This document shows, one piece after another, positions 1 to 64,000 of a DNA stretch of 64,000 nt (the first letter of the stretch is position 1; each line of letters opens with the position of its first letter). Made by a program: the position numbers and the translations under genes. Location: the NCBI RefSeq assembly GCF_003946395.1, contig NZ_RHNZ01000001.1, positions 62,001-126,000 on the forward strand. Direction: 5' to 3'. Under the pieces are notes generated by a model. The model ran no database searches, had not been told where the DNA came from, and was given only the letters and a program-made list of their open reading frames with translations. Origin of the DNA: Levilactobacillus fuyuanensis. GTDB lineage: Bacteria > Bacillota > Bacilli > Lactobacillales > Lactobacillaceae.

Positions 1-252
1 CTGCTGGTCGCTTCCGATGGCGTCCTCAATCCGGTCGACACCCTTTTGCATATCGTGCAGAAGGTTAGGATCGTGCAGCTGTTCCGGTCCTGGATGCAAG
101 AAGGCATGCGCAGCATCCGGCGTTTGATAGCCCCGATTCCACAGAATCTGAGCAACAATCGGCGAAATCTCTGCGGTCTTCGCTAGCGCCTGCGCCTCCG
201 CAGAGGGCTGGTCAACATTCTTAATGTTCCATTGGTATTGTGCGGCAATCAC
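1..252 (-). CDS. recJ: RecJ single-strand exonuclease, N-terminal fragment
   Basis: The first 84 codons are present and the gene runs off the left edge of the window. The translated start (IAAQYQWNIKN, then ISPIVAQILWNRGY and LLHDMQKGVDRI) matches the N-terminal segment that precedes the DHH phosphoesterase core in RecJ of Lactobacillaceae. RecJ degrades single-stranded DNA 5' to 3' in recombination and mismatch repair; that role is family knowledge, because the catalytic DHH motifs lie outside the window. I chose the GTG at 252 because the AGAAAGGA ribosome binding site is about 8 nt upstream of it; the in-frame TTG at 258 would leave almost no spacing. It lies downstream of rnz and lapA on the same strand. 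Confidence 0.8.
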   Translation of the reverse strand, partial: MIAAQYQWNIKNVDQPSAEAQALAKTAEISPIVAQILWNRGYQTPDAAHAFLHPGPEQLHDPNLLHDMQKGVDRIEDAIGSDQQ

Positions 253-282
253 CAGCAAATCATCCTTTCTAAACGTTAGAAA

Positions 283-303
283 AGCGGTGTCACTGGCACC
301 GCT
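283..303 (-). terminator. Hairpin between lapA-like gene and recJ
   Basis: A perfect 7-bp GC-rich stem (AGCGGTG/CACCGCT, 7-nt loop) is followed on the minus strand by TTTTCT. It is a short stem with a short T tract, so it could be a weak terminator or attenuator that lowers recJ expression relative to rnz-lapA. Confidence 0.35.
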
Positions 304-321
304 CCTCGCTATCGGTTCTTG

Positions 322-711
322 TTATTTTTCAGCTAATCTTGCCTTTAATTCAGCGTTTTCTTTCTCTAAATCCTGCAACTGCTTTTCCTGTTGCCCGGCG
401 ATCTGCTTACTCTTAGAGTTCTGCAGACGCTTGGTCAGGCGGTCATTGTCCTTGGTCAGTGCGTCAATACGCTCATTGCTGCTCTGCTCCAAGTCCTTGT
501 ATGCTCGGTTGTGTTGGAAGACGGTGATGGTTGAAAAGAGAATCATCAAGACCGCACCGATCAGTATCGACACCAACAGAATCAAAATCAATGGCCAATG
601 AACCGTTGTGAATCCAAAAGAAACCGGGACACTTTCCACATTTAAAATAGCAAAGATTGCCACCACGATGACTAATAAGATTGTTAAAACGATTCGCCAC
701 TGATTTTTCAT
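322..711 (-). CDS. LapA-domain (DUF1049) small membrane protein
   Basis: A 129-residue protein with two predicted transmembrane helices (about 7-27 and 40-64) joined by a short hydrophilic turn, followed by a charged coiled-coil tail (about 70-127) rich in Glu, Lys, Gln and Leu. This is the architecture of LapA/YrvD-type DUF1049 proteins, which are implicated in envelope assembly in other bacteria; the exact role in lactobacilli is unknown. The start ATG overlaps the stop of rnz by 4 bp (708-711), so the two are translationally coupled, and recJ follows 70 bp later. The family call is good, the function is not established. Confidence 0.8.
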
Positions 712-1661
712 TTCTGAGCACCTTCCGCAGTTATTTTTTGAAATGGCACGTTGTATTCATCAAAATCCTTGACGACCCGCGTGTTCTTAAAGACCTCACG
801 CGCTTGCTGCTGCAGCTCTAAGGCCATCTTGCCGGTGTAACGAGCCGAGATATGATTGAGGAGCAACATCTTCACATTGGTCCGTTTAGCCAGCTCAGCC
901 GCTTGAATATTGGTTGAGTGGTAGTAGGCCCGTGCCAACTTGCTTTCTCCCTTAGCAAAGGTACTCTCGTGAACCAGAACATCGGCGTCCTGCGTCAGAC
1001 GAGACGCATTCTGCGTTTGACGAGTATCACCCAAGAGCGCAACGATTCGTCCGGGTTGACTCGGTCCCAAGAAGTCTGCACCACTCACGGTCCGACCGTC
1101 GGGTAGCGTGACGGTCTTGCCAGCCTTCAGTTGACCGTAGACTGGTCCAGAAGGAATCTGAGCCTCCCGTAGCTTTTCAACCATCAATTCTCCTGGATGA
1201 TCCTTCTCGACGACCCGGTAGCCAAAGCATTCGATCCGGTGATCGAGATGCTGGGCGTAAACCCGAAATTTATCGTCTTCGAAAATCATGCCATCCGCCG
1301 ACAGTTCGCGGTAGTGAATCTTGTAAGACAACTTGGTCTCGGAGACACGCATGCTCACTTCAACGAAGTCGCGAATGCCCTTTGGTCCATAGATGGTTAG
1401 CGGTTCATTGCCACCCTGAAACGACCGGCTACTCAAGAGACCTGGTAGCCCAAAAATATGGTCACCATGCAGGTGGGTAATAAAAATCTTATCGATCTTC
1501 CGCGGCTTTAACGTGGTCCGCAGAATCTGGTGCTGGGTGGCTTCACCCACGTCGAACAGCCACACTGAATTACGCTCATCAAGTAAGCGCAACGCCGTAC
1601 TGGTCACATTTCGAAACTTTCCGGGTGACCCGGCGCCCGTCCCTAAAAATTGAATTTCCAT
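708..1661 (-). CDS. rnz: Ribonuclease Z (tRNA 3' processing)
   Basis: A 317-residue metallo-beta-lactamase-fold nuclease. The zinc motif THLHGDH is visible with H63, H65, D67 and H68. Further family motifs are the N-terminal [20 protein letters not shown] (metal-ligand Asp), a VHESTF segment and a late LLNHIS histidine. RNase Z removes the 3' trailer of tRNA precursors lacking encoded CCA and produces the discriminator end for CCA addition. Length matches the bacterial short form. It is the first gene of an rnz-lapA-recJ transcription unit and has a promoter 40 bp upstream. Confidence 0.95.
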
Positions 1662-1700
1662 ATTTTTTCGTTCCTATTCTATAATTAAAGTCCGTCCACT

Positions 1701-1729
1701 ATTTTAGGGGATTTTGGGTAAAATCGCAA
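1701..1729 (-). promoter_or_regulatory. Promoter of rnz operon
   Basis: On the minus strand TTGCGA, a 17-bp spacer and TAAAAT form a sigma-A-type promoter about 40 bp before the rnz start. Confidence 0.6.
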
Positions 1730-1791
1730 CTCTCAAAACCGGCCATCTCCAGTGAAGGGGATTATTGCTGGGGTTCTCTCCTAAAATTCGG

Positions 1792-1797
1792 TATAAT
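1792..1797 (+). promoter_or_regulatory. Candidate -10 box for the 1830-2877 gene pair
   Basis: A perfect TATAAT lies 33 bp upstream of the 91-residue gene. No good -35 hexamer is present at 16-18 bp, so this is only a candidate promoter. Confidence 0.4.
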
Positions 1798-1829
1798 CGA
1801 GGTAAGCTTGTGATTGGGGGCAACAGAAC

Positions 1830-2105
1830 ATGCGGCTCATTGACTTTAACCTGTCGACCATCGACTTGCACCCCGCCCTGCGCCTGTATTGGGAGCACGA
1901 CGGCCAGCAAGTGCCGGTGGTCGACCTACAAACCAAGACTGACCAGCTTCACCTCATCACCGGAACCGGCCGACCATTAACATTGGATCAACTGCGGACC
2001 CGCGCACAACAGGTCGACCCGCAGGCCAGCCTGTTTATCGCGCAGGAACCACCCCAACGTCTCTACGGTTACCGCCTAGTGCCCCATCAAATCTTATTCG
2101 GTTGA
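1830..2105 (+). CDS. Hypothetical protein, 91 residues
   Basis: I do not recognise the family. The protein is short, soluble and without a signal peptide. It begins MRLIDFNLSTID and has a predicted mixed alpha/beta composition with a late aromatic segment (RLYGYRLVPHQI). The ATG is preceded by a GGGGG-rich ribosome binding site. It is followed after 13 bp by a lipoprotein gene with its own strong AAAGGAG site, so the two are probably co-transcribed from the TATAAT at 1792. The reading frame is open for its full length and matches the codon use of neighbours, which supports a real gene, but no function can be given. Confidence 0.65.
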   Translation: MRLIDFNLSTIDLHPALRLYWEHDGQQVPVVDLQTKTDQLHLITGTGRPLTLDQLRTRAQQVDPQASLFIAQEPPQRLYGYRLVPHQILFG

Positions 2106-2118
2106 AAGGAGTTTTACC

Positions 2119-2877
2119 ATGCGTTTCTTCACCAAAGCATCATTGCTTCTCAGCCTCAGCCTTCTCACGGTGGGGCTCGTCGGCTGTCAATCTAGCAGCG
2201 GCCAAAAGAGTACCGCCAGCTTCAAGGACAGCAGTAGCCAGTCTAGCAGCTACAGTGCCAAGGAACCAGACGCCGCAGTGACGTCATCCTCTGCCTCACA
2301 CAAAGAGGAGGCGCAGACGTATCACCCGCAGGCCAAGTTGACCAAGAACGCCCGCTACGTGAAGTCAGGCAATCTCAAGAAGGCCGGACAATATACCTTT
2401 GATAAGGTCGGAACTCAGCTCACCTTGAATACCGTTAAACATCCCCAGACGACGATTAAGTCAGGCGACTTGACGTATAAGGTCACGACCGTCCGGATCA
2501 TTAAGAACACCGCCAAAACAGCCGCGGCCAAACGGATGGCCGCCCAAGCCCTGAATTTGGCGCAACTCAAGAGTCCCTATTACACGCTACAGGTCAAGTT
2601 TACCATTTATAACCGCGGGAAGCAGGCCGTAACCACCGATGGGATTCAAAGTATCCAGCTCGGCGGCAATCGCCAATTGAACGCAGCTAATCAACTGAGT
2701 GATGCCAGCGCGGGGAAGACTATTCCGGCTGGAGACAAGCTCGCTACATTTGCGACCGGCCTCGCCAGTGAAAAGACCAAGCCTAATCTAAAGTCCGTTA
2801 AAATTAAGTTTGCTGGCGCATTTGCCAACAAAAAACAAGTGGTCAAACCTACAACTTGGTTAAAGTTAACGCTGTAA
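2119..2877 (+). CDS. Lipoprotein with DUF4352-like extracellular domain
   Basis: A 252-residue exported lipoprotein. A hydrophobic signal peptide ends in the lipobox LVGC, with Cys23 as the lipid-modified residue. A Ser-rich linker follows (about 24-70), then a beta-rich domain (about 100-250) with alternating hydrophobic strands such as LTYKVTTVRI and YYTLQVKFTIYN. This resembles the immunoglobulin-like DUF4352 domains of Gram-positive surface lipoproteins; that assignment is by overall pattern only. It should be anchored on the outer face of the membrane. It has a good AAAGGAG site and ends at a strong shared terminator. No neighbour points to a partner. Confidence 0.75.
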   Translation: MRFFTKASLLLSLSLLTVGLVGCQSSSGQKSTASFKDSSSQSSSYSAKEPDAAVTSSSASHKEEAQTYHPQAKLTKNARYVKSGNLKKAGQYTFDKVGTQLTLNTVKHPQTTIKSGDLTYKVTTVRIIKNTAKTAAAKRMAAQALNLAQLKSPYYTLQVKFTIYNRGKQAVTTDGIQSIQLGGNRQLNAANQLSDASAGKTIPAGDKLATFATGLASEKTKPNLKSVKIKFAGAFANKKQVVKPTTWLKLTL

Positions 2878-2940
2878 CCGAGCCACTTATTGCCGTGAAC
2901 CACTAGCAATTATTTAAATAGCTTCACAAATTCAAAGTTA

Positions 2941-2987
2941 AAGCGTGGTCAATCAGGATTCAAGTCTTGATTGACCACGCTTTTTTT
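2941..2987. terminator. Bidirectional terminator (lipoprotein gene / obgE)
   Basis: A 15-bp perfect stem (AAGCGTGGTCAATCA with its complement at 2968-2982) and a T7 tract on the plus strand. The minus strand also has T-rich sequence after the stem. It separates the convergent lipoprotein and obgE genes. Confidence 0.9.
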
Positions 2988-2999
2988 GGCGCTAAACTA

Positions 3000-4295
3000 T
3001 TAAGCCATGTATTCGAAGGTAAAGTCGTCGATCTTGACCAGGTCACCGTTCTTGGCACCGTGATCTCGTAGACCATTGTCGACGCCCATTCCCCGCATTT
3101 GACGGGTAAAGCGTAACAAACTTTCATCATGGTTGATATCGGTCATCCGGAAGAGCTTCAACAGCTTGTCACCGGTCAGAACCCAAGTACCATCGGCATC
3201 CTGCGTAATTTCAAATTCTGCTTCAGGCTTGAAGTCGTATTCGGCCTTTTCGACCACTTCTTCTTGCTTGACTGGGAACTTCGGCGTTGCAGCCAAGATA
3301 TCAGCCGTCCGTTGTAACAACGGAGTTAACCCATCATGCGTCAGTGCGGAGACCGCATAGACTTCTGGTGCCTGAGCCAACAGCTTATCCTGCTTCAAGT
3401 CTTCCTTGAACTTAGCTAAATTGTCAGCAGAATCCGGCATATCCATCTTGTTAGCCACCACGATCTGTGGTCGCTTCAGGATATCTGGATCGTAGGTCTT
3501 AAGTTCTTCATTAATTTTTTCGAAGTCTTCGTAAGGATCACGCCCTTCGAGACCACTCATATCGATCAGATGCAGGATAACCCGCGTCCGTTCAACGTGC
3601 CGCAGGAATTGGAAACCTAAGCCAACCCCATTGGCGGCCCCTTCGATCAGACCAGGTAAATCGGCCATGACGAAGTCGCGACCATCTGGCAACCGCACCA
3701 TCCCCAGGTTAGGGACCAGCGTGGTAAAGTGATATTCAGCAATCTTAGGCTTGGCACTCGTCACCGTCGACAACAGCGTTGACTTCCCAACAGATGGGAA
3801 TCCAACTAAACCGACATCGGCGAGGACCTTTAATTCCAAACGAATTTCAAATTCCTGCCCAGGTTCACCGTTTTCGGCAATTTCTGGTGCGGGATTCTTT
3901 GGTGAGGCAAAGTGAATATTGCCCCGGCCACCACGACCACCCTTGGCCACGATAGCTGAGTCGTCACTGGCAACTAGGTCAGCGATGACGGCACCCGTTT
4001 CGTTATTATAAACGGTTGTTCCTTGGGGTACGCTGATGATTGTGTCAGCGGCGCCCCGCCCAGTCATGGACTTAATGGCACCGTTACCCCCACTCTTGGC
4101 CTTGAACTTCCGTTGGTACCGGAAGTCCATCAGCGTCCGTAAGCCTTCGTCAACGGCGAACACGATGTTACCACCGCGACCACCGTCACCACCGGCTGGC
4201 CCACCATTGGGCACAAACTTTTCCCGACGGAAGGCGACCATCCCGTCGCCACCCTTACCGGCCTTGACGTCAATTTTAACTTGATCTACAAACAT
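3000..4295 (-). CDS. obgE: Obg family GTPase
   Basis: A 431-residue essential GTPase of ribosome assembly and stress response. The Gly-rich Obg fold spans about 1-158. The G domain shows G1 GFPSVGKST (165-173), G3 DLPG (212-215) and G4 NKMD (about 283). A C-terminal OCT domain covers about 350-431 ([13 protein letters not shown]). The start ATG has a GAGGAA site. A promoter lies 65-93 bp upstream, its -35 box overlapping the uvrC stop codon, so obgE can be transcribed independently of uvrC. The acidic C-terminal tail seen in some Obg proteins is absent. Confidence 0.97.
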
Positions 4296-4359
4296 AATTA
4301 TTATTCCTCGTTTTCTAAACCAGCGCGTGCTGCTTTCTTCGTAAAGTATCCTGCTAGCC

Positions 4360-4388
4360 AGTATACCGGCAAACGGCCGTCACGTCAA
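4360..4388 (-). promoter_or_regulatory. Promoter of obgE, overlapping the end of uvrC
   Basis: Minus strand TTGACG, a 17-bp spacer and TATACT. The -35 hexamer (4383-4388) overlaps the TGA stop of uvrC (4385-4387). Confidence 0.75.
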
Positions 4389-6202
4389 AGTTTCGTTGGC
4401 GTACGCGGACTTTTTATTTCTGCCGTCTCGGCCTGTAAGGTCAACCGAATCGTCTGCGCAACGGTTTTGCTGACACCCAATTCCCGCAAATCGTCCACAC
4501 TGGCTTCACCGATCTTCTTAGTCGAGCCAAATTTCCGTAGCAATTTATTCCGCGTCTTAGGTCCCACACCGGGGATCCGGTCAAGCCGAGAACTCAGTGA
4601 ATTCTTGCTGTGAACCTGTCGGTGGAAAGTAATCGCGAACCGGTGAACCTCGTCTTGAATCCGCTGAACCAGGTAGAAGCCCTGACTCTTCGGGTCCAAG
4701 TGAACGTGGTGGTCATCGGGACCAAATAATAGGTCGGCCGTCTTATGGTGGTCGTTCTTGACCATCCCGGCAACCGGAATGTGCAGGTCAAATTCGTCCG
4801 CCAAGACTTCCTTGACCGCATTCATCTGAATGTCGCCCCCATCCATCAGGATCAGGTCTGGCATCTGCGCGTGCTCCTTGAGCAAGCGCCCATAACGCCG
4901 CCGAATAACTTCCAGGGTGCTAGCCGTTTCATCGGCGTGGTCGACCGTTCGTAATTTGTATTTTCGGTATAACTTCTTATTGGGTTGACCATCAACGAAG
5001 ACCACCATTGCTGAAACCAAGTCGGCACCTTGAATGTGGGAGTGGTCAAACGCTTCAATCTTGTGCCCGGGAGCAATGCCCAGTGCATCGGTGATTTCCT
5101 TCATAGCCCCAGTCGTCTTACCCTCATCAAGCTCTAACAGCCGAAACTTCTCTTCTAAGACCAATCGCGAGTTCTTAGCGGCCATGTCCAGCAAATCACG
5201 TTTGGTGCCCCGCTGCGGCGTTCTAACGGGCACATGGAGGATTTCCTCGATGCTGGCGGCATCAATACTAGCTGGCACCAGGATCTCACGTGGAAGTACC
5301 GTATTCTTCCGCTGATAGAACTGCACGATAAAACTGGCCAGCTCTTCTTCGGCTGTGCTAACAATAGGAAAGAGCCGTTTCTCTCGTTTCATCAATCGCG
5401 CCTGGCGAATGAAGAAAATCTGAATCGATAGCCACCCCTTGTCCAGGTAAAAGTTGAAGATATCTCGTGGCGTACTGTCATTGGAAATAATCTTCTGCTT
5501 TTCAACCGTGGCCTCAATGTAACGAATCTGATCACGCAGGTCGGCTGCCCGCTCGTAAGCCATGTCGGCAGCCGCTGCAGTCATCCGATCGGTCAGTTCC
5601 TTTTCAGCATGACCAACGTTCCCGTTTAGGAAAGATTTGATCTTCTTAATCTGTTCGTCGTAATCGCCTTGGGGCACCTCTTTGAAGCAGGCGCCGAGGC
5701 ACTGTCCCATATGGTAGTACAGACATGGACGACCCTGATAGCCGTTGCACCGCCGTAGCGGATAGACCTTCTGCAGGAAGTGAATGGTTTCTTCAGCCGC
5801 ATAAACGTTGGGATACGGCCCAAAGTAGTAGGCCCCATCCTTCTTGATGTCGCTGACCAACAGCAATTGGGGATCCCGTTCATTGGTAATCTTAATGTAG
5901 GGGTACCCGGTCCCCCGCTTCAGCTTGATGTTGAAGTACGGCTGATGCTTTTGAATCAACGTAATTTCTAGGAGGAAAGCCTCCTTGTCGGTCGAGGTGA
6001 TGATCGTTTCAAAATCCACGATTTCACTGACTAACTGCGCCGTCTTCCCGGTGTGACTACTCTTAAAGTACGACCGCACCCGGTTCTTCAGGTTCTTTGC
6101 CTTCCCCACGTAAATAATCTGGCTGTTGATGTTCTTCATCAAATAACAGCCGGGAAGGCCCGGCAATAACGCCAGTTTGTGTTCCAAATATTCCGATGCC
6201 AA
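4385..6202 (-). CDS. uvrC: Excinuclease ABC subunit C
   Basis: A 605-residue nuclease subunit of nucleotide excision repair that incises on both sides of a UvrAB-marked lesion. The GIY-YIG domain is at about 13-92 (LPGCYLMKN, IIYVGKAKNLKNRV). The UVR domain that contacts UvrB is near 195-235. An RNase H-like 5'-nicking domain covers about 370-530, and two helix-hairpin-helix motifs lie at the end (IPGVGPKTRNKLLRKFG). The start is a TTG at 6202: GGGAGG is 8 nt upstream, and the translated start MASEYLEHKLALLP fits the family. A promoter lies 40 bp upstream. Full length, no defects seen. Confidence 0.96.
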   Translation of the reverse strand: MASEYLEHKLALLPGLPGCYLMKNINSQIIYVGKAKNLKNRVRSYFKSSHTGKTAQLVSEIVDFETIITSTDKEAFLLEITLIQKHQPYFNIKLKRGTGYPYIKITNERDPQLLLVSDIKKDGAYYFGPYPNVYAAEETIHFLQKVYPLRRCNGYQGRPCLYYHMGQCLGACFKEVPQGDYDEQIKKIKSFLNGNVGHAEKELTDRMTAAAADMAYERAADLRDQIRYIEATVEKQKIISNDSTPRDIFNFYLDKGWLSIQIFFIRQARLMKREKRLFPIVSTAEEELASFIVQFYQRKNTVLPREILVPASIDAASIEEILHVPVRTPQRGTKRDLLDMAAKNSRLVLEEKFRLLELDEGKTTGAMKEITDALGIAPGHKIEAFDHSHIQGADLVSAMVVFVDGQPNKKLYRKYKLRTVDHADETASTLEVIRRRYGRLLKEHAQMPDLILMDGGDIQMNAVKEVLADEFDLHIPVAGMVKNDHHKTADLLFGPDDHHVHLDPKSQGFYLVQRIQDEVHRFAITFHRQVHSKNSLSSRLDRIPGVGPKTRNKLLRKFGSTKKIGEASVDDLRELGVSKTVAQTIRLTLQAETAEIKSPRTPTKL

Positions 6203-6241
6203 GGGCCTAACCTCCCGTTCATTTCTCGAATTAGCTTATAA

Positions 6242-6270
6242 AGTATAAGCCGAATACGTGTTTGGTGCAA
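6242..6270 (-). promoter_or_regulatory. Promoter of uvrC
   Basis: Minus strand TTGCAC, a 17-bp spacer and TATACT, 40-68 bp before the TTG start of uvrC. Confidence 0.75.
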
Positions 6271-6367
6271 GCAATTCACCCCAGCCGCGGTGCCGATTCT
6301 CGGATTATTTTTGTCGGTCATAAGTCGACTCGATTTCTTCGGTTTTTGCCAAGCCTTATCCTGATAA

Positions 6368-6396
6368 ATGACAAATCTCAGAAATTCTGCTATGAT
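6368..6396 (+). promoter_or_regulatory. Promoter of the 62-residue gene at 6425
   Basis: ATGACA, a 17-bp spacer and TATGAT, with an extended -10 (TGC before TATGAT). It lies 29 bp before the start and is divergent from the uvrC promoter. Confidence 0.7.
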
Positions 6397-6424
6397 AACT
6401 GCTAAAGACAAGGAGGTGGCTTGA

Positions 6425-6613
6425 ATGGCTCTTAAAGTAAAACGCCAGGATGACCTTGACTCCATGTTCGGTAAATTTGCTGAGATGGACCCCACGGACG
6501 TGAAACGCGACAAGTTTTTGAAGCGTGACGATGCCCACAAGGATAACAAGCGCGCTAAAGGCTTGATCAACGCCGATAAATCAAAACACGAACAGGATCA
6601 CAGTCAAGACTAA
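6425..6613 (+). CDS. Small charged protein resembling the SPJ_0845 family
   Basis: A 62-residue, highly charged, soluble protein. Its start MALKVKRQDDLDSMFGKFAEMDP resembles, from memory, the short SPJ_0845-type proteins of streptococci and lactobacilli, for which no function is known. The C-terminal half is Lys/Asp/His-rich and probably disordered. It has a strong AAGGAGGTGG ribosome binding site, its own promoter and its own terminator, so it is a monocistronic expressed gene standing between uvrC and mazG-engB, both on the other strand. The gene is secure; the family name is less so. Confidence 0.8.
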   Translation: MALKVKRQDDLDSMFGKFAEMDPTDVKRDKFLKRDDAHKDNKRAKGLINADKSKHEQDHSQD

Positions 6614-6624
6614 CGTTGAAAGTT

Positions 6625-6658
6625 AAAGGACTCACGGAATAAATCCGTGGGTCCTTTT
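6625..6658 (+). terminator. Terminator of the 62-residue gene
   Basis: A 14-bp stem (AAAGGACTCACGGA with its complement, one G-T pair), a 5-nt loop and a T-rich tail. It may also serve the convergent MazG-like gene. Confidence 0.85.
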
Positions 6659-6693
6659 GTTTTAGGCTTTAACTTGGATATAGCTCCAAACGA

Positions 6694-6993
6694 CTACCGT
6701 TCCGGTTGGAAACCGTGGGGGTAGCGTTCATTGAGGCGTTTAATGTTATCCTGTGCCACTTCATCGAAGTCGATGTCAGCCCACTGGGCAATCTGGCTGA
6801 GATACCAGAGCACGTCACCCATCTCTTTAACGATGGCTTCGTGGTCCATGTCCTGACCGTGGAAGGTGTAGTTCTTGACGAGATCAACAACTTGGCCCGA
6901 TTCACCGGCCAACCCCAATGCACAGTTGGTTAGAACCTGTTCGTTGCCGTACAACGTCCGGTTCGCAGCTTTTTGATAATCATTAAATTCCAT
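6694..6993 (-). CDS. MazG-like nucleotide pyrophosphohydrolase
   Basis: A 99-residue all-alpha NTP pyrophosphatase. The two metal-binding helices are visible: a GLAGESGQVVDLVK helix (about 27-40) and a KEMGDVLWYLSQIA helix (about 56-69), giving the ExxE...ExxD-type cluster in which the second Glu of the first helix is replaced (ESGQ rather than ESGE). The family hydrolyses non-canonical or excess NTPs to NMP and pyrophosphate as house-cleaning. It is one MazG domain, half the size of E. coli MazG. It follows engB by 2 bp and is surely co-transcribed with it. Substrate unknown. Confidence 0.85.
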   Translation of the reverse strand: MEFNDYQKAANRTLYGNEQVLTNCALGLAGESGQVVDLVKNYTFHGQDMDHEAIVKEMGDVLWYLSQIAQWADIDFDEVAQDNIKRLNERYPHGFQPER

Positions 6994-6995
6994 TC

Positions 6996-7589
6996 CTATT
7001 CCTCCCCAAAGGCTTGTTCTTCGATCCAGTTCCAGACAGCATCCTTCCCGACCTTTTTCGGTGCTGAGAACATGATGATGTTGTCGGTGTTAGGTAGGTT
7101 CATGGCCTTCTTGATCTGACTCACAGCCTGATTCCACTTACCACGAGCAATCTTGTCACTCTTAGTGGCGACGATCAGCGTTGGTAGGTTAAAGTAAGCC
7201 AGGTACTGGTACATCTGAACATCGTCTTCGGTCGGTGCGTGCCGGGCATCAACGAGTGAAACGACCCCTTTTAATTGGTCGCGTTGGGTCAGGTACGTTT
7301 CGATCATGTTGCCCCACTTTTCCCGTTCCGTCTTGGAAACCTTGGCGTAACCGTAGCCAGGGACATCGACGAAGTAGAGTTGATCCTCGACGTTGTAAAA
7401 GTTCAGGGTCTGAGTCTTTCCCGGTTGACTAGACGTCCGGGCGTATGAGCGCCGGTTGATCAGAACGTTGGTCAATGAAGACTTCCCGACGTTTGACCGG
7501 CCGACCAGCGCAATTTCTGGATACCCCGTCGTTGGGTATTGTGCGGGGTCAACCGCACTCATGACTAATTCTACGTGATTGACTTCCAT
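6996..7589 (-). CDS. engB: YsxC/EngB ribosome biogenesis GTPase
   Basis: A 197-residue TrmE-Era-EngA family GTPase needed for 50S subunit maturation. Motifs are G1 GRSNVGKS (30-37), G3 DVPGYGYA, and G4 TKSDK near residue 142. It carries little beyond the G domain, as is usual. In many Firmicutes it sits directly after clpX. Here the order clpX-engB is kept, but a strong terminator lies between them and an extended -10 box upstream suggests engB-mazG has its own promoter. Confidence 0.95.
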
Positions 7590-7623
7590 TGGTTAATGCC
7601 ATCCTCTCCAAATATCTTTCATT

Positions 7624-7632
7624 ATTCTAACA
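7624..7632 (-). promoter_or_regulatory. Extended -10 promoter for engB-mazG
   Basis: Minus strand TGT followed by TAGAAT, 35 bp before engB. There is no clear -35, as is common with extended -10 promoters. Confidence 0.45.
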
Positions 7633-7721
7633 CAGAACGTCACCCCACTGGGGACTTTCTCGAACAGGCATTCTGCAATAAAGCGGTTAAAGCCCACTCC
7701 CCCAACCCTTTGCGCGGCCAT

Positions 7722-7751
7722 AAAAAAAGCGACCAACCTAAAGGCTGGTCG
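7722..7751 (-). terminator. clpX terminator
   Basis: On the minus strand an 11-bp stem (GCGACCAGCCT with AGGTTGGTCGC, one G-U) is followed by T7. It separates clpX from engB. Confidence 0.9.
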
Positions 7752-7772
7752 CAACGCCACACAGTGTGGCAA

Positions 7773-9026
7773 TTATGAAACTTTTTGATCCTTTAAGATC
7801 ACATCAGGTTCAGCATGGTCGGTCACGGTTTCAGCCGTAATCACAACCTTCGCCACGTCATCACGACTAGGCAGGTCGAACATGATATCACGCATCACGT
7901 CTTCAATGATTGACCGCAATCCACGGGCACCAGTGTTCCGGGCGATGGCTAACTTGGCCATTTCACGGAGGGCAGCTGGCTGGAATTCCAGTTGAACATC
8001 ATCGAGGGACAGCAACTTCTCGTACTGCTTGACCAATGCGTTCTTAGGTTCCGTCAAGATCCGAACCAAATCGTTTTCATCCAGCTTTTCGAGGGCTGTC
8101 AGGATTGGCAACCGCCCGATAAATTCTGGAATCAACCCGAATTGGAGCAAGTCTTCTGGAATCACGTGTTGCATCAGGCTATCGCCAGAAGCTAAGACGT
8201 TTTGTTCCTTACTGTCGGCACCAAATCCAATCGTTTGGTCACCCAGACGACGCTTGACGATACCGTCAATGCCATCAAAAGCCCCACCAACGATGAAGAG
8301 GATGTTGGTCGTGTCGATTTGAATGAACTCTTGTTGGGGATGCTTACGACCACCCTGAGGCGGAACATTGGCAATCGTACCTTCAAGAATCTTCAGGAGG
8401 GCTTGTTGCACCCCTTCGCCGGAAACGTCACGCGTAATCGAAACGTTCTCGGACTTCTTAGCAATTTTATCGATTTCATCGATGTAAATAATACCCTTTT
8501 CAGCGCGGTCCACGTCATAATCGGCGCTTTGCAGCAACTTCAAGAGGATGTTTTCAACGTCTTCACCCACGTAACCAGCTTCAGTCAAGGTCGTGGCATC
8601 TGCAATTGCAAATGGGACGTTCAGAATCTTAGCCAGGCTTTGCGCCAGGTAAGTCTTCCCGGAACCAGTAGGTCCGATCACCGCAATGTTACTCTTTTGC
8701 AGTTCAGGGCCCTCATCGTCGGCCTGCGCCATTTCGTTTACCCGCTTATAGTGGTTGTAAACAGCAACGGATAACGTCCGCTTGGCTTCCTTTTGACCGA
8801 TGACGTATTGGTCGAGCGTGTTGACGATATCAGCAGGCTTCGGCACTTCTAAGGTTTCTTGTGCGCTGTCTTGGCTAGCTTCTTCATCAATGATTTCTTT
8901 ACAGAGGTCAATACATTCATTACAGATGTAAACACCCGGGCCGGCAACGATCTTCTTTACTTGATCTTGTGATTTACCACAAAAAGAACAGGTCACTGGG
9001 CCAGTCGTTTCGGTGTTTTCAAACAA
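7773..9026 (-). CDS. clpX: ATP-dependent Clp protease ATP-binding subunit ClpX
   Basis: A 417-residue AAA+ unfoldase that feeds substrates to ClpP. The N-terminal zinc-binding domain has C13, C16, C35 and C38. Walker A is GPTGSGKT (118-125), the pore loop GYVG 151-154, Walker B IIYIDEID (179-186), and the sensor-2 region is [11 protein letters not shown]. The start is TTG at 9026 (MFENTET), placed by the AAAGGGTGA site about 8 nt upstream; no ATG fits. It lies 225 bp downstream of tig, which has its own terminator, so the two are neighbours rather than one strict operon. Confidence 0.97.
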
Positions 9027-9193
9027 TAAACTTCACCCTTTCTCTCCAGGCTTAAGCCTAACTCATTACAAAAAGCTGTGTGTCAGTAAACCTGTCGAAC
9101 TAACCAGATTTCCCTATCAATCGTGTACTATACCACAGATAAGCCCACGATAAAATCAATTTGCCTCAGCGGCGCAGAAAACCTGATTCTAAT

Positions 9194-9227
9194 GAAAAAC
9201 CGGGACAACAGCGACTGTCATCCCGGT
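9194..9227 (-). terminator. tig terminator
   Basis: On the minus strand a 13-bp stem (ACCGGGATGACAG with CTGTTGTCCCGGT) and TTTTT follow the tig stop codon. Confidence 0.9.
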
Positions 9228-9250
9228 CAAGTTCTCAATTGAATAAAGAA

Positions 9251-10561
9251 TTAGTCTTTATCTTCTGAGTCCTTCTTCTTGTCTTGCTTTGCGGAATCGG
9301 CAATCAAGTCAACGGCGCTCTTGATAGCAATGTCATGCTTTAACATGTCATCTGAAAGGGCACTGCGAACAGCACTTTCTTCCATGCCGTATTGGCCAGC
9401 TAAGTCCTTAACTTCAGCACTGATTTCGTCTTCTGAAGGTTCGATCTTTTCAGCAGCAACGACGGCTTCAAGCACAAGGTTAGTCTTAACCCGCTTATCG
9501 GCACCATCGGTGAATTGCTTCCGTAAGTCGTCTTCAGTAGTCCCAGTCAATTGGAAGTACATCTTTGGTTCAATACCTTGTTGTTGCATGTTAGCCAGGT
9601 ATTGGTCCATTTGACGGTTGATATCATCCTTCAGCATAGCTTCTGGGATGTCACCGATTTCGGCGTTATCAACGGCTTCGCTGATAGCTTCGTCTTCGAT
9701 AGCATCGTGAGCAGCTTGGGTCTTTTGTTCCTTCAAGCTGTCTTTAGTCTTAGCTTGTAATTCTTCTAAGCTGTCAACATCTTCGTCAACATCCTTAGCG
9801 AATTCATCGTCCAATTCTGGTAATTGCTTTTCCTTAACTTCGTGTAAGGTAACCTTGAAAGTGGCTTCCTTGTCACGTAAGTCTTCGGCTTGGTAATCCT
9901 TAGGGAAAGTAACCTTAACGTCAACGTCATCGCCGGCCTTGTGACCAACTAATTGGTCTTCGAAGCCAGGGATGAAGGAGTTAGAGCCTAATTCCAAGGA
10001 GTAGTTGTCAGCCTTACCACCATCGAATTGCTTGCCATCAACGTAACCGTCGAAGTCAATCACAACAGTGTCGCCCTTAGCAGCGGCTTCGTCTTCTTTA
10101 AGCACTAATTCGGCTTGTTGTTGACGTTGCTTTTCTAATTCGGCATCGATGTCCTTTTGGTAAACCCGCGTGTTTTGCTTCGTTACGCTGAGGCCCTTGT
10201 AGTCACCAAGCTTAACGTCTGGCTTAACCGTAACAACGGCCTTCAGAACCCAAGCCTTACCCTTGTCCATGGATTCAACATCCACTTGGGGTTGGTCGAC
10301 TGGTTCGATACCAGCGTCCTTGATAGCTTCTTCGTAAGCATCCGGTAAAACAATGTTTAAAGCATCTTGATACAATGCTTCTTCACCGTACATTTGGTCG
10401 AAGATTTGACGTGGTACACGGCCCTTACGGAAACCAGGTACAGCCAGGTTCTTCTTGGTACGCTTGAAGGCCTTGTCCAGACCATCTTTGATCATATCAG
10501 GAGCAATTTCAAAGGTTAATTCGCCTTGATTAGAGTCCTTTTTTTCCCATTTTGCAGCCAT
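9251..10561 (-). CDS. tig: Trigger factor chaperone
   Basis: A 436-residue ribosome-bound chaperone and peptidyl-prolyl isomerase. The ribosome-docking signature [10 protein letters not shown] is at 43-52. The FKBP-type domain spans about 150-245 ([21 protein letters not shown]-like [11 protein letters not shown]). The C-terminal helical arms form the cradle and end in an Asp/Lys-rich tail ([12 protein letters not shown]). It binds L23 at the exit tunnel and protects nascent chains. It has its own promoter and terminator and precedes clpX, the usual order in Firmicutes. Confidence 0.97.
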
Positions 10562-10616
10562 TATTTTCCCTCCGAAATGAAAGATATTACTATTTACAAT
10601 TCTATCAATTGCATAC

Positions 10617-10644
10617 TGTATAAGTGTACCTTATGCTATCCAAA
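10617..10644 (-). promoter_or_regulatory. Promoter of tig
   Basis: Minus strand TTTGGA, a 16-bp spacer and TATACA, about 55 bp upstream of the tig start. The remaining stretch up to the tuf terminator (10645-10823) shows no gene or clear structure. Confidence 0.55.
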
Positions 10645-10823
10645 TTGTAAAATGATTTTTGCTGAAATGCCGTGAATGACGCGGCTTTCCTTAAATTTTT
10701 TGCTGAAAATCAGGTAAAAATAAACCGCTGCCGAGAAATTAACGTCGCGGGCCAGATTATCCCGGCACCGCACCGCGGAATCAGCGAAAACGTCCCGTCG
10801 TACACAGCGACATTTTAGGTACG

Positions 10824-10857
10824 AAAAAAGGACTGAAAGGTTACCCCTTCAGCCCCT
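10824..10857 (-). terminator. tuf terminator
   Basis: On the minus strand a stem of about 11 bp with G-U pairs (GGGCTGAAGGG with CCTTTCAGTCC) is followed by T6. Confidence 0.85.
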
Positions 10858-10887
10858 CTTTCAAGGCACACTAATTAATAAAATTAA

Positions 10888-12078
10888 TTAGTCGTCAATT
10901 TCCGTAACAGTACCGGCACCAACAGTGTGGCCACCTTCACGGACAGTGAACTTAGTACCCTTTTCAATGGCAGCTGGTTGGATCAGTTCAACAGTGAACG
11001 TCACGTTATCACCAGGCATAACCATTTCTACGCCATCAGGCAATTCGATAACACCAGTGATATCAGTGGTGTGGAAGTAGAATTGTGGACGGTAGTTTGA
11101 GAAGAATGGCGTATGACGGCCACCTTCTTCTTTGCTCAAGATGTAGACTTCACCCTTGAACTCTTTGTGGGTTTGGATCGAACCTGGTTGTGCAAGAACT
11201 TGGCCACGAACAACTTGTTCACGGTTAATCCCACGCAATAAGGCACCAACGTTATCCCCGGCTTCACCAAGGTCCAACGTCTTACGGAACATTTCAAGAC
11301 CAGTAACAGTAGTCTTCAATACGTCGTCATGTAAACCAACGATTTCAACTTCGTCACCAACCTTAACCATCCCACGGTCGATACGACCGGAAGCAACAGT
11401 CCCACGACCAGTGATCGTGAAGACGTCTTCAACGGGCATCAAGAAAGGCTTGTCGTTTTCACGAACTGGCGTTGGGATGTAATCATCAACAACGTCCATT
11501 AAGTGAAGGATAACCTTGGTTTGTTCTTCGTCGCCTTCGAGAGCCTTCAAAGCAGACCCGCGAATAACTGGAATATCGTCACCAGGGTAATCGTATTCGG
11601 ACAGCAATTCACGAACTTCCATTTCAACTAAGTCGACCAATTCGTCGTCATCAACTAAGTCGGTCTTGTTTAAGAAGACAACGATGTAGTTAACACCAAC
11701 TTGGCGAGCAAGCAAAATGTGTTCACGCGTTTGTGGCATAGGGCCATCAGTAGCGGCAACAACCAAGATAGCACCGTCCATTTGGGCAGCACCAGTGATC
11801 ATGTTCTTGATGTAGTCAGCATGTCCTGGGGCATCAATATGCGCATAGTGACGCTTTTCAGTTTCATATTCAACGTGGGCAGTGTTGATCGTGATACCAC
11901 GTTCACGTTCTTCTGGAGCAGCATCGATATCAGCGTAATCTTCGGCCTTTGCTAAACCTTTGTCAGCAAGTACCTTAGTGATTGCAGCAGTTAACGTCGT
12001 TTTCCCATGGTCAATATGGCCAATAGTACCAATATTTACATGGGGTTTAGTTCTTTCATAATGTTCTTTTTCAGCCAT
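10888..12078 (-). CDS. tuf: Elongation factor Tu
   Basis: A 396-residue GTPase that delivers aminoacyl-tRNA to the ribosome. G1 is GHIDHGKT (20-27), with Ile in place of the more usual Val, then DAPGH and NKTD. Beta-barrel domains 2 and 3 follow, ending in [18 protein letters not shown] sequence. Full length. It is monocistronic here, apart from the str operon, as is common in lactobacilli. A TATAAT box lies 75 bp upstream and a terminator directly downstream. The codon bias is strong, as expected of a very highly expressed gene. Confidence 0.98.
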
Positions 12079-12152
12079 TAATGAAACCCTCCTGTATTTT
12101 ATCGCAAGGACAATCTCTTCTCACAAAGAAAATTAATCACCCTTTGCGTAAA

Positions 12153-12158
12153 ATTATA
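12153..12158 (-). promoter_or_regulatory. Candidate -10 box of tuf
   Basis: A perfect TATAAT on the minus strand 75 bp before tuf. The -35 region (TTTCCC at 17 bp) is weak, so the assignment is tentative. Confidence 0.5.
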
Positions 12159-12259
12159 CTACTTCTTTTCAGAAAGGGAAAGCTGGAACCCTCCCAAAAA
12201 AGAATCCTTGACCAGTATATATGCTGCAGAATTATTTGTAAACTAAAATCTTGCCGAAT

Positions 12260-13216
12260 TTACGGTTTTTCATGATTTTCATGGTTAATCGGCCCAAATA
12301 ATGCCCTCATGAAGTGATTTAAGCGGTTTTGCCACTCAGAAATTTCATTTAATTCTGCTGCACCGGTCTGATCTGTCACCGGTTGCTGTGCCACAATCTG
12401 GACCCAAGTCAGTGGATTCCGAATAATTTTGTCAATAAACGGATACAGCATCATTAATTGTAACGTAATTGTTTGTGAAACGCTAGCGGCAAGCATCGGA
12501 TCTTGTTGACCCAGATCTTCATGCAGATAATTTTGCATCGTTTGTGCGGCCTGACTCGCCCCCACCGGCTCTAATTGACTGGTATCCAGGGTGTAATCTT
12601 CGTCGTCCAACCAGTGAAGCTGAACGGTCTTCGTCGTGTGTAACCGTAAAAGTTCCTCTAACAGCGTCGCACGCATCAACGGATGTAAGAAAGGATCGAC
12701 CAACAGATACTGAACGCCCTGCATAAACTCCTTGAGCGGTAATTGCCGCGCATGGGTCAAACGCTGCCGCTGTTCGTCAAAATCCACATCGCCCAGATGA
12801 TAGAATTGCTTCGCCAAGACTCGCTGTGTCTCACCTAGTGCCTGCCGAGAGACCTCCTCGGCAGTAACTATCTGAGTGAGTCCGGCGTCACGCCAAGACT
12901 TCGCCGCCGGTAATTCGCAGAACTCTCGAGCGAAAATAAACTGTTGATTCTTCAAAGCCACGTCTAAACGCAACTGAAAAGTCTCCGCCGTCGCCAAATA
13001 AACGGTGTCCTGTTCCGCGGCAAACTGCTCGGCGACTAAATACTTTTCATCATGATAGAGACTCGCTACCAAATATCGATTGAATTCGGCCGTTTGCTGG
13101 TCATTATAGAGCCGTTCAAACCATTCAGTCGCCGTGGACCACTCCTCCGCCTCAAACGCCTGGTGAGCCCGAACAATGGCTTGTTCACGAGCGGCTGGAC
13201 TAGAAAATTCTCCCAT
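12260..13216 (-). CDS. TPR-like repeat protein between rnjB and tuf
   Basis: A 318-residue soluble protein. The N-terminal 60 residues (AIVRAHQAFEAEEWSTATEWFERLYND) have the spacing of tetratricopeptide helices, and further helical pairs follow. There is no signal peptide, membrane segment or catalytic motif. The C-terminal half contains helices resembling substrate-adaptor scaffolds rather than an enzyme. It lies 76 bp after rnjB, past a terminator. A gene of this kind at this place is a recurrent feature in Lactobacillaceae, from memory, but its role is unknown. Confidence 0.75.
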   Translation of the reverse strand: MGEFSSPAAREQAIVRAHQAFEAEEWSTATEWFERLYNDQQTAEFNRYLVASLYHDEKYLVAEQFAAEQDTVYLATAETFQLRLDVALKNQQFIFAREFCELPAAKSWRDAGLTQIVTAEEVSRQALGETQRVLAKQFYHLGDVDFDEQRQRLTHARQLPLKEFMQGVQYLLVDPFLHPLMRATLLEELLRLHTTKTVQLHWLDDEDYTLDTSQLEPVGASQAAQTMQNYLHEDLGQQDPMLAASVSQTITLQLMMLYPFIDKIIRNPLTWVQIVAQQPVTDQTGAAELNEISEWQNRLNHFMRALFGPINHENHEKP

Positions 13217-13251
13217 AGCACATTCCTTTCGGTACCAGAATTGGTTGAATC

Positions 13252-13283
13252 AAAACGGACCGACGCCAAATGGTCTCGGTCCG
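13252..13283 (-). terminator. rnjB terminator
   Basis: On the minus strand an 8-bp stem CGGACCGA/TCGGTCCG with a 12-nt loop, followed by TTTT. Confidence 0.75.
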
Positions 13284-13292
13284 CTCGTATTT

Positions 13293-15206
13293 TTACTGTT
13301 TGTCTGTTGATTCGGCTGGCTTCGCTGCATGTGGCCGCCGTTTCCGGTTGCGCCGTGGCTTATGCGTTGCCTGACCATCTTTGGTCGTTGCTGCGGGCTT
13401 GTTGCCAGCCGCCTTAGCTTTTGGTGCACTACTGCCCTTAGCTTTTGGCTTCGACTTGGCTTTAGGCTTAGCAGGTGTCTTGACGTCCTTAGCCTGTTCC
13501 TTCCCCGTGTTGGGCTTATCCTTGCTACTTGCACGACGATGGTGCTGGTTGACTTCCATAATGACCGGCAAGATCACTGGACGTCGATGCGTCTGCTCAA
13601 AGAGGTAGTGGCTCAAATGCTCGCGCACGTCCTGCTTCAAATGGCCCCAATCAAACTCTTTGTTGTCGAGGTTGTTTTGAACGGCCTTGCTGATAATTTG
13701 ACCACTCTCCTGCATCAAGTCCTTGTTAGCCTTGACGTAGACGAATCCACGCGATGTAATCTTAGGTTCCGCCACAATCTGTTTCTTCTTACGATCAATC
13801 GTGACCACGGCGATAAAGATCCCGTCGTCGGCCAAGACTTTCCGGTCACGTAAGACGATATTTCCGATATCACCAACACCGATTCCATCGATCATGGTGT
13901 CACTGACATCAATACCTTCGCCAAGACCCATGGTGCCCTTGTCATACGTCAGAACATCACCCTTAGCGAGGATGAAGACGTGGTCGGCAGGCATTCCCAG
14001 CTCCATTGCAGCGTTGGCATGGGCATTCAACAACCGATATTCCCCTTGAATAGGAACCAAGTACTTTGGCTTCAGCAGGTTCAACATCAGTTGCAAGTCG
14101 CGTTTATAGGCGTGACCCGAAGAATTCATTTCATCGGAAATAGCCTTCACTTCACCACCAGCACGGTAAACCATGTCGCGCGTCTGGGCAACCGTCGTGT
14201 CCATGGCGTGAGAAGGCGTGGTCGTGATGTAGACTAGGTCGCCCTCTTGCAGATTAAGCGTCTTTTCTTGCTTGTTGGCCATCCGTTGAATAGCCTTGAT
14301 GGGTTCACCCATCTTGCCAGTCTGCAGGATCACCGTTTCAGCAGGTTCTAAGCTGTCGAGTTGTTCTGGTGTAACCAGAAGATCGTCATCAAAAGACAAT
14401 TTGCCCAGCTTCATCGCCGTGTTGACAATCTTTTCCAAGTCTTGCCCCGTCAAACAAACCTTTCGTCCCGTCTTAGCGGCGGCATCAAAGACTTGTTGAA
14501 TCCGTAAGATGTTCGAAGCAACACAGGCAACGACAACCCGGCCGTTACGATAGTTGAAAGTCTCTTCGATGGATTCAGCAATTTCTTGTTCGGATGCGTT
14601 CATCGTTGGATTTTCGGCATTAGCGGAATCACTCAATACGGCTAACACGCCAGCTTGGCCAATGGCCCCAAGCCGGGCGTAATCCGTCTGGTAACCGGGC
14701 TTAGCCGTTTGGTCGAACTTGAAGTCCCCAGTGTAGACGATTTGGCCTTCATCGGTCTTCAAGACGATCCCCATGGATTCTGGAATCGAGTGGGTCGTTG
14801 AGAAGAAGGAAACAACCACGTCACCGAAGTCAATTTCAGTCTTTTCATCAACCACGTGGAAATCATCGTAGTTCTTCACCTTTGGTTCGTCGGCGACGTT
14901 CAGCTTAGCTAACGCAATCGTCATTTCGGACCCGAAGACTGGCACGTTGAATTCACTCAAGAAGTAAGGCAACGCACCAATTGCATCAGCATGGCCGTGG
15001 GTCAGGAAGACCGCAACGATGCGATCCTTGTTCTCACGTAAGTAGTTCCAGTCTGGAATCACAACATCGATCCCTAACAACTCATTTTCCGGGTACTTTA
15101 ACCCACAATCTAAAATATAAATACTACCGTTAACATCAACGGCATACATGTTCTTTCCATTCTCGCGGACACCACCGAACGGAATAATTTTTATCTTCGC
15201 ACTCAT
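13293..15206 (-). CDS. rnjB: Ribonuclease J2
   Basis: A 637-residue metallo-beta-lactamase/beta-CASP RNase J paralog. The metal motif that reads HGHEDH in RNase J1 is HGHADA here (70-75), so a metal-ligand His and the Glu are lost. The late motif is SGHAYK instead of SGHGG. STTHSIPES and TGDFKFD remain. This is the known RNase J2 pattern, in which the protein mainly supports RNase J1 in a complex. Residues about 555-637 form a Lys/Ala/Pro-rich basic tail that could bind RNA. It lies downstream of rpsO, as rnjB does in related genomes. The active partner is at 35958-37637. Confidence 0.93.
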   Translation of the reverse strand: MSAKIKIIPFGGVRENGKNMYAVDVNGSIYILDCGLKYPENELLGIDVVIPDWNYLRENKDRIVAVFLTHGHADAIGALPYFLSEFNVPVFGSEMTIALAKLNVADEPKVKNYDDFHVVDEKTEIDFGDVVVSFFSTTHSIPESMGIVLKTDEGQIVYTGDFKFDQTAKPGYQTDYARLGAIGQAGVLAVLSDSANAENPTMNASEQEIAESIEETFNYRNGRVVVACVASNILRIQQVFDAAAKTGRKVCLTGQDLEKIVNTAMKLGKLSFDDDLLVTPEQLDSLEPAETVILQTGKMGEPIKAIQRMANKQEKTLNLQEGDLVYITTTPSHAMDTTVAQTRDMVYRAGGEVKAISDEMNSSGHAYKRDLQLMLNLLKPKYLVPIQGEYRLLNAHANAAMELGMPADHVFILAKGDVLTYDKGTMGLGEGIDVSDTMIDGIGVGDIGNIVLRDRKVLADDGIFIAVVTIDRKKKQIVAEPKITSRGFVYVKANKDLMQESGQIISKAVQNNLDNKEFDWGHLKQDVREHLSHYLFEQTHRRPVILPVIMEVNQHHRRASSKDKPNTGKEQAKDVKTPAKPKAKSKPKAKGSSAPKAKAAGNKPAATTKDGQATHKPRRNRKRRPHAAKPAESTDKQ

Positions 15207-15364
15207 AAGTTCACCTCAAGTATTTTCACTAGTTTTAAGTTAATCACTGATCTGCTGCGACCAGTCTTTTCTTATAGGTATCGCTACCTAGATTCGTCCA
15301 TGATTAAACTTTCTCCAGTCTACCATACTTTGGGCAATTACTGAACTACGAAGGTGTCCCACGC

Positions 15365-15397
15365 AAAAAAAGTCCATCTCCCCAAGGGAAATGGACT
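15365..15397 (-). terminator. rpsO terminator
   Basis: On the minus strand a 12-bp stem (AGTCCATTTCCC with GGGAGATGGACT) with a 3-nt loop and T7. Confidence 0.9.
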
Positions 15398-15412
15398 CGT
15401 CGGTGCGGCGAA

Positions 15413-15682
15413 TTAACGACGCAGGCCTAAGCTCTTGATTAATTCACGGTAACGTTGAACATCAGTCTTCCGTAAGTAAGCCAAAAGGTTACGACGGTGA
15501 CCAATCTTCTTCATCAAACCACGTTGGGAATGGAAATCCTTACGGTGATTTTGCATATGCACGTTGATTTCGTTGATATCAGCGGTTAAAACAGCAACTT
15601 GGACTTCAGTAGAACCCGTGTCGCCTTCGTGACGTGCGTATTGCTTGATAACTTCGTTTTTCTTTTCTGGACTAATAGCCAT
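15413..15682 (-). CDS. rpsO: 30S ribosomal protein S15
   Basis: An 89-residue protein beginning [15 protein letters not shown], a primary 16S rRNA binder of the small-subunit platform and part of an intersubunit bridge. The family signature [19 protein letters not shown] is present. I set the start at the ATG at 15682, after an AAGGGTGG site, since the upstream in-frame ATG would add seven non-conserved residues. It has its own terminator and is divergent from rpsT. Confidence 0.97.
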
Positions 15683-15790
15683 GGTAAATGTACCACCCTT
15701 CATATAATTGCCCTAAACTGAGTAAGCCGACGGTGGTTGTCGAACCAACTAAGTTAAGGGTTTGTGCTTTTGCACAGTTACCTATCATAC
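15683..15790 (-). promoter_or_regulatory. rpsO leader with small hairpins
   Basis: The 5' untranslated region of rpsO contains a TGTGC/GCACA hairpin (15763-15776) and a GTTG/CAAC hairpin (15736-15749). S15 often represses its own translation through leader structures; the hairpins here are short, so autoregulation is only a possibility. Confidence 0.25.
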
Positions 15791-15870
15791 TGAATTCCCA
15801 CAAAAATAGCAAGCTTTTCCGTGTAAATGCCTATCAAGTAAAATTGCTTTACATTTATCGCGCTAAAGTA

Positions 15871-15899
15871 TTGCATTCGGTCCCTGGGTTCTGTATAAT
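15871..15899 (+). promoter_or_regulatory. Promoter of rpsT
   Basis: TTGCAT, a 17-bp spacer and a perfect TATAAT, 60 bp before rpsT. Confidence 0.85.
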
Positions 15900-15958
15900 T
15901 ACATACGTTGAAATTAAGATTTCCGGTACAGGAATTCTCATTCGGAGGTGAAATTTTC

Positions 15959-16213
15959 ATGCCAATTATCAAATCAGCAATCGAACGTGCCAAGACTAAC
16001 GTCAAGGCCAACGAACGTAACTCAGCACAATTAAGCACGATGCGGACTGCCGTTAAGCGCTTCGAAGAAGCCAAGACTGCCGGTGCCGACAACGCGGAAG
16101 AATTATACCGTTTAGCTAGTGCTGCTGTTGACCACGCCGCTTCTAAGGGCTTGATCAAGAAGAACAAGGCATCTCGTGACAAGTCACGGATGGCTGCACG
16201 TTTAGCTAAGTAA
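15959..16213 (+). CDS. rpsT: 30S ribosomal protein S20
   Basis: An 84-residue, Lys/Ala-rich helical protein that binds 16S rRNA early in assembly. It begins [14 protein letters not shown] and ends SRMAARLAK. The start is the ATG at 15959 after GGAGGTG, not the upstream in-frame ATG, because homologs begin with M-P-I/N. It is monocistronic with its own promoter and a strong terminator. Confidence 0.97.
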
Positions 16214-16247
16214 TCAATTAATCAAACAGATTAGATGATGCAATTCA

Positions 16248-16280
16248 GGGGGTCGACCATTCCGGTCGACCCCCTTTTTT
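16248..16280 (+). terminator. rpsT terminator
   Basis: An 11-bp perfect GC-rich stem (GGGGGTCGACC/GGTCGACCCCC) with a 5-nt loop and T6. It also stands at the end of the convergent holA. Confidence 0.95.
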
Positions 16281-16289
16281 GATACCCTT

Positions 16290-17321
16290 TTATGCCGTTT
16301 GACCCCCGGCGAATTGCGTCATAAACAACGAAAATAACATTTCCGGCGCCATCGCAGTGGATTTCATCTGCTTTTCCACCCGGAACAGCCCTAAATAAGC
16401 TTGGTTCAAATCGGTCAGCTTGAACCGTCGCTGTGACTGTAGTGCCAACTTGATCCGATAGGGATGGACCTTCAGGAGATTCGCCAACTTCCCCTGACTG
16501 TATCCCTGCTTAGCCAATACCTTAGTCTGAATCAACAACCGGAATTGGCCTTGCAAAATCGCGTTGATTTTCAGTGGCTCTTCCTTTGCCAACAACAATT
16601 CCCGGTACAAGGTGACCGCCTTGGCCGTATCCTTAGCCAGAACCTGATTGACTAAATCAAACACATTCTGTGTCAACGTCTGAGCCACCAATCCAGTAAC
16701 AGCATCCGGTTGAATCGTTTTTTGCGGATAGGCAAAAAGTTCCAACTTAGGGAGTTCCGCCATCATCAGTGTCAGGTCCGCATCCGTACGTTGAATCAGC
16801 TCACCCAAGGCAGCTGGGTCCATGGTATACCCGTCCTGCTTGAGCTGATTCGTTACGAACTGGCGCACATCTCGTTCAGAAAAGTTGCCAATATCAATGG
16901 TCGTCGCCACCTTTTTGAGTTGTTTGGAAACTTTCTTGCGGCCATCTAGCTTCTCATAAGGCGCAAAAAAGACCAGCACCGTGCTTTCCATTGGTGATCC
17001 TAAGTATGTTTGGAGACTGGCAACATCGTGTTCAACCTTTTGTTTCTTGGTCTCCCCCGTCAAAAACTGAGGGTTGTCGATGCATACGACCCGCCGTTCA
17101 CCAAAAAACGGTGCTGCCATGGCATCATCCAATGCAACGGCAAGTGGTACGGCATCCATATCATAAGTCGCGTAGTTCATCGTCTGTTCTTCAGCGGGAA
17201 CAACTGACTTGAAGGCCGTCTTCAGTCGTCGCTGAAGGTAATCTGCTTGCCCCATAATCAGGTAAACCGGTGCGAGTTTGCCCCCAGTTGCCAAAGTTTT
17301 TAAGAGTTCATTAATCGTCAA
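16290..17321 (-). CDS. holA: DNA polymerase III delta subunit (clamp loader)
   Basis: A 343-residue clamp-loader delta subunit that opens the sliding clamp. The N-terminal segment (APVYLIMGQADYLQRRLKTAF) and the middle AAA+-like domain without a Walker motif match HolA/YqeN. The later QRTDADLTLMMAELPKLELFAY motif is characteristic. The start is TTG at 17321, overlapping the comEC TGA in a TTGA arrangement, so translation is coupled. It is the last gene of comEA-comEB-comEC-holA, the conserved Firmicutes order, which places an essential replication gene behind competence genes. Confidence 0.93.
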   Translation of the reverse strand: MTINELLKTLATGGKLAPVYLIMGQADYLQRRLKTAFKSVVPAEEQTMNYATYDMDAVPLAVALDDAMAAPFFGERRVVCIDNPQFLTGETKKQKVEHDVASLQTYLGSPMESTVLVFFAPYEKLDGRKKVSKQLKKVATTIDIGNFSERDVRQFVTNQLKQDGYTMDPAALGELIQRTDADLTLMMAELPKLELFAYPQKTIQPDAVTGLVAQTLTQNVFDLVNQVLAKDTAKAVTLYRELLLAKEEPLKINAILQGQFRLLIQTKVLAKQGYSQGKLANLLKVHPYRIKLALQSQRRFKLTDLNQAYLGLFRVEKQMKSTAMAPEMLFSLFMTQFAGGQTA

Positions 17322-19585
17322 GAGTCCCGTTCCCCTTTTAATTTAGTCTGCCAGACACCGTGTTTTCCCGCATAGACGTAGCGAATCATCCCACTCGTTT
17401 GGGTACTCACCGCTGGCACATCAGCTGCTCGAAGCGTTGCTAAAGTTTCAGCGTGCGGATGACCATAGCGATTCTCCCGTCCTGCCGAAATAATTGCCCA
17501 TCGCGGACGGAGCTGGTCGATAAAGGCCGGTGCACTGGCCGTCTTGCTACCGTGATGTCCTAATTTTAACACGTCCGTTCGAAGCTGTGGGTCATCGCCA
17601 ATAATTTTCTGCTCACCCGTCTGGTCCAAGTCCCCCATAAAGAGAAAGTTTAACCCACCAAAATTGCCCTGTAAGGCTAAGGAATTGGCATTCTCGGCCG
17701 GAGCCGCCTCATACGGATGCCGTACGCGTAACGGCACCTGACTGGCAATCGTGATTGGCTGGACCTTCACCGGGAAACGACTGTGAGCCAATAAGTGTTG
17801 CCACCCCGGTTCCGTCTCCATCCCCGCCGGTACGAGCAGTCGTTTAACCTTGATTGCTTGCAAAAAAGCCGGCAAATCCCCAATATGATCGGCATCATGG
17901 TGAGTCAGGTACAGGTCATCTATGTGGTCGATTCCCAAGCTGCGCAAATAATTCAGATTCGTATGTGTTGCGGCATACGTAGTGGGCGTGCGCGGCACCC
18001 ATTTCGGTTGCGGAAAAGCCAAGTGCCCCCCGGTATCGATCATTGCAATTCGCCGATTGAACGGCTCCCGCAATAGGATACTATCGCCTTGACCCACGTC
18101 AAAGTAAGCGACCTCGCCGTGAAGCGGCAAATGAATCAACCCATACGCGACCCCATAGCTCGCGAGTAAACCGACTAGCCACTGCCGACGTTGGCGGGGT
18201 GGCCGAGTGAACAGCCACCAACTCACTACCAACCACAGCCAACACACCCACCACCACGGCTTGCCAAAGCTCACGTTTCCCGGTAATTCAGCCAAGCGGG
18301 CTAGTCCGCCATCCAGCATGGCCAGAACGGTCGCGCTCCACCCGCTAATTACTGGCAACCAGGGAAAACTTACGACGCCAACCAGCGTTACTGGCAGCAT
18401 GACCAACGGAAATAACGGCACCAGCACCACGTTGGTTAGAATTGTCAGCATATGCCATTGAAAAATGCCGTTGAGCAGGCTGGGCAGGCCCAATAACGTC
18501 AAGCCCACTTGCCGCCACCAGTGTGACTCCTGTGCCAACAGGATCAGGCCGAGCGACAAACCATAGCTCAGTTGGCTTCCCAACTCAAAGAGCAGTCCCG
18601 GATTCACCAGCAAGCCGATTGCTAAAGCTCCCGCCCAGGCATCCAGAGTACTCACCCGTACACGAATCTTCCGACCACCCAGTTGGATTCCCCGCATCAA
18701 ACAAGCCCGCAACACACCGCTACCACCACCGGCCAGAATAAAATAACCGGGAAGCCCGAGGAGCAGTCCCCATTCCCAGTGTTCCCGCTGGATTCGGAGA
18801 TGGACACACAGCCATTCCACCGCCGTCAGTAGTAACGCCACGTGTAGACCAGAAATTGCAAATAAATGCAAGAGTCCCAGCTGCTGCATCCCCTGCAGTT
18901 CCTGAACGGCTTCGGCTGCACGACTGCCGGGTAGAAGTCCCAATGCGTAGACCCGTAACGCCCCCGGGAGTTGATCACAGTAACGAATCAAACGGGTCCG
19001 TTGCCGGTGCCACCAGTTACTCACGACTTGTAATGGCGATGATGGCGCGGTCTGCCGCTGAAGAACACTGACGACCTTAACGGACTTGGTCACCCCACGA
19101 TGATGCCAGTAACTGGCACCATCGAATTGATTAAAATTTGTCGCCGGCAGAATGCCTACCTGCTGACCACTCACCCGCCAAAGCTGCGGCCGACGCAATT
19201 GCTTCAAGCGTTGGAGCTCTCTAGCAGACTGGACCCAACCACGAACCGTCAGTGGCTCCCCGGTCTGCTGATTTCGCGCCACAAAGTAGTAACTGGCCCC
19301 ATGGAAAACGAGGGCATCCGGCTGAAACGTCATCGCTAAGGTCACGTTGGTCGGATGAAACGCCGAAACTTGCCGGCGCGTCACCTGTGACTGTCGCCAC
19401 ACGAAAATGCCACTGAAGATGACTGCCAGTAGCAGTGTCATTAAGAACGTTCGGCGCGATCGTAACGACACCACTCGTCCAAGCGTCAAAGCCACCAGTC
19501 CCATGCCGGCCACCGGATGGCCGCCAAAAACAACACTGATTGCCACTAAAGGTAAACACGCTAAGAACCAGTGATTAGCCGCCAC
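17318..19585 (-). CDS. comEC: ComEC DNA-uptake channel protein
   Basis: A 755-residue polytopic membrane protein. N-terminal helices flank an OB-like extracellular region, a central competence domain of many transmembrane helices covers about 215-480, and a C-terminal metallo-beta-lactamase domain carries HHDADH (562-567), MGDLD and GHHGSK. It forms the channel through which single-stranded DNA enters during transformation, and the hydrolase domain may degrade the other strand. The start is GTG at 19585, overlapping the comEB TAG (TAGTG). Full length and without frameshift, so the uptake machinery encoded here looks intact. Confidence 0.95.
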   Translation of the reverse strand: MAANHWFLACLPLVAISVVFGGHPVAGMGLVALTLGRVVSLRSRRTFLMTLLLAVIFSGIFVWRQSQVTRRQVSAFHPTNVTLAMTFQPDALVFHGASYYFVARNQQTGEPLTVRGWVQSARELQRLKQLRRPQLWRVSGQQVGILPATNFNQFDGASYWHHRGVTKSVKVVSVLQRQTAPSSPLQVVSNWWHRQRTRLIRYCDQLPGALRVYALGLLPGSRAAEAVQELQGMQQLGLLHLFAISGLHVALLLTAVEWLCVHLRIQREHWEWGLLLGLPGYFILAGGGSGVLRACLMRGIQLGGRKIRVRVSTLDAWAGALAIGLLVNPGLLFELGSQLSYGLSLGLILLAQESHWWRQVGLTLLGLPSLLNGIFQWHMLTILTNVVLVPLFPLVMLPVTLVGVVSFPWLPVISGWSATVLAMLDGGLARLAELPGNVSFGKPWWWVCWLWLVVSWWLFTRPPRQRRQWLVGLLASYGVAYGLIHLPLHGEVAYFDVGQGDSILLREPFNRRIAMIDTGGHLAFPQPKWVPRTPTTYAATHTNLNYLRSLGIDHIDDLYLTHHDADHIGDLPAFLQAIKVKRLLVPAGMETEPGWQHLLAHSRFPVKVQPITIASQVPLRVRHPYEAAPAENANSLALQGNFGGLNFLFMGDLDQTGEQKIIGDDPQLRTDVLKLGHHGSKTASAPAFIDQLRPRWAIISAGRENRYGHPHAETLATLRAADVPAVSTQTSGMIRYVYAGKHGVWQTKLKGERDS

Positions 19586-20064
19586 TAATCCTGTTTAGGT
19601 TGTTCAAATGGTAACTGGGTTAGTAGCTCTGGGTCCACAGTGACCTGATTCAAGACGACGTGTTTCAGAGTAATCAACTTCTGAGCGTAGGGATCATTGT
19701 GATAGTTACGCATATACGTAATCTTCTTAATCCCGGCTTGCAGTAACATCTTGGTGCATTGCAAACATGGAAAATCCGTGACGTAAATTTCAGCACCGTC
19801 CGTGGCCTCCCCAAACTTGGCACACTGCAGAATGGCATTCATTTCGGCGTGAATCGTCCGGACACAGTGACCGTCCACCAAGTAGCAACCTTCATCTAGG
19901 CAGTGGTCATCGCCCGACACCGACCCATTGTACCCCGCGGCAATGATCCGCTTGTCACGAACCAGAGTTGCCCCAACCGACAGTCGGTTGCAGGTACTCC
20001 GCGTGGAAATAACTAACGCCTGAAGCATAAAATATTGATCCCAAGGAATTCTTTCTCGCTGCAT
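19585..20064 (-). CDS. comEB: ComEB, dCMP deaminase family
   Basis: A 159-residue zinc cytidine/deoxycytidylate deaminase. The HAE motif (72-74) and PCLQC (99-103) give the His/Cys/Cys zinc site and the catalytic Glu. An allosteric Cys/His cluster region (DDHCLDEGC) sits in the middle, as in dCMP deaminases. It converts dCMP to dUMP for thymidylate supply and is often embedded in the comE locus without being needed for transformation. The start at 20064 follows GAGGGC; upstream in-frame Met codons lack homology and a ribosome site. Confidence 0.93.
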   Translation of the reverse strand: MQRERIPWDQYFMLQALVISTRSTCNRLSVGATLVRDKRIIAAGYNGSVSGDDHCLDEGCYLVDGHCVRTIHAEMNAILQCAKFGEATDGAEIYVTDFPCLQCTKMLLQAGIKKITYMRNYHNDPYAQKLITLKHVVLNQVTVDPELLTQLPFEQPKQD

Positions 20065-20228
20065 GATAAAGCCCTCATTTCTTGTCAATTTAAAATTCAT
20101 TTTCTGATTCAGTGGGTGCAAAATAACTCTCATCACCCAGTAACTCTCACTAGCTTACACCATCCCTCTAAAATTAACACTAACGCACCGCCGCCAATAG
20201 GCCATTGGTTGTCGCCAATTCCAAATAT

Positions 20229-20930
20229 CTAAGTGGTTAATTGATCTTGCAAGTTAGCCACCGTCTTCTCGCCGAATCCCGGCACCTGGGTGAGATCTTT
20301 CACCGTCTGAAAGGAACCGTGAGCCGTCCGATAGTCGACGATCTTCTGGGCCTTCTTTTCGCCAATCCCGGTCAGCTGCTGAAGATCCGCTACCGTTGCC
20401 GTATTCAAATTGATAACTGCTGTCGGCCCACTAGATTTAGCGCCGCCGCTGCCAGACTGACTAGCTGTCTTGGCCGCGGTCGTCTCCTTACTACCAGTGT
20501 CTGTGGACTTCTCACCCTTCATCGGAATAGCTAACTGCTGTTGATCGGTCAACCGAGAAGCTAAATTCACCTGTTGGCGATCGGCCTTGGCCGTTAAACC
20601 ACCGGCAGATTTGACCGCATCGGCGACCCACATGCCCTCCGTGAACTCATATAATCCTGGATGAGCCACGGCCCCCTGAACGTCCACAAAGACGCGGGTA
20701 TCGTGGCTACTGACCCGATTGGCCGTACTGACTCCCGTTGCCGCGTGGCTCGATGCGTGACTCGTCTGTGCCTGTGCTGGTGGCACCGCTGCCGGTAAAG
20801 GCGCGGGTGCCGCATGACTCGTGATGAGCCAACCACCCAGAACGATGCCCACCACAACAACGAGTATCCCACCAATAATGAGCTGATAACGCCGTGCTAA
20901 CCCCAACCACCAATCTCCAATCATTTGCAT
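20229..20930 (-). CDS. comEA: ComEA DNA receptor
   Basis: A 233-residue membrane-anchored DNA-binding protein for transformation. It has one N-terminal helix (about 16-36), an Ala/Pro/Ser linker, a SLBB domain (about 80-135; VFVDVQGAVAHPGLYEF) and a Gly/Ser-rich spacer. Two helix-hairpin-helix motifs lie at the end (LQQLTGIGEKKAQKIVDYR and VPGFGEKTVANL). The start at 20930 is chosen for AAAGGGGGC about 9 nt upstream. It is separated from comEB by 164 bp with a small CCAAT/ATTGG hairpin and no obvious terminator. Confidence 0.95.
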   Translation of the reverse strand: MQMIGDWWLGLARRYQLIIGGILVVVVGIVLGGWLITSHAAPAPLPAAVPPAQAQTSHASSHAATGVSTANRVSSHDTRVFVDVQGAVAHPGLYEFTEGMWVADAVKSAGGLTAKADRQQVNLASRLTDQQQLAIPMKGEKSTDTGSKETTAAKTASQSGSGGAKSSGPTAVINLNTATVADLQQLTGIGEKKAQKIVDYRTAHGSFQTVKDLTQVPGFGEKTVANLQDQLTT

Positions 20931-20989
20931 GCTAATTGCCCCCTTTACTCTTAACTCCGTAATTAAAGGCAAAATAAACTTTTAAAATC

Positions 20990-21022
20990 AAAAAAATTCC
21001 TCTTTTTTCCAAAGAGGAATTT
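20990..21022 (-). terminator. Terminator of ylbG-rsmD-coaD-sepM operon
   Basis: On the minus strand a stem of 11-12 bp (AAATTCCTCTTT with AAAGAGGAATTT) is followed by a T tract, just after the protease stop codon. Confidence 0.85.
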
Positions 21023-21026
21023 CAAC

Positions 21027-22073
21027 TTAATGCGTTTTCAGGTAATGAACCGCGTCGTCAAAGGACTTGACGGGCACAACCTTCATATTTGGCGCATACT
21101 TTTTCGCCGTTTTCTTAGCCAATTGATAATTGGTCATGTGCTGTTCTTCATACTTCAACAGTAACTTACTTGGCTTGACATACGGGGCAAAGAAGACGGT
21201 CGCACCGGCGCGCTTGGCTGCAACAATTTTCTTGTCGATTCCGCCAATCTCGCCCACATCACCGTTGGCGTCAATCGTCCCAGTCCCGGCAACCTTCTTG
21301 CCGTGACGGAGATTCTGGCCCGTCACCTGCGTATAGATCTGTAGGCTAAACATCAACCCACCAGACGGTCCACCGATATTTCCGGCATCGACCGTGACTT
21401 TAGGCTTGGCCGTCACCTTCACGTTATCCGTCAGGGTGATGCCAATACCAGCCTTCTTCGTAGGTAACCGCATCAACTTCTGCGTTGCCGCGTGCGTCTT
21501 GCCATTATGGCGATAGGTAATCGTGGCCTTCGCCCCAACTTTTTGGCGCTGAATGTACTGCTGGTAGCCGACCATTGAATTGAAATGACGGCCATTGACC
21601 TTAGTTACCGTATCGCCAACCTGGAGTTGCTTGGCAAACGGCGACTTCTGATCCACGCTCAGCACGTAGATTCCCAGATAATTCCGCGTCACCGGCTTTT
21701 TGGCAGACTTATAGGCCGTGTAGATCGACTCGTTGATGGCACTCTGCATGTAAAAGTCCTGAACCTTATCGTAGGTGGCATTACTCTGCCCACCCGTCAC
21801 GGCATCCACACTTTCAATGCTGTAGATTGAATTCATTTTGGCATACAGGTAAGTCGCCGGCCGTGCTTGTGCCAACGCCACGGAGGTGATCATGTACTTC
21901 CCTTTATCCTTGTCAGGATGTCCGGGCATCTTCACAAAAGTCTTGAGATTATCCGCTTCACCGGGGCCCTCGATGTACTTGGGTAGCGGCATAAAGAAAA
22001 ACGCCAAGACGGCAATCGCTAAAATCAGCGTACCGATGACTTGACGCCACTGATGACGCGTCAACTTCCACAT
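21027..22073 (-). CDS. SepM/YlbL-type PDZ-Lon serine protease
   Basis: A 348-residue membrane protease. One N-terminal helix (about 12-28) anchors it, with the rest outside. A PDZ domain lies at about 130-210 (LGIYVLSVDQKSPFAKQLQVGD). The C-terminal Lon-type protease domain has Ser237 in GNIGGPSGGL and Lys281 in GEIGGIDKKI. Streptococcal SepM trims the competence peptide, and YlbL acts in protein quality control. Here, three genes from comEA, a competence link is tempting but unproven. The start ATG directly abuts the coaD TAG. Confidence 0.9.
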   Translation of the reverse strand: MWKLTRHQWRQVIGTLILAIAVLAFFFMPLPKYIEGPGEADNLKTFVKMPGHPDKDKGKYMITSVALAQARPATYLYAKMNSIYSIESVDAVTGGQSNATYDKVQDFYMQSAINESIYTAYKSAKKPVTRNYLGIYVLSVDQKSPFAKQLQVGDTVTKVNGRHFNSMVGYQQYIQRQKVGAKATITYRHNGKTHAATQKLMRLPTKKAGIGITLTDNVKVTAKPKVTVDAGNIGGPSGGLMFSLQIYTQVTGQNLRHGKKVAGTGTIDANGDVGEIGGIDKKIVAAKRAGATVFFAPYVKPSKLLLKYEEQHMTNYQLAKKTAKKYAPNMKVVPVKSFDDAVHYLKTH

Positions 22074-22559
22074 CTACTTGTCACGCTCCAATCGCTCCCG
22101 CAGTCCTTCAGCGACCGCTGGCGGTACCAACCGCGTCAGGTCACCACCGAATTGGGCAACTTCCTTCAATAAGCTGGACGAGACGAATTGATACTTCGGC
22201 GCCGCCATCAAACAAACTGTGTCGATCTGGTCGTCCAGTGCCCGGTTCATGCCAGCAATGCCCTGTTCAAATTCGAAATCTGTGCTATTCCGCAACCCGC
22301 GAACTAGGACCGTGGCATTGACCGACCGCATAAAATCAACCGTCAATCCCGTTTCGACCTGAACTGAAACGTTTGGCAAATCTTGCACACCCGCCTCGAT
22401 AAAGGCGACCCGTTCGCTGGCGGTAAAGACCCCCCGTTTGGACGTATTCTGCCCCACCGCAACAATCAGGTGATCAAACATCTTGCTAGCGCGCTGAATC
22501 AGATCCAAATGGCCATTTGTCAGTGGATCAAAGCTTCCTGGAAAGACTGCAATCGTCAT
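22074..22559 (-). CDS. coaD: Phosphopantetheine adenylyltransferase
   Basis: A 161-residue nucleotidyltransferase of coenzyme A synthesis, making dephospho-CoA from ATP and 4'-phosphopantetheine. The HxGH-type nucleotide motif lies in GSFDPLTNGH (8-17), and SSSLLKEVAQFGGD is the second active-site loop. It forms a hexamer in characterised members. It overlaps rsmD by 1 bp and touches the protease gene, the widespread order rsmD-coaD-ylbL. Confidence 0.96.
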   Translation of the reverse strand: MTIAVFPGSFDPLTNGHLDLIQRASKMFDHLIVAVGQNTSKRGVFTASERVAFIEAGVQDLPNVSVQVETGLTVDFMRSVNATVLVRGLRNSTDFEFEQGIAGMNRALDDQIDTVCLMAAPKYQFVSSSLLKEVAQFGGDLTRLVPPAVAEGLRERLERDK

Positions 22560-23119
22560 TACCCTTCACTCCCTAACGCGTAAATCGTCAACTCGGTGAT
22601 CCCGTAGTCTCGGCGTTCAACGAAGTCAAAACCGTCGATATCGTCGGGCAATTGCGCATTCTGGTCCGTTTCACAGATAATTCGTGCACCAGCCGCCAAC
22701 AATCCCAGCTCCCGGAGTGTTGCCATCTGTTCGGCAATCTTTTGCTGCGCGTATGGCGGATCAAAGAAGACCAAGTTAAACTGATCCCCTCGATCGGCGA
22801 GTTCCTTCAAGGCCCGATTGGCATCACGTTTCAGAATCTCAAACTTTTCTGGGGCCTTCGTGACCGCCACGTTATCCTTAATCGTCTTAATAGCTGCGTA
22901 TTGCTTGTCAATCAGCACGGCTTGCTCCACGCCACGAGACACGGCTTCGATACTCAACCCACCGGACCCGGCGAACAAGTCCAGACTACGACCCCCATCA
23001 AAGTAAGGGCCAATGATATTGAACAGGGCCTCTTTGACCTTGTCCGTAGTTGGCCGCGTGGCCATAGCGGGGACGGCCTTGAGTCGCCGACCACCAAAAT
23101 CACCTGCTACAATTCTCAT
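22559..23119 (-). CDS. rsmD: 16S rRNA (guanine966-N2)-methyltransferase
   Basis: A 186-residue Rossmann-fold methyltransferase that modifies G966 of 16S rRNA using S-adenosylmethionine. The SAM loop LDLFAGSGGLSIEAVSRG (about 46-63) and the catalytic FFDPPYAQ motif (about 118-125) are clear. GGRRLKAV near the start is the family N-terminal signature. It overlaps ylbG upstream by 4 bp (ATGA) and coaD downstream by 1 bp. Confidence 0.95.
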   Translation of the reverse strand: MRIVAGDFGGRRLKAVPAMATRPTTDKVKEALFNIIGPYFDGGRSLDLFAGSGGLSIEAVSRGVEQAVLIDKQYAAIKTIKDNVAVTKAPEKFEILKRDANRALKELADRGDQFNLVFFDPPYAQQKIAEQMATLRELGLLAAGARIICETDQNAQLPDDIDGFDFVERRDYGITELTIYALGSEG

Positions 23120-23397
23120 TCATCATCATCCTTCGTTGCAGCCGCCATCTCTTCGGCGACACCATTAAATGTTTCATTGATTTCTGGCCGTTGTGACGCA
23201 ACGACCCGTTTGACAAAGCGTAAGTGGTTCAACTGATCCGTCAATGAGGCCACATCCGCTTGATCCACGTACAGTACCACGTAACGCATCTTCTTAGACA
23301 CATACATGACGGTACCGTAGCGTTTCAATTGGCGGGTCTGTTTCAAACTATACGTATACACGATCAGACTCTGTCGTGGTTGAATTTCAAATACCAT
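23116..23397 (-). CDS. ylbG: YlbG family protein (DUF2129)
   Basis: A 93-residue protein of the DUF2129/YlbG family with the typical sequence LIVYTYSLKQTRQLKRYGTVMYVSKKMRYVVLYVD at about 11-45, followed by the conserved LNHLRFVKRVVASQRPEI segment. It sits next to rsmD in most Bacillota that carry it. Function unknown. The acidic C-terminal tail (AAATKDDDE) is typical of small cytosolic proteins of the family. Confidence 0.9.
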   Translation of the reverse strand: MVFEIQPRQSLIVYTYSLKQTRQLKRYGTVMYVSKKMRYVVLYVDQADVASLTDQLNHLRFVKRVVASQRPEINETFNGVAEEMAAATKDDDE

Positions 23398-23413
23398 CAG
23401 TCGACCTCCTCAG

Positions 23414-24568
23414 TTAATGTGTGGCGCGGTAACGTTTCTGCCGCGCACTAATATTCATGACGACCCCCATGACCAGTGCAAGTGTCCAGGTACTGGACCC
23501 CCCGTAACTGATAAATGGGAACGTCACCCCGGTAATTGGCAGTAAGCCCAAGACCCCACCTAAGTTGAACAGCGTTTGCACCGTTAAATAGGTGGCCGCA
23601 CCGTAACAAATCAGCGTGTGGTAAGCAGAATTACTCCGAATCCCGACCAATACTGTCCGGGTAATAATTAAAAACAGTAAGGTAATCACGCCTAAAGCCG
23701 TGATTAGCCCAAGTTCCTCGGCCAAAATGGCCATGATGAAGTCGGTATTGGGTTCGGGTAAGTACCCGGTCTTCTGGATACTATTTCCCCAACCAACACC
23801 CAAAATCCCCCCATTACTCAACGCATAATAGGAGTTCACCAACTGTTGCCCAACGCCCTGTGAATGCTCAAATGGATTCACAAAAGCCACGACCCGTTGA
23901 AGTTGATAAACGTTTTTAGCAAAACCCATCTCGGAAATCTTAACGGCCAATGGGAAGATTATTCCTATAACCACTAAGATTGCCCCCAAGAAGTAAGTAA
24001 TGGCCCGCTTCCAATTAAAACCACTAGACAGCAACATCACAAAGACGATGCTGGCATTGATGGTCGCTCCCCCTAAATCCGGTTGGATAAAGATCAAGCC
24101 GATCATCACCGCACTGATGAGGACGGGCCGCAGCATCACAGCCCACCAGCCCTCAATGGCAATGGCATCCTGACGTCGATCAATGACGTGCGCTAACCAA
24201 ATGATAAGATAAAATTTCACAAATTCGGCGGGTTGAATACTAATCGGGCCCAATCGAATCCACCCGGCCGCCCCGTTGATGGTCTTACCGATAATCAACA
24301 GGAACAGCAATGACCCAATCGCAATCACACTGGCATACTTCAGGATTTTCTTGTCACGTAATTTATTTAAATTCATGAGCACCATAAAGGTGTAGATGGC
24401 CAGTCCCAGAATCACGTAAAGCAGTTGCTTCACAAGGTAGCTACCGGGACTCCCCCCATTTTGTGAGCCGATATCAGCGCTGGCGGAGTACACCATCACG
24501 ATCCCAAAAAGGCTCAAAATTAAGTATGGCACAAATAGCCAATAGTCCAAATATTTTAACTTCCGCAT
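23414..24568 (-). CDS. ftsW: FtsW/RodA/SpoVE family glycosyltransferase, probably FtsW
   Basis: A 384-residue SEDS protein with about ten transmembrane helices that polymerises lipid II at the division septum together with a class B PBP. The long extracellular loop signature VAFVNPFEHSQGVGQQLVNSYYAL with EPNTDFIMAILAEELG and the late PFISYGGSS is diagnostic. I prefer FtsW to RodA because of its position beside ylbG, the usual place of ftsW in lactobacilli. The start ATG at 24568 (MRKLKYLDYW) is chosen over the TTG at 24586. An extended TATAAT promoter is 53 bp upstream. Confidence 0.9.
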   Translation of the reverse strand: MRKLKYLDYWLFVPYLILSLFGIVMVYSASADIGSQNGGSPGSYLVKQLLYVILGLAIYTFMVLMNLNKLRDKKILKYASVIAIGSLLFLLIIGKTINGAAGWIRLGPISIQPAEFVKFYLIIWLAHVIDRRQDAIAIEGWWAVMLRPVLISAVMIGLIFIQPDLGGATINASIVFVMLLSSGFNWKRAITYFLGAILVVIGIIFPLAVKISEMGFAKNVYQLQRVVAFVNPFEHSQGVGQQLVNSYYALSNGGILGVGWGNSIQKTGYLPEPNTDFIMAILAEELGLITALGVITLLFLIITRTVLVGIRSNSAYHTLICYGAATYLTVQTLFNLGGVLGLLPITGVTFPFISYGGSSTWTLALVMGVVMNISARQKRYRATH

Positions 24569-24620
24569 ATGTTTCACTCGCTCCAAGCCTGCCGCCCGTA
24601 GACGGTAATCGAATGTTTAT

Positions 24621-24629
24621 ATTATAGCA
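24621..24629 (-). promoter_or_regulatory. Extended -10 promoter of ftsW operon
   Basis: Minus strand TGC followed by a perfect TATAAT. The sequence at the -35 position is weak. The rest of the gap (24630-24797) shows no gene. Confidence 0.6.
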
Positions 24630-24797
24630 TAGCTTGCGTTTAAGATTGTGATAAAACTGGGAAGGAATGCCATAGCTGGCAATAAGGCTTGTATCGGCCC
24701 CTCACAACTACCAAAATTCCGTTAGCACAGCCGACTACAACTCACGCTATTCTCCATCGCCACGGGTCACATTCCAGTTGACCAATTCACCTTACAC

Positions 24798-24841
24798 AAA
24801 AAGCCGGCAACAACCGCAGTTTCCTGCAGCCATTACCGGCT
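24798..24841 (-). terminator. typA terminator
   Basis: On the minus strand an 18-bp stem with G-U pairs is capped by a GAAA tetraloop and followed by TTTTT. Confidence 0.95.
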
Positions 24842-24865
24842 CGAATTTAAATTAAGTTTTAGAAA

Positions 24866-26710
24866 TTACTTCCGTGAAGCAGTCTTCCGCTTCTTGGCAG
24901 CTTTTTCACGTTCGCTCGTGTTTAAGATTTGCTTACGTAAACGAACGTGTTCTGGGGTGATTTCACAGTATTCATCTTCGTTGATGAATTCCAATGATTC
25001 TTCCAGAGACATCTTCAATGGTGACTTAACCTTGGCAATATCTTCAGAACCGGCAGCCCGGACGTTGGTTTGGTTACGGCCACGCGTGATGTTGACAGAA
25101 ATGTCGTTGTCACGGCTGTTTTGACCAATAATCATACCTTCATAGACTTCAGTACCGGCATCAGTAAAGATTAACCCACGGTCTTGAACGGCCATGATGG
25201 CGTAAGTCGTTACCTTACCAGAGTTGATAGAAACCAGAGTCCCGTTGTGACGACCTGGATTCCAGTTCTTGATAACTGGCAAGTACTTGGAGAACGTGTG
25301 GTTCATGATCCCGTAACCACGAGTTAAGGATAAGAATTCGGTTGAGTAACCGATCAATCCACGTGATGGGGCCAAGAAAGTCAAACGGGTTTGACCGTTA
25401 CCTACGGCTTCCATGTTCTTCATTTCACCCTTACGTTGTGAAAGGGTATCAATGATTGAACCAGTATATTCGTCAGGCGTATCGATTTGAACAGATTCGA
25501 ATGGTTCGCAACGAACGTTGTCCACTGTTCTGTAGATAACTTCTGGACGAGAAGCTTGTAATTCGTAACCTTCGCGACGCATCGTTTCGATCAAGATGGA
25601 CAAGTGAAGTTCACCACGACCAGATACGACCCAGGCACCAGGATTGTCGGTGTCGTCAACACGTAAGGAAACGTCGGTATGAAGTTCACGCTTCAGACGT
25701 TCTTCGATTTGGCGAGACGTCACAAACTTACCTTCACGACCAGCAAATGGTGAGTCGTTGGTCCGGAAAGTCATTTGCAGCGTTGGTTCGTCAATCCGTA
25801 ATACTGGAAGTGGTTCCAACGTGTCAGGTGCAACAACAGTTTCACCAACGTTGATTTCATCCATCCCAGAAACGGCAATCAAGTCACCCGCTTGGGCTTC
25901 GTTGATTTCAAGACGCTTCAAACCAAAGTACCCAAATAACTTGGTTACTCGGAAGTTTTGCTTAGAACCGTCAAGCTTCATAACAGTAACGCTATCGCCG
26001 ACTTTAACCTTCCCACGGAAGATCCGGCCAATCCCGATACGACCAACGAAGTCATTGTAGTCCAACATAGCAACTTGGAACTGTAAAGGTTCGTCAGTGT
26101 TGTCAATTGGAGCTGGAATGTGCTTAACGATGGTATCAAAGACAGGCTTCATTGTGTGTTCTTGCGTGTCCAATTCTGGATCGTAGCTTGAAGTCCCGTT
26201 CATAGCTGAAGCGTAAACAACTGGGAAGTCCAGTTGGTCTTCGTCAGCACCTAATTCGATGAAGAGGTCCAAAACTTCGTCAACAACTTCGGAAGGACGA
26301 GCGCCTTCACGGTCAACCTTGTTGATAACCACGATAGGGGTCAAGTGTTGGTCCAAAGCTTTCTTCAAAACGAAACGGGTTTGTGGCATCGTACCTTCGT
26401 AGGCATCGACAACCAGTAAAACACCGTCGACCATGCGCATGATCCGTTCAACTTCACCACCGAAATCGGCATGTCCTGGGGTATCCAAGATGTTGATTTG
26501 CTTGTCGCCGTAACGAACAGCGGTGTTCTTGGACAGGATCGTGATGCCCCGTTCCTTTTCGATTGCGTTAGTATCCATGGCGCGGTCGCCAATGGACGTA
26601 TGTTCGTCTAACGTATCGGATTGTTTAAGCATTTCGTTAACCAGGGTCGTCTTCCCGTGGTCAACGTGGGCAATGATGGCAATGTTACGGATATCATCTC
26701 TGAATTTCAA
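24866..26710 (-). CDS. typA: TypA/BipA ribosome-associated GTPase
   Basis: A 614-residue translational GTPase related to EF-G, acting in 50S assembly under cold or stress conditions. G1 is [10 protein letters not shown] (14-23), with [21 protein letters not shown] and [10 protein letters not shown] also present. EF-G-like domains follow, and the BipA-specific C-terminal domain includes [17 protein letters not shown]. The start is TTG at 26710 with AGGAAG 8 nt upstream. It is monocistronic, with a promoter at 26783-26811 and a strong terminator. Confidence 0.97.
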
Positions 26711-26782
26711 GTGTATTTCTTCCTTTCATGCTTGTTGAATTAGATGGATCACGGCATGCTTACATCGATAGTAAGTACGCTT

Positions 26783-26811
26783 ATTGTAGCGTGATTGAGT
26801 AATAAAGTCCA
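26783..26811 (-). promoter_or_regulatory. Promoter of typA
   Basis: Minus strand TGGACT, a 17-bp spacer and TACAAT, about 73 bp before the TTG start. Confidence 0.65.
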
Positions 26812-26831
26812 TCTGTACCGACCGGCCGCAT

Positions 26832-26856
26832 AAAAAAACTGTGACCGTGTCACAGT
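26832..26856 (-). terminator. Terminator overlapping the stop codon of the IMPase-like gene
   Basis: On the minus strand CTGTGAC-ACG-GTCACAG is followed by T7. The TGA stop codon (26850-26852) is inside the 5' arm of the stem. Confidence 0.85.
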
Positions 26857-27641
26857 GAGACGTCATCTTCTTCAATTTGGAGAATATCACGTTGCGCTTT
26901 TTCCGTCGCTACTAGTACAAGGTTAGATGATAGCATATTGAGCGGCTGGCCGTCAATGGTTGAGACCCGAACACCCAAAAAGTTTAGCATAACTTGACCG
27001 GCAGCAATGTCCCATGGCTTAAGGTAGGAAATGTATCCTAACGTCTTCCCCAATAAAACATTAATCATTTCAATCCCAGCACTCCCGTAGATACGCATAC
27101 CGGCACTATCATGAACAATCTTCTGCATGTGAGCCGTATCATGAACCACTAGCGGTGCGCTGGCGCCAATTAAGCCTTCAGATAAAGCCAAATTAGCCGG
27201 TGCTGAAATTTGTTGGTCATTGGCCCAAACGCCGCCAACAGCCGGTCCCCCAGCATACAGTACGTCATTCATCACATCATAGATAAATCCGAGTTGGCCT
27301 TCGCCATCCTGATAAATGCCAATCATCATGGCAAAGTTGTCATGCTGTTTCACAAAGTTCATGGTCCCATCGATTGGGTCCACGATCCACACGCGACCAT
27401 CAAGACTCGTCAGCTTATCACCAAAGCCCTCTTCACCTAAGACCTTGGCCGTTGGGTCCATGTTCCGAATACCAGCAATTAAAAATTGTTCGTTACTTTT
27501 ATCAATATTAGTCACGAGGTCTTTGCGCCCCGTCTTCTCATCGACCGTCATAGGACCGGCCATTTTAGCAATAACCTGTCGCCGGCCTTCTCGTAATAAG
27601 GCTGATACATCGCGTGCTACTTGCTGCCAATCTTCACTCAT
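26850..27641 (-). CDS. Inositol monophosphatase family protein
   Basis: A 263-residue Mg-dependent phosphatase of the FIG superfamily. Metal ligands are visible in GEEGFGD (69-75), IVDPIDGT (86-93) and LKPWDIAAG (about 213). Members hydrolyse inositol-1-phosphate, 3'-phosphoadenosine 5'-phosphate or fructose-1,6-bisphosphate; the substrate cannot be told from sequence. It is the last gene of a three-gene unit with a UPF0223 gene (3 bp away) and the LDH-like gene. The stop codon lies in a terminator stem. Confidence 0.9.
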   Translation of the reverse strand: MSEDWQQVARDVSALLREGRRQVIAKMAGPMTVDEKTGRKDLVTNIDKSNEQFLIAGIRNMDPTAKVLGEEGFGDKLTSLDGRVWIVDPIDGTMNFVKQHDNFAMMIGIYQDGEGQLGFIYDVMNDVLYAGGPAVGGVWANDQQISAPANLALSEGLIGASAPLVVHDTAHMQKIVHDSAGMRIYGSAGIEMINVLLGKTLGYISYLKPWDIAAGQVMLNFLGVRVSTIDGQPLNMLSSNLVLVATEKAQRDILQIEEDDVSL

Positions 27642-27644
27642 CGT

Positions 27645-27941
27645 TTAACGTGCCCCTTTCATCCTAATTCGACCGCCCTGTTCGCGTGCTTGCTTCATGG
27701 TGCGGTAAATACTATAGCCAGACGCTTTCTCAAAGTCACGTCCCAGTTGCTTCTCTTCAAATTTTTGTGGAACGACCTTCTGAAAATCACGGTAGGCCGC
27801 AATTAACACGTCCGCTGGCACACCCTGATTGACTTCATAGGCGTCCTCCACCCGCTGATACAGCGTGGTCACTGCCACGATATCCGTGGTCGACCAGTCG
27901 GCCTGTAAAGGATACTCATAATTACTTGATGATTGGGTCAC
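27645..27941 (-). CDS. UPF0223 family protein (YktA-like)
   Basis: A 98-residue helical protein. The segment YEYPLQADWSTTDIVAVTTLYQRVEDAY and the late FEKASGYSIYRTMKQA match UPF0223/YktA, a family of unknown function in Bacillota that is typically next to an inositol-phosphatase-family gene, as here. There is no signal peptide or membrane segment. The C-terminus is basic (GGRIRMKGAR). Confidence 0.9.
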   Translation of the reverse strand: MTQSSSNYEYPLQADWSTTDIVAVTTLYQRVEDAYEVNQGVPADVLIAAYRDFQKVVPQKFEEKQLGRDFEKASGYSIYRTMKQAREQGGRIRMKGAR

Positions 27942-27944
27942 GAT

Positions 27945-28850
27945 TTATTTTCCCTCCGTTTGTTGGCTTTCAATCGCCGTAATTTGTTCTCTAATTTCTG
28001 CAATCTGAGCCCCGTAGGCCTGCTGCTCATCTTCCGACAAGACCAGATTGGTTAAATGCTGAATCCCCTTGGTACCGACCAACACCGGTGAGGCCGCTGC
28101 AAATGCAGGTGTCTCCTCATGAATGTTGGTGACTGGCGCAATCACCGGTTGCTGTGACAAGGTGGCCTGAATCAAGCGAATAATCGCCATATAACGTAGC
28201 GTATCCTGTTGCTCGGCCGCCTCACGCGTCAACCAGGTACTCATCTTATCCAAGTCATCTGCGTCAAAATCTGCATCGGCATTGGCCAGATACATCAGCA
28301 ATGGAGCCGGCCCCACGTAAGTCCGGCTCCAGGCAACGATTGGCGATTGGGCTGTCCCAACAACGGTCGCCTGAATGACGGTTGCCCCCACACCAAGCCG
28401 TTCAGCCAAGCGGTACGTCAGCAATCTTGTCAGCGGATACGTACCTAACCCCCAGATCTGACCCGCCGGTAAGCCTGAGAATTTCCACGCAAAGTAGCTG
28501 AGTAGCTCATCCTGTTCACCCGAAAAAACCAGCTGCCCGTTGAAGCCATTCTCAACGATATGCTTCATCAATAACCGCAGTTCAGCGATCCGATCAGCAA
28601 TTGGCAATTCCGCCGCATACCGATCCAACACGACCAACCACGTAGCCTGCCCATAATCTGCGGCGGTTCCCACGCGAACCGTGAGGCGCGGGCATAAGGC
28701 ACTGGCCACCACTAATGGTTGGTACCGTGGCGTGTCGTCAGTCGCATTAGGCATAACCACACAGTCGAGTGGTAAGTTCATCACCAGCAACTGGTGAACC
28801 AATTGACTGGCTTGATCAAAATTCCCTTGAATAAGTAACGTTGGTTTCAT
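27945..28850 (-). CDS. Degenerate lactate/malate dehydrogenase-like protein
   Basis: A 301-residue protein with the outline of an LDH/MDH fold. EQDELLSYFAWKFSGLPAGQIWGLGTY (about 120-146) aligns with the region after the substrate-binding loop of LDH (NPVD, WKFSG, GSGT). However, the dinucleotide Gly-rich loop is replaced by IQGNFDQAS, and the GEHGD motif with catalytic His is replaced by GTAQS. It is therefore probably not an active dehydrogenase and may be a binding or regulatory relative; this is inference from motif loss. It heads the unit with the UPF0223 and IMPase-like genes, and its promoter (TTGCTA-16-TATAAT) leaves a 5' leader of about 120 nt. Confidence 0.7.
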   Translation of the reverse strand: MKPTLLIQGNFDQASQLVHQLLVMNLPLDCVVMPNATDDTPRYQPLVVASALCPRLTVRVGTAADYGQATWLVVLDRYAAELPIADRIAELRLLMKHIVENGFNGQLVFSGEQDELLSYFAWKFSGLPAGQIWGLGTYPLTRLLTYRLAERLGVGATVIQATVVGTAQSPIVAWSRTYVGPAPLLMYLANADADFDADDLDKMSTWLTREAAEQQDTLRYMAIIRLIQATLSQQPVIAPVTNIHEETPAFAAASPVLVGTKGIQHLTNLVLSEDEQQAYGAQIAEIREQITAIESQQTEGK

Positions 28851-28975
28851 GGTGACCCTCCTTTTACCGCAATCCCCCAGCTACGGGGCCATTGCCTAAA
28901 CCTAAGCGGACCGTTGCATAACCAAACGGTCACAGTGCTCTAAATATTTTACGCCGAAAATGACCACATAGTCCC

Positions 28976-29003
28976 ATTATAAGTGAACCTTGCCGGATAG
29001 CAA
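28976..29003 (-). promoter_or_regulatory. Promoter of the LDH-like/UPF0223/IMPase unit
   Basis: Minus strand TTGCTA, a 16-bp spacer and a perfect TATAAT. Nothing else is apparent between here and the lpd terminator. Confidence 0.75.
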
Positions 29004-29154
29004 GTTAGAGCGTCCCAAGACTAAAATTTATCATTGCCTGCTGTAGCGCGAAAGGCATCCAACCTTGAATTGACCGAAGGTGGCGAGTGCTGGCCAGATT
29101 GCGCACCTCTCGTCTTAACCGATTGCGACCATCCCCAATTGTTCATTGGTCACG

Positions 29155-29187
29155 AAAAAGGGCCACTCACTAGGAGTGACCCTTTCC
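29155..29187 (-). terminator. Terminator of the pdh operon
   Basis: On the minus strand a 12-bp stem (AAAGGGTCACTC with GAGTGGCCCTTT) and TTTTT follow lpd. Confidence 0.9.
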
Positions 29188-29215
29188 GTAAAACTAGAGT
29201 TGTCACAAGTCGCCG

Positions 29216-30643
29216 TTAGACGTGGGTTGGGAACCCTAAAGCAATGTCCGCAGCTTCTTGGATCGGTTCGTTTAATGTTGGGTGTGGGTGAATCGTCAAA
29301 GCGACGTCTTCCACATTCAACCCACCATTCACGATGAGTGATAATTCACCGGTCATGGTGCTAACCTCAGGACCTACCGCTTGGGCACCGACGATGTTCT
29401 TATTCTCATCGTCCGTGTAGACAAAGCGGACAAAGCCTTCAGGAACATCCAGGGAGACAGCCCGTGCGTTCCCAGCAAATGGGAACTTCGCGGTCTTGAC
29501 CTTGATACCCTTGTCCTTGGCTTGGGCTTGCGTGTAACCAACCGTTGCCAATTCTGGATCGGCGAAACAAACTGCTGGGACACTTAACCAGTCGTTTGCC
29601 GTCTTTTCACCAGAGATGGCACCGGCAGCGGTCTTGGCCTCGGCAAAGGCCTTGTGAGCCAATGCTGCGCCAGGAACCACATCACCAACCGCCCAGATAT
29701 GTTCTGAAGCGGTCCGGCCTTGGTTGTCGACTTCGATCTGACCATGGTCATTTAACTTAACCTTGGTGTATTCCAGACCCAAGTCATCCGTGTTTGGCTT
29801 CCGGCCAACCGTGACCATGCAGTAATCTGCCTTGATCGTGGTTTCCTTGCCATCAACGGCGTAAGTAACGTCAACACTGTTATCGTCTTGCTTAGAGCCC
29901 TTAGCCATGGCGCTGGTAATGACATCAACACCCTTTTTCTTCAAGTTCTTCAGCACAACAGAAACCATGTCTTTTTCGAAGTTTGGTAAGATCGATGGCG
30001 TTCCTTCAATGATGGTTACATGAGCGCCTAAACTAGCGTATGCGCCCGCTAATTCAGTCCCAACGTAACCCCCACCAATAACAACAAATTCTTTAGGAAT
30101 CTCTGGTAAGTTGAGCCCACCAGTCGAGTCGATGACCCGGCCTTCAAACTTGAATCCAGGGATTTCAATGGGATGACTTCCCGTTGAAATAATGATGTTA
30201 TTGTATTCAAAGGTTTGACCCGTGTCCGTAGACATGAATTGCTTTTCACCAGTTGGCATTACCCGTAATTGGGTGTCGCTCAAGAAGACCGCTTCACCAT
30301 TGACCACGTCAACGTGATGCTTCTTCATCAGCATCTTAACCCCACTGGTCATCCGATCAACGACTTTCTTTTGCTTCCAGTCTTGGGTCTTCTTAAAGTC
30401 GATCTCAGCCGAGCTCGTCGAAATCCCGTAAGTGGAACCATCTTTGGCCTGTTCTAACCGGTGACCCGCTTGGATCAATGCTTTGGAAGGGACACAACCA
30501 ACGTTCAGGCAGACACCGCCCAGCGTATCGGATTTTTCAACCAAAGTTACTTTTTGGCCTAATTCAGAAGCCCGAATTGCGGCTACGTAGCCACCGGGGC
30601 CGGCACCAATGATGACGGTATCCTTTTTTTCAACATCTGCCAT
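29216..30643 (-). CDS. pdhD: Dihydrolipoyl dehydrogenase (E3 of pyruvate dehydrogenase)
   Basis: A 475-residue FAD flavoenzyme that reoxidises dihydrolipoyl groups with NAD+. The FAD motif is GAGPGGYVAA (13-22), the redox disulfide is C45/C50 in GGVCLNVGCVPSK, the NAD motif is VVIGGGYVGTELAGAYASLG, and the C-terminal His-Glu pair is in HPHPTLNE. I prefer the ATG at 30643 (MADVEKK), 9 nt after AAGGA, over the ATG at 30655, which overlaps the pdhC stop (ATGA) and has no spacing. It is the last gene of pdhABCD, followed by a terminator. Confidence 0.96.
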   Translation of the reverse strand: MADVEKKDTVIIGAGPGGYVAAIRASELGQKVTLVEKSDTLGGVCLNVGCVPSKALIQAGHRLEQAKDGSTYGISTSSAEIDFKKTQDWKQKKVVDRMTSGVKMLMKKHHVDVVNGEAVFLSDTQLRVMPTGEKQFMSTDTGQTFEYNNIIISTGSHPIEIPGFKFEGRVIDSTGGLNLPEIPKEFVVIGGGYVGTELAGAYASLGAHVTIIEGTPSILPNFEKDMVSVVLKNLKKKGVDVITSAMAKGSKQDDNSVDVTYAVDGKETTIKADYCMVTVGRKPNTDDLGLEYTKVKLNDHGQIEVDNQGRTASEHIWAVGDVVPGAALAHKAFAEAKTAAGAISGEKTANDWLSVPAVCFADPELATVGYTQAQAKDKGIKVKTAKFPFAGNARAVSLDVPEGFVRFVYTDDENKNIVGAQAVGPEVSTMTGELSLIVNGGLNVEDVALTIHPHPTLNEPIQEAADIALGFPTHV

Positions 30644-30651
30644 ATTTTCTG

Positions 30652-31959
30652 TCATCCTTCCATTAAGAGCATTTCTGGATCATGAAGCAATGCTTTCAGT
30701 TCATTTAAGATATTCTGAGCTAAGGCCCCGTCAATCAAACGGTGATCGTAACTCATGGAAAGCTTCAACATCCGGCCAACAACGATGTCGCCATCTTCAT
30801 TGACGTAAGGTGCCTTTTCAATCCGGCCAACCCCTAAGATTGCCACTTCAGGTTGGTTGATAACTGGTGTGAACCAGCCACCACCGATAGACCCAACGTT
30901 ACTGATGGTAATGGACCCACCGGCCATGGATGCTGGTGATAACTTGTTATCATAAGCAGCTTGTGAGTTTTCACTAATTTCTTTGGCAATTTCGAACATA
31001 CCCTTGGAATCCGCGTTCTTGATGTTTGGTACATACAGACCGTGATCCGTGTTGGTAGCGATACCAATATTATAGTAGTGCTTCGTCACAATTTCTTGCG
31101 TGGTGTCATCGATTGACGCATTCAGTTCTGGGAAGTCCTTCATTACGGCAACCAGAGCCTTGACGATATAAGGTAAGAAGGTTAAATGAATACCCTTGTC
31201 GGCAGCTGCTTGCTTGTACTTCTTCCGGTTAGCCATCAGAGCTGACACTTCAACTTCATCGAATGACGTAACGTGTGGCGCAATATCCTTGGAAGTCCGC
31301 ATGCTCTTGGCAATGATCTTCCGCATTGGTGACATTGGTTCACGCGTTTCCAATTCAGGCCGGTCGGCGTTCCAAGGCTTGATAGCTTGACCAGTTGCTT
31401 TCGCAGCGGCTGGTGCAGCAGGTGCGGCAGCAGCTGGTGCTGGTGCGGCGGCGCCATTGAAGTTATCGATATCAGCCTTTAAGACTTGACCATGGTTCCC
31501 GGTTGGGGTGACCTGAGTGATGTCAACACCCTTGTCGCGGGCATGTTGCCGGACAGATGGCATTGCCATGACTAACTTATTAGGATCGGATGCAGCTGGA
31601 ACCCCGGTTGGTGCGGCAGCAGGTGCTGGCGCAACAGCTTCAGATTCGGCAGCGGGTGCTGGTGCGGCTTCTTCAGCTGGTGCAGCATCCCCACCCTTAC
31701 CTAAATCAGGTGGCGTATCGGAGCCGTCATCGATCACGATCAATGGATCGCCGATTTCAACGGTGTCCCCTTCTTGTGCCACAATCTTTGAAATCGTACC
31801 ATCAACGGGTGATGGTAATTCCGAAACAGACTTATCGTTTTGGATTTCGACTAATGTGTCGTCTTCCTTGACGGCGTCTCCTTCTTTAACAAGCCATGAA
31901 GAAATTTCGCCTTCGGCCATTCCTTCACCAAGCTCAGGGAGTTTGAACGTATAAGCCAT
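30652..31959 (-). CDS. pdhC: Dihydrolipoyl acetyltransferase (E2 of pyruvate dehydrogenase)
   Basis: A 435-residue core subunit. One lipoyl domain has the modified Lys43 in IQNDKSVSE. An Ala/Pro-rich linker follows, then a peripheral-subunit-binding domain (about 131-167; [14 protein letters not shown]). A second Ala/Pro linker leads to the acyltransferase domain with catalytic SYDHRLIDG (His406, Asp410). Many E2 proteins have more than one lipoyl domain; this one has one, with Ala/Pro linkers unusually rich in AAPAPA-like repeats. It lies 74 bp after pdhB. Confidence 0.97.
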
Positions 31960-32033
31960 GGGAAAACTTCCTTTCTTTCATTTAATGCAGGATGTTCCCA
32001 CATTTTGTTTAATCTTTATTTTTAAAGTTTGAA

Positions 32034-33011
32034 TTAATAGTTAGCGATTTCGCGTGCCTTGGCTTCGATGTCATCGGCATTTGGAATCCAATCATTTTCA
32101 GCTTGGGCAAATGGGTAAATACTATCTGGTGCAGCTACCCGGCCGATTGGGGCGTCCAAGGACATGATCTTTTCTTCGGCAATGTCGGAAGCTACCACGG
32201 CACCGACACCAGCCATCCGTTGGGCTTCTTGAACGACAACAACCTTGTGGGTCTTGTCGATGGAAGCGAAGATGGTATCCGTGTCAATTGGTGACAGTGA
32301 CCGCAAGTCAATAACTTCGGCAGAGATATTGTCTTTAGCCAAAGCATCGGCAGCTGTCAGAGATTCGTTAACTTCTGCACTGTAGGCCACGATAGTAATG
32401 TCGGACCCTTCACGAACAACCTTCGCAGAATCTAGCGGAACCGTGTACTTTTCATCTGGCACTTCATCCTTCATTGAACGATACAGTTTCAGGTTTTCCA
32501 TGAACAGCACTGGATCATCGCTCTCAACAGCGGAGATGATCAGGCCCTTTGCATCGTATGGGTTAGCTGGTGTAACCACCCGCAGCCCAGGAGTACTGGT
32601 GAAGTAGTTTTCCAAGTTATCGGCATGCATTTCGGCGGTATGAGTCCCCCCACCAAATGGTGTCCGAACAGTAACTGGGAAGTTCTTTTGGCCACCAAAC
32701 CGGTAGTGGTCACGAGCCAATTGTCCAACAATCCCATCCATTGCTTCGAACGTGAAGCCCATGAATTGGATTTCTGGAATTGGCCGCCAGCCGGTCAGTG
32801 ACAACCCGATTGCCAATCCTAAGATACCGGATTCAGCCAATGGGGTATCGAAGACCCGGTCTTCACCATACTTGTCTTGCAGACCAATCGTGGTCCGGAA
32901 GACACCACCGTTCTTACCAACATCTTCACCGAAGATCAAAGTCTTGGGATCGTCATTTAAGACTTGATCCAGACCAGAAGTGATCGCTTTAATATACGTC
33001 ATTTTAGCCAT
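32034..33011 (-). CDS. pdhB: Pyruvate dehydrogenase E1 beta subunit
   Basis: A 325-residue beta subunit of the thiamine-diphosphate E1 enzyme. It begins MAKMTYIKAITSGLDQVL. The characteristic FGEDVGKNGGVFRTT segment and the cofactor-stacking region EIQFMGFTFEAMDGIVGQLARDHYR are present. With E1 alpha it decarboxylates pyruvate and transfers the acetyl group to E2 lipoate. The ATG follows the pdhA stop after 2 bp. Confidence 0.97.
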   Translation of the reverse strand: MAKMTYIKAITSGLDQVLNDDPKTLIFGEDVGKNGGVFRTTIGLQDKYGEDRVFDTPLAESGILGLAIGLSLTGWRPIPEIQFMGFTFEAMDGIVGQLARDHYRFGGQKNFPVTVRTPFGGGTHTAEMHADNLENYFTSTPGLRVVTPANPYDAKGLIISAVESDDPVLFMENLKLYRSMKDEVPDEKYTVPLDSAKVVREGSDITIVAYSAEVNESLTAADALAKDNISAEVIDLRSLSPIDTDTIFASIDKTHKVVVVQEAQRMAGVGAVVASDIAEEKIMSLDAPIGRVAAPDSIYPFAQAENDWIPNADDIEAKAREIANY

Positions 33012-33013
33012 GA

Positions 33014-34129
33014 TTACTTCGACTCCTTTGCTTCGAATTCTGCAATTTGCTTCTTAACCGCTGGAGTAGGAACATTGTAAGTCCACTTCAGGAAGTCGGA
33101 AACCTTTTGTGCTGGTGCTGCTTCTGCTTCCTTCATTGCTTGCTTAAATTCGTCTTTGTATTCGTCGACTAATTTGTCTTCTTGATCTTGTGACCAAACA
33201 CCCTTGTCCGTTAAGACTTTCCGCATCCGAATCAATGGATCGGCATCGAACCAAGGCTTTTCTTCTTCCTTCGTCCGGTAACGTGACGGATCATCCCCGG
33301 CAGAGGAGTGTGCACCATAACGGTAAGTTAACGTTTCGATAACCACTGGACCATTCCCAGCAGCAGCAAATTCACGAGCAGCTTTTGAAACTTCGTGAAC
33401 AGCCACGATATCCATCCCATCAACTTGGACAGAAGGAACACCCATGGCAACCGCTTTTTGAGCTAAGGTTTCAGCACCAGTTTGCTTGTAACGTGGTACG
33501 GAGATTGCCCAACCGTTGTTTTGAACAAAGAATACGGCTGGAGCTTGGAAGGCACTGGTAAAGTTAACCCCTTCATACCAGTCCCCTTGTGACGTCCCAC
33601 CATCACCGGTGTAGACGAAGGCAACCCGGTCTTCGTCACCGTTCTTCTTGATCCCCAAAGCTACGCCGGCAGTTTCTACGTATTGAGCACCAATAATAAT
33701 TTGTGGGAAGAGCATGTTAGGATTTTCGTGTTGGTTCCCCTGAACATGACCTTTGGACCATAAGAAACCTTTTGCAACGGTAGTCCCGTGTTGAATCATT
33801 TGTGGTAAATCACGGTATGCAGGTAATAGGAAGTCTTGTTGCTTGAATGCAGTAACACTCCCCATTTCACTAGCTTCCTCACCGGCAGTTGGAGCATAAA
33901 ATCCGAGGCGACCCTGACGGGAGAAGTTCATTGTTTGTTCGTGTAACGTACGCTCCCAAACCATTTTCTTCATGAAGTCAACAAGTTGGTCATCTGAATA
34001 TTTCGCCAACGTGTCTGGATCAACAACCTTCCCTTCCCGGTCAATGACTTGCACCGGGTGCTTATATGGGTCGGCCATCGTAGCTTTGATTTTGGCAAAG
34101 TCTACAATCTGTTTGCTTCCATTAGCCAT
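33014..34129 (-). CDS. pdhA: Pyruvate dehydrogenase E1 alpha subunit
   Basis: A 371-residue alpha subunit. The thiamine-diphosphate/Mg motif GDGGTSQGDWYEGVN...NNGWAIS lies mid-protein, and the phosphorylation-loop region reads RYGAHSSAGDDPSRYR. The start is the ATG at 34129 (MANGSKQIVDFAK) behind AAAGGA. Frame extension further upstream enters the promoter and is not coding. It is the first gene of pdhABCD. The complex links pyruvate to acetyl-CoA, acetyl phosphate or acetate metabolism when electron acceptors are available. Confidence 0.97.
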   Translation of the reverse strand: MANGSKQIVDFAKIKATMADPYKHPVQVIDREGKVVDPDTLAKYSDDQLVDFMKKMVWERTLHEQTMNFSRQGRLGFYAPTAGEEASEMGSVTAFKQQDFLLPAYRDLPQMIQHGTTVAKGFLWSKGHVQGNQHENPNMLFPQIIIGAQYVETAGVALGIKKNGDEDRVAFVYTGDGGTSQGDWYEGVNFTSAFQAPAVFFVQNNGWAISVPRYKQTGAETLAQKAVAMGVPSVQVDGMDIVAVHEVSKAAREFAAAGNGPVVIETLTYRYGAHSSAGDDPSRYRTKEEEKPWFDADPLIRMRKVLTDKGVWSQDQEDKLVDEYKDEFKQAMKEAEAAPAQKVSDFLKWTYNVPTPAVKKQIAEFEAKESK

Positions 34130-34207
34130 AAGTAACACTTTCCTTTCACTTGATATGAAATTGTTAACATAGAGTGAGTTAACGTTGCGTTTCCTGACTA
34201 CACCCCT

Positions 34208-34236
34208 AAAGTACCATTTTTTCACAACCGTTGCAA
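34208..34236 (-). promoter_or_regulatory. pdhA promoter with Rex-like half site
   Basis: Minus strand TTGCAA, a 17-bp spacer and an extended TGG-TACTTT. The spacer contains TTGTGAA, the left half of the Rex consensus TTGTGAA-N4-TTCACAA; the right half is poor. A GTTAAC...GTTAAC inverted repeat follows in the leader. Confidence 0.7.
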
Positions 34237-34277
34237 GCCCTTTCATTGACGTAAATAAAGGTTTGACGCGAAATCAT

Positions 34278-34293
34278 TGATAACGCTTGTGAT
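34278..34293 (-). promoter_or_regulatory. cre-like site 1 upstream of pdhA
   Basis: Minus strand TCACAAGCGTTATCAA fits the CcpA consensus WTGNNARCGNWWWCAW at 14 of 16 positions. It partly overlaps a TGATAA...TTATCA inverted repeat (34279-34299). The site lies upstream of the pdhA -35 box. Confidence 0.4.
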
Positions 34294-34319
34294 TATCAGC
34301 TTTCGCTATTTTTAATGTA

Positions 34320-34335
34320 TGGAAATCGTTTTCTT
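34320..34335 (-). promoter_or_regulatory. cre-like site 2 between pdhA and def
   Basis: Minus strand AAGAAAACGATTTCCA fits the CcpA consensus at 14 of 16 positions. It could act on pdhA or on the divergent def. Confidence 0.35.
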
Positions 34336-34405
34336 TCATTTCATTTTGACTGCCTGATATGTTAAAATGGAAATTAGTTATGAATAAATTGCGGAGGTAA
34401 TGCTC

Positions 34406-34966
34406 TTGTTTCTCATGAAAGATATTGTCAGAGATGGCGATCCCGTACTGCGTAAGGAAGCGGCAGAAGTCACTTTCCCCCTGTCAGAAGAGGATCAGCA
34501 ACTCGCTAAGGACTTAATGGAATACCTGGTCGTTTCCCAAGACCCAGAACAATGTAAGAAGTATGGTTTACGTGCCGGCGTTGGGCTGGCCGCTCCCCAA
34601 GTGGGTGTTTCCAAGAAGATGGCCTCCGTACTGGTTCCACCAGCAGAAGAAAACGGTAAGTCACCGTTCACAGACGTCATCATCAATCCCGTCATCGTCT
34701 CTGAATCCGTTCAGCTCGGGGCATTGACCGAGGGTGAAGGTTGCCTCTCCGTCGACAAGGACGTGCCCGGTTTCGTGCCACGTCACGACCGAATCACGCT
34801 GCGTTACTACGACGTTAACGGTGAAAAGCACCAACTGCGTTTGAAGAACTACCCCGCCATCGTGTGCCAACACGAGATTGATCACTTACACGGGACGTTA
34901 TTCTACGACCACATTGACAAGGACCAACCATTCAGTCGCGCTGAAGATACCATCATGATTGAGTAG
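34406..34966 (+). CDS. def: Peptide deformylase
   Basis: A 186-residue metalloenzyme that removes the formyl group from nascent proteins. All three motifs are intact: [10 protein letters not shown] (58-67), EGCLSV (111-116, metal-ligand Cys113) and HEIDH (156-160). The long insert after the first motif fits type 2 deformylases of Gram-positive bacteria. I chose the TTG at 34406 ([11 protein letters not shown]) because GGAGG is 8 nt upstream; the ATG at 34400 is only 2 nt from it. It is divergent from pdhA. Confidence 0.95.
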
Positions 34967-34975
34967 TTGTTTGAA

Positions 34976-35026
34976 AAAAGGCGTCTTGGTTTTCACAATT
35001 ATTTTGCGAAAACCAAGACGCCTTTT
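34976..35026. terminator. Bidirectional terminator of def and the 35054 gene
   Basis: A 19-bp perfect stem (AAAAGGCGTCTTGGTTTTC and complement) with a 13-nt loop and T/A tracts on both sides, between convergent genes. Confidence 0.95.
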
Positions 35027-35053
35027 AATTTAAGTTTCTTTTAGTTCGGTCAC

Positions 35054-35551
35054 TCACTTAACACTTGGGTCACCCAACTTCTTCAAATCCTTCATATATT
35101 CTACGGTGGACTCATTCATCAAGTATGCCACATCCAAATGCAGCTCGCCCGTGTAAACCCAGATGTCACTGACAACGAAGGCCGAACCACTGACGACCGA
35201 CTTCACCTCGTGATCGGCACAAAAACTAGCCAACGCTTGGTTAAAAGCCGCCTCAAGCTCCGGCAACCGACGCTCGGTATCCAAACCAGCGGGAAAGCTA
35301 TACTCAAATGACATGACCCCCCGACCCCAGACATCGGCAACCGTTTCGGCAGCCTCAATCTGACATTCGGGTTCCGTCAGAACATCTTCGTTGACCAGGC
35401 GTTGGAGGGCCGCCTTGACCGCCACATCCGTCTCATCCTGGGCAGACCGGCGAACAATTCGGGTCGCCCGTTGCACGATGGTCCGGTGAATCATTTCATA
35501 TATCACGATGGCAATGATAATCCCAATGATGATCTCTACTATTAGTGCCAT
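35054..35551 (-). CDS. Membrane-anchored hypothetical protein
   Basis: A 165-residue protein I do not recognise. One N-terminal transmembrane helix (about 3-20, rich in Ile) is followed by a basic stretch (RATRIVRRSA). A soluble domain of about 130 residues has mixed helices and strands (VMSFEYSFPAGL, SAFVVSDIWVYTGELHLDVAYL). The positive residues after the helix suggest the domain is cytoplasmic. The start at 35551 follows GGAGGAGAC. It is divergent from rpoY-rnjA and convergent with def, so it has no operon partner. Confidence 0.75.
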   Translation of the reverse strand: MALIVEIIIGIIIAIVIYEMIHRTIVQRATRIVRRSAQDETDVAVKAALQRLVNEDVLTEPECQIEAAETVADVWGRGVMSFEYSFPAGLDTERRLPELEAAFNQALASFCADHEVKSVVSGSAFVVSDIWVYTGELHLDVAYLMNESTVEYMKDLKKLGDPSVK

Positions 35552-35616
35552 GGTGTCTCCTCCGTTCACTTTACGTTAGCTTAATCATAGCATGTTTTGT
35601 CATCCAGTGGTAATTC

Positions 35617-35645
35617 TATACAATCGCCTGAAACTATGCTAAAAT
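35617..35645 (+). promoter_or_regulatory. Promoter of rpoY-rnjA
   Basis: TATACA, a 17-bp spacer and an extended TGC-TAAAAT. The -35 is moderate; the extended -10 compensates. Confidence 0.55.
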
Positions 35646-35742
35646 TGTGCTAATTGTTGTGTAAGCAACCCGCAGTTCGGAAGGACCCATGACCCGCCGT
35701 CTTACTGACGAGTTAAATTATTTTGTTAAAGGAGTTTTGTCA

Positions 35743-35961
35743 GTGATTTATAAAGTTTATTACCAAAACGATAAAAAGCGGAATCCTAAGCGCGAGGATA
35801 CCCATTCTCTCTATTTGGAAGCGGACACCGAAGTTGAAGCTCGGGCCCAAGTAGAGGCACACACGGAACACAATATCGAATTCATCGAAGCGATGGAAGG
35901 CAGTACCCTCGCTTACGAGCAACAGAATCCGAATTACAAGTTAACGGAGTTCAATGAATGA
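35743..35961 (+). CDS. rpoY: RNA polymerase epsilon subunit
   Basis: A 72-residue small subunit of Bacillota RNA polymerase (formerly YkzG/DUF1447). The sequence [20 protein letters not shown] and the later [19 protein letters not shown] match the family. The start is GTG at 35743, after AAAGGAG with 8 nt spacing. The end overlaps rnjA by 4 bp (ATGA), the conserved rpoY-rnjA coupling that ties an RNA polymerase subunit to the main 5' exonuclease of RNA decay. Confidence 0.95.
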
Positions 35962-37637
35962 ACAAGTTAAACGTCAAAAATAACGAGACCGCTATCTTTG
36001 GCGTGGGTGGACTTGGAGAAATCGGGAAGAACACTTACGGTATCCAATTTCAGGACGAAATCATCCTGATCGATGCCGGTATTAAATTTCCTGAAGACGA
36101 ATTATTAGGGATCGACTATGTCATTCCCGATTACCAATACCTCGTCGAGAACCAGTCTAAGATCAAGGCGCTAGTGATTACCCACGGCCACGAAGATCAT
36201 ATTGGCGGTATCCCGTATTTGTTAAAGGCTTTGAACGTCCCAGTCTACGCTGGTCCCTTAGCCTTAGCATTGATCAAGAACAAGCTCGAAGAACACGGAT
36301 TACTTAAATCGACTGAGCTACACACAATTGACGATGATACTGTGCTTAAATTTCGGAAGATGAGTGTGACTTTCTTCCGAACGACCCACTCCATCCCCGA
36401 TACGCTGGGGGTTGCTGTTCACACACCAGTCGGCACGATTGTGGAAACGGGGGACTATAAGTTCGACTTAACTCCCGTTACCAACCAGCCGCCTGATCTT
36501 CAAAAGATGGCCAAGCTGGGCTCTGAAGGTGTGCTCTGTCTCATGTCAGACAGTACCAACGCCGAACGCCCCATCTGGACGAAATCTGAAAAATGGGTGG
36601 GTAAATCCATTCACAAGATTTTCGACCAAGTTGAAGGCCGGGTCATCTTTGCCACGTTTGCTTCCAACATCTCACGTATCGAGACGGCTTGTGAAGTGGC
36701 GTTGGCGCACGGACGGAAAATTGCTGTCTTTGGCCGATCCATGGAAGCGGCCATTGTCAACGGCCGGGAACTGGGTTATTTGAACATCCCTGACGAAGCG
36801 TTAGTCGATGCCAACACCATTCGTTCTCTCCCCGCTGAAAAGGTCATGATTCTATGTACCGGTTCGCAAGGTGAACCCATGGCGGCCCTTTCACGGATCG
36901 CCAACGGAACCCACCGGCAAATTGCCATTCAACCTGGCGATACTGTTGTCTTCTCCAGTAATCCAATTCCTGGGAACACCATTTCGGTGAACCGGGTCAT
37001 TAACGAACTGGAAGAAGCCGGCGCTAACGTCATTCACGGTAAGGTCAATAACATTCATACTTCCGGTCACGGTGGTCAAGAAGAACAGAAGCTGATGCTC
37101 CGGCTGATGCAACCGAAATTCTTCATGCCAATTCACGGGGAATACCGGATGTTAAAGATCCATACCGAACTGGCTGAACAGTGTGGTGTACCGTTAGATC
37201 ACAGTTTCATTCTGCAAAACGGGGATGTCTTAGCCTTAACGCAAGACTCTGCCCGGGTTGCGGGTCACTTTACCGCTGGCGATGTTTACATCGACGGTTC
37301 CGGTATCGGTGATATTGGTAACGTGGTCTTACGCGATCGCCAACTACTTTCTGAAGAAGGTTTAGTTGTCGTGGTTGCCACCATCGACCTCAAGAATCAA
37401 GAAATCAAGGCCGGCCCCGACCTGCTCTCCCGTGGATTCGTCTACATGCGTGAATCCGGTGAGTTGCTAAACGAAGGCCGTCGTCGTGTTTTCCAAACGA
37501 TTCGTCGGGCCATGCGTAATCCTAAGGCTACCGAAGCCTCAATTAGAAACGCGGTCATTGATGACCTCCAAAACTTCCTATTTGCGAAGACGGAACGTCA
37601 CCCTATGATCTTGCCAATGTTCATTATGACTAAGTAG
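35958..37637 (+). CDS. rnjA: Ribonuclease J1
   Basis: A 559-residue metallo-beta-lactamase/beta-CASP nuclease with 5'-3' exonuclease and endonuclease activity, central to mRNA decay and rRNA maturation. The intact metal motif is HGHEDH (76-81), and [15 protein letters not shown] and HTSGHGG follow. The beta-CASP domain is in the middle and the C-terminal dimerisation domain at the end. Unlike the paralog at 13293-15206 it keeps every ligand and lacks the basic tail. It is co-transcribed with rpoY. Confidence 0.97.
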
Positions 37638-37647
37638 ATATAAGAAG

Positions 37648-37673
37648 AAGACGCTGTGATGGCGCCTTTTTTT
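37648..37673 (+). terminator. Weak rnjA terminator
   Basis: A 7-bp stem AAGACGC/GCGCCTT with one mismatch, followed by T7. Confidence 0.55.
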
Positions 37674-37679
37674 GTGGGT

Positions 37680-37805
37680 AAGAGTGCGGAGCAAGGCGGT
37701 TAGACTCTGAGCATTAACGTCGCTAAGGTGAAAATCCCGGGCCTGGATTTTTAGCTTAGCGGGGTTAAGCGCAGGAGTCTGCCTTGCGGAGCACGTTTCG
37801 GCCAT
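37680..37805. repeat. Structured dispersed repeat element, copy A
   Basis: About 125 bp with nested inverted repeats. The outer arms are GCAAGGC...GACTC (from 37691) with GAGTC...GCCTTGC. The inner stem is CGCTAAG (37721-37727) with CTTAGCG (37755-37761), extended by AAAATCC/GGATTTT. The flanks GAGCATTAA and CACGTTTCGGCCAT recur in a copy at 52529-52654. No protein is supported. Confidence 0.8.
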
Positions 37806-37841
37806 GTTGCAGGAGAGCGAGGCCCCAAATAAATATAACCA
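37734..37841. repeat. Direct repeat unit 1
   Basis: This 108-bp unit is the right half of element copy A plus a 3' tail (CCATGTTGCAGGAGAGCGAG). It recurs 10 bp further on with about eight differences. Confidence 0.9.
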
Positions 37842-37851
37842 CAACGCTCCA

Positions 37852-37959
37852 ATCCCGGGCCTGGATTTTTGGCTTGGCGGAGTTAATCGCAGGAACCTGC
37901 CTTGCGGAGCACGTTTCGGCCATGTTGCAGGAGAGCGAGGCCCCAAACAAAAATAACCA
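37852..37959. repeat. Direct repeat unit 2 (truncated second element)
   Basis: About 93 percent identical to 37734-37841 by eye. It lacks the left arm of the element, so it cannot form the full fold. It looks like a partial tandem duplication. The rest of the gap to the lipid kinase (37960-38098) is A/C-rich and shows no gene. Confidence 0.9.
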
Positions 37960-38098
37960 TCTCAGTATATCCCCGCAACAAGAGAGTCAATTCAACACGC
38001 CCTCCCAATCTCCCCCTCTAAGACTTGCTTCACCAATCCCCCACATCTCCACTTCCTCACAAAAACCTTATAACTAAGGAAAGTTCCGCCGGAATCAC

Positions 38099-38127
38099 TA
38101 GGCAGTTTGGTCGATTTCGTTTATAAT
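38099..38127 (+). promoter_or_regulatory. Promoter of the lipid kinase gene
   Basis: TAGGCA, a 17-bp spacer and a perfect TATAAT, 30 bp before the start. Confidence 0.55.
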
Positions 38128-38156
38128 AGTGAAGATTAATAATTGAGAGGAGAAGT

Positions 38157-39119
38157 ATGGTGAGTGTCCAGTTCTATATCATCTTAAACGAGCACGCGGG
38201 CAGCGGACGTGCAAAGGAACTCTGGCCGGAAATCAAGCAAGCCCTTGATGCCGCCCAGGTTTCTTATCAGCTTGCCATCTCGGAATATGCGAATCATGCG
38301 ATTCTTTTAAGCGAGCAATTTGCCAAAAAATTACCCGATGAACCCCATCAAAATTGGGTTGTCCTCGCCGTTGGTGGCGATGGCACCCTTCACGAAGCCA
38401 TTAACGGCCTCACCAAGCTACCACGGACCCACCCCATTCCGGTTGCCTACTTACCGATCGGCTCTGGCAATGACTTTGCCCGGGGTGCTGGCATGGCGCT
38501 TAAATGGCAAGACGCCTTCAAACAGATCATTCAGTGTACCCACGCGACCGATTACGACATTGGCAGTTACAACGAGACAATCAAGCAGGAACGGGGTGTG
38601 TTCACCAATAACCTGGGGATTGGTTTCGACGCTGCTATCATTTCACAGGCAAACCAGTCCAAAGCCAAGGTGTGGCTCAACAAGCACCATATGGGAAAAT
38701 TATCTTACCTGGCTTCCGCCCTGGATGTGTACTACAACCAGACGGGCTTCACGCTAACTGTGCACGTGGGCAATCAACGGGATATCTACCCCAATGCCTT
38801 CCTGGTCACGACCACCAACCACCCCTACTTCGGCGGTGGCGTGGGTATTGCCCCGAGCGCAACCATTACCGATCACAAATTACATTTGGTCGTCATTGAA
38901 AAGCCTAACTTCTTTAAATTGATGTGGTTAGCCCTACGTCTCGTATTTAAGCGTCATTTGACGTCTAAGGCCGTTCACTACTATCAGGCATCAAGTGTCC
39001 ACCTCACCGTTCCGGCCATCGAATACGGCCAATTAGACGGCGAAGAGATGGGTGGACGATTCTTTGACGTTTACGTGGGTCTCAAGCAGTATCCTTTTTG
39101 GTTCGATACGACAATTTAG
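38157..39119 (+). CDS. Diacylglycerol kinase family lipid kinase
   Basis: A 320-residue kinase of the DagK/YegS/BmrU superfamily. The ATP-binding GGDGT is at 73-77, followed by LHEAINGL, and IGSGNDFARG is the second conserved loop. The C-terminal beta-sandwich contains GGGVGIAPSA and the final YGQLDGEEM motif. Such enzymes phosphorylate diacylglycerol from lipoteichoic-acid turnover, undecaprenol or related lipids; the substrate is not resolved. It has a GAGGAG site and is monocistronic, with a promoter and a strong terminator. Confidence 0.9.
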   Translation: MVSVQFYIILNEHAGSGRAKELWPEIKQALDAAQVSYQLAISEYANHAILLSEQFAKKLPDEPHQNWVVLAVGGDGTLHEAINGLTKLPRTHPIPVAYLPIGSGNDFARGAGMALKWQDAFKQIIQCTHATDYDIGSYNETIKQERGVFTNNLGIGFDAAIISQANQSKAKVWLNKHHMGKLSYLASALDVYYNQTGFTLTVHVGNQRDIYPNAFLVTTTNHPYFGGGVGIAPSATITDHKLHLVVIEKPNFFKLMWLALRLVFKRHLTSKAVHYYQASSVHLTVPAIEYGQLDGEEMGGRFFDVYVGLKQYPFWFDTTI

Positions 39120-39148
39120 ATCATTAAGTAATTTTGAGTAACCTAAAG

Positions 39149-39197
39149 AACGTCCCATCGGATTCAGCCTTTGCGCTGCATCTGATGGGACGTTTTT
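39149..39197 (+). terminator. Terminator of the lipid kinase gene
   Basis: A 15-bp stem (AACGTCCCATCGGAT with its complement, one G-T) and TTTTT. Confidence 0.9.
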
Positions 39198-39225
39198 CAG
39201 GTGTTTTCAGTAACTATGAAAGCAC

Positions 39226-39255
39226 AAAAAAAGGATGTGATCGTGACCACATCCT
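39226..39255 (-). terminator. Terminator of the 68-residue gene
   Basis: On the minus strand AGGATGTG/CACATCCT with an 8-nt loop, followed by T7. Confidence 0.85.
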
Positions 39256-39289
39256 CTCGCCATTGGCACTAACCAACGACAGTTTATGA

Positions 39290-39496
39290 TTAATCTTCAG
39301 AAGCATCCATTGCTTCCAGAATCATGTCTAGTTGAGCGCACTTATTACTGAGGTAGTTCATTTCCTCACCATACCGCGGTTCAATCTGTACGGTTTCACT
39401 AGTACTTTGAACAGTTGCGGATTCCTTTTCTTTCAACGTGGCTAGCTGTGAATTAGCCTGCCGATACTCTTCCAGAATCTCTACCCGATTACTCAT
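39290..39496 (-). CDS. Small coiled-coil hypothetical protein, 68 residues
   Basis: I do not recognise the family. The sequence is two predicted helices (about 3-28 and 42-65) with heptad-like hydrophobic spacing and a Ser/Thr/Val-rich link, so it is probably a small helical hairpin or coiled coil. It is acidic, with no signal or membrane segment. An AAAGGAG site serves either the ATG at 39496 or the GTG at 39499. It has a strong terminator of its own, which supports expression. Confidence 0.7.
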   Translation of the reverse strand: MSNRVEILEEYRQANSQLATLKEKESATVQSTSETVQIEPRYGEEMNYLSNKCAQLDMILEAMDASED

Positions 39497-39641
39497 CACT
39501 ACACAACTCCTTTAACAAATTTAGTTTTTGATTCCCGTTTTCTTAAACGACTAAAAGGAATCATACCACTTGCTAAGGGATTTGTTAACGATTATCTTAA
39601 AATTTTTCAACGATTTTCATAAACTTTTTTCCTGCAACCGA

Positions 39642-41141
39642 TTACTTCAATGTCCCAGCAAAGGATGGCATGAAGTAACTACTGATCTGTTGGACCTTAA
39701 CATTTTGACCAGGTTGTGGTGCCGCAACGAATTGATTATTGCCTAAGTAGATTGCATCATGGTAAGTGGACCCCTTCGTACCCCAGAAGAGAATATCGCC
39801 AGGCTTGGCTGAAGCGACGGAGTGCGTTGAAACATAGGCTTCTTGCGATACCGTGTTATGTGGTAAGCTGACGCCCATTGCATTCTTGTAAACGTAAGCA
39901 ACCAAACCAGAACAGTCCATCCCACTGAGTGAAGAGCCACCCCAAACGTAAGGAATGTTGGCTGAGGCTAACTTCAAGGCTAAACCGGTCACGGACCCAC
40001 TGGTTAAGCCAGCCGTGTTCGTGGTCTTCTTAGTACTGCTGCTAGTTGCCACCGTAGCTGAGGAACTGCTACTCGTTGCCGTGTTGGTGTTGGTTGTTGT
40101 AGCTGCCTTAGCAGCCTGCTTCTTAACAGCAGACTGTGTCGTGGTCTTGATCCGTTTCGTCCGAGTCGTGGCCGTTGCGTTTTGACTGCCGGTTTGTGGC
40201 TGCGTTTGCGCTTGACTACTACTGCTGGTTACAGTACTGCTACTAGTGCTCGTCGTACTTGGTGTCGTGGCCTGTGAGCTAGATTGCGTCGTGTTAGATG
40301 ATACGGACTGGCTTGACACAACTGTGGCTCGAGACTGACGCTGCACTGGTTGACTAGAACTGGTCGTGCTTGCTGCCGTCGTTGATGAACTGTTAGACGT
40401 TACGGCGCTGTTTGCGCTCGAAGTTGACACACTAGACTTGGAGCTTGCGCTACTTACAACTTGTGACGTCTCCGTCGCATTGGTGTTAACGTGATTATTC
40501 TTCACAGCTGAACTGCTAGTTCGTGAAGAACTATTTGCAGCCGGAGTTGACGAGGATTGCTTCGTGGTACTTGGTGTCGTCGTGCTTGAGCTAGCAACCG
40601 CTGCACTCTGTTTCTGCTGTTGCTTACTTGCTGCGGCTTGCTGTTGCGCCACGATTTGAGCTTGAACGGCATTGGCCTTTTGCGTCGACTGCCGAGTTGC
40701 ACTACTTGTTGCGGTCGAGTTGGTTGTGCTCGTGGTAGCGGCGACACTGCCCTTAGGAATCGTTAAGGTCTGCCCCACGCTTAGAACATCACCATCCATG
40801 TGATTGGCCTTTTGTAATTGTGCTACGGAAACGTGGTACTGCTGAGCTAAGTCCCACAGCGTATCACCGGATTTAACGGTGTGGCTTTGTTGGGTCTTAG
40901 CGGAGCGGACTTGTAATTTCTGACCGACAAAGATCATGTCAGTCTTGCTATCAATCGAATTTTGTTGTTCTAGGTCTTGAATCGAAACGCCCAGTTTTTG
41001 TGAAAGTTCCCAAACGGTGTCGCCCTGCTTCACTTGAATACTATCTGCATTAGCGGTGATCGTGGCTCCGGCTGCTAAGGCACCCATGGCGCTGACGACT
41101 CCGACAAGTGCTTTGGTGGTTTTTCGTTGTCCTGTACTCAT
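39642..41141 (-). CDS. Secreted LysM / NlpC-P60 peptidoglycan endopeptidase
   Basis: A 499-residue exported wall hydrolase. The signal peptide ends near Ala32 (TANA). LysM domains lie at about 34-78 and 86-130 (VKQGDTVWELSQ, VKSGDTLWDLAQ). A Ser/Thr/Ala/Gln-rich low-complexity linker covers about 135-380. The C-terminal NlpC/P60 domain (about 385-499) has Cys in GMDCSGLVAY and His in YHDAIYLG. It binds peptidoglycan and should cleave the stem peptide between D-Glu and the diamino acid, as in p75/p40-like daughter-cell separation enzymes. The ATG at 41141 is a reasonable start, though TTG codons just upstream have better spacing. Confidence 0.93.
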   Translation of the reverse strand: MSTGQRKTTKALVGVVSAMGALAAGATITANADSIQVKQGDTVWELSQKLGVSIQDLEQQNSIDSKTDMIFVGQKLQVRSAKTQQSHTVKSGDTLWDLAQQYHVSVAQLQKANHMDGDVLSVGQTLTIPKGSVAATTSTTNSTATSSATRQSTQKANAVQAQIVAQQQAAASKQQQKQSAAVASSSTTTPSTTKQSSSTPAANSSSRTSSSAVKNNHVNTNATETSQVVSSASSKSSVSTSSANSAVTSNSSSTTAASTTSSSQPVQRQSRATVVSSQSVSSNTTQSSSQATTPSTTSTSSSTVTSSSSQAQTQPQTGSQNATATTRTKRIKTTTQSAVKKQAAKAATTTNTNTATSSSSSATVATSSSTKKTTNTAGLTSGSVTGLALKLASANIPYVWGGSSLSGMDCSGLVAYVYKNAMGVSLPHNTVSQEAYVSTHSVASAKPGDILFWGTKGSTYHDAIYLGNNQFVAAPQPGQNVKVQQISSYFMPSFAGTLK

Positions 41142-41572
41142 TTTCAACAACACGTCCTTTTATGACTTTTTTTCAACGCAGGTGAACGTGAAAGTCCTGC
41201 TACTCAGCAAGCAACTTCCGGTCGTTCATAGTAAATACGAATCACAAATTAATATTACCACACGTTTTGCCAGTTCCTTGTGAAATATTAAGGAAATCAT
41301 AACGGATTTTTAAGCTTAAACATTTGTTCCCGTTTTTTAATTTATCATTATATTCATGTCATGGAAGCGCTTATTAGTAGGCTTTAAGTGGTTTCGTTAA
41401 GCAAACTTCTGTTCTTTAATCTTCAAAATTTACCTGCAACAGTTTCCTTGAACACCTCAAGCAGTTTCGGGGATAAAACTATTTGCAGAATACAAATTGC
41501 CACTGGCAACGCTTTCTGTAGGTTACAACTGGCGATTTTTGTTGCGACTTTGTGAAATTCGTTTTTGTACAC
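41142..41572. other. Long intergenic region upstream of the LysM/NlpC gene
   Basis: No gene is visible. It holds a cre-like sequence ATGGAAGCGCTTATTA (41361-41376, 14 of 16 consensus positions), a TTGCC/GGCAA hairpin near 41498 and several AT-rich segments. A long leader or distal promoter for the wall hydrolase is possible, but no promoter stands out. Confidence 0.4.
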
Positions 41573-41598
41573 AAAAAAACGGGAGAAATTCTCCCGTT
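41573..41598 (-). terminator. Terminator of the DUF1002 gene
   Basis: On the minus strand ACGGGAG/CTCCCGT with a 5-nt loop, followed by T7. Confidence 0.9.
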
Positions 41599-41627
41599 AG
41601 TTAGTAATCCCGCCGTTCTGACGTTCC

Positions 41628-42647
41628 TTAGTTGAATAGTCCTTGGAAGAACGAGACAACCTGGTGCCAGATTTGAACGAAGAAGTTTTCGGCCTTTTTG
41701 GCATCGGCGCTGTTGGCAAAATCTTTCACATTCGCCATTTTGTCACCAATACTATTAGCTAAATTGTTTGCAACGTTAGTCACGTTGTTCACGTAAGTCT
41801 TACTGGTTGAGACTGGTGCTTGCTGAACCTTGCTCAAGGCAACCGCAATATTTGTGATCTGCGTTTGGTTAGTCTTGCCATCAATGCCCTGCTTAGCCAA
41901 GGCCTTTTCCAACATTTCTTCAATGTCGGCCTTGGTTGCTAGGTCATCCCCGTTTTGCCGTTGCTTAGCTAAGTCGGAAGAAACTGAACCGACCGCTGAC
42001 ATCAGCTTACCAGGATACTTCTTATCACTACTGTTATTATCAATTGCAGGTTGGGTCGCATCCAAAACACCGTTAGCGGCTTGAGTGTTCTCCGAGTTCA
42101 GCGTTAAGCCATCCGCTGCCAAGGCCTTGTAGACCCCAGTCAGCGCTGACTCACCCGAGACGGACTTGTCGGCTGTCACGGTAATGATGACATCCTTGAC
42201 CCCGGCCATTGTCGCAACCATGGCATACTGTTGAGAGGTAACCTCAGTAATATTATTACTACCATTATATTCGGCAATGTTGACCTTTACACCAGTACCC
42301 GGATCAGCAGGCGCTAATGCCACGGAACTGATCATGCTGGCATCGGTCGTCCCGGCTGAGTTTAAATACTGGGCGTAATCGCTCCCAGTCGCCGTTAAGG
42401 CACTGTAGTTGGATTTAACGCCTAAGGCTGAAGCCACGGCATCCTTATCCTCGCTGGCTAACCCCGCACCATAGACCACGTAGGCTTTGGATAAGGCCTT
42501 GGTCTGAACGGTACTCCCGCTGGTGGCGGAGCTACTGCTGTCACTCGTCGCGTCCGTGGTATCCGCGTTAGCATGAACCATGCTCCCGCCAATACCAACT
42601 GCCAGAGCAACTGCCGCCAAGCTCAAGATAACTCGCTTTAATTTCAT
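41628..42647 (-). CDS. Secreted DUF1002 (YpuA-like) protein
   Basis: A 339-residue exported protein. The signal peptide ends at Ala28 (HANA), followed by a Ser/Thr-rich stretch. The domain then shows AYVVYGAGLASEDKDAVASALGV and MVATMAGVKDVIITVTADKSVSGESALTGVYKAL, typical of DUF1002. The C-terminal part is helical and hydrophobic near the end (VSFFQGLF), but there is no LPxTG. Function unknown. The start ATG at 42647 is favoured by GAGAG 8 nt upstream. It lies between two NlpC/P60 genes, suggesting an envelope role. Confidence 0.85.
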   Translation of the reverse strand: MKLKRVILSLAAVALAVGIGGSMVHANADTTDATSDSSSSATSGSTVQTKALSKAYVVYGAGLASEDKDAVASALGVKSNYSALTATGSDYAQYLNSAGTTDASMISSVALAPADPGTGVKVNIAEYNGSNNITEVTSQQYAMVATMAGVKDVIITVTADKSVSGESALTGVYKALAADGLTLNSENTQAANGVLDATQPAIDNNSSDKKYPGKLMSAVGSVSSDLAKQRQNGDDLATKADIEEMLEKALAKQGIDGKTNQTQITNIAVALSKVQQAPVSTSKTYVNNVTNVANNLANSIGDKMANVKDFANSADAKKAENFFVQIWHQVVSFFQGLFN

Positions 42648-42693
42648 TGTTTGCACTCTCTTTTCACTTGAATTTAACTTCCCCGGTGAACTC

Positions 42694-42702
42694 AGTATAG
42701 CA
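42694..42702 (-). promoter_or_regulatory. Extended -10 promoter of the DUF1002 gene
   Basis: Minus strand TGC followed by TATACT, 47 bp before the start. The -35 is weak. Confidence 0.5.
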
Positions 42703-42761
42703 CGAGACCCAACCTGGAAGCCGGATTCAGAGCGACCTTAGAGAATTCTTCAGACTTACGA

Positions 42762-43655
42762 TTATTGCCAGAACCGCCGTGCACCAGCGTATTCAGGGGC
42801 AAAGGCGGATTTCGCCATGCTGATCTCTTCAACCTGTCCACCGGGCTTAGGGGCATGCAGAATCTGCCCAGCACCAGCGTACAGACCCACGTGATGAATG
42901 GTCCCTGTGCCGTGATCCGTTGCGAAGAAGACCAGATCACCGGCCGTTAATTCCTCAGGTGCCACGGGATAACCGTTGGCAAACTGATCCTGTGCATCAC
43001 GTGGCACGGGAATCCCCAGTGCTCGGTGCAGGGCGTAAATGAAGCCCGAACAGTCAAAACCGGCTGGGGTTAAGCCCCCCCACAGGTAAGGTGTATCGAT
43101 AAACTGGCGGCCTAATGCGAGGATTCGATCCCCATCATCCACACCAGTTACGCCGAGTTGCGCAGCCGCTGCTGGAATCTGACCAGTGCCTAGTGGGGTG
43201 ACCACTTGAATCCACTCGGCATCCTGGCTAGTCGTGGTTAGGATTGTCCCCATCGGCAAGGTCAAGACAGGCTGCTGATCCGTATCCAATAACGTTGTCG
43301 TTGGCTGAACCAAGCGAACCGTCGTCGTTGGGTACTCCAGTTCGGCATCGCTAGTCGTCAGTTGGGCCATTGGAATCCAGCCGGGATAGCCCCGCCGTTC
43401 CAAACGATTGGCTTGCCGCGTCACAAAGACGTGGGCCCAGTCGCCCTCCTGCCGATCCAAAACGACTCGATCGTTAAACAACGCTTCGGTGACGATACCA
43501 TTCTTATCTGCCAAACGTTGCCGATCGGCCGGTTGCAAGGCTGCTAACCACGCCGTCAAGTCACCGTCTTGTAAATAGGTCTGATCAGTCTCCGTGGCTA
43601 CCGTCGGTGCGGACCACACTAATGCCGTGGGAACCTTAATCCGTCGAATCTCCAT
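42762..43655 (-). CDS. SH3 / NlpC-P60 dipeptidyl endopeptidase (YkfC-like)
   Basis: A 297-residue protein without a signal peptide, so probably cytoplasmic. SH3-like segments in the first 170 residues (VVLDRQEGDWAHVFV, GYPGWIPMAQL, WIQVVTPLGTG) precede an NlpC/P60 domain with Cys202 in DCSGF, His255 in IHHVGLY and His267 in LHAPK as the catalytic triad. This is the YkfC/gamma-D-glutamyl-L-diamino-acid endopeptidase pattern, which cleaves released murein peptides for recycling. The absence of a leader fits recycling rather than wall hydrolysis. It pairs conceptually with murQ at 49663. Confidence 0.9.
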   Translation of the reverse strand: MEIRRIKVPTALVWSAPTVATETDQTYLQDGDLTAWLAALQPADRQRLADKNGIVTEALFNDRVVLDRQEGDWAHVFVTRQANRLERRGYPGWIPMAQLTTSDAELEYPTTTVRLVQPTTTLLDTDQQPVLTLPMGTILTTTSQDAEWIQVVTPLGTGQIPAAAAQLGVTGVDDGDRILALGRQFIDTPYLWGGLTPAGFDCSGFIYALHRALGIPVPRDAQDQFANGYPVAPEELTAGDLVFFATDHGTGTIHHVGLYAGAGQILHAPKPGGQVEEISMAKSAFAPEYAGARRFWQ

Positions 43656-43779
43656 TAAAACCGCCTCCAGTTTCTTTACCCCAATCTTACCAATAATTCG
43701 GTCAACTTACTAGATTGTTCTGCAACTTACGTGATTGTTTCGATAACCAGTGGCTAAAGTGGCACTGATATCGTCCCAT

Positions 43780-43817
43780 AAAAAAAGTCACGCTAGTTGC
43801 GGAGGCCTAGCGTGACT
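43780..43817 (-). terminator. tkt terminator
   Basis: On the minus strand an 11-bp stem AGTCACGCTAG/CTAGCGTGACT with a 10-nt loop, followed by T6. Confidence 0.9.
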
Positions 43818-43850
43818 GGAGGACGTATTATTATAGTAGAAACTTTTCTT

Positions 43851-45872
43851 TTACAACAGATCTAGATAGGCTTGAACGACGTTTTCTGCGGTGAAACCAG
43901 CCATTTCGACGACGGCCGTGCCGTTACCACTAGCCCCAAAGTGTTCCTGGGTCAGAGCAATGCCATCCAGGCCAACGTAGCGGTACCAACTAGCGCCACT
44001 CGCCATTTCAACCGCGACTCTGCGGCGAAGATGCTTGGGAAGCACGCTCTCTTGGTAATCAGCGGATTGCGTACTGAATTTCTCAAAGCTAGGAATTGAA
44101 ACTACGCGAACATCGTGGCCAATTTCAGCCAACCGTTGCTGTGCATCCACAGCCAACTTGACTTCGGAACCCGAGGCCATCAAGATTCCTTCGGCCTCGT
44201 GTTGGGCGTCGGCAACGACGTAGCCCCCACGCTTCACACCGGCGCGAACCTTAGCAGCTGGCTTTGGCAAGGTTGGTAAACCTTGACGGGTCAAGATGAT
44301 AGCTGTTGGATGATCCGTTGCGGAGATGGCTTGCTCCCAAGCCGCCACCGTTTCGTTCCCATCGGCTGGCCGGTAAACCGTCAGGCCTGGAATGGAACGT
44401 AATGCTGCCAACTGCTCAACGGGTTCGTGGGTTGGACCATCTTCCCCAACGGCTAAAGAGTCGTGGGTGAAGACGTAGGTAACGGGTAACTTTTGTAATG
44501 CTGCTAACCGAATTGCTGGCTTCATGTAGTCGGAGAAGACGAAGAACGTCGACCCGTAGACGCGTGTTCCCCCGTGCAAAGCAATCCCGTTCATCGCAGC
44601 GGCTTCGGCAAATTCACGAACCCCAAACCAAAGATTTTTGCCGGTTGGATTGTCTCGACTAAAACGATCCTCATCGACAACGTTGGTCTTGTTCGAACTG
44701 AACAGGTCGGCCGACCCACCCCACAGGTTCGGGCAAGCTGCGCTCAGCCGTTGAAGAATCTCGTGACCACTAGCCCGAGATGCCAGCGCATCCTTCTTGT
44801 AATACGTTGGCAGGCTGGCCGTGTAGTCGGCAGGTAAGCTTTGACTAATGCCTTGGGCAAATTGCGCAGCTAACGTCGGTTCAACCGCCGAGTAGCGAGT
44901 AACCAAGTTGGACCATTCCTGATGACTAGCCCAACCCCGGGATTTCACCGTGCTTTGGAACCGCTCAGTAACAGTTGCTGGCACCGTGAAGGGATCGTTA
45001 TCCCAGTTGTAGAATTCCCGGGTAGCAGCCAAATCTTCTGCATTGAGTGGTGCCCCATGAACCTTATTTGTCCCTTGGTGAGGACTGCCGGCCCCAATGA
45101 CTGTTTTAACTTCGATCAATGTTGGCCCAGACTGATTATCCTTAGCCGTGTTGATGGCAGTATCGATAGCGTCTAAGTCATTGCCATCGGCAACCCGCAG
45201 ATAGTTCCAACCGTAGCTTTCAAACCGGCCAGCCACGTCATCGTGGCAAGCGTTGGAGAGCGGCCCATCCAAGGACACATCGTTTGAATCGTATAAGACG
45301 ATTAATTTATTTAATTTTAACTGACCGGCGAGGCTTGCTGACTCAGCAGCGACCCCTTCCATCAGATCTCCATCCCCACAGATGGCGTAAGTATAGTGAT
45401 CGACCACGTGATATTCGGCACGGTTGTATTCGGCACCCAAGTGCATTTCGGCCATGGCCATCCCCACGGCCATCCCAATTCCTTGTCCCAAGGGACCAGT
45501 CGTGGCATCAACTCCTGGCGTGACCCCATGTTCGGGATGCCCGGGTGTCTTACTGCCCACTTGCCGGAAATTCATCAGGTCGGACTTACTCAGCGCAAAC
45601 CCACTGAGGTACAACAGACTGTAAAGCATTGCTGAACCATGGCCGGCTGATAAGACGAACCGATCGCGGTTGAACCATTGCGGGAAGGATGGGTCAATCC
45701 GTAAGTGCCGGGAGAATAAAACGTAAGCCATTGGCGAAACCCCCAAAGGTAAGCCAGGGTGACCGGAGCGGGCCCGCGAAATCATATCCATACTGAGCAT
45801 CCGAACGGCCGTCACCGCTTGCGTATCAATTTCATCAAAATCTGCTTTTTTTACTGCTTTTTCATTCAACAT
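43851..45872 (-). CDS. tkt: Transketolase
   Basis: A 674-residue thiamine-diphosphate enzyme of the pentose phosphate pathway that moves two-carbon ketol units. ISRARSGHPGLPLG, GHGSAMLYSLLYL, the ThDP motif GDGDLMEG and HDSLAVGEDGPTHEPVEQLA are all present. The start is the ATG at 45872 (MLNEKAVKKADF) after GAGG. It is monocistronic, with a TTGCAT-17-TATAGT promoter. In a heterofermenter it would mainly serve pentose interconversion and precursor supply beside the phosphoketolase route; that context is inference. rbsK lies nearby. Confidence 0.95.
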   Translation of the reverse strand: MLNEKAVKKADFDEIDTQAVTAVRMLSMDMISRARSGHPGLPLGVSPMAYVLFSRHLRIDPSFPQWFNRDRFVLSAGHGSAMLYSLLYLSGFALSKSDLMNFRQVGSKTPGHPEHGVTPGVDATTGPLGQGIGMAVGMAMAEMHLGAEYNRAEYHVVDHYTYAICGDGDLMEGVAAESASLAGQLKLNKLIVLYDSNDVSLDGPLSNACHDDVAGRFESYGWNYLRVADGNDLDAIDTAINTAKDNQSGPTLIEVKTVIGAGSPHQGTNKVHGAPLNAEDLAATREFYNWDNDPFTVPATVTERFQSTVKSRGWASHQEWSNLVTRYSAVEPTLAAQFAQGISQSLPADYTASLPTYYKKDALASRASGHEILQRLSAACPNLWGGSADLFSSNKTNVVDEDRFSRDNPTGKNLWFGVREFAEAAAMNGIALHGGTRVYGSTFFVFSDYMKPAIRLAALQKLPVTYVFTHDSLAVGEDGPTHEPVEQLAALRSIPGLTVYRPADGNETVAAWEQAISATDHPTAIILTRQGLPTLPKPAAKVRAGVKRGGYVVADAQHEAEGILMASGSEVKLAVDAQQRLAEIGHDVRVVSIPSFEKFSTQSADYQESVLPKHLRRRVAVEMASGASWYRYVGLDGIALTQEHFGASGNGTAVVEMAGFTAENVVQAYLDLL

Positions 45873-45987
45873 TTGATAGATAACCTCACTTTTATGTAAC
45901 CGGACCATTCACGGCTACCATTTTTGATTGGCGCATGCATTCGTTGATTTAATCGATATCGTCAACGGCATCTCCTTGACTTTTCTA

Positions 45988-46016
45988 ACTATACCAATTC
46001 AACTAGAATAATGCAA
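45988..46016 (-). promoter_or_regulatory. Promoter of tkt
   Basis: Minus strand TTGCAT, a 17-bp spacer and TATAGT, about 115 bp before the start. The remainder of the gap to rbsK shows only the rbsK terminator. Confidence 0.75.
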
Positions 46017-46119
46017 CCACTCTTTTAAAAGTTATTCTACCGGCGTTTATAATAAGCCGATAGCTGTATTATCAAATATACCGATTTCGTGATGTTGCAA
46101 CCGGTTGTCTAAAATACGC

Positions 46120-46159
46120 AAAAAAAAACAATCTTTTCCGAAAATTTCGAAAAAGATTG
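46120..46159 (-). terminator. rbsK terminator
   Basis: On the minus strand a 13-bp stem (CAATCTTTTTCGA with TCGGAAAAGATTG, one G-U) is followed by T9. Confidence 0.9.
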
Positions 46160-46186
46160 CTAAGTTAGTTAAGTCTTTCAGAAAAC

Positions 46187-47107
46187 TTACTTTTTGCTTG
46201 CAGCGATGATTTCATCGTAGGTTGGGATTGATGGCATTGCCCCCAAGCCTTGAACCGTCAATGAACTAGCGCGTTGAGCGAAGGTTAATGCGGATTCAAT
46301 GTTGCTCAAATCACTCTTCAGTTGTGAGCTCAATGCCCCAATGAAGGTGTCGCCGGCTGCAGTCGTATCAACGGCCTTAACCTTGAACGCTGGCACGAAG
46401 CCAGATTCCTTTTCAGTTGCGTAGTAAGCACCCTTGCTTCCAACGGTGATGATCAGGTTCTTGGCACCCATTGCGCGGAACTTGTCAGCGTTGGCGTCCA
46501 TTGATGCCCGGTCAGTCACTTCGATACCAGTCAAAACGGCACTTTCGGTTTCGTTAGGTACGACCAGGTCAGTCACCTTCAAGATAGCTGGATCAATCTT
46601 AGCGGCTGGCGCTGGGTTCAAGATCGTCGTTACACCGTGTTGCTTAGCAACCGTGAAGGCAGCCAAGGTTGCAGCTTGGGGCGTTTCAAATTGGGCGATC
46701 AGGAAGTCAGCCTTGGCAATGTCGTCTTCGACAGCTAAGACTTCGGCATCCTTAATCTGTTGGTTAGAACCACCGTAAACTAAGATACTGTTTTGGCCTT
46801 CTTCATCCAAAAGAATGAAAGCAGAACCGGTACCAACCGTCTTGTCGGTTACAATAGCACTCGTATCGATCTTGTCTTCTTGCAAGGATTCTACCATGAA
46901 GCGGCCGGCATCGTCATTACCGACTTTACCAATGAACCGTGTTTCGGCACCAGCACGGGCTGCGGCAACGGCTTGGTTCGCACCCTTCCCACCAGCGGCA
47001 CTACTCTTGTTTTCAGTTGACAGGGTTTCACCTGGTAACGGCATACGGGGAACCCGTAAGGTTGTATCCACGTTGAGACTTCCCAAAACAGTAACTTTGT
47101 TTGCCAT
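46187..47107 (-). CDS. rbsK: Ribokinase
   Basis: A 306-residue PfkB-family sugar kinase that makes ribose-5-phosphate. The ribose-binding GGKGANQAVAAARAG begins at 39. The anion-hole/catalytic motif DTTAAGDTFIGAL has catalytic Asp253. Length and motifs fit RbsK rather than other PfkB kinases. No rbsD or rbsU/ABC transporter gene is adjacent. The start ATG is at 47107. A perfect 16-bp palindrome 34 bp upstream, with a LacI-type regulator gene further upstream on the same strand, points to local control. Confidence 0.92.
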   Translation of the reverse strand: MANKVTVLGSLNVDTTLRVPRMPLPGETLSTENKSSAAGGKGANQAVAAARAGAETRFIGKVGNDDAGRFMVESLQEDKIDTSAIVTDKTVGTGSAFILLDEEGQNSILVYGGSNQQIKDAEVLAVEDDIAKADFLIAQFETPQAATLAAFTVAKQHGVTTILNPAPAAKIDPAILKVTDLVVPNETESAVLTGIEVTDRASMDANADKFRAMGAKNLIITVGSKGAYYATEKESGFVPAFKVKAVDTTAAGDTFIGALSSQLKSDLSNIESALTFAQRASSLTVQGLGAMPSIPTYDEIIAASKK

Positions 47108-47140
47108 AATAAACTTCCACTCCTTAACCATTTTTCCGTT

Positions 47141-47156
47141 CGTAAAACGTTTTACG
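47141..47156. promoter_or_regulatory. LacI-family operator before rbsK
   Basis: CGTAAAACGTTTTACG is a perfect 16-bp palindrome with a central CG, the form bound by LacI/RbsR/CcpA-type regulators. It lies between rbsK and the adjacent regulator gene. Confidence 0.7.
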
Positions 47157-47270
47157 TATTACCGATACACCCGGTAACCCGCTTCAGATTACTACTAGCG
47201 TATCATGATTCGAAAAGGCTTACAAGTAAAACTTGAAATTTTTTTCAGTTATTTTTTTATATTTGATGGG

Positions 47271-48281
47271 TTATTTACTGACTGGCCCCGTGCTCTCCCG
47301 TTCTTTCAGCTCAACGGGCAGTTCCACCGTCTGTGGGTCCAATTGCCGTTTCTGAATCCGGTTAATCAGTAACGTGGTGGCTTGTTCACCCATTGTCACG
47401 ACGGGTTGATGAACCGTTGTCAGCTTAGGAACCACATAGTCATCGAGGTCGATGTCATCGTAACCCAAGACTGAGATGTCTTCTGGCACGCGGATTCCCT
47501 GTTCGTGGAGTCCCCGAATCAATCCTAAAGCCATTTCATCGTTGACCGCGAATACCGCGGTTGGGGCCTGCTTGACCACAGCTGCGGTCGCCTGGTAACC
47601 ACCGAGCTTGGTCATTGGCGAAATGATTGTATTCTCGACTTCCAGCGCCACACCGGCTGCCGCCAGGGTGTGCTTAAACCCATCCAGACGTACAATCAAG
47701 TTGTCCGTTGGATCTTCTGGCATCACGACAGCAATCTTCTTGTGTCCCAATGCCAGCAAATGTTCGGCCGCAATTTGACCGCCACGCTGGTCGTTGATCC
47801 GCACGCTATCGAGACTTGGACCCCCATTTTGGTCGATCAACAAATAGGGAATCCCATTTTTCTTCAAAATATTATCAATGGCATCAACGGTGATTGAAGA
47901 ACTGGCGATAATCAGGCCATCGACGGCCCGCTTGATCAGCTCCTGTAGATAGTAGCCTTCCAGGTCTTCATCGTAGTTTGCGCCAAAAATCAGTGGAATA
48001 AAGTGCCGCTCGCGACTCGTCGACTGAACCCCCTTAATGAACATGCTGAAGAAGGGATTCCCTAGGTTGGGCACGATGACCCCGATCGTTTGCGCAGAAC
48101 GCATAATTAGATTACGTGCGTTAAAGTCTGGCACGTATCCCATCTCTTCTTGGAGCTGGTGTACGCGCGTTCGCGTGTCAATGCTAAAGCGCTCGCCCTT
48201 CCCATTTAAAATCTGCGAAACCGTGGTCACCGAAACGCCGGCGGCCTCTGCCAGGTCTCGAATCGTTACTTTCCGTGTCAT
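47271..48281 (-). CDS. LacI-family transcriptional regulator, probably RbsR
   Basis: A 336-residue repressor. The N-terminal helix-turn-helix and hinge (VTIRDLAEAAGVSVTTVSQILNGKG at 4-28) are followed by a periplasmic-binding-protein-like sugar-sensing domain. The start is the ATG at 48281, with GGAGG 5 nt upstream. Adjacent rbsK and the palindrome in front of it suggest it is the ribose regulator; that is inference. A TATAAT box on the minus strand (48356-48361) is a candidate promoter element without a matching -35. Confidence 0.85.
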   Translation of the reverse strand: MTRKVTIRDLAEAAGVSVTTVSQILNGKGERFSIDTRTRVHQLQEEMGYVPDFNARNLIMRSAQTIGVIVPNLGNPFFSMFIKGVQSTSRERHFIPLIFGANYDEDLEGYYLQELIKRAVDGLIIASSSITVDAIDNILKKNGIPYLLIDQNGGPSLDSVRINDQRGGQIAAEHLLALGHKKIAVVMPEDPTDNLIVRLDGFKHTLAAAGVALEVENTIISPMTKLGGYQATAAVVKQAPTAVFAVNDEMALGLIRGLHEQGIRVPEDISVLGYDDIDLDDYVVPKLTTVHQPVVTMGEQATTLLINRIQKRQLDPQTVELPVELKERESTGPVSK

Positions 48282-48546
48282 AGCATCCTCCACACCAATC
48301 TGTCTAATTCTCTATTGTCCTAAGTATCGGCAATCGCCGCACTTGTTCTATAACGATTATACCCTATCCCGTAGCCCATTTGCTGAACAATTTTTCTTAT
48401 TTTACAGAATAGCATTCGTTATTATCAAATTTATAGCCAACTTCCACTAGTTGTTCACACAATTGCCCGGTGACTTAACTAACTGACTACTTACTATAGG
48501 CCCCGCGTTTTTTCCAGAAGTTCAGTTTCCACCGCTTAGCCGGTGT
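48282..48546. other. Intergenic region upstream of the LacI-type regulator
   Basis: It contains the TATAAT box at 48356-48361 (minus) and, near 48530-48546, a CACCG/CGGTG hairpin next to the aldo/keto reductase terminator. No gene is seen. Confidence 0.4.
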
Positions 48547-48595
48547 AAAATAAAAGACTGGGCCGTAAGCTAATCCTTGCGTCGTCAGTCTTTTA
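48547..48595 (-). terminator. Terminator of the aldo/keto reductase gene
   Basis: On the minus strand an 11-bp stem ATAAAAGACTG/CAGTCTTTTAT with a long partly paired loop and a T-rich tail. Confidence 0.75.
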
Positions 48596-48601
48596 TCAGT
48601 C

Positions 48602-49591
48602 CTAAGCCTTTAAAATCTTGTCGATAGCTTGTAATTCTTCATCGTCAAATTCTAAGTTTTGAACTGCTTTTACATTTTCATATAAATGTTCAGGTTTGGA
48701 AGCACCGGTGATGACACTGGTGATAACCGGATTGTGGAGCAACCAAGCGAGGGCCATGTGGGACAACTTTTGCCCCCGGCTGTGTGCAATCTTGTTCAGT
48801 GCTTGCAACTTGCCAAGCATCTTGTCGCGGCCTTGTTCCAAAATGTATTCGCTAGACCAGTGAATATCAACGTCTTCTGGAATACCGTCCAAGTACTTGT
48901 CCGTCAACAGGCCTTCACACAGTGGCCCATAGGCGATGGCCCCGGCGTTGTTCTTCTGGAGCATATCGAAGAGACCATCATCATTGGCGCTTTGATTCAA
49001 CATGTTGTAAGAGACTTGGTCCACGACAAATGGCGTGTGCAGGTCCTTAAAGATCTTGATCATCGCTTCGGCTTGTGGTGCCGTGTAGTTAGAGATCCCA
49101 ACGTACAACGTCTTACCCTGCCGAACCATGTCATCCAAGGCAACGGCCGTTTCTTCTGGTGACGTTTCGGCGTCGTAACGGTGGCTATAGAAGATATCCA
49201 CGTAGTCCAACCCCATGCACTTCAGGGAACGGTCCAACGAAGCCATCAAAGCTTTACGAGAACTCATTTGGCCGTAAGGTCCTGGCCACATGTGGAAACC
49301 GGCCTTACTACTGATAACCAATTCATCCCGGTAAGGTTTTAATTCGCGTTCCAAAACTTCACCAAAAAGACGTTCTGCTTCGTAGGAACCCGGACCGTAA
49401 TTGGCGGCCAAGTCAAAGCTAAAGATCCCTGCGTCAAACGCCTTTAAGATAATGTCACGGGTATCGCCGTAATTGGCGCTTTCCCCGTACTTGTGCCACA
49501 TTCCGAAAGAGATTGCTGGTAATTGAAAGCCAGTATTTCCGGCACGCCGCACTGGAATTTTTTCATAACGATGTTCATCTGCTAAATACAT
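48602..49591 (-). CDS. Aldo/keto reductase, YghZ/glyceraldehyde-3-phosphate reductase type
   Basis: A 329-residue NADPH-dependent TIM-barrel reductase. The catalytic tetrad is visible: Asp60 and Tyr65 in FDLAANYGPG, Lys96 in ISSKAGFH and His137 in YSHRYD. The N-terminal YEKIPVRRAGNTGFQLPAISFG and MWPGPYG match the YghZ/Gpr subfamily, which reduces L-glyceraldehyde-3-phosphate and methylglyoxal; substrate here is not proven. The start is the ATG at 49591. A near-consensus promoter (TTGACT-18-TATACT) lies just after murQ. Confidence 0.9.
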   Translation of the reverse strand: MYLADEHRYEKIPVRRAGNTGFQLPAISFGMWHKYGESANYGDTRDIILKAFDAGIFSFDLAANYGPGSYEAERLFGEVLERELKPYRDELVISSKAGFHMWPGPYGQMSSRKALMASLDRSLKCMGLDYVDIFYSHRYDAETSPEETAVALDDMVRQGKTLYVGISNYTAPQAEAMIKIFKDLHTPFVVDQVSYNMLNQSANDDGLFDMLQKNNAGAIAYGPLCEGLLTDKYLDGIPEDVDIHWSSEYILEQGRDKMLGKLQALNKIAHSRGQKLSHMALAWLLHNPVITSVITGASKPEHLYENVKAVQNLEFDDEELQAIDKILKA

Positions 49592-49624
49592 TTGCCACAT
49601 TCCTTCCCTTTATGCCTACCTACG

Positions 49625-49654
49625 AGTATAAAGGAATTGGTGTGGACCAGTCAA
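49625..49654 (-). promoter_or_regulatory. Promoter of the aldo/keto reductase gene
   Basis: Minus strand TTGACT, an 18-bp spacer and TATACT, immediately after the murQ stop codon. Confidence 0.8.
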
Positions 49655-49662
49655 GTTTTACG

Positions 49663-50577
49663 TTAAATCTGATGCACGTCATCGCTGAGTTTGACCGCTT
49701 GTGAAACGTGGCCACCAGTGGCGTCAAGTAACTTCTTGGCTTCGGCAATGGTCCCCTTTGTTTCAATCAAGACAATGGCCAATGGGACGTTGTTACCGGC
49801 CCGGTCGAGCGCCCGTTCCGCCGCTAGAGTCGACGTCTGAGTTGCTTCCGCGATAATCTTCTTGGCCCGTTCAAAGGTCTTGCCGTTGGTTGGCACCACG
49901 TTGATCATCAAGTTCTGATAAACCTTCCCTGACTTTACCATGATTCCAGTAGAAAGCATATTGAGCACCATTTTCTCGGCGGTCCCGGCTTTCAAGAGCG
50001 TGGCCCCCGTGATCACTTCAGGACCCACGACCGGCGTGATTGGATAGTCGGCAAGTTGAGCTAGCGGGCTCTCTTCAATACATGAGAAACCAATCCCGGT
50101 AGCGCCGTGCTCCTGAGCAAATTTCAAAGCCGCAACGGTGTATGGCGTCTGACCGGAGGCAGCACTGGCCACAACCACATCATTCTCCGTCAATTGGACG
50201 GCGGCGAGATCATCTTGGGCGAGCTCTGGCGAATCTTCAACGGAAGGCAGCGTATGGGTCAACGCTTGATTGCCCCCTGCGATCAGACCAAACGTCTGTT
50301 GTTCGGTCAGGCCGTAAGTCGGTTGGAGTTCGGTCGCATCAATGACCCCCAACCGGCCAGAAGTCCCGGCGCCCACGTAGATCAGACGCCCACCCTGGTC
50401 GAACTTCGGATACGCCGCATCAATCGCCGCAGCAATCTCTGGCAATTGCTTTTGCACGGCCCGGGCAACTCGGTGGTCCTCGCGATTAATCGTGCCGACC
50501 ATTTCCAACGTTGATTCACGGTCGATGTGTGTCGAGCGGTGGTTTCTCTGTTCTGTAAGTAAGTCATCAAATTGCAT
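49663..50577 (-). CDS. murQ: N-acetylmuramic acid 6-phosphate etherase
   Basis: A 304-residue SIS-domain lyase that splits MurNAc-6-phosphate into GlcNAc-6-phosphate and lactate in wall recycling. The signature YVGAGTSGRLGVIDATEL (67-84) carries the catalytic Glu83, and the later ASGQTPYTVAAL and GNKAEKM-like TAEKMVLNMLSTG segments fit. The start at 50577 follows GGAGG with 8 nt. No murP PTS, murK or RpiR-type regulator is adjacent, so substrate uptake must be encoded elsewhere. A promoter and an inverted repeat lie upstream. Confidence 0.95.
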   Translation of the reverse strand: MQFDDLLTEQRNHRSTHIDRESTLEMVGTINREDHRVARAVQKQLPEIAAAIDAAYPKFDQGGRLIYVGAGTSGRLGVIDATELQPTYGLTEQQTFGLIAGGNQALTHTLPSVEDSPELAQDDLAAVQLTENDVVVASAASGQTPYTVAALKFAQEHGATGIGFSCIEESPLAQLADYPITPVVGPEVITGATLLKAGTAEKMVLNMLSTGIMVKSGKVYQNLMINVVPTNGKTFERAKKIIAEATQTSTLAAERALDRAGNNVPLAIVLIETKGTIAEAKKLLDATGGHVSQAVKLSDDVHQI

Positions 50578-50610
50578 GGTGTTGACCTCCAACTTTCATT
50601 AGACTTGTCA

Positions 50611-50670
50611 AAATTATGTATTCGCTTTCATAGTTACTACTCTAGGTATAACATGTTTCATACATAATTT
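50611..50670. promoter_or_regulatory. Inverted repeat spanning the murQ promoter
   Basis: AAATTATGTAT (50611-50621) and ATACATAATTT (50660-50670) form a perfect 11-bp inverted repeat. It brackets the -10 box and transcription start and touches the -35 box, so a repressor-bound loop or an RNA hairpin is possible. Confidence 0.45.
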
Positions 50671-50673
50671 CAA
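50645..50673 (-). promoter_or_regulatory. Promoter of murQ
   Basis: Minus strand TTGAAA, a 17-bp spacer and TATACC, 68 bp before the start. Confidence 0.65.
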
Positions 50674-50909
50674 TTGTGAATATCAGGCCAGTAATATTCA
50701 CGCTAACTTCCAGCGCTTACAAAATGAACCTTTTTAGTCTGATGCGCTGAATATCAATGAGCCTTTTCTCCCTGCTAATTTCAGACTTTCGTTTGCTAAA
50801 ACAGTTGTGCACCTGCACCATGACGTACTTAAAACGAATTTCCAAATTATTTTAAAAAAAGTGAGACCAGATTCCGTAAATTTACATTAGTAATAGTATA
50901 GGGACCATT
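50674..50909. other. Intergenic region between murQ promoter and antitoxin remnant
   Basis: No gene is visible. A partial cre-like core TGTAAGCGCT (minus, near 50713-50722) is the only recognisable signal. The part nearest the antitoxin remnant is AT-rich. Confidence 0.35.
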
Positions 50910-51214
50910 TTAGAACTCATCATTCTGATCCAAATACGCCATCATGGCTGCAACATCAGTAAATACCGGCGAATTGTCCGGAATCAGGCCCAACTCTTTG
51001 GCTTCCCCTGCTACCATTGCCCTTCTAGTCACTACATTAGGTTCATCCTCATCAGGCACTAAAACGGCAAATGGTATTCGGTCCTGGATTACAAGTTGTT
51101 TTACTGCTAGAACAAAATACTCATCCAAAGTCAATCCAACAGCCTGTACTGAACAGTCACGGTTTGCTGCAATTGCTCATCCAATGCAATCGTAACGGGT
51201 GTTGTGCACATCAT
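50910..51214 (-). pseudogene. Frameshifted RelB/DinJ-type antitoxin gene
   Basis: A start with a good GGAAGGA site (ATG ATG at 51214) opens MCTTPVTIALDEQLQQTVT, which looks like the N-terminus of a RelB/DinJ antitoxin, but this frame ends after about 27 codons. The continuation, VGLTLDEYFVLAVKQLVIQDRIPFAV (from about 51145), is the expected next part but lies in another frame, displaced by a single-nucleotide-type indel. The intact remainder is 74 codons. No relE/yafQ toxin gene is adjacent. The natural reading is an inactivated solitary antitoxin; a sequencing error is the alternative. Confidence 0.7.
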
Positions 51215-51269
51215 AATCGCTTCCTTCCGGCCTCACTATACCACGTGAGACTATCAAAACCGCCAACTA

Positions 51270-51839
51270 CTACTCTGACTTCAATCGCGTCCGAATCCGA
51301 CTCAACGATACCGGTGTAATTCCCAAATACGATGCGACGAGCCGTAAGGGCACCCGGTCCAAGATCTCCGGATCATCGTCAGCCAGCTGGCGATAACGTT
51401 CGACCGGAGAATCCTGAAGCTGATTGAAAAAAATATTACGGTAAGCAATGAACCGCTCACAGATGAACCGGGTGATGGCCGGCTCAATTGACGGATACTG
51501 CTGCTGAATCCGTGTGAAATCACGTTTACTGAGCATCAGGACGTCCGTATCTTCGAAACTTTCAATCGAAAATCCACTGGGTTGGTCCAAATAAAAGCTT
51601 TCAAATGAAGAAACAATCTGATTTTCAAAGAAGAACTGCAGGGTAATATCACGTCCCGCACTGCTGTGCCACAGACGCAACGCCCCGCTGGTCACGATGA
51701 AAAGGTCAGTGGCCACATCCCCCTCCAAGAGGAGCGTGTTCCCTGCCGCCACGTGTTTACGGACAAATAAGGACTGGAGTTCTGGCCAGTGTTCCCCAAT
51801 TTCCGGAAATTTTTGTGCTAAATAAGCTGGTACTTGCAT
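51270..51839 (-). CDS. Crp/Fnr family transcriptional regulator
   Basis: A 189-residue regulator. The N-terminal cyclic-nucleotide-binding-like barrel covers about 15-125 (GNTLLLEGDVATDLFIVTSGALRLWH). The C-terminal helix-turn-helix is VPLRLVASYLGITPVSLSRIRTRLK (about 162-186). It lacks the Fnr iron-sulfur cysteines and is shorter than Crp, so its effector is unknown. It is divergent from an NAD(P)H oxidoreductase gene, with a perfect palindrome between them, suggesting it controls that gene and itself. Confidence 0.88.
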   Translation of the reverse strand: MQVPAYLAQKFPEIGEHWPELQSLFVRKHVAAGNTLLLEGDVATDLFIVTSGALRLWHSSAGRDITLQFFFENQIVSSFESFYLDQPSGFSIESFEDTDVLMLSKRDFTRIQQQYPSIEPAITRFICERFIAYRNIFFNQLQDSPVERYRQLADDDPEILDRVPLRLVASYLGITPVSLSRIRTRLKSE

Positions 51840-51863
51840 GTAATGACCTCCTTAGCGGCGCAA

Positions 51864-51879
51864 ATTAACATATGTTAAT
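51864..51879. promoter_or_regulatory. Palindromic operator between the Crp-like gene and the oxidoreductase
   Basis: ATTAACATATGTTAAT is a perfect 16-bp palindrome flanked by GCGGC and GCCGC (51854-51884 region). It lies 25 bp before the regulator start and next to the oxidoreductase promoter (TATACT at 51901-51906). Confidence 0.65.
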
Positions 51880-51938
51880 GCCGCAAGCTTCACTTCCCTT
51901 TATACTCTCATTATTAACTAAAAACGAGGTCTTTATTT

Positions 51939-52529
51939 ATGAAAACTGTAATTATCTTTGATCACCCCTACACGGCAACTGCCGGTCACAACGTTCCGCA
52001 TCACCGTTCCTTTCTCGCAGCCTTGCTACAATCTGTGATGACCCGGCTGAAAGCCGAAAATAACGAAGTCGATCTGATTGATCTGCATGCGGATGGTTTC
52101 AATCCAGTCATGTCCGCGGCTGACTTATCCAACTGGCGCCGTGGGCAATCGACCGACCCCCAAGTGGCCGACTATCAGCAACGTTTGCTGGACGCCGACC
52201 GGATCATCTTTATGTTTCCCGTCTGGTGGGAAGTCATGCCGGCCATGACCAAGGGCTTCCTGGACAAGGTCTACGCTAAAGGACAGCTCTACCAAGCCGA
52301 TTCCATGAAAACCAAACTGACCAAGCAACCGAAGATTGACATCATCACCACGATGAGTACCCCTAACCTGGCTTACCGACTGTTGTTTGGCGCCCCATTG
52401 GCCAAACTGCTTTTCCGGGGAACCTTCCTGAAAACGCGGTTATGGCACTTTAAGTGGCACAACTTCGCACAGGTCGAGAAGAAGAGTTTGGCCCAACGTG
52501 AGGCCATTCTGCGAGACTTTAAATTATAA
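51939..52529 (+). CDS. Flavodoxin-fold NAD(P)H oxidoreductase
   Basis: A 196-residue protein of the KefF/MdaB/NQO family. VIIFDHPYTATAGHNVPHHRSFL at the start is the FMN/FAD phosphate-binding region. RIIFMFPVWWEVMPAMTKGFLDKVY (about 87-111) is the hallmark of these NAD(P)H:quinone reductases, as is the late FRGTFLKTRLWHFKWH. It probably reduces quinones or electrophiles by two electrons. It has its own promoter and is divergent from the Crp-like regulator. The next feature, the repeat element, begins at its stop codon. Confidence 0.88.
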   Translation: MKTVIIFDHPYTATAGHNVPHHRSFLAALLQSVMTRLKAENNEVDLIDLHADGFNPVMSAADLSNWRRGQSTDPQVADYQQRLLDADRIIFMFPVWWEVMPAMTKGFLDKVYAKGQLYQADSMKTKLTKQPKIDIITTMSTPNLAYRLLFGAPLAKLLFRGTFLKTRLWHFKWHNFAQVEKKSLAQREAILRDFKL

Positions 52530-52654
52530 AGAGTGGGGCAAAAGGCGGTTAGCCGGCGAGCATTAAGGCTGATAACCGAATAATCCTGGTTTTGGATTGT
52601 TTGGTTATCAGTTTTAAGCGGAGCCGACTGCCTTTTGGCGCACGTTTCGACCAT
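52529..52654. repeat. Structured dispersed repeat element, copy B
   Basis: Same layout as 37680-37805: left arm AAGAGTGGGGCAAAAGGCGG, GAGCATTAA, inner stem, TTAAGCG, then CTGCCTTTTGGC and CACGTTTCGACCAT. The inner stem here is CTGATAACC (52569-52577) with GGTTATCAG (52603-52611), extended by AATAATCC/GGATTGTT; its sequence is unlike copy A but the pairing is kept. Confidence 0.8.
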
Positions 52655-52669
52655 ATAAAATTGTGTAAC

Positions 52670-52700
52670 AAAAGGGCCTGGGGTTTTGTCCCAGGCCTTT
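52670..52700 (-). terminator. Terminator of the OppA-like gene
   Basis: On the minus strand AAAGGCCTGGG with CCCAGGCCCTTT, a short loop and TTTT. Confidence 0.8.
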
Positions 52701-52725
52701 GCTATCCAATCTAATACAACTTATT

Positions 52726-54369
52726 TTATTTCTGAACTGCCATCCATTGGTACCCACGACTCATGCCGGCTGGGTTCCAAACGTAACCACTGACCTTAGA
52801 ATTCCACATTTCAACCGTTGCGGGTTGATACAGCGGAATCACACCTTGTTGGGTCATCAGACGCTTTTCAGCGTTGACCAAGTCGTTGTACCGGGCCGTT
52901 GGCTTGTTGGCATCCTGATTCTCGGATTTCTTCACGTAACTGTCGTATTGGGCATCGGAGAAGCCACCATTATTGTTGGTGTTCCCCGTACTCATCAATG
53001 ACAAGAAGTTAATTGGGTCGGCGAAATCAGCCCCCCAGTTGGACAGAACCAAGTCAAAGTTACCACTGTTGGAACGGCTCAACCGCGTCTTGTAAGGCAG
53101 TGTGCTTAACGTGACCTTCACGCCAGGCAACTTCTCCAAGTCGGCTTGAATGTACTGAGCAACCGTCTTGGTCACACTAGTGTCATCGGCCATCAAGGTC
53201 AAGTGTAATTCTTTTGTACCACTCGCCTTCAACCCAGCCTTCATCAACTGCTTGGCCTGCGTCAAATCGTAGGTCACCCCACTCTTAACGTAGGCATCCT
53301 TGGCAAAGTCCGCCTTGGTCTTCGGGTTCTGCGTCAAGTTCTGTGACACGAATCCTAACGGTGCCTTGGAGCCATCACGCAACACACTCTTGGCAAGTTG
53401 TTGCTTGTTGATGGCCATGGACAGGGATTGACGAACCTTCAGATTCCGCAAAGCCTTGATGCGCTTTTGGTTCATCTGCATGTAGTAGGTCGAGCCCCCG
53501 ACAAACGTCTTCATGTCCTTGTTGTTCTTCAGGTTAGCCACCTGCGTCCCATCCAGGGTCGTAGCGTCCAACTTCTTTTGTTGATACAGGTTGAGACCAG
53601 TCGATGGATCGGCAACGACTTGGAAGTTCATCTTCTTCAAGGTAATCTTCTTTTTGTCCCAGAATTTGGTGTTCTTGAGCAACTGCCAGTTCTGGTTAGT
53701 CCCTTGCCACTTCGTCATGACAAATGGTCCATCGTACGCCGTCTTGTCGCTGGAATGACCGTAGTCCTTACCGTACTTATCCACGACACTCTGTTCCTGT
53801 GGGAAGAAAGTTGGGAAGGCCAATAACAGCTTGAAATAGGCCACTGGCTTACTTAACGTTACCTGTAGCTTGTATTTACCCAGTGCTTTGACGCCCAATT
53901 GACTCGGTGCTAGCTTACCGCTTTGAACCTGACTGTAGTTCTGAATACCAGCCATCAGGTAAGCATATTCGGCCGCCGTCTTGGGGTTGACCGTCCGTTG
54001 CCAAGAATAAACGTAATCCTTGGCCGTGACCGTCTTGCCGTCGTTCCATTTGTTGTCGTGACGGAGATTAAAGACGTAGGTTTTCCCATTGTTGCTGACC
54101 GTGGTCTTCGTTGCCATCGCATTGACTAATTTTTCATTTTTACCTAAACGATACAATCCCTCTTGCGTATGATACAACTGGGTCAAGCTCGTAGAGTCCG
54201 CCGCCTTGGAGACGTCCAAGGTCGTGACTTCCGACTTTGTAGACAGCTTGACCTCTTGGTCGGCTGCCAGCCCCGCTTTGCTAGACGTCGTAGTCTTCCC
54301 GCAAGCAGCGAGACCGCCCACGACTAAAGCTGTGATTCCCAGTAAAATGCCAAAATGTTTTCCTCTCAA
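52726..54369 (-). CDS. Oligopeptide ABC transporter substrate-binding lipoprotein
   Basis: A 547-residue class C solute-binding lipoprotein of the OppA/SBP_bac_5 family. The signal peptide ends in LAAC with lipidated Cys23. VFNLRHDNKWNDGKTVTAKDYVYSWQRT is the family signature near 90-120, and YKTRLSRSNSGNFDLVLSNWGADFADP is the late conserved part. It captures peptides for uptake, but no oppBCDF genes are adjacent, so it is an orphan that must use permease and ATPase subunits encoded elsewhere or act in peptide sensing. The start is TTG at 54369, with GGAG 8 nt upstream. Confidence 0.9.
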   Translation of the reverse strand: MRGKHFGILLGITALVVGGLAACGKTTTSSKAGLAADQEVKLSTKSEVTTLDVSKAADSTSLTQLYHTQEGLYRLGKNEKLVNAMATKTTVSNNGKTYVFNLRHDNKWNDGKTVTAKDYVYSWQRTVNPKTAAEYAYLMAGIQNYSQVQSGKLAPSQLGVKALGKYKLQVTLSKPVAYFKLLLAFPTFFPQEQSVVDKYGKDYGHSSDKTAYDGPFVMTKWQGTNQNWQLLKNTKFWDKKKITLKKMNFQVVADPSTGLNLYQQKKLDATTLDGTQVANLKNNKDMKTFVGGSTYYMQMNQKRIKALRNLKVRQSLSMAINKQQLAKSVLRDGSKAPLGFVSQNLTQNPKTKADFAKDAYVKSGVTYDLTQAKQLMKAGLKASGTKELHLTLMADDTSVTKTVAQYIQADLEKLPGVKVTLSTLPYKTRLSRSNSGNFDLVLSNWGADFADPINFLSLMSTGNTNNNGGFSDAQYDSYVKKSENQDANKPTARYNDLVNAEKRLMTQQGVIPLYQPATVEMWNSKVSGYVWNPAGMSRGYQWMAVQK

Positions 54370-54437
54370 ACTACTCGCTCCTTAATCTAGATATTTGTAG
54401 CACCACCCGTTCACCCCTTTTGCGGATTCGTCGTGGC

Positions 54438-54473
54438 ATAAAATAAGAACCATCACCAGGGTGACGGCCCTCA
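54438..54473 (-). terminator. prs terminator
   Basis: On the minus strand AGGGCCGTCA with TGATGGTTCT (several G-U pairs), a short loop and TTATTTT. Confidence 0.75.
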
Positions 54474-54479
54474 TCATTT

Positions 54480-55466
54480 TTATTGTTTATGCTGCTTCAA
54501 AGCCTTGTGGAACAAGGAATCCACGGGTTCTTGGTGGTAAATGAGGTCCATGGCTTTACCGAACAACTCGCCAACGGACAATACGACAAATTTATCACTA
54601 TTCTTTTCGTCTGGCAACTGAATCGAATCGGTGAAGACCACTTTTTCGAGTGGTGATTCGTTGATTCGTTCCGTTGCTTGGCCAGACAGGACTGCATGGG
54701 TGGCACAGGCGTAAACGTCTGCAGCACCGGCAGCCTTCAAGGCGCGGGCAGAAACGGTAATCCGTAAGGCGGTATCAATGATATCGTCAACCAGGATAGC
54801 GCGCTTACCCTTCACATCCCCAATAACGGCATCAGGATGTGCGGAATTCTCCGTATCGTCCCGATTATCGATAATGGCGATTGGGGCACCCAGCAATTCG
54901 GCTAACCGCCGTGCCCGGCTCACACCGGCATGGTCGGGAGCGACCACAACGAAGTTATCATCCGCCATTTCAGGATTGTCTTCAAAGTAGCTGGCCAACA
55001 GCCGGTCACTTTGCAAATGATCCACCGGAATGTCGAAGAACCCTTGTAATTGCGCCGCGTGCAAGTCCAGGGCAATCACCCGACTGACACCATCCATTTG
55101 AAGGAGTGACGCGATTAACTTTGCAGTGATGGGTTCCCGTGAACGCGCCTTACGATCAGCTCGTGAGTAACCATAGTATGGAATGACCACGTTGATCTTT
55201 TCAGCGCTGGCCCGCCGTGCGGCATCCACCATGATCAACAGTTCCATCAAGTTTGTGTTAACTGGATCTGAGACTGACTGAATGATAAACAGTTCGTCCC
55301 CACGAATACTTTCATCGATACTAATTTGAATTTCGCCATCACTAAAGTGCTTGATTGTTGACTTACCTAGCTCAACGCCAGCAGCCTTCGCAATTTTTTC
55401 CGCGAGTGGCCGGTTTGAATTCAGTGCAAAAACTTTCATTCTGCCAGCTTCGACATGTTCTGCCAT
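54480..55466 (-). CDS. prs2: Ribose-phosphate pyrophosphokinase, second type
   Basis: A 328-residue class I PRPP synthase fold. The flexible ATP loop region [34 protein letters not shown] and [15 protein letters not shown] are present. The ribose-5-phosphate loop normally reads DDMIDTAGT, but here it is DDIIDTALR, so the Gly-Thr that contact the 5'-phosphate are changed. Activity or regulation may therefore differ from the housekeeping enzyme, for which lactobacilli usually carry another gene. The start at 55466 has GGAGG 5 nt upstream; promoter TTGCTC-17-TAAAAT. Confidence 0.88.
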
Positions 55467-55502
55467 AACAGCCTCCCAGTGGGTTTCCCCAAATTCGTTT
55501 AT

Positions 55503-55531
55503 ATTTTAAGTTTGCGTTGCACACCGAGCAA
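55503..55531 (-). promoter_or_regulatory. Promoter of prs2
   Basis: Minus strand TTGCTC, a 17-bp spacer and TAAAAT, 37 bp before the start. No clear terminator follows recD2 upstream. Confidence 0.65.
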
Positions 55532-55625
55532 AACACTCTCTATAAAACTAATGCGCACAACACCTAATTTACTGTTTACATTATCGCAATCTTTTCCCGG
55601 AAACGCAACGATTCGCGCCGCACTT

Positions 55626-58175
55626 TTAGGCTTTTGCCATAAATTGTGCCGGTGTGATTCCCTGCATCCCAATCATCGGATCAATCTGACGACTGCGTAC
55701 CAACTCCGGCGTTAAGCGGTAATCGGCCGGTTCAGCCGATGCTGGTGCCTCAGTTGAAGGCGTTTCCGGTACTTCTTCACTCGGCGCCACCGTTTTCTCA
55801 TTTCCGGTCGGCATTTCTGCCGTTGGTGCATCCTCGCCTGATTCCTCGGTTGCGTCATCTGCTGGCACCGATGACGTCGTCCCATCCGGATCCAGCACGT
55901 GCTGAATCCGTGTGGTCAACGTCGTGTGGCGGTTAACCGACAGATTATTGACACAGGTGGCAAAGGCATTGGGTTCCCCCAACAGGATCAGCATGTCTGC
56001 CGCTCTGGTCACCGCTGTGTATAGCAGATTCCGTTGGAGCATCCGGTTATACTGACCCACCATCGGCAGGATAACCATCTTGAACTCGGACCCCTGCGAC
56101 TTGTGAATCGACATGCAGTAGGCCAGCGTCAGACGGTTCCAGTCGTTTCGTGAATACGTGACCTCAGTCTGTTCAAACGCAATCGTCAGTTGATCGGCTT
56201 TGATTTCCTTATTCTTGGCACTCAGGTCGATCCCGGTAATCGTTCCAATATCGCCGTTAAAGACGTTGTTTTCGGGACTGTTCACCAGATGGAGGACCTT
56301 ATCGCCGATGCGGAATTTCTGATTACGGAATTCCACTTCCTTGGTGCGTTCGGACTTTCGAGGATTCAGAATATCTTGCAGGCCCACGTTCAACCGGTCG
56401 ATTCCAGCAGAACCCCGATACATCGGTGCCAGGACTTGAATGTCACTCGCCGTAAAGTCCTTGGCATGCGCCTTGTCAACGATTTGATCAATCACGCTCT
56501 CGACCTGATTGGCGTGACACGGAATGAATGATCGGTCCGGTTGATTCTTCGTAAAGTCAGCCGGCAACTCCCCATTCTTAATCGCGTGAGCCAGTGGAAT
56601 AATCGAGGAACCGTCGCCCTGTCGATAAATCGTGTCCAGTTGGATCTTCTGCAGTTGGTCACTGGCCAACAAGTCGTGAAAGACCTGACCGGGCCCAACG
56701 GATGGCAGCTGATCCTTATCCCCGACAAGAATGACTTGCATCCCCACGGGAACCGCCCGTAGTAACGTCTTCATCAGATAGACATCGACCATCGACGTTT
56801 CATCAATAATCAGCAAGCCACCTTCTAAATCCTTAGTGGCCGCAGCGTCGAGGTCATCCTCTCGCCCTGTTAGTCCCAACAACCGGTGAATGGTGCTGGC
56901 CGGTAATCCGGTCGACTCACTCATCCGCTTAGCGGCCCGGCCGGTCGGTGCAGCCAGTAAGATTGGGAAAGGTTGTTCCTTGTATTCGTTGATGTCGAGT
57001 GACACCTCGTGCAACCGGGCGTACAGGTTAACTAGGCCACGAATAATCGTGGTCTTCCCGGTTCCGGGTCCCCCAGTCAGCAACATGACCTTTGCCTTCA
57101 CGGCGGCGGTCAACGCGGCCGTTTGTGAGTCGTCGTACACGATGTCTGCTTGCTTCTCGACGATGCGGACTTGCTTGGCAATGGCCTCATCGTTGAAGCG
57201 GTCATCGTCATCGCCGCCCTGTAACAGCCGTTGAAAATGTTCGGCAATTTGCCATTCGGCATCATAGAGTGATTTCAAATAGATTCGCTGCTCATCACCG
57301 ACGACCTTCTCTTGCTTCGCCAACTCAAGGAGTTGATTGGCAATATCCTGTGGATTCAAACGAACGTTACGTGAATTCTCTAAGAGACTCAGCGTGTTCG
57401 CCAGCAACGGTTTGGCCGTAGTGTACGTGTCCCCATTGGCGACGGACAGATCCGTCAGCGTCTGCAAAAGACCCGCGCGCAACCGTTCCGGACGGTCGGC
57501 TTCGTAGCCTAACTGCGTCGCAATCTGATCGGCTCGTTTAAAGCTGACCCCGGTAATGTCTTCGGCTAACTGATAGGGATTGTCATGAATCACATCCAGC
57601 GTCTTCGCCTCATACCGGTTGTAGATAGCGGCTGCCAGCGTACTTCCAAAACCGTAGCCGTTCAGACCAATGATGATCTGTTCCATCCCGTTATTGGTCT
57701 GCAACTGACTGACCAGTGTCGCCACGACCTTGGGGGACAGCCCCAACGGTGTTAAAACGCTACTGTCATCGAGAATCTGCTCAATGGCATTGGTGCCTAG
57801 CCCGTCGACGATTTTTTCCGCCGTCTTCTTCCCCAGTCCAGGGAAGTCGTCACCACTCAGATAGGCGATGACCCCGCTGCGGGACGTTGGTGTTTCATTT
57901 TGATAATTGTCGGCCTGAAACTGCACGCCGTACTTGGGATGTTCGACCTTTTTGCCACTAAAGCGGTAGGTCACATCGTCCTTCACGTCCGCGAAGTTTC
58001 CCGTCACAACAATCTCGTCTTCGTGCCAATCCAGACTGGTCTCGGACACCTTGATCAGCATGACCTTATAGAAACTATCCTGGCTGGCAAAGAAGACCGC
58101 GCTGACAGTGCCGACCACGTAATCGGCCTGATCGCCACTGTCGCCCGCGAATAAGTCTAGTGATTCGGATGCCAT
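55626..58175 (-). CDS. recD2: RecD2 family helicase
   Basis: An 849-residue superfamily 1B 5'-3' DNA helicase of the RecBC-independent type. An N-terminal OB-like and helix-hairpin-helix region (about 20-330; DFPGLGKKTAEKIVDGLG) precedes Walker A GGPGTGKTT (368-376), Walker B LLIIDETSMVD and the late YCMSIHKSQGSEF motif. An acidic Glu/Pro/Ser/Thr-rich stretch of about 70 residues interrupts the C-terminus before a conserved-looking final PIDPMIGMQG-like segment. RecD2 acts in replication-fork stability and mismatch repair in Bacillus. It is the last gene of phosphatase-TPR-recD2; the start follows AGGAGGAGA. Confidence 0.95.
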   Translation of the reverse strand: MASESLDLFAGDSGDQADYVVGTVSAVFFASQDSFYKVMLIKVSETSLDWHEDEIVVTGNFADVKDDVTYRFSGKKVEHPKYGVQFQADNYQNETPTSRSGVIAYLSGDDFPGLGKKTAEKIVDGLGTNAIEQILDDSSVLTPLGLSPKVVATLVSQLQTNNGMEQIIIGLNGYGFGSTLAAAIYNRYEAKTLDVIHDNPYQLAEDITGVSFKRADQIATQLGYEADRPERLRAGLLQTLTDLSVANGDTYTTAKPLLANTLSLLENSRNVRLNPQDIANQLLELAKQEKVVGDEQRIYLKSLYDAEWQIAEHFQRLLQGGDDDDRFNDEAIAKQVRIVEKQADIVYDDSQTAALTAAVKAKVMLLTGGPGTGKTTIIRGLVNLYARLHEVSLDINEYKEQPFPILLAAPTGRAAKRMSESTGLPASTIHRLLGLTGREDDLDAAATKDLEGGLLIIDETSMVDVYLMKTLLRAVPVGMQVILVGDKDQLPSVGPGQVFHDLLASDQLQKIQLDTIYRQGDGSSIIPLAHAIKNGELPADFTKNQPDRSFIPCHANQVESVIDQIVDKAHAKDFTASDIQVLAPMYRGSAGIDRLNVGLQDILNPRKSERTKEVEFRNQKFRIGDKVLHLVNSPENNVFNGDIGTITGIDLSAKNKEIKADQLTIAFEQTEVTYSRNDWNRLTLAYCMSIHKSQGSEFKMVILPMVGQYNRMLQRNLLYTAVTRAADMLILLGEPNAFATCVNNLSVNRHTTLTTRIQHVLDPDGTTSSVPADDATEESGEDAPTAEMPTGNEKTVAPSEEVPETPSTEAPASAEPADYRLTPELVRSRQIDPMIGMQGITPAQFMAKA

Positions 58176-58193
58176 CTGCTCGTCTCCTCCTAA

Positions 58194-58880
58194 CTACTCT
58201 TTGGTCTCGTTCTTTTGGGTTTGAATGAACCGTTCGATATCGGCCAACTTCTTTTGACCCTTTTCAAAGTATTGGGGATCTAACGCCTTAGCCGCCTTGA
58301 AATATGGGCCATAATCTTCACCCTGAACCATAGCGACTAACCCGCGATCAAAATTAGCCCGGCCGTTTTGGTCGTCCAATGCTAAGACTTGATCGTAGTA
58401 TTGGGCGGCTTGATCCATGTTCCCCAGTGCTAGCAAGTTTTCAGCGACCACCTGTAACGTGGCAATGTCCTTGGGCTGACTGCCTAAAGCGGTCAAGCCA
58501 AAGACCAGTGCCCGCTTATGATCGCCGCTCGCCATGTAACTCTGGGCCATCATCAGGTAGCCGGCCCCCTTCAACTGGGCGCCAAGCTGATCAAATTCAG
58601 CAATGGCTTTCGTGTAATCCTGTGCGGCATAGTAGACGTTCCCTAAGCCATAGTGCAGTTTTTCCACGGCAGCTGGTTGTGCCGCGAATAAGCCTAAGGC
58701 CTTCATCAAGAGTTCTTCTGCCTGAGCGAAAGAATTGAGATCGACCAGAACCGTTGCTAACTCGTAGTACGCATCCGCATCCCCCGGATGACTATCGATG
58801 CGTTGAACCAATTCGTGAACCATCTGTTCTGAGCGCTCTTTATCCTGGTCGCGCCCCTGACCCGTTTGTTTTTCCGTCAT
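58194..58880 (-). CDS. TPR-repeat protein upstream of recD2
   Basis: A 228-residue soluble helical protein with five or more tetratricopeptide repeats. DADAYYELATVLVDLNSFAQAEELLMKAL, KLHYGLGNVYYAAQDYTKAIAEFDQL and ATLQVVAENLLALGNMDQAAQYYDQVLAL show the Gly/Ala and aromatic consensus positions. No catalytic domain. It is probably a protein-protein interaction scaffold. It lies 18 bp before recD2 and 19 bp after the phosphatase gene. A TPR gene next to recD2 is common in lactobacilli. The start is the ATG at 58880. Confidence 0.88.
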   Translation of the reverse strand: MTEKQTGQGRDQDKERSEQMVHELVQRIDSHPGDADAYYELATVLVDLNSFAQAEELLMKALGLFAAQPAAVEKLHYGLGNVYYAAQDYTKAIAEFDQLGAQLKGAGYLMMAQSYMASGDHKRALVFGLTALGSQPKDIATLQVVAENLLALGNMDQAAQYYDQVLALDDQNGRANFDRGLVAMVQGEDYGPYFKAAKALDPQYFEKGQKKLADIERFIQTQKNETKE

Positions 58881-58899
58881 TTTATTAATCACCTAATAT

Positions 58900-59559
58900 C
58901 TAAATCGTATCGGTCGGCGATGCTGCCGCCGTCAAGAAGCTCGTATCATTCCAGTCCAACAAGTTAAAGCTTTGGCCACCATCCGTGGTCTCAAGCACCG
59001 TGACACTGGTATTTCGAATGCCACCACGCTTCCGCAAATCCGGTAGTGGCGTCCCCAACAACGCATTGATCTCCGCGTTGAGGGCGGCCCCATGGCTCAC
59101 AATCAGGACGTTGGCCTTCGGTTGTGGGTTGGCCGCAACGATTGCCTGAATCCCAGGCGTCATCCGGTCAATGACTTCTTGGAAGGTTTCCCCGCCGATC
59201 CGACTGGTATCGTACTGGTCGGGATGGTTGCGGAAGGCGTCCAACTCGGCTGGGAACTGCGCCTTAACATCATCAAAAGCCATGCCTTCGAGTTGTCCCA
59301 GGTGAAACTCCTCGAGTCGACTCATCAGCGTCAATGGTACGTGTTGGTGAAGTTCCTTCACGACGTGTTGGGCGGTCACCCGCGCACGGCGAATAGGACT
59401 CGAATAAGCATGCTGAAAGCTCGTATGACGCAAGAAGCGACCCACCTGGACCATTTGTTGGTAGCTCTCGGTCAGTAGCTCAGAATCGCCACCAGCGCCC
59501 TGAAACCGGCCCTCTAAATTCCACTGCGTCTTACCATGACGGACAAAGTATAATTTCAA
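58900..59559 (-). CDS. Histidine phosphatase (phosphoglycerate-mutase-like)
   Basis: A 219-residue member of the histidine phosphatase superfamily. The phospho-acceptor His is in VRHGKTQWNLEGRFQG (RHG at 7-9), YSSPIRRARVTAQ follows, and LIVSHGAALNAEI carries the second catalytic His. This is the GpmB/PhoE-like cofactor-independent branch, and its substrate is unknown. The start is TTG at 59559 with GGAAGG 8 nt upstream. The frame stays open about 47 codons further upstream, but that stretch is the 3' half of a folded leader and is not conserved protein. It is the first gene of the recD2 unit. Confidence 0.9.
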   Translation of the reverse strand: MKLYFVRHGKTQWNLEGRFQGAGGDSELLTESYQQMVQVGRFLRHTSFQHAYSSPIRRARVTAQHVVKELHQHVPLTLMSRLEEFHLGQLEGMAFDDVKAQFPAELDAFRNHPDQYDTSRIGGETFQEVIDRMTPGIQAIVAANPQPKANVLIVSHGAALNAEINALLGTPLPDLRKRGGIRNTSVTVLETTDGGQSFNLLDWNDTSFLTAAASPTDTI

Positions 59560-59584
59560 AGTGTCGTCCCTTCCTCTCATCTCT

Positions 59585-59796
59585 GTACGGGTTACTTGCC
59601 GGGCGACGTAAATGGCCCGTGACGCTGTGGGCGGACGCCCGGAGCCAAAGAACGGTCTCCAGGCTTGTGGTCGAACCTCTAAGAATCGAGTTTCAACCAC
59701 ACCAATTCTCTAAGCGGTACAATCCACCGCTAAGAAAATTCCCACGGCTTGGTCCATTTACGTCGCCCTCACGGCTTACATTGGCTTAACCCGTAC
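59585..59796 (-). ncRNA. Candidate structured leader RNA, multi-helix junction
   Basis: On the minus strand the ends pair: GTACGGGTT (59788-59796) with AACCCGTAC (59585-59593), 9/9. Then GGGCGACGTAAATGG (59754-59768) pairs with its exact complement (59601-59615), 15/15, and GTGGG/CCCAC (59741-59745 with 59627-59631) follows. Inside are three hairpins: 59726-59740 with 59704-59718 (14/15), 59688-59700 with 59667-59679 (12/13) and 59657-59664 with 59637-59644 (8/8, one G-U). About 63 base pairs lie in 212 nt. The fold ends 5-10 nt before the ribosome binding site of the phosphatase gene. No known riboswitch or T-box motif set was recognised. Confidence 0.65.
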
Positions 59797-59934
59797 CAAT
59801 CTTTTCTATTTTACCGTTTTCTATTCATCCGCATCGGCTAATCTTTTACGAAATGCCAGTATCGTTCTATAACAATAACTTCAATGATACTACGCTGGCA
59901 CGCCCTTCAGAACCCCGTGCAGTTACATCACCTT

Positions 59935-59962
59935 ATTATGCCAGTTTTCAGGTGATTTTCAA
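59935..59962 (-). promoter_or_regulatory. Promoter for the structured leader and phosphatase-TPR-recD2
   Basis: Minus strand TTGAAA, a 16-bp spacer and an extended TGG-CATAAT. Transcription from here gives a leader of about 370 nt that also contains hairpins TGCCA/TGGCA plus GTATC/GATAC (59854-59900). Confidence 0.6.
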
Positions 59963-59986
59963 AGAAACAACCGTGGAAATTTTAAA

Positions 59987-60020
59987 AAACCCGCCAGCAA
60001 GATTGCTCTCGCTAACGGGT
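59987..60020 (-). terminator. mnmA terminator
   Basis: On the minus strand AACCCG...CGGGTT with an inner AGC/GCT stem and T6. Confidence 0.85.
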
Positions 60021-60052
60021 TCCCATTAAGTGTTTGATTTAAATGCTAAAAA

Positions 60053-61195
<1,143 letters not shown>

Positions 61196-61201
61196 TCATT
61201 C

Positions 61202-61217
61202 AGATTCTGGAGAATCT
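61202..61217. promoter_or_regulatory. Palindrome in the mnmA leader
   Basis: AGATTCTGGAGAATCT, a 7-bp perfect inverted repeat with a 2-nt centre, lies 22 bp before the mnmA start and downstream of its promoter. It could be an operator or a small RNA hairpin. Confidence 0.4.
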
Positions 61218-61251
61218 ACGATTTGAAGGTCGCATAAATCCAGTATTGCTT

Positions 61252-61280
61252 AGTTTACCTATTTTTCGTAAGTTTTGCAA
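61252..61280 (-). promoter_or_regulatory. Promoter of mnmA
   Basis: Minus strand TTGCAA, a 17-bp spacer and TAAACT. Confidence 0.65.
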
Positions 61281-61346
61281 GCCTGGCGTTTCCTTTCAGA
61301 AAAGGTGGGGCAATCTGCCCACTGCGGTCAACACCTTGCCTACTCA

Positions 61347-61383
61347 CAAAAAAGGTGACAGACCGACTTCGGCCTCCCACCCT
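61347..61383 (-). terminator. Terminator of the mtnN-desulfurase-DUF1831 unit
   Basis: On the minus strand GGTG...CACC encloses GGCCGA/TCGGTC and is followed by T6. Confidence 0.7.
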
Positions 61384-61420
61384 TAATTCATCTATGCTTA
61401 ATATTTCATTAATAAAACAA

Positions 61421-61762
61421 CTACTTCTTCTGAATAATCTCGCGATCAATTAGGTTCTGCAGGATAAAGTGATATTGTTCCACGTTACCCTCGGCGTGCG
61501 CACCCTTGAAGATGTTGACGCGCCGGTTACCGGAAGCATTGGTCGTGGACATCTTGAAACCACTGAGGTCTTTGGCCACAATCACCCGTAACATCTGATT
61601 ACGGTTGTAGGGTGACGTTGGGTCGACCGACCGTTCCAGCGTATAATTACCGGCGTTTGACAGTTGGAACCCGACATCCTTCAAAGCATAGGGCTTCACG
61701 CTTGGATTCAACTCATAAGTATCGGGGTCACCGTCAACTTGCATTTGCTTTTCAAATAACAC
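61421..61762 (-). CDS. DUF1831 family protein
   Basis: A 113-residue protein matching DUF1831, a Lactobacillaceae-type family of unknown function. The sequence YELNPSVKPYALKDVGFQLSNAGNYTLERSVDP near the start and FKMSTTNASGNRRVNIF later are characteristic. No signal or membrane segment. It is 1 bp after the cysteine desulfurase gene and is typically found there, suggesting a role linked to sulfur transfer or tRNA thiolation; that is inference from position. Confidence 0.88.
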   Translation of the reverse strand: MLFEKQMQVDGDPDTYELNPSVKPYALKDVGFQLSNAGNYTLERSVDPTSPYNRNQMLRVIVAKDLSGFKMSTTNASGNRRVNIFKGAHAEGNVEQYHFILQNLIDREIIQKK

Positions 61763-61763
61763 G

Positions 61764-62972
61764 TTACTTCACCTCACTATGATTTTTGGCTAACCGCTTC
61801 ACGATGGCACTCACATTCTCTACGAACGTGGCGATTTCATCGCTCGTCGTCTGTTGCCCAAAGGACAAGCGGATCGATTCTGCAATCCGGGGACTCTTCT
61901 CACCAAACATTGCTGTCAAAACGTGGGACGGTTCGATTGAGCCCGCCGTACATGCGGACCCACCGGACACGGCAATGCCTGCCAAATCCAGGTTTGTCTG
62001 CATCACGTAGGTTGAAATTCCCTTGATCCAAATGTTCAACACGTGATCGAGGTTTTCGCCCTCGTCGCCCAGCGATCCGTTGATTTCAAAGTCTACACCG
62101 TTATCGGTCAAGCCCTTAACGACCTGTTCCTTGAAGCCGTGGAAACGGGCGCGCTTTTCGGCCTTAGCTTCCGGCGTCAACAGTTCAGCGGCCTTGGCAA
62201 AACCGGCGATAGCGGGAACATTTTCCGTTCCGGCCCGCCGCTTTTCTTCCTGGTCGCCCCCCTTGATCAAGCTAGGGAAGTTAATCCCTTCACGCTTGTA
62301 GAGGAACCCAATCATCTTAGGCCCGTTGATCTTGTGAGCCGACGTCGACAACATGTCGATGTGGTCACGCTGAACGTCAATGTCGAGTAAGCCATAGGTC
62401 TGCACGGCATCGGTGTGGAACCACGCTTGGTGGTCCTTTAAGATCTCACCGATTTCGTGAATTGGCATCCGACTGCCGACCTCGTTGTTACCCATCATGA
62501 TGGTCACGAGAATCGTATCATCACGCAAGGCAGCCTTGAAGTCATCGAGGCTGATATCCCCATGCTCGTCAACGGGCAGGTAGGTCACGTCAAAGCCCTG
62601 TTCCTCCAATGCATGAAGGGGCTTCAACACAGCCTCGTGTTCGATTGCCGTGGTGATGATGTGCTTACCCAGAGATTGCCGGGCAAGCGCAGTCTGTGTA
62701 ATGGCGGTGTTGTCACCTTCACTACCACCACTGGTAAAAATAATCTCTTCGTCACTGGCAGCGTTGATGCTGTTGGCGATGACTTGGCGACTGTTTTCCA
62801 TCACCGTGTGGGCTTGCCGGCCCAAGCCGTAAAGCGTGGAGGCATTTCCGTACACGTTAGCCATCTTATCCATCATCTCAGCCAAGACCTCTGGGGCCAT
62901 TGGCGTCGTGGCAGCGTTGTCCAGGTAAATCTCCTTGACGGCGTTGCTGTTATCAATATGAATCTCTTGCAC
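61764..62972 (-). CDS. Cysteine desulfurase (NifS/IscS family)
   Basis: A 402-residue PLP enzyme that removes sulfur from cysteine as a persulfide. YLDNAATTPMAPEV is the N-terminal motif, the PLP Lys is in SAHKINGPKMIGFLY (about 213), and the persulfide Cys is in SGGSACTAGSIEPSHV (about 338). The start is GTG at 62972 with AGGAGG 8 nt upstream. With mnmA and DUF1831 close by and no iscU or other cluster scaffold in the block, its main role here is probably sulfur supply for tRNA 2-thiolation. Confidence 0.94.
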   Translation of the reverse strand: MQEIHIDNSNAVKEIYLDNAATTPMAPEVLAEMMDKMANVYGNASTLYGLGRQAHTVMENSRQVIANSINAASDEEIIFTSGGSEGDNTAITQTALARQSLGKHIITTAIEHEAVLKPLHALEEQGFDVTYLPVDEHGDISLDDFKAALRDDTILVTIMMGNNEVGSRMPIHEIGEILKDHQAWFHTDAVQTYGLLDIDVQRDHIDMLSTSAHKINGPKMIGFLYKREGINFPSLIKGGDQEEKRRAGTENVPAIAGFAKAAELLTPEAKAEKRARFHGFKEQVVKGLTDNGVDFEINGSLGDEGENLDHVLNIWIKGISTYVMQTNLDLAGIAVSGGSACTAGSIEPSHVLTAMFGEKSPRIAESIRLSFGQQTTSDEIATFVENVSAIVKRLAKNHSEVK

Positions 62973-62997
62973 CCTTAAAACCTCCTGAACAGCCGAG

Positions 62998-63690
62998 TTA
63001 GTCTTGTGCGGCTAACAGGGCTAATAGCATCTGAGCAGAACGGTGTCCCGCATCAATAATAAAGTCATCAAAATTAACGCCAGAGTCATTGTCGGCGTTA
63101 TCGGACATGGCCCGAACGACCACGTAAGGAACGTCAAATTGGTGAGCAACTTGGCCCACTGCGGCCCCTTCCATTTCACCGGACAAGGCATCTGGGAAGT
63201 GTCCCATAATGTCTTTGATGGTTTCAGGGCTGTTTAAGAACTGGTCACCGGAGACAATCAGACCCAGCTTAGTCTTCAAACCGGTGTCGGCAGCGGCGGC
63301 CACAATCTTTTCGCCCCATTCCTTGGAAGCTTCGAACCGGGCTGGTTGTTGTGGCAATTGGCCGTATTCGTAGCCAAAGGCCCGGGCATCGGCATCGTGA
63401 TACGCCGTTTCAGTGGAAACAACCACGTCACCAATGTTCAAGTCAGGTGCTAAGGCACCGGCAGAACCGGAGTTGATGACGATATCCACGTTGAATTGCG
63501 TAATCAGTAAGGCTGTCGTTAAGCCGGCTTCAACTTTACCAATTCCAGAACGGACCAAGACGACCTGTTGGCCGCTAATGGTGCCTTCGTAAAATTCAAG
63601 ACCGTGAATGTCCGTGGTCTTCGCGTCCTGTAAGGCGTCGTGTAGTTCCTTAATTTCTTCTTCCATGGCGCAGAGAATTCCAAATGTCAT
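62998..63690 (-). CDS. mtnN: 5'-methylthioadenosine/S-adenosylhomocysteine nucleosidase
   Basis: A 230-residue nucleosidase (Pfs) that removes adenine from MTA, SAH and 5'-deoxyadenosine. It begins MTFGILCAMEEEIKEL with the catalytic acid Glu. INSGSAGAL and GEMEGAAVGQVAHQF contact ribose, and SDNADNDSGVNF carries the catalytic Asp. It also feeds the activated methyl cycle. It is followed after 25 bp by the cysteine desulfurase gene. The start has AAGGAGCG upstream, and a TGC-TATAGA extended -10 lies at about 63800-63808. Confidence 0.96.
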   Translation of the reverse strand: MTFGILCAMEEEIKELHDALQDAKTTDIHGLEFYEGTISGQQVVLVRSGIGKVEAGLTTALLITQFNVDIVINSGSAGALAPDLNIGDVVVSTETAYHDADARAFGYEYGQLPQQPARFEASKEWGEKIVAAAADTGLKTKLGLIVSGDQFLNSPETIKDIMGHFPDALSGEMEGAAVGQVAHQFDVPYVVVRAMSDNADNDSGVNFDDFIIDAGHRSAQMLLALLAAQD

Positions 63691-63851
63691 GTGTCGTGTT
63701 CGCTCCTTAAAATTGTCGTCTTTTCAACAGTCACCAGTAATCACTAGTGAGTGCCCATACGGCGAATGGGGCACTGCCCCACCACCGCTCTTTAATTAAT
63801 CTATAGCACGCCTACTGCTAGTCCGGCAGGCATGGCGCATCTCTTTTACGA

Positions 63852-64000
63852 TTAACGCATGAAAAACATAATTAGATAAACAATGATGATCAATGCGGCT
63901 AACCAAAAAATCGCCCAGTTTAGGCGGTGACCCAACCGTTTTTGTTTCATTTCGGCGGGACTCACGCGCTGGTCAATGGGTGGTTCGTTGGTTGGCTCGT
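63852..64000 (-). CDS. Small membrane protein, C-terminal fragment
   Basis: The last 49 codons of a gene cut by the right edge of the window. The visible part is a charged, Pro-rich cytosolic segment (EPTNEPPIDQRVSPAEMKQKR) and one C-terminal transmembrane helix (LNWAIFWLAALIIIVYLIMFF) ending in MR. It resembles the short tail-anchored-like proteins found upstream of mtnN in lactobacilli, but no family can be named. Neither the start nor the total length can be seen. Confidence 0.6.
   Translation of the reverse strand, partial: EPTNEPPIDQRVSPAEMKQKRLGHRLNWAIFWLAALIIIVYLIMFFMR

What the first reader, a model, noticed from the sequence alone, without database searches (positions are those of the whole stretch)
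59585..59796. Large multi-helix RNA fold directly before a ribosome binding site
A 9-bp and a 15-bp perfect long-range helix enclose a junction with three strong hairpins, about 63 base pairs in 212 nt, ending just before the ribosome binding site of the phosphatase-TPR-recD2 unit. A promoter 140 nt further upstream adds another hairpin. It does not match the motifs of T-box, TPP, FMN, SAM, lysine, cobalamin, RNase P, tmRNA or SRP RNA that I know. It could be a new cis-regulatory RNA, a riboswitch for a phosphorylated metabolite, or a stand-alone RNA.
Basis: partly seen in the sequence, partly recalled or inferred. Interest (0 to 1): 0.85.

Follow-up and report, generated by a model that had tools for sequence, protein, structure and literature searches.

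The report
Abundant folded repeat in lactobacilli
The folded RNA in front of this gene is real, but it is one of roughly two hundred related copies scattered between the genes of this Levilactobacillus genome, so it looks like a new family of structured repeats rather than a switch for one gene.

Summary
The fold is real. On the gene (minus) strand it folds at -114 kcal/mol, z -9.6, and no Rfam family reaches its threshold. It is not a leader specific to the phosphatase gene. It is one copy of a dispersed family: at least 61 type A copies and at least 135 related type B copies in this 2.7-Mb genome, with matches in 33 of 35 genomes of the genus, Levilactobacillus. Covariation is strong (98.3% of pair cells paired, 35 of 65 pairs with double changes, 0 of 500 shuffles as good). 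At the mnmA-phosphatase gap the extended -10 is found in 27 of 28 sequences. A copy is detected in only 14: upstream of that -10 in 8, downstream in 6, in either orientation. Copies point their 3' end at the nearest gene (44 of 49); neighbouring copies are mostly divergent (28 of 32). Their flanks are copy-specifically complementary. Orthologous copies keep pairing to the same degree whether sense or antisense to the neighbouring gene. Best reading: a non-autonomous structured repeat, maintained and exchanged by an unknown mechanism. Any effect on this gene is probably secondary.

The parts
59592..59780 (-). type A repeat core (189 nt), AGCCGTGAGGG ... GGCAAG
   Evidence: 209 bits with model R1 (R1 was built from 23 copies including this one); best DNA match elsewhere in the genome 83% identical
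59787..59796 (-). 5' arm of the outer stem, GTACGGGTTA
   Evidence: perfect complement of 59594-59585; across the family the arms pair in a copy-specific way
59585..59594 (-). 3' arm of the outer stem, TAACCCGTAC; 12 nt of the usual spacer are missing compared with L. parabrevis
59754..59768 (-). 5' strand of the 15-bp helix
   Evidence: helix 2 of the family has 10 of 16 pairs with double changes
59601..59615 (-). 3' strand of the 15-bp helix
59704..59740 (-). hairpin 1 (CTTAG ... CTTAG with a U.U mismatch in the family)
   Evidence: helix 5: 8 of 14 pairs with double changes; boundaries read
59666..59701 (-). hairpin 2 (GAAACTC ... GAGGTTC)
   Evidence: helix 6: 8 of 12 pairs with double changes; boundaries read
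59637..59664 (-). hairpin 3 with a conserved short loop (GACCG-yTCTT-TGGCT)
   Evidence: helix 7: 5 of 11 pairs with double changes; a like hairpin is seen in type B
59935..59962 (-). promoter-like site of the phosphatase unit, TTGAAA ... TGGCATAAT
   Evidence: extended -10 pattern found in 27 of 28 Levilactobacillus sequences
   Evidence: ORF list; start read

Best explanation
The feature is one copy of a large family of dispersed intergenic repeats. Each has an approximately 190-nt folded core, closed by an outer stem whose sequence differs from locus to locus. Two related types, A and B, occur alone or as divergent pairs between genes. The most likely mode of action is that of a non-autonomous, structure-dependent mobile or recombining element. 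The folded plus strand of the element (as RNA or as single-stranded DNA; not distinguished here) is what some trans-acting factor recognises. Copies are gained, lost, replaced by other family members at the same site and sometimes inverted as a pair. They end up with the 3' end towards the nearest gene. At this locus the copy sits behind the gene's promoter, so it should be part of the mRNA and may alter its stability or translation, but that is a by-product of its place. Shown: family, copy number, covariation, placement, locus-specific complementary arms, differences at the same site between species. Inferred: mobility, recognition of the fold, any effect on expression. Not identified: the factor that moves or maintains it.
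For: Copy number and range. Covariation: 35 of 65 pairs with double changes, covariation score 0.374 against 0.157 in shuffles, 0 of 500. Not tied to the gene. Place: 3' end nearer to a gene than the 5' end in 44 of 49 copies of 393 kb contiguous sequence (counted by hand, own gene calls); 28 of 32 neighbouring pairs divergent, none convergent. Arms: 44 of 105 copies pair with their own flank better than the 99th percentile of mismatched flanks; 33 of 105 do so over 35 nt or more, against 3 of 628 mismatched. Turnover: of 36 L. parabrevis copies with a comparable site here, 21 keep the core at 90-97%, 8 have the same type but only 74-84% identity, 5 have the other type, and 2 have degenerate copies. 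In closer species pairs some copies are not detected in the sister species, and one pair unit lies in opposite orientation at the same site (L098 versus L099 and L093). Constraint: core identity median 94.7% against 83.3% for the 5' flank at 17 orthologous A sites.
Against: No transposase or reverse transcriptase was linked to it: Y1 transposases are in 23 of 35 genomes and reverse transcriptases in 10 of 35, and neither tracks copy presence. No target-site duplication or clean empty site was resolved; by eye several sites without a copy hold end remnants, so loss is better shown than gain. No two of the 61 A or 60 B copies compared are 95% identical or more; the closest are 91.5%, so there is no sign of recent spread in this genome. 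Pairing kept at static sites is more than expected of dead transposon copies and hints at host function. The comparison of 36 sites is biased towards occupied sites, because most stretches of this genome were fetched around known copies.
Confidence: 0.58

Rival explanations
1. A host-useful structural module spread over many transcription units: an insulator or stabiliser at the edges of genes, selected copy by copy, that duplicates now and then.
For: Orthologous cores are more conserved than the 5' flank (94.7% against 83.3%; the sites were chosen as those with at least 89% core identity). Of one-sided pair changes 40 of 70 keep a standard pair, against 27% for random changes. Type A is mostly upstream of gene starts (43 of 61) and type B mostly beyond gene ends (37 of 60) (Fisher p 0.0005). 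No near-identical copies that would show recent spread.
Against: Pairing is kept to the same degree in copies antisense to the neighbouring gene (A: 25 of 43 sense, 15 of 27 antisense). Promoter-like sites upstream of copies show at most a mild forward excess for sense A copies (13 against 8 of 41; strong ones 7 against 3) and no clear one for the other groups; for A copies facing a start they are as common between copy and gene (14 of 33). 14 of 28 orthologous gaps lack a detected copy. The 27% figure assumes half transitions; against A-C mismatches alone the excess is weaker (49 kept to 22, p 0.002).
Confidence: 0.32
2. A riboswitch or cis-regulator of the phosphatase-TPR-recD2 unit.
For: In this genome it lies between a conserved promoter and the ribosome binding site, is very stable and is present at the same place in L. 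parabrevis and in a close MAG.
Against: At least 195 further copies elsewhere in the genome; 14 of 28 orthologous gaps without a detected copy; 8 of 14 copies upstream of the -10; both orientations. No Rfam class.
Confidence: 0.03
3. A stand-alone small RNA gene such as a 6S RNA variant.
For: Size and long closed helix resemble 6S RNA (by recall); the genome's 6S match is below Rfam's cut-off (34.4 bits).
Against: The 6S match, over the whole model, lies elsewhere (C54). A simple scan finds no terminator after the element, though that scan also missed the terminator-like site after mnmA that one search finds. Multi-copy nature.
Confidence: 0.03

Closest known systems
REP/REPIN elements with RAYT (PMC3116915 and PMC8049555: search listing with start of abstract; PMC3733652: start of abstract in a listing, and passages)
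   Same: Short, intergenic, high copy number, structured, often in pairs of opposite orientation.
   Different: REPs are 20-40 bp; here the unit is about 190 nt with a three-hairpin junction and heavy covariation. Y1 transposases do not track the copies.
bcr1, BOX, RUP and similar stem-loop repeat families (PMC2267715: outline with abstract, and passages)
   Same: Interspersed structured repeats, intergenic, tens to hundreds of copies.
   Different: In the passages I read, Lactobacillus appears only with Lac-1 of L. johnsonii, located inside genes. I did not compare sequences with these families beyond the Rfam search.
MITEs (by recall; PMC10969869 seen in a listing only)
   Same: Non-autonomous, small, inverted ends, can lie in leaders.
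   Different: The inverted ends here differ between loci instead of being shared terminal repeats, and no target duplication was resolved.
Riboswitch and other cis-regulatory RNA families
   Same: Variable closing stem, conserved junction, leader position in this genome.
   Different: Not tied to one gap, promoter side or orientation; pairing kept equally in antisense position.

Membership tests
Any Rfam 15 family | score at or above the gathering threshold | tested here: not met
   0 matches in the window; only sub-threshold matches near the element and near an A-B pair elsewhere (L193)
6S RNA (RF00013) | covariance model match at this place | tested here: not met
   The only match in the genome at E <= 0.001 is on C54, 34.4 bits
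REP/REPIN with RAYT | copies accompanied by a Y1 transposase (PF01797) | tested here: not met
   Y1 in 23 of 35 genomes; absent in some copy-rich genomes (e.g. G018, G020, G029) and present in G011 and G024, where R1 finds no copy
REP/REPIN with RAYT | inverted pairs of the unit | tested here: met
   28 of 32 neighbouring pairs divergent
MITE | terminal inverted repeats shared by all copies | tested here: not met
   Arms pair but their sequence is barely conserved beyond about 10-15 nt
MITE | target-site duplication at an empty site | tested here: inconclusive
   Sites compared between species show divergence or remnants, no clean duplication
Reverse-transcribed element (retron-like) | reverse transcriptase in the genome | tested here: not met
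   0 PF00078 matches in this genome; 10 of 35 genus genomes have one
Riboswitch | conserved association with one gene or promoter | tested here: not met
   gene functions of the other neighbours were not identified
Riboswitch | ligand binding | not testable with these tools
   needs in-line probing

The most novel reading that the evidence does not exclude
A new class of mobile DNA in lactobacilli: an approximately 190-nt element recognised through the fold of one strand, without a known transposase. On insertion it acquires a 5' arm that is an inverted copy of the downstream target (outer complementarity of up to about 95 nt). It tends to build divergent A/B pairs between genes, and can exchange its core or flip the pair in place.
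Probability: 0.28. Interest if true: 0.82.

Novelty: new variant of a known kind. Interest (0 to 1): 0.62.

Why it matters
At least 196 structured copies (about 37 kb of core sequence at about 189 nt each) in a 2.7-Mb genome is a large non-coding investment that Rfam does not list and that my paper searches did not find. It changes how intergenic regions of Levilactobacillus should be read, because leaders and gene ends are interrupted by it. If the inverted copying of the flank or the flipping is confirmed, it points to an undescribed way of moving or exchanging DNA.

Tried and rejected
Rfam at gathering and at permissive thresholds: nothing convincing. 6S RNA: elsewhere. Plasmid collection, blastn: no match. 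Y1 transposase and reverse transcriptase as partner: no correlation. Promoter just upstream of every copy (stand-alone RNA): at the looser cut-off forward 13 against reverse 8 of 41 for sense A copies, 4 against 7 of 17 for antisense A, 7 against 6 of 22 for sense B, 8 against 14 of 34 for antisense B; no general support. Conserved composite with a fixed middle: the middles of pairs are not alike. Long inverted copy of the flank as a general rule: beyond 30 nt it is significant only for type B (8 of 5000 permutations at least as good) and not for type A (1929 of 5000); beyond 50 nt for neither. One strong-looking case (L195:8505) is probably a remnant of another copy. Arm against the other species' flank at 14 replaced sites: significant (1 and 0 of 10000), but partly because the arms are conserved at several of them. 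The L042/L219 insertion looked like an inverted copy of the flank, but part of the match can be explained by pairing with the older neighbouring copy. Recent spread: no copies 95% alike. Paper searches gave no description of this family in Lactobacillus; papers opened: PMC2267715 (outline and passages), PMC3733652 (passages), PMC5217627 (one passage); all others seen in listings only.

Full report
Observation. The window region 59585-59796 folds as described. On the minus strand, which is the gene strand, the minimum-free-energy structure has 78 pairs and -114.1 kcal/mol, against a shuffle mean of -68.6 (z -9.60, 0 of 200). The outer 10-bp and the inner 15-bp helices are exact. A promoter-like site lies about 139 nt upstream, and a Shine-Dalgarno-like stretch and TTG start follow directly. 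No Rfam family reaches its threshold in the window, and nothing convincing appears at permissive thresholds.

A repeat, not a single leader. A DNA search of the same genus found 22 matches in the own genome (75 candidates, 21 scored) and matches in 22 of 35 genomes. An alignment of 23 own-genome copies (A1) gives a consensus of 65 pairs. With a covariance model from it (R1), the own genome has 131 matches at E <= 0.001 with 150 of 916 candidates scored: 61 at 111 bits or more (type A), then a second group from 82.5 bits down; one search adds one at 92.2. Aligning 47 of that second group shows a related family, type B, with the same ground plan. A model of B (R2) finds 149 matches with 150 of 771 candidates scored, 135 of them at 94.9 bits or more, so both counts are lower bounds. 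R1 matches 33 of 35 genus genomes and 71 of 301 genomes drawn from the family, in 11 of 40 genera (E <= 1e-5, stricter filters). R2 matches 5 of 246 genomes drawn from the order at E <= 1e-8, this genome and four of the same family. The genus is Levilactobacillus. In the 64-kb window only this one copy is found.

Structure is selected. In A1, 98.3% of cells form standard pairs, 35 of 65 pairs have double changes, and the covariation score is 0.374 against 0.157 +/- 0.008 in shuffles, 0 of 500 as high; sliding the partners destroys the signal. The 23 copies were the best DNA matches, and the structure was derived from them. A second look uses orthologous copies in L. parabrevis (G019). At 17 A sites with at least 89% core identity, median core identity is 94.7%, against 83.3% for the 5' flank 45-165 nt away and 97.3% for the 3' flank towards the gene. 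One-sided pair changes keep a standard pair in 40 of 70 cases (27% expected for random changes with half transitions), and double changes in 13 of 16. By context, A copies whose 3' neighbour is on the same strand keep 25 of 43 and antisense A copies 15 of 27; the four B sites give 5 of 10 (three antisense sites) and 4 of 5 (context unknown). Counting only kept pairs against A-C mismatches gives 49 to 22, p 0.002. G-U exceeds A-C on the element's own strand in both contexts (A 197 to 23 and 62 to 17; B 74 to 5 and 113 to 23), less so in antisense copies (p 0.02 and 0.03); columns where G-U is the consensus add to these counts.

Place and arrangement. In 393 kb of contiguous sequence, 36 of 134 intergenic gaps of 220 nt or more are occupied, and in 44 of 49 copies the 3' end is nearer to a gene than the 5' end (own gene calls in which ORFs overlapping copies were set aside, counted by hand). 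In the 121 copies examined, the median distance from the 3' end to a gene start is 86 nt (A) and 112 nt (B), and to a gene end 22.5 nt (A) and 41 nt (B). Neighbouring copies within 700 nt are divergent in 28 of 32 own-genome pairs (3 tandem in one direction, 1 in the other, none convergent); 14 of 14 pairs in the named species are divergent. A copies mostly face a start (43 of 61), B copies mostly a stop (37 of 60).

Locus-specific arms. The flanks outside the core pair with each other in a copy-specific way: mean duplex energy -28.6 against -21.4 kcal/mol for mismatched flanks, 0 of 20000 permutations, 23 copies. Anchored alignment finds 44 of 105 copies above the 99th percentile of mismatched flanks, 33 of 105 over at least 35 nt (3 of 628 mismatched), and the strongest case over about 95 nt at L162:1481. 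Beyond 30 nt the signal is significant for B only.

The phosphatase locus in relatives. In 27 Levilactobacillus sequences plus the window, the extended -10 of the phosphatase promoter is found in 27 of 28. A copy was detected in 14 of 28: downstream of the -10 in 6 (window, L079, L103, L086, L087, L088) and upstream of it in 8 (L081, L082, L083, L084, L091, L093, L098, L099), in both orientations and both types. This is not what a riboswitch of the unit would show. Between this genome and L. parabrevis the outer stem is largely shared while the core is only 79% identical.

Turnover. Of 43 rows of L. parabrevis copies, 7 (6 copies) had no comparable site in the sequence held. Of the other 36, 21 keep the core (90-97%), 8 have the same type at 74-84%, 5 have the other type, and 2 show no model match but degenerate copies on inspection. 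This comparison is biased towards occupied sites, because most stretches were fetched around copies. In six A sites with divergent cores, 75 of 107 changed pairs are double changes that keep pairing, which fits replacement by another family member better than stepwise drift. Among closer species pairs, some copies are not detected in the sister species (L087:4415 against L088, L081:5476 against L082, L082:1152 against L081, L098:14071 against L099), and a pair present in L093 and L099 is missing in L098; by eye the L098 site and the L081 site opposite L082:1152 hold end remnants, so loss is better shown than gain. Another pair unit of about 500 nt lies inverted in L098 relative to L099 and L093 while its flanks are collinear; its B core is closest to the B of the same site in L099, its A core is not closest to the A of that site. 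No two copies here are 95% alike; the closest are 91.5% (61 A and 60 B compared within type).

Mechanism. The best reading is a non-autonomous element whose folded strand is recognised in trans and which is gained, lost and exchanged; its presence in this leader is then incidental. Mobility is inferred from differences at sites, not from a clean insertion: no target duplication was resolved, and Y1 transposases and reverse transcriptases do not track the copies. Promoter scans give no general support that copies are transcribed from just upstream, so RNA and single-stranded DNA remain undistinguished.

Novelty. Rfam 15 gives no match. In the open-access library, searches gave no description of such a family in Lactobacillus; the passages of the survey PMC2267715 that I read list for L. 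johnsonii only Lac-1, which lies inside genes. Most subscription literature is not in that library. As a kind, interspersed structured repeats are known (REP, BOX, bcr1), so I rate this a new variant of a known kind.

Noticed in passing
L001 (G000:C54:41843-42034): The genome's 6S RNA match scores only 34.4 bits, below Rfam's cut-off of 46.4, although it covers the whole model: 6S RNA may be under-called in such genomes.
   Followed up: no
window 59935-59962 and L079-L105: The extended -10 of the phosphatase promoter (TGGCATAAT) is found in 27 of 28 sequences while the leader behind it changes freely.
   Followed up: partly
L098:3037-3499 versus L099:342-812 and L093:246-688: A whole A-B pair unit of about 500 nt lies in opposite orientation at the same site in related species, with inverted end remnants near it by eye, as if it could flip.
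   Followed up: partly
L111-L113 (Furfurilactobacillus), L150 (Lapidilactobacillus), L123, L125, L129, L143 (Lacticaseibacillus): Related, mostly weaker matches in other genera, up to 113.5 bits with model R2; the family may be larger and more diverse than types A and B.
   Followed up: no
hairpin 1 of both types (window 59704-59740; A1 columns 51 and 71): A nearly invariant U.U mismatch inside CTTAG/CTTAG of type A seems to have a counterpart in type B (read) and may be a protein or tertiary contact.
   Followed up: no
L163:5605-5861, L038:1766-1954, L042:1744-1932: Tandem copies and remnants, including a B followed by what looks like an A end, suggest repeated insertion next to older copies.
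   Followed up: partly
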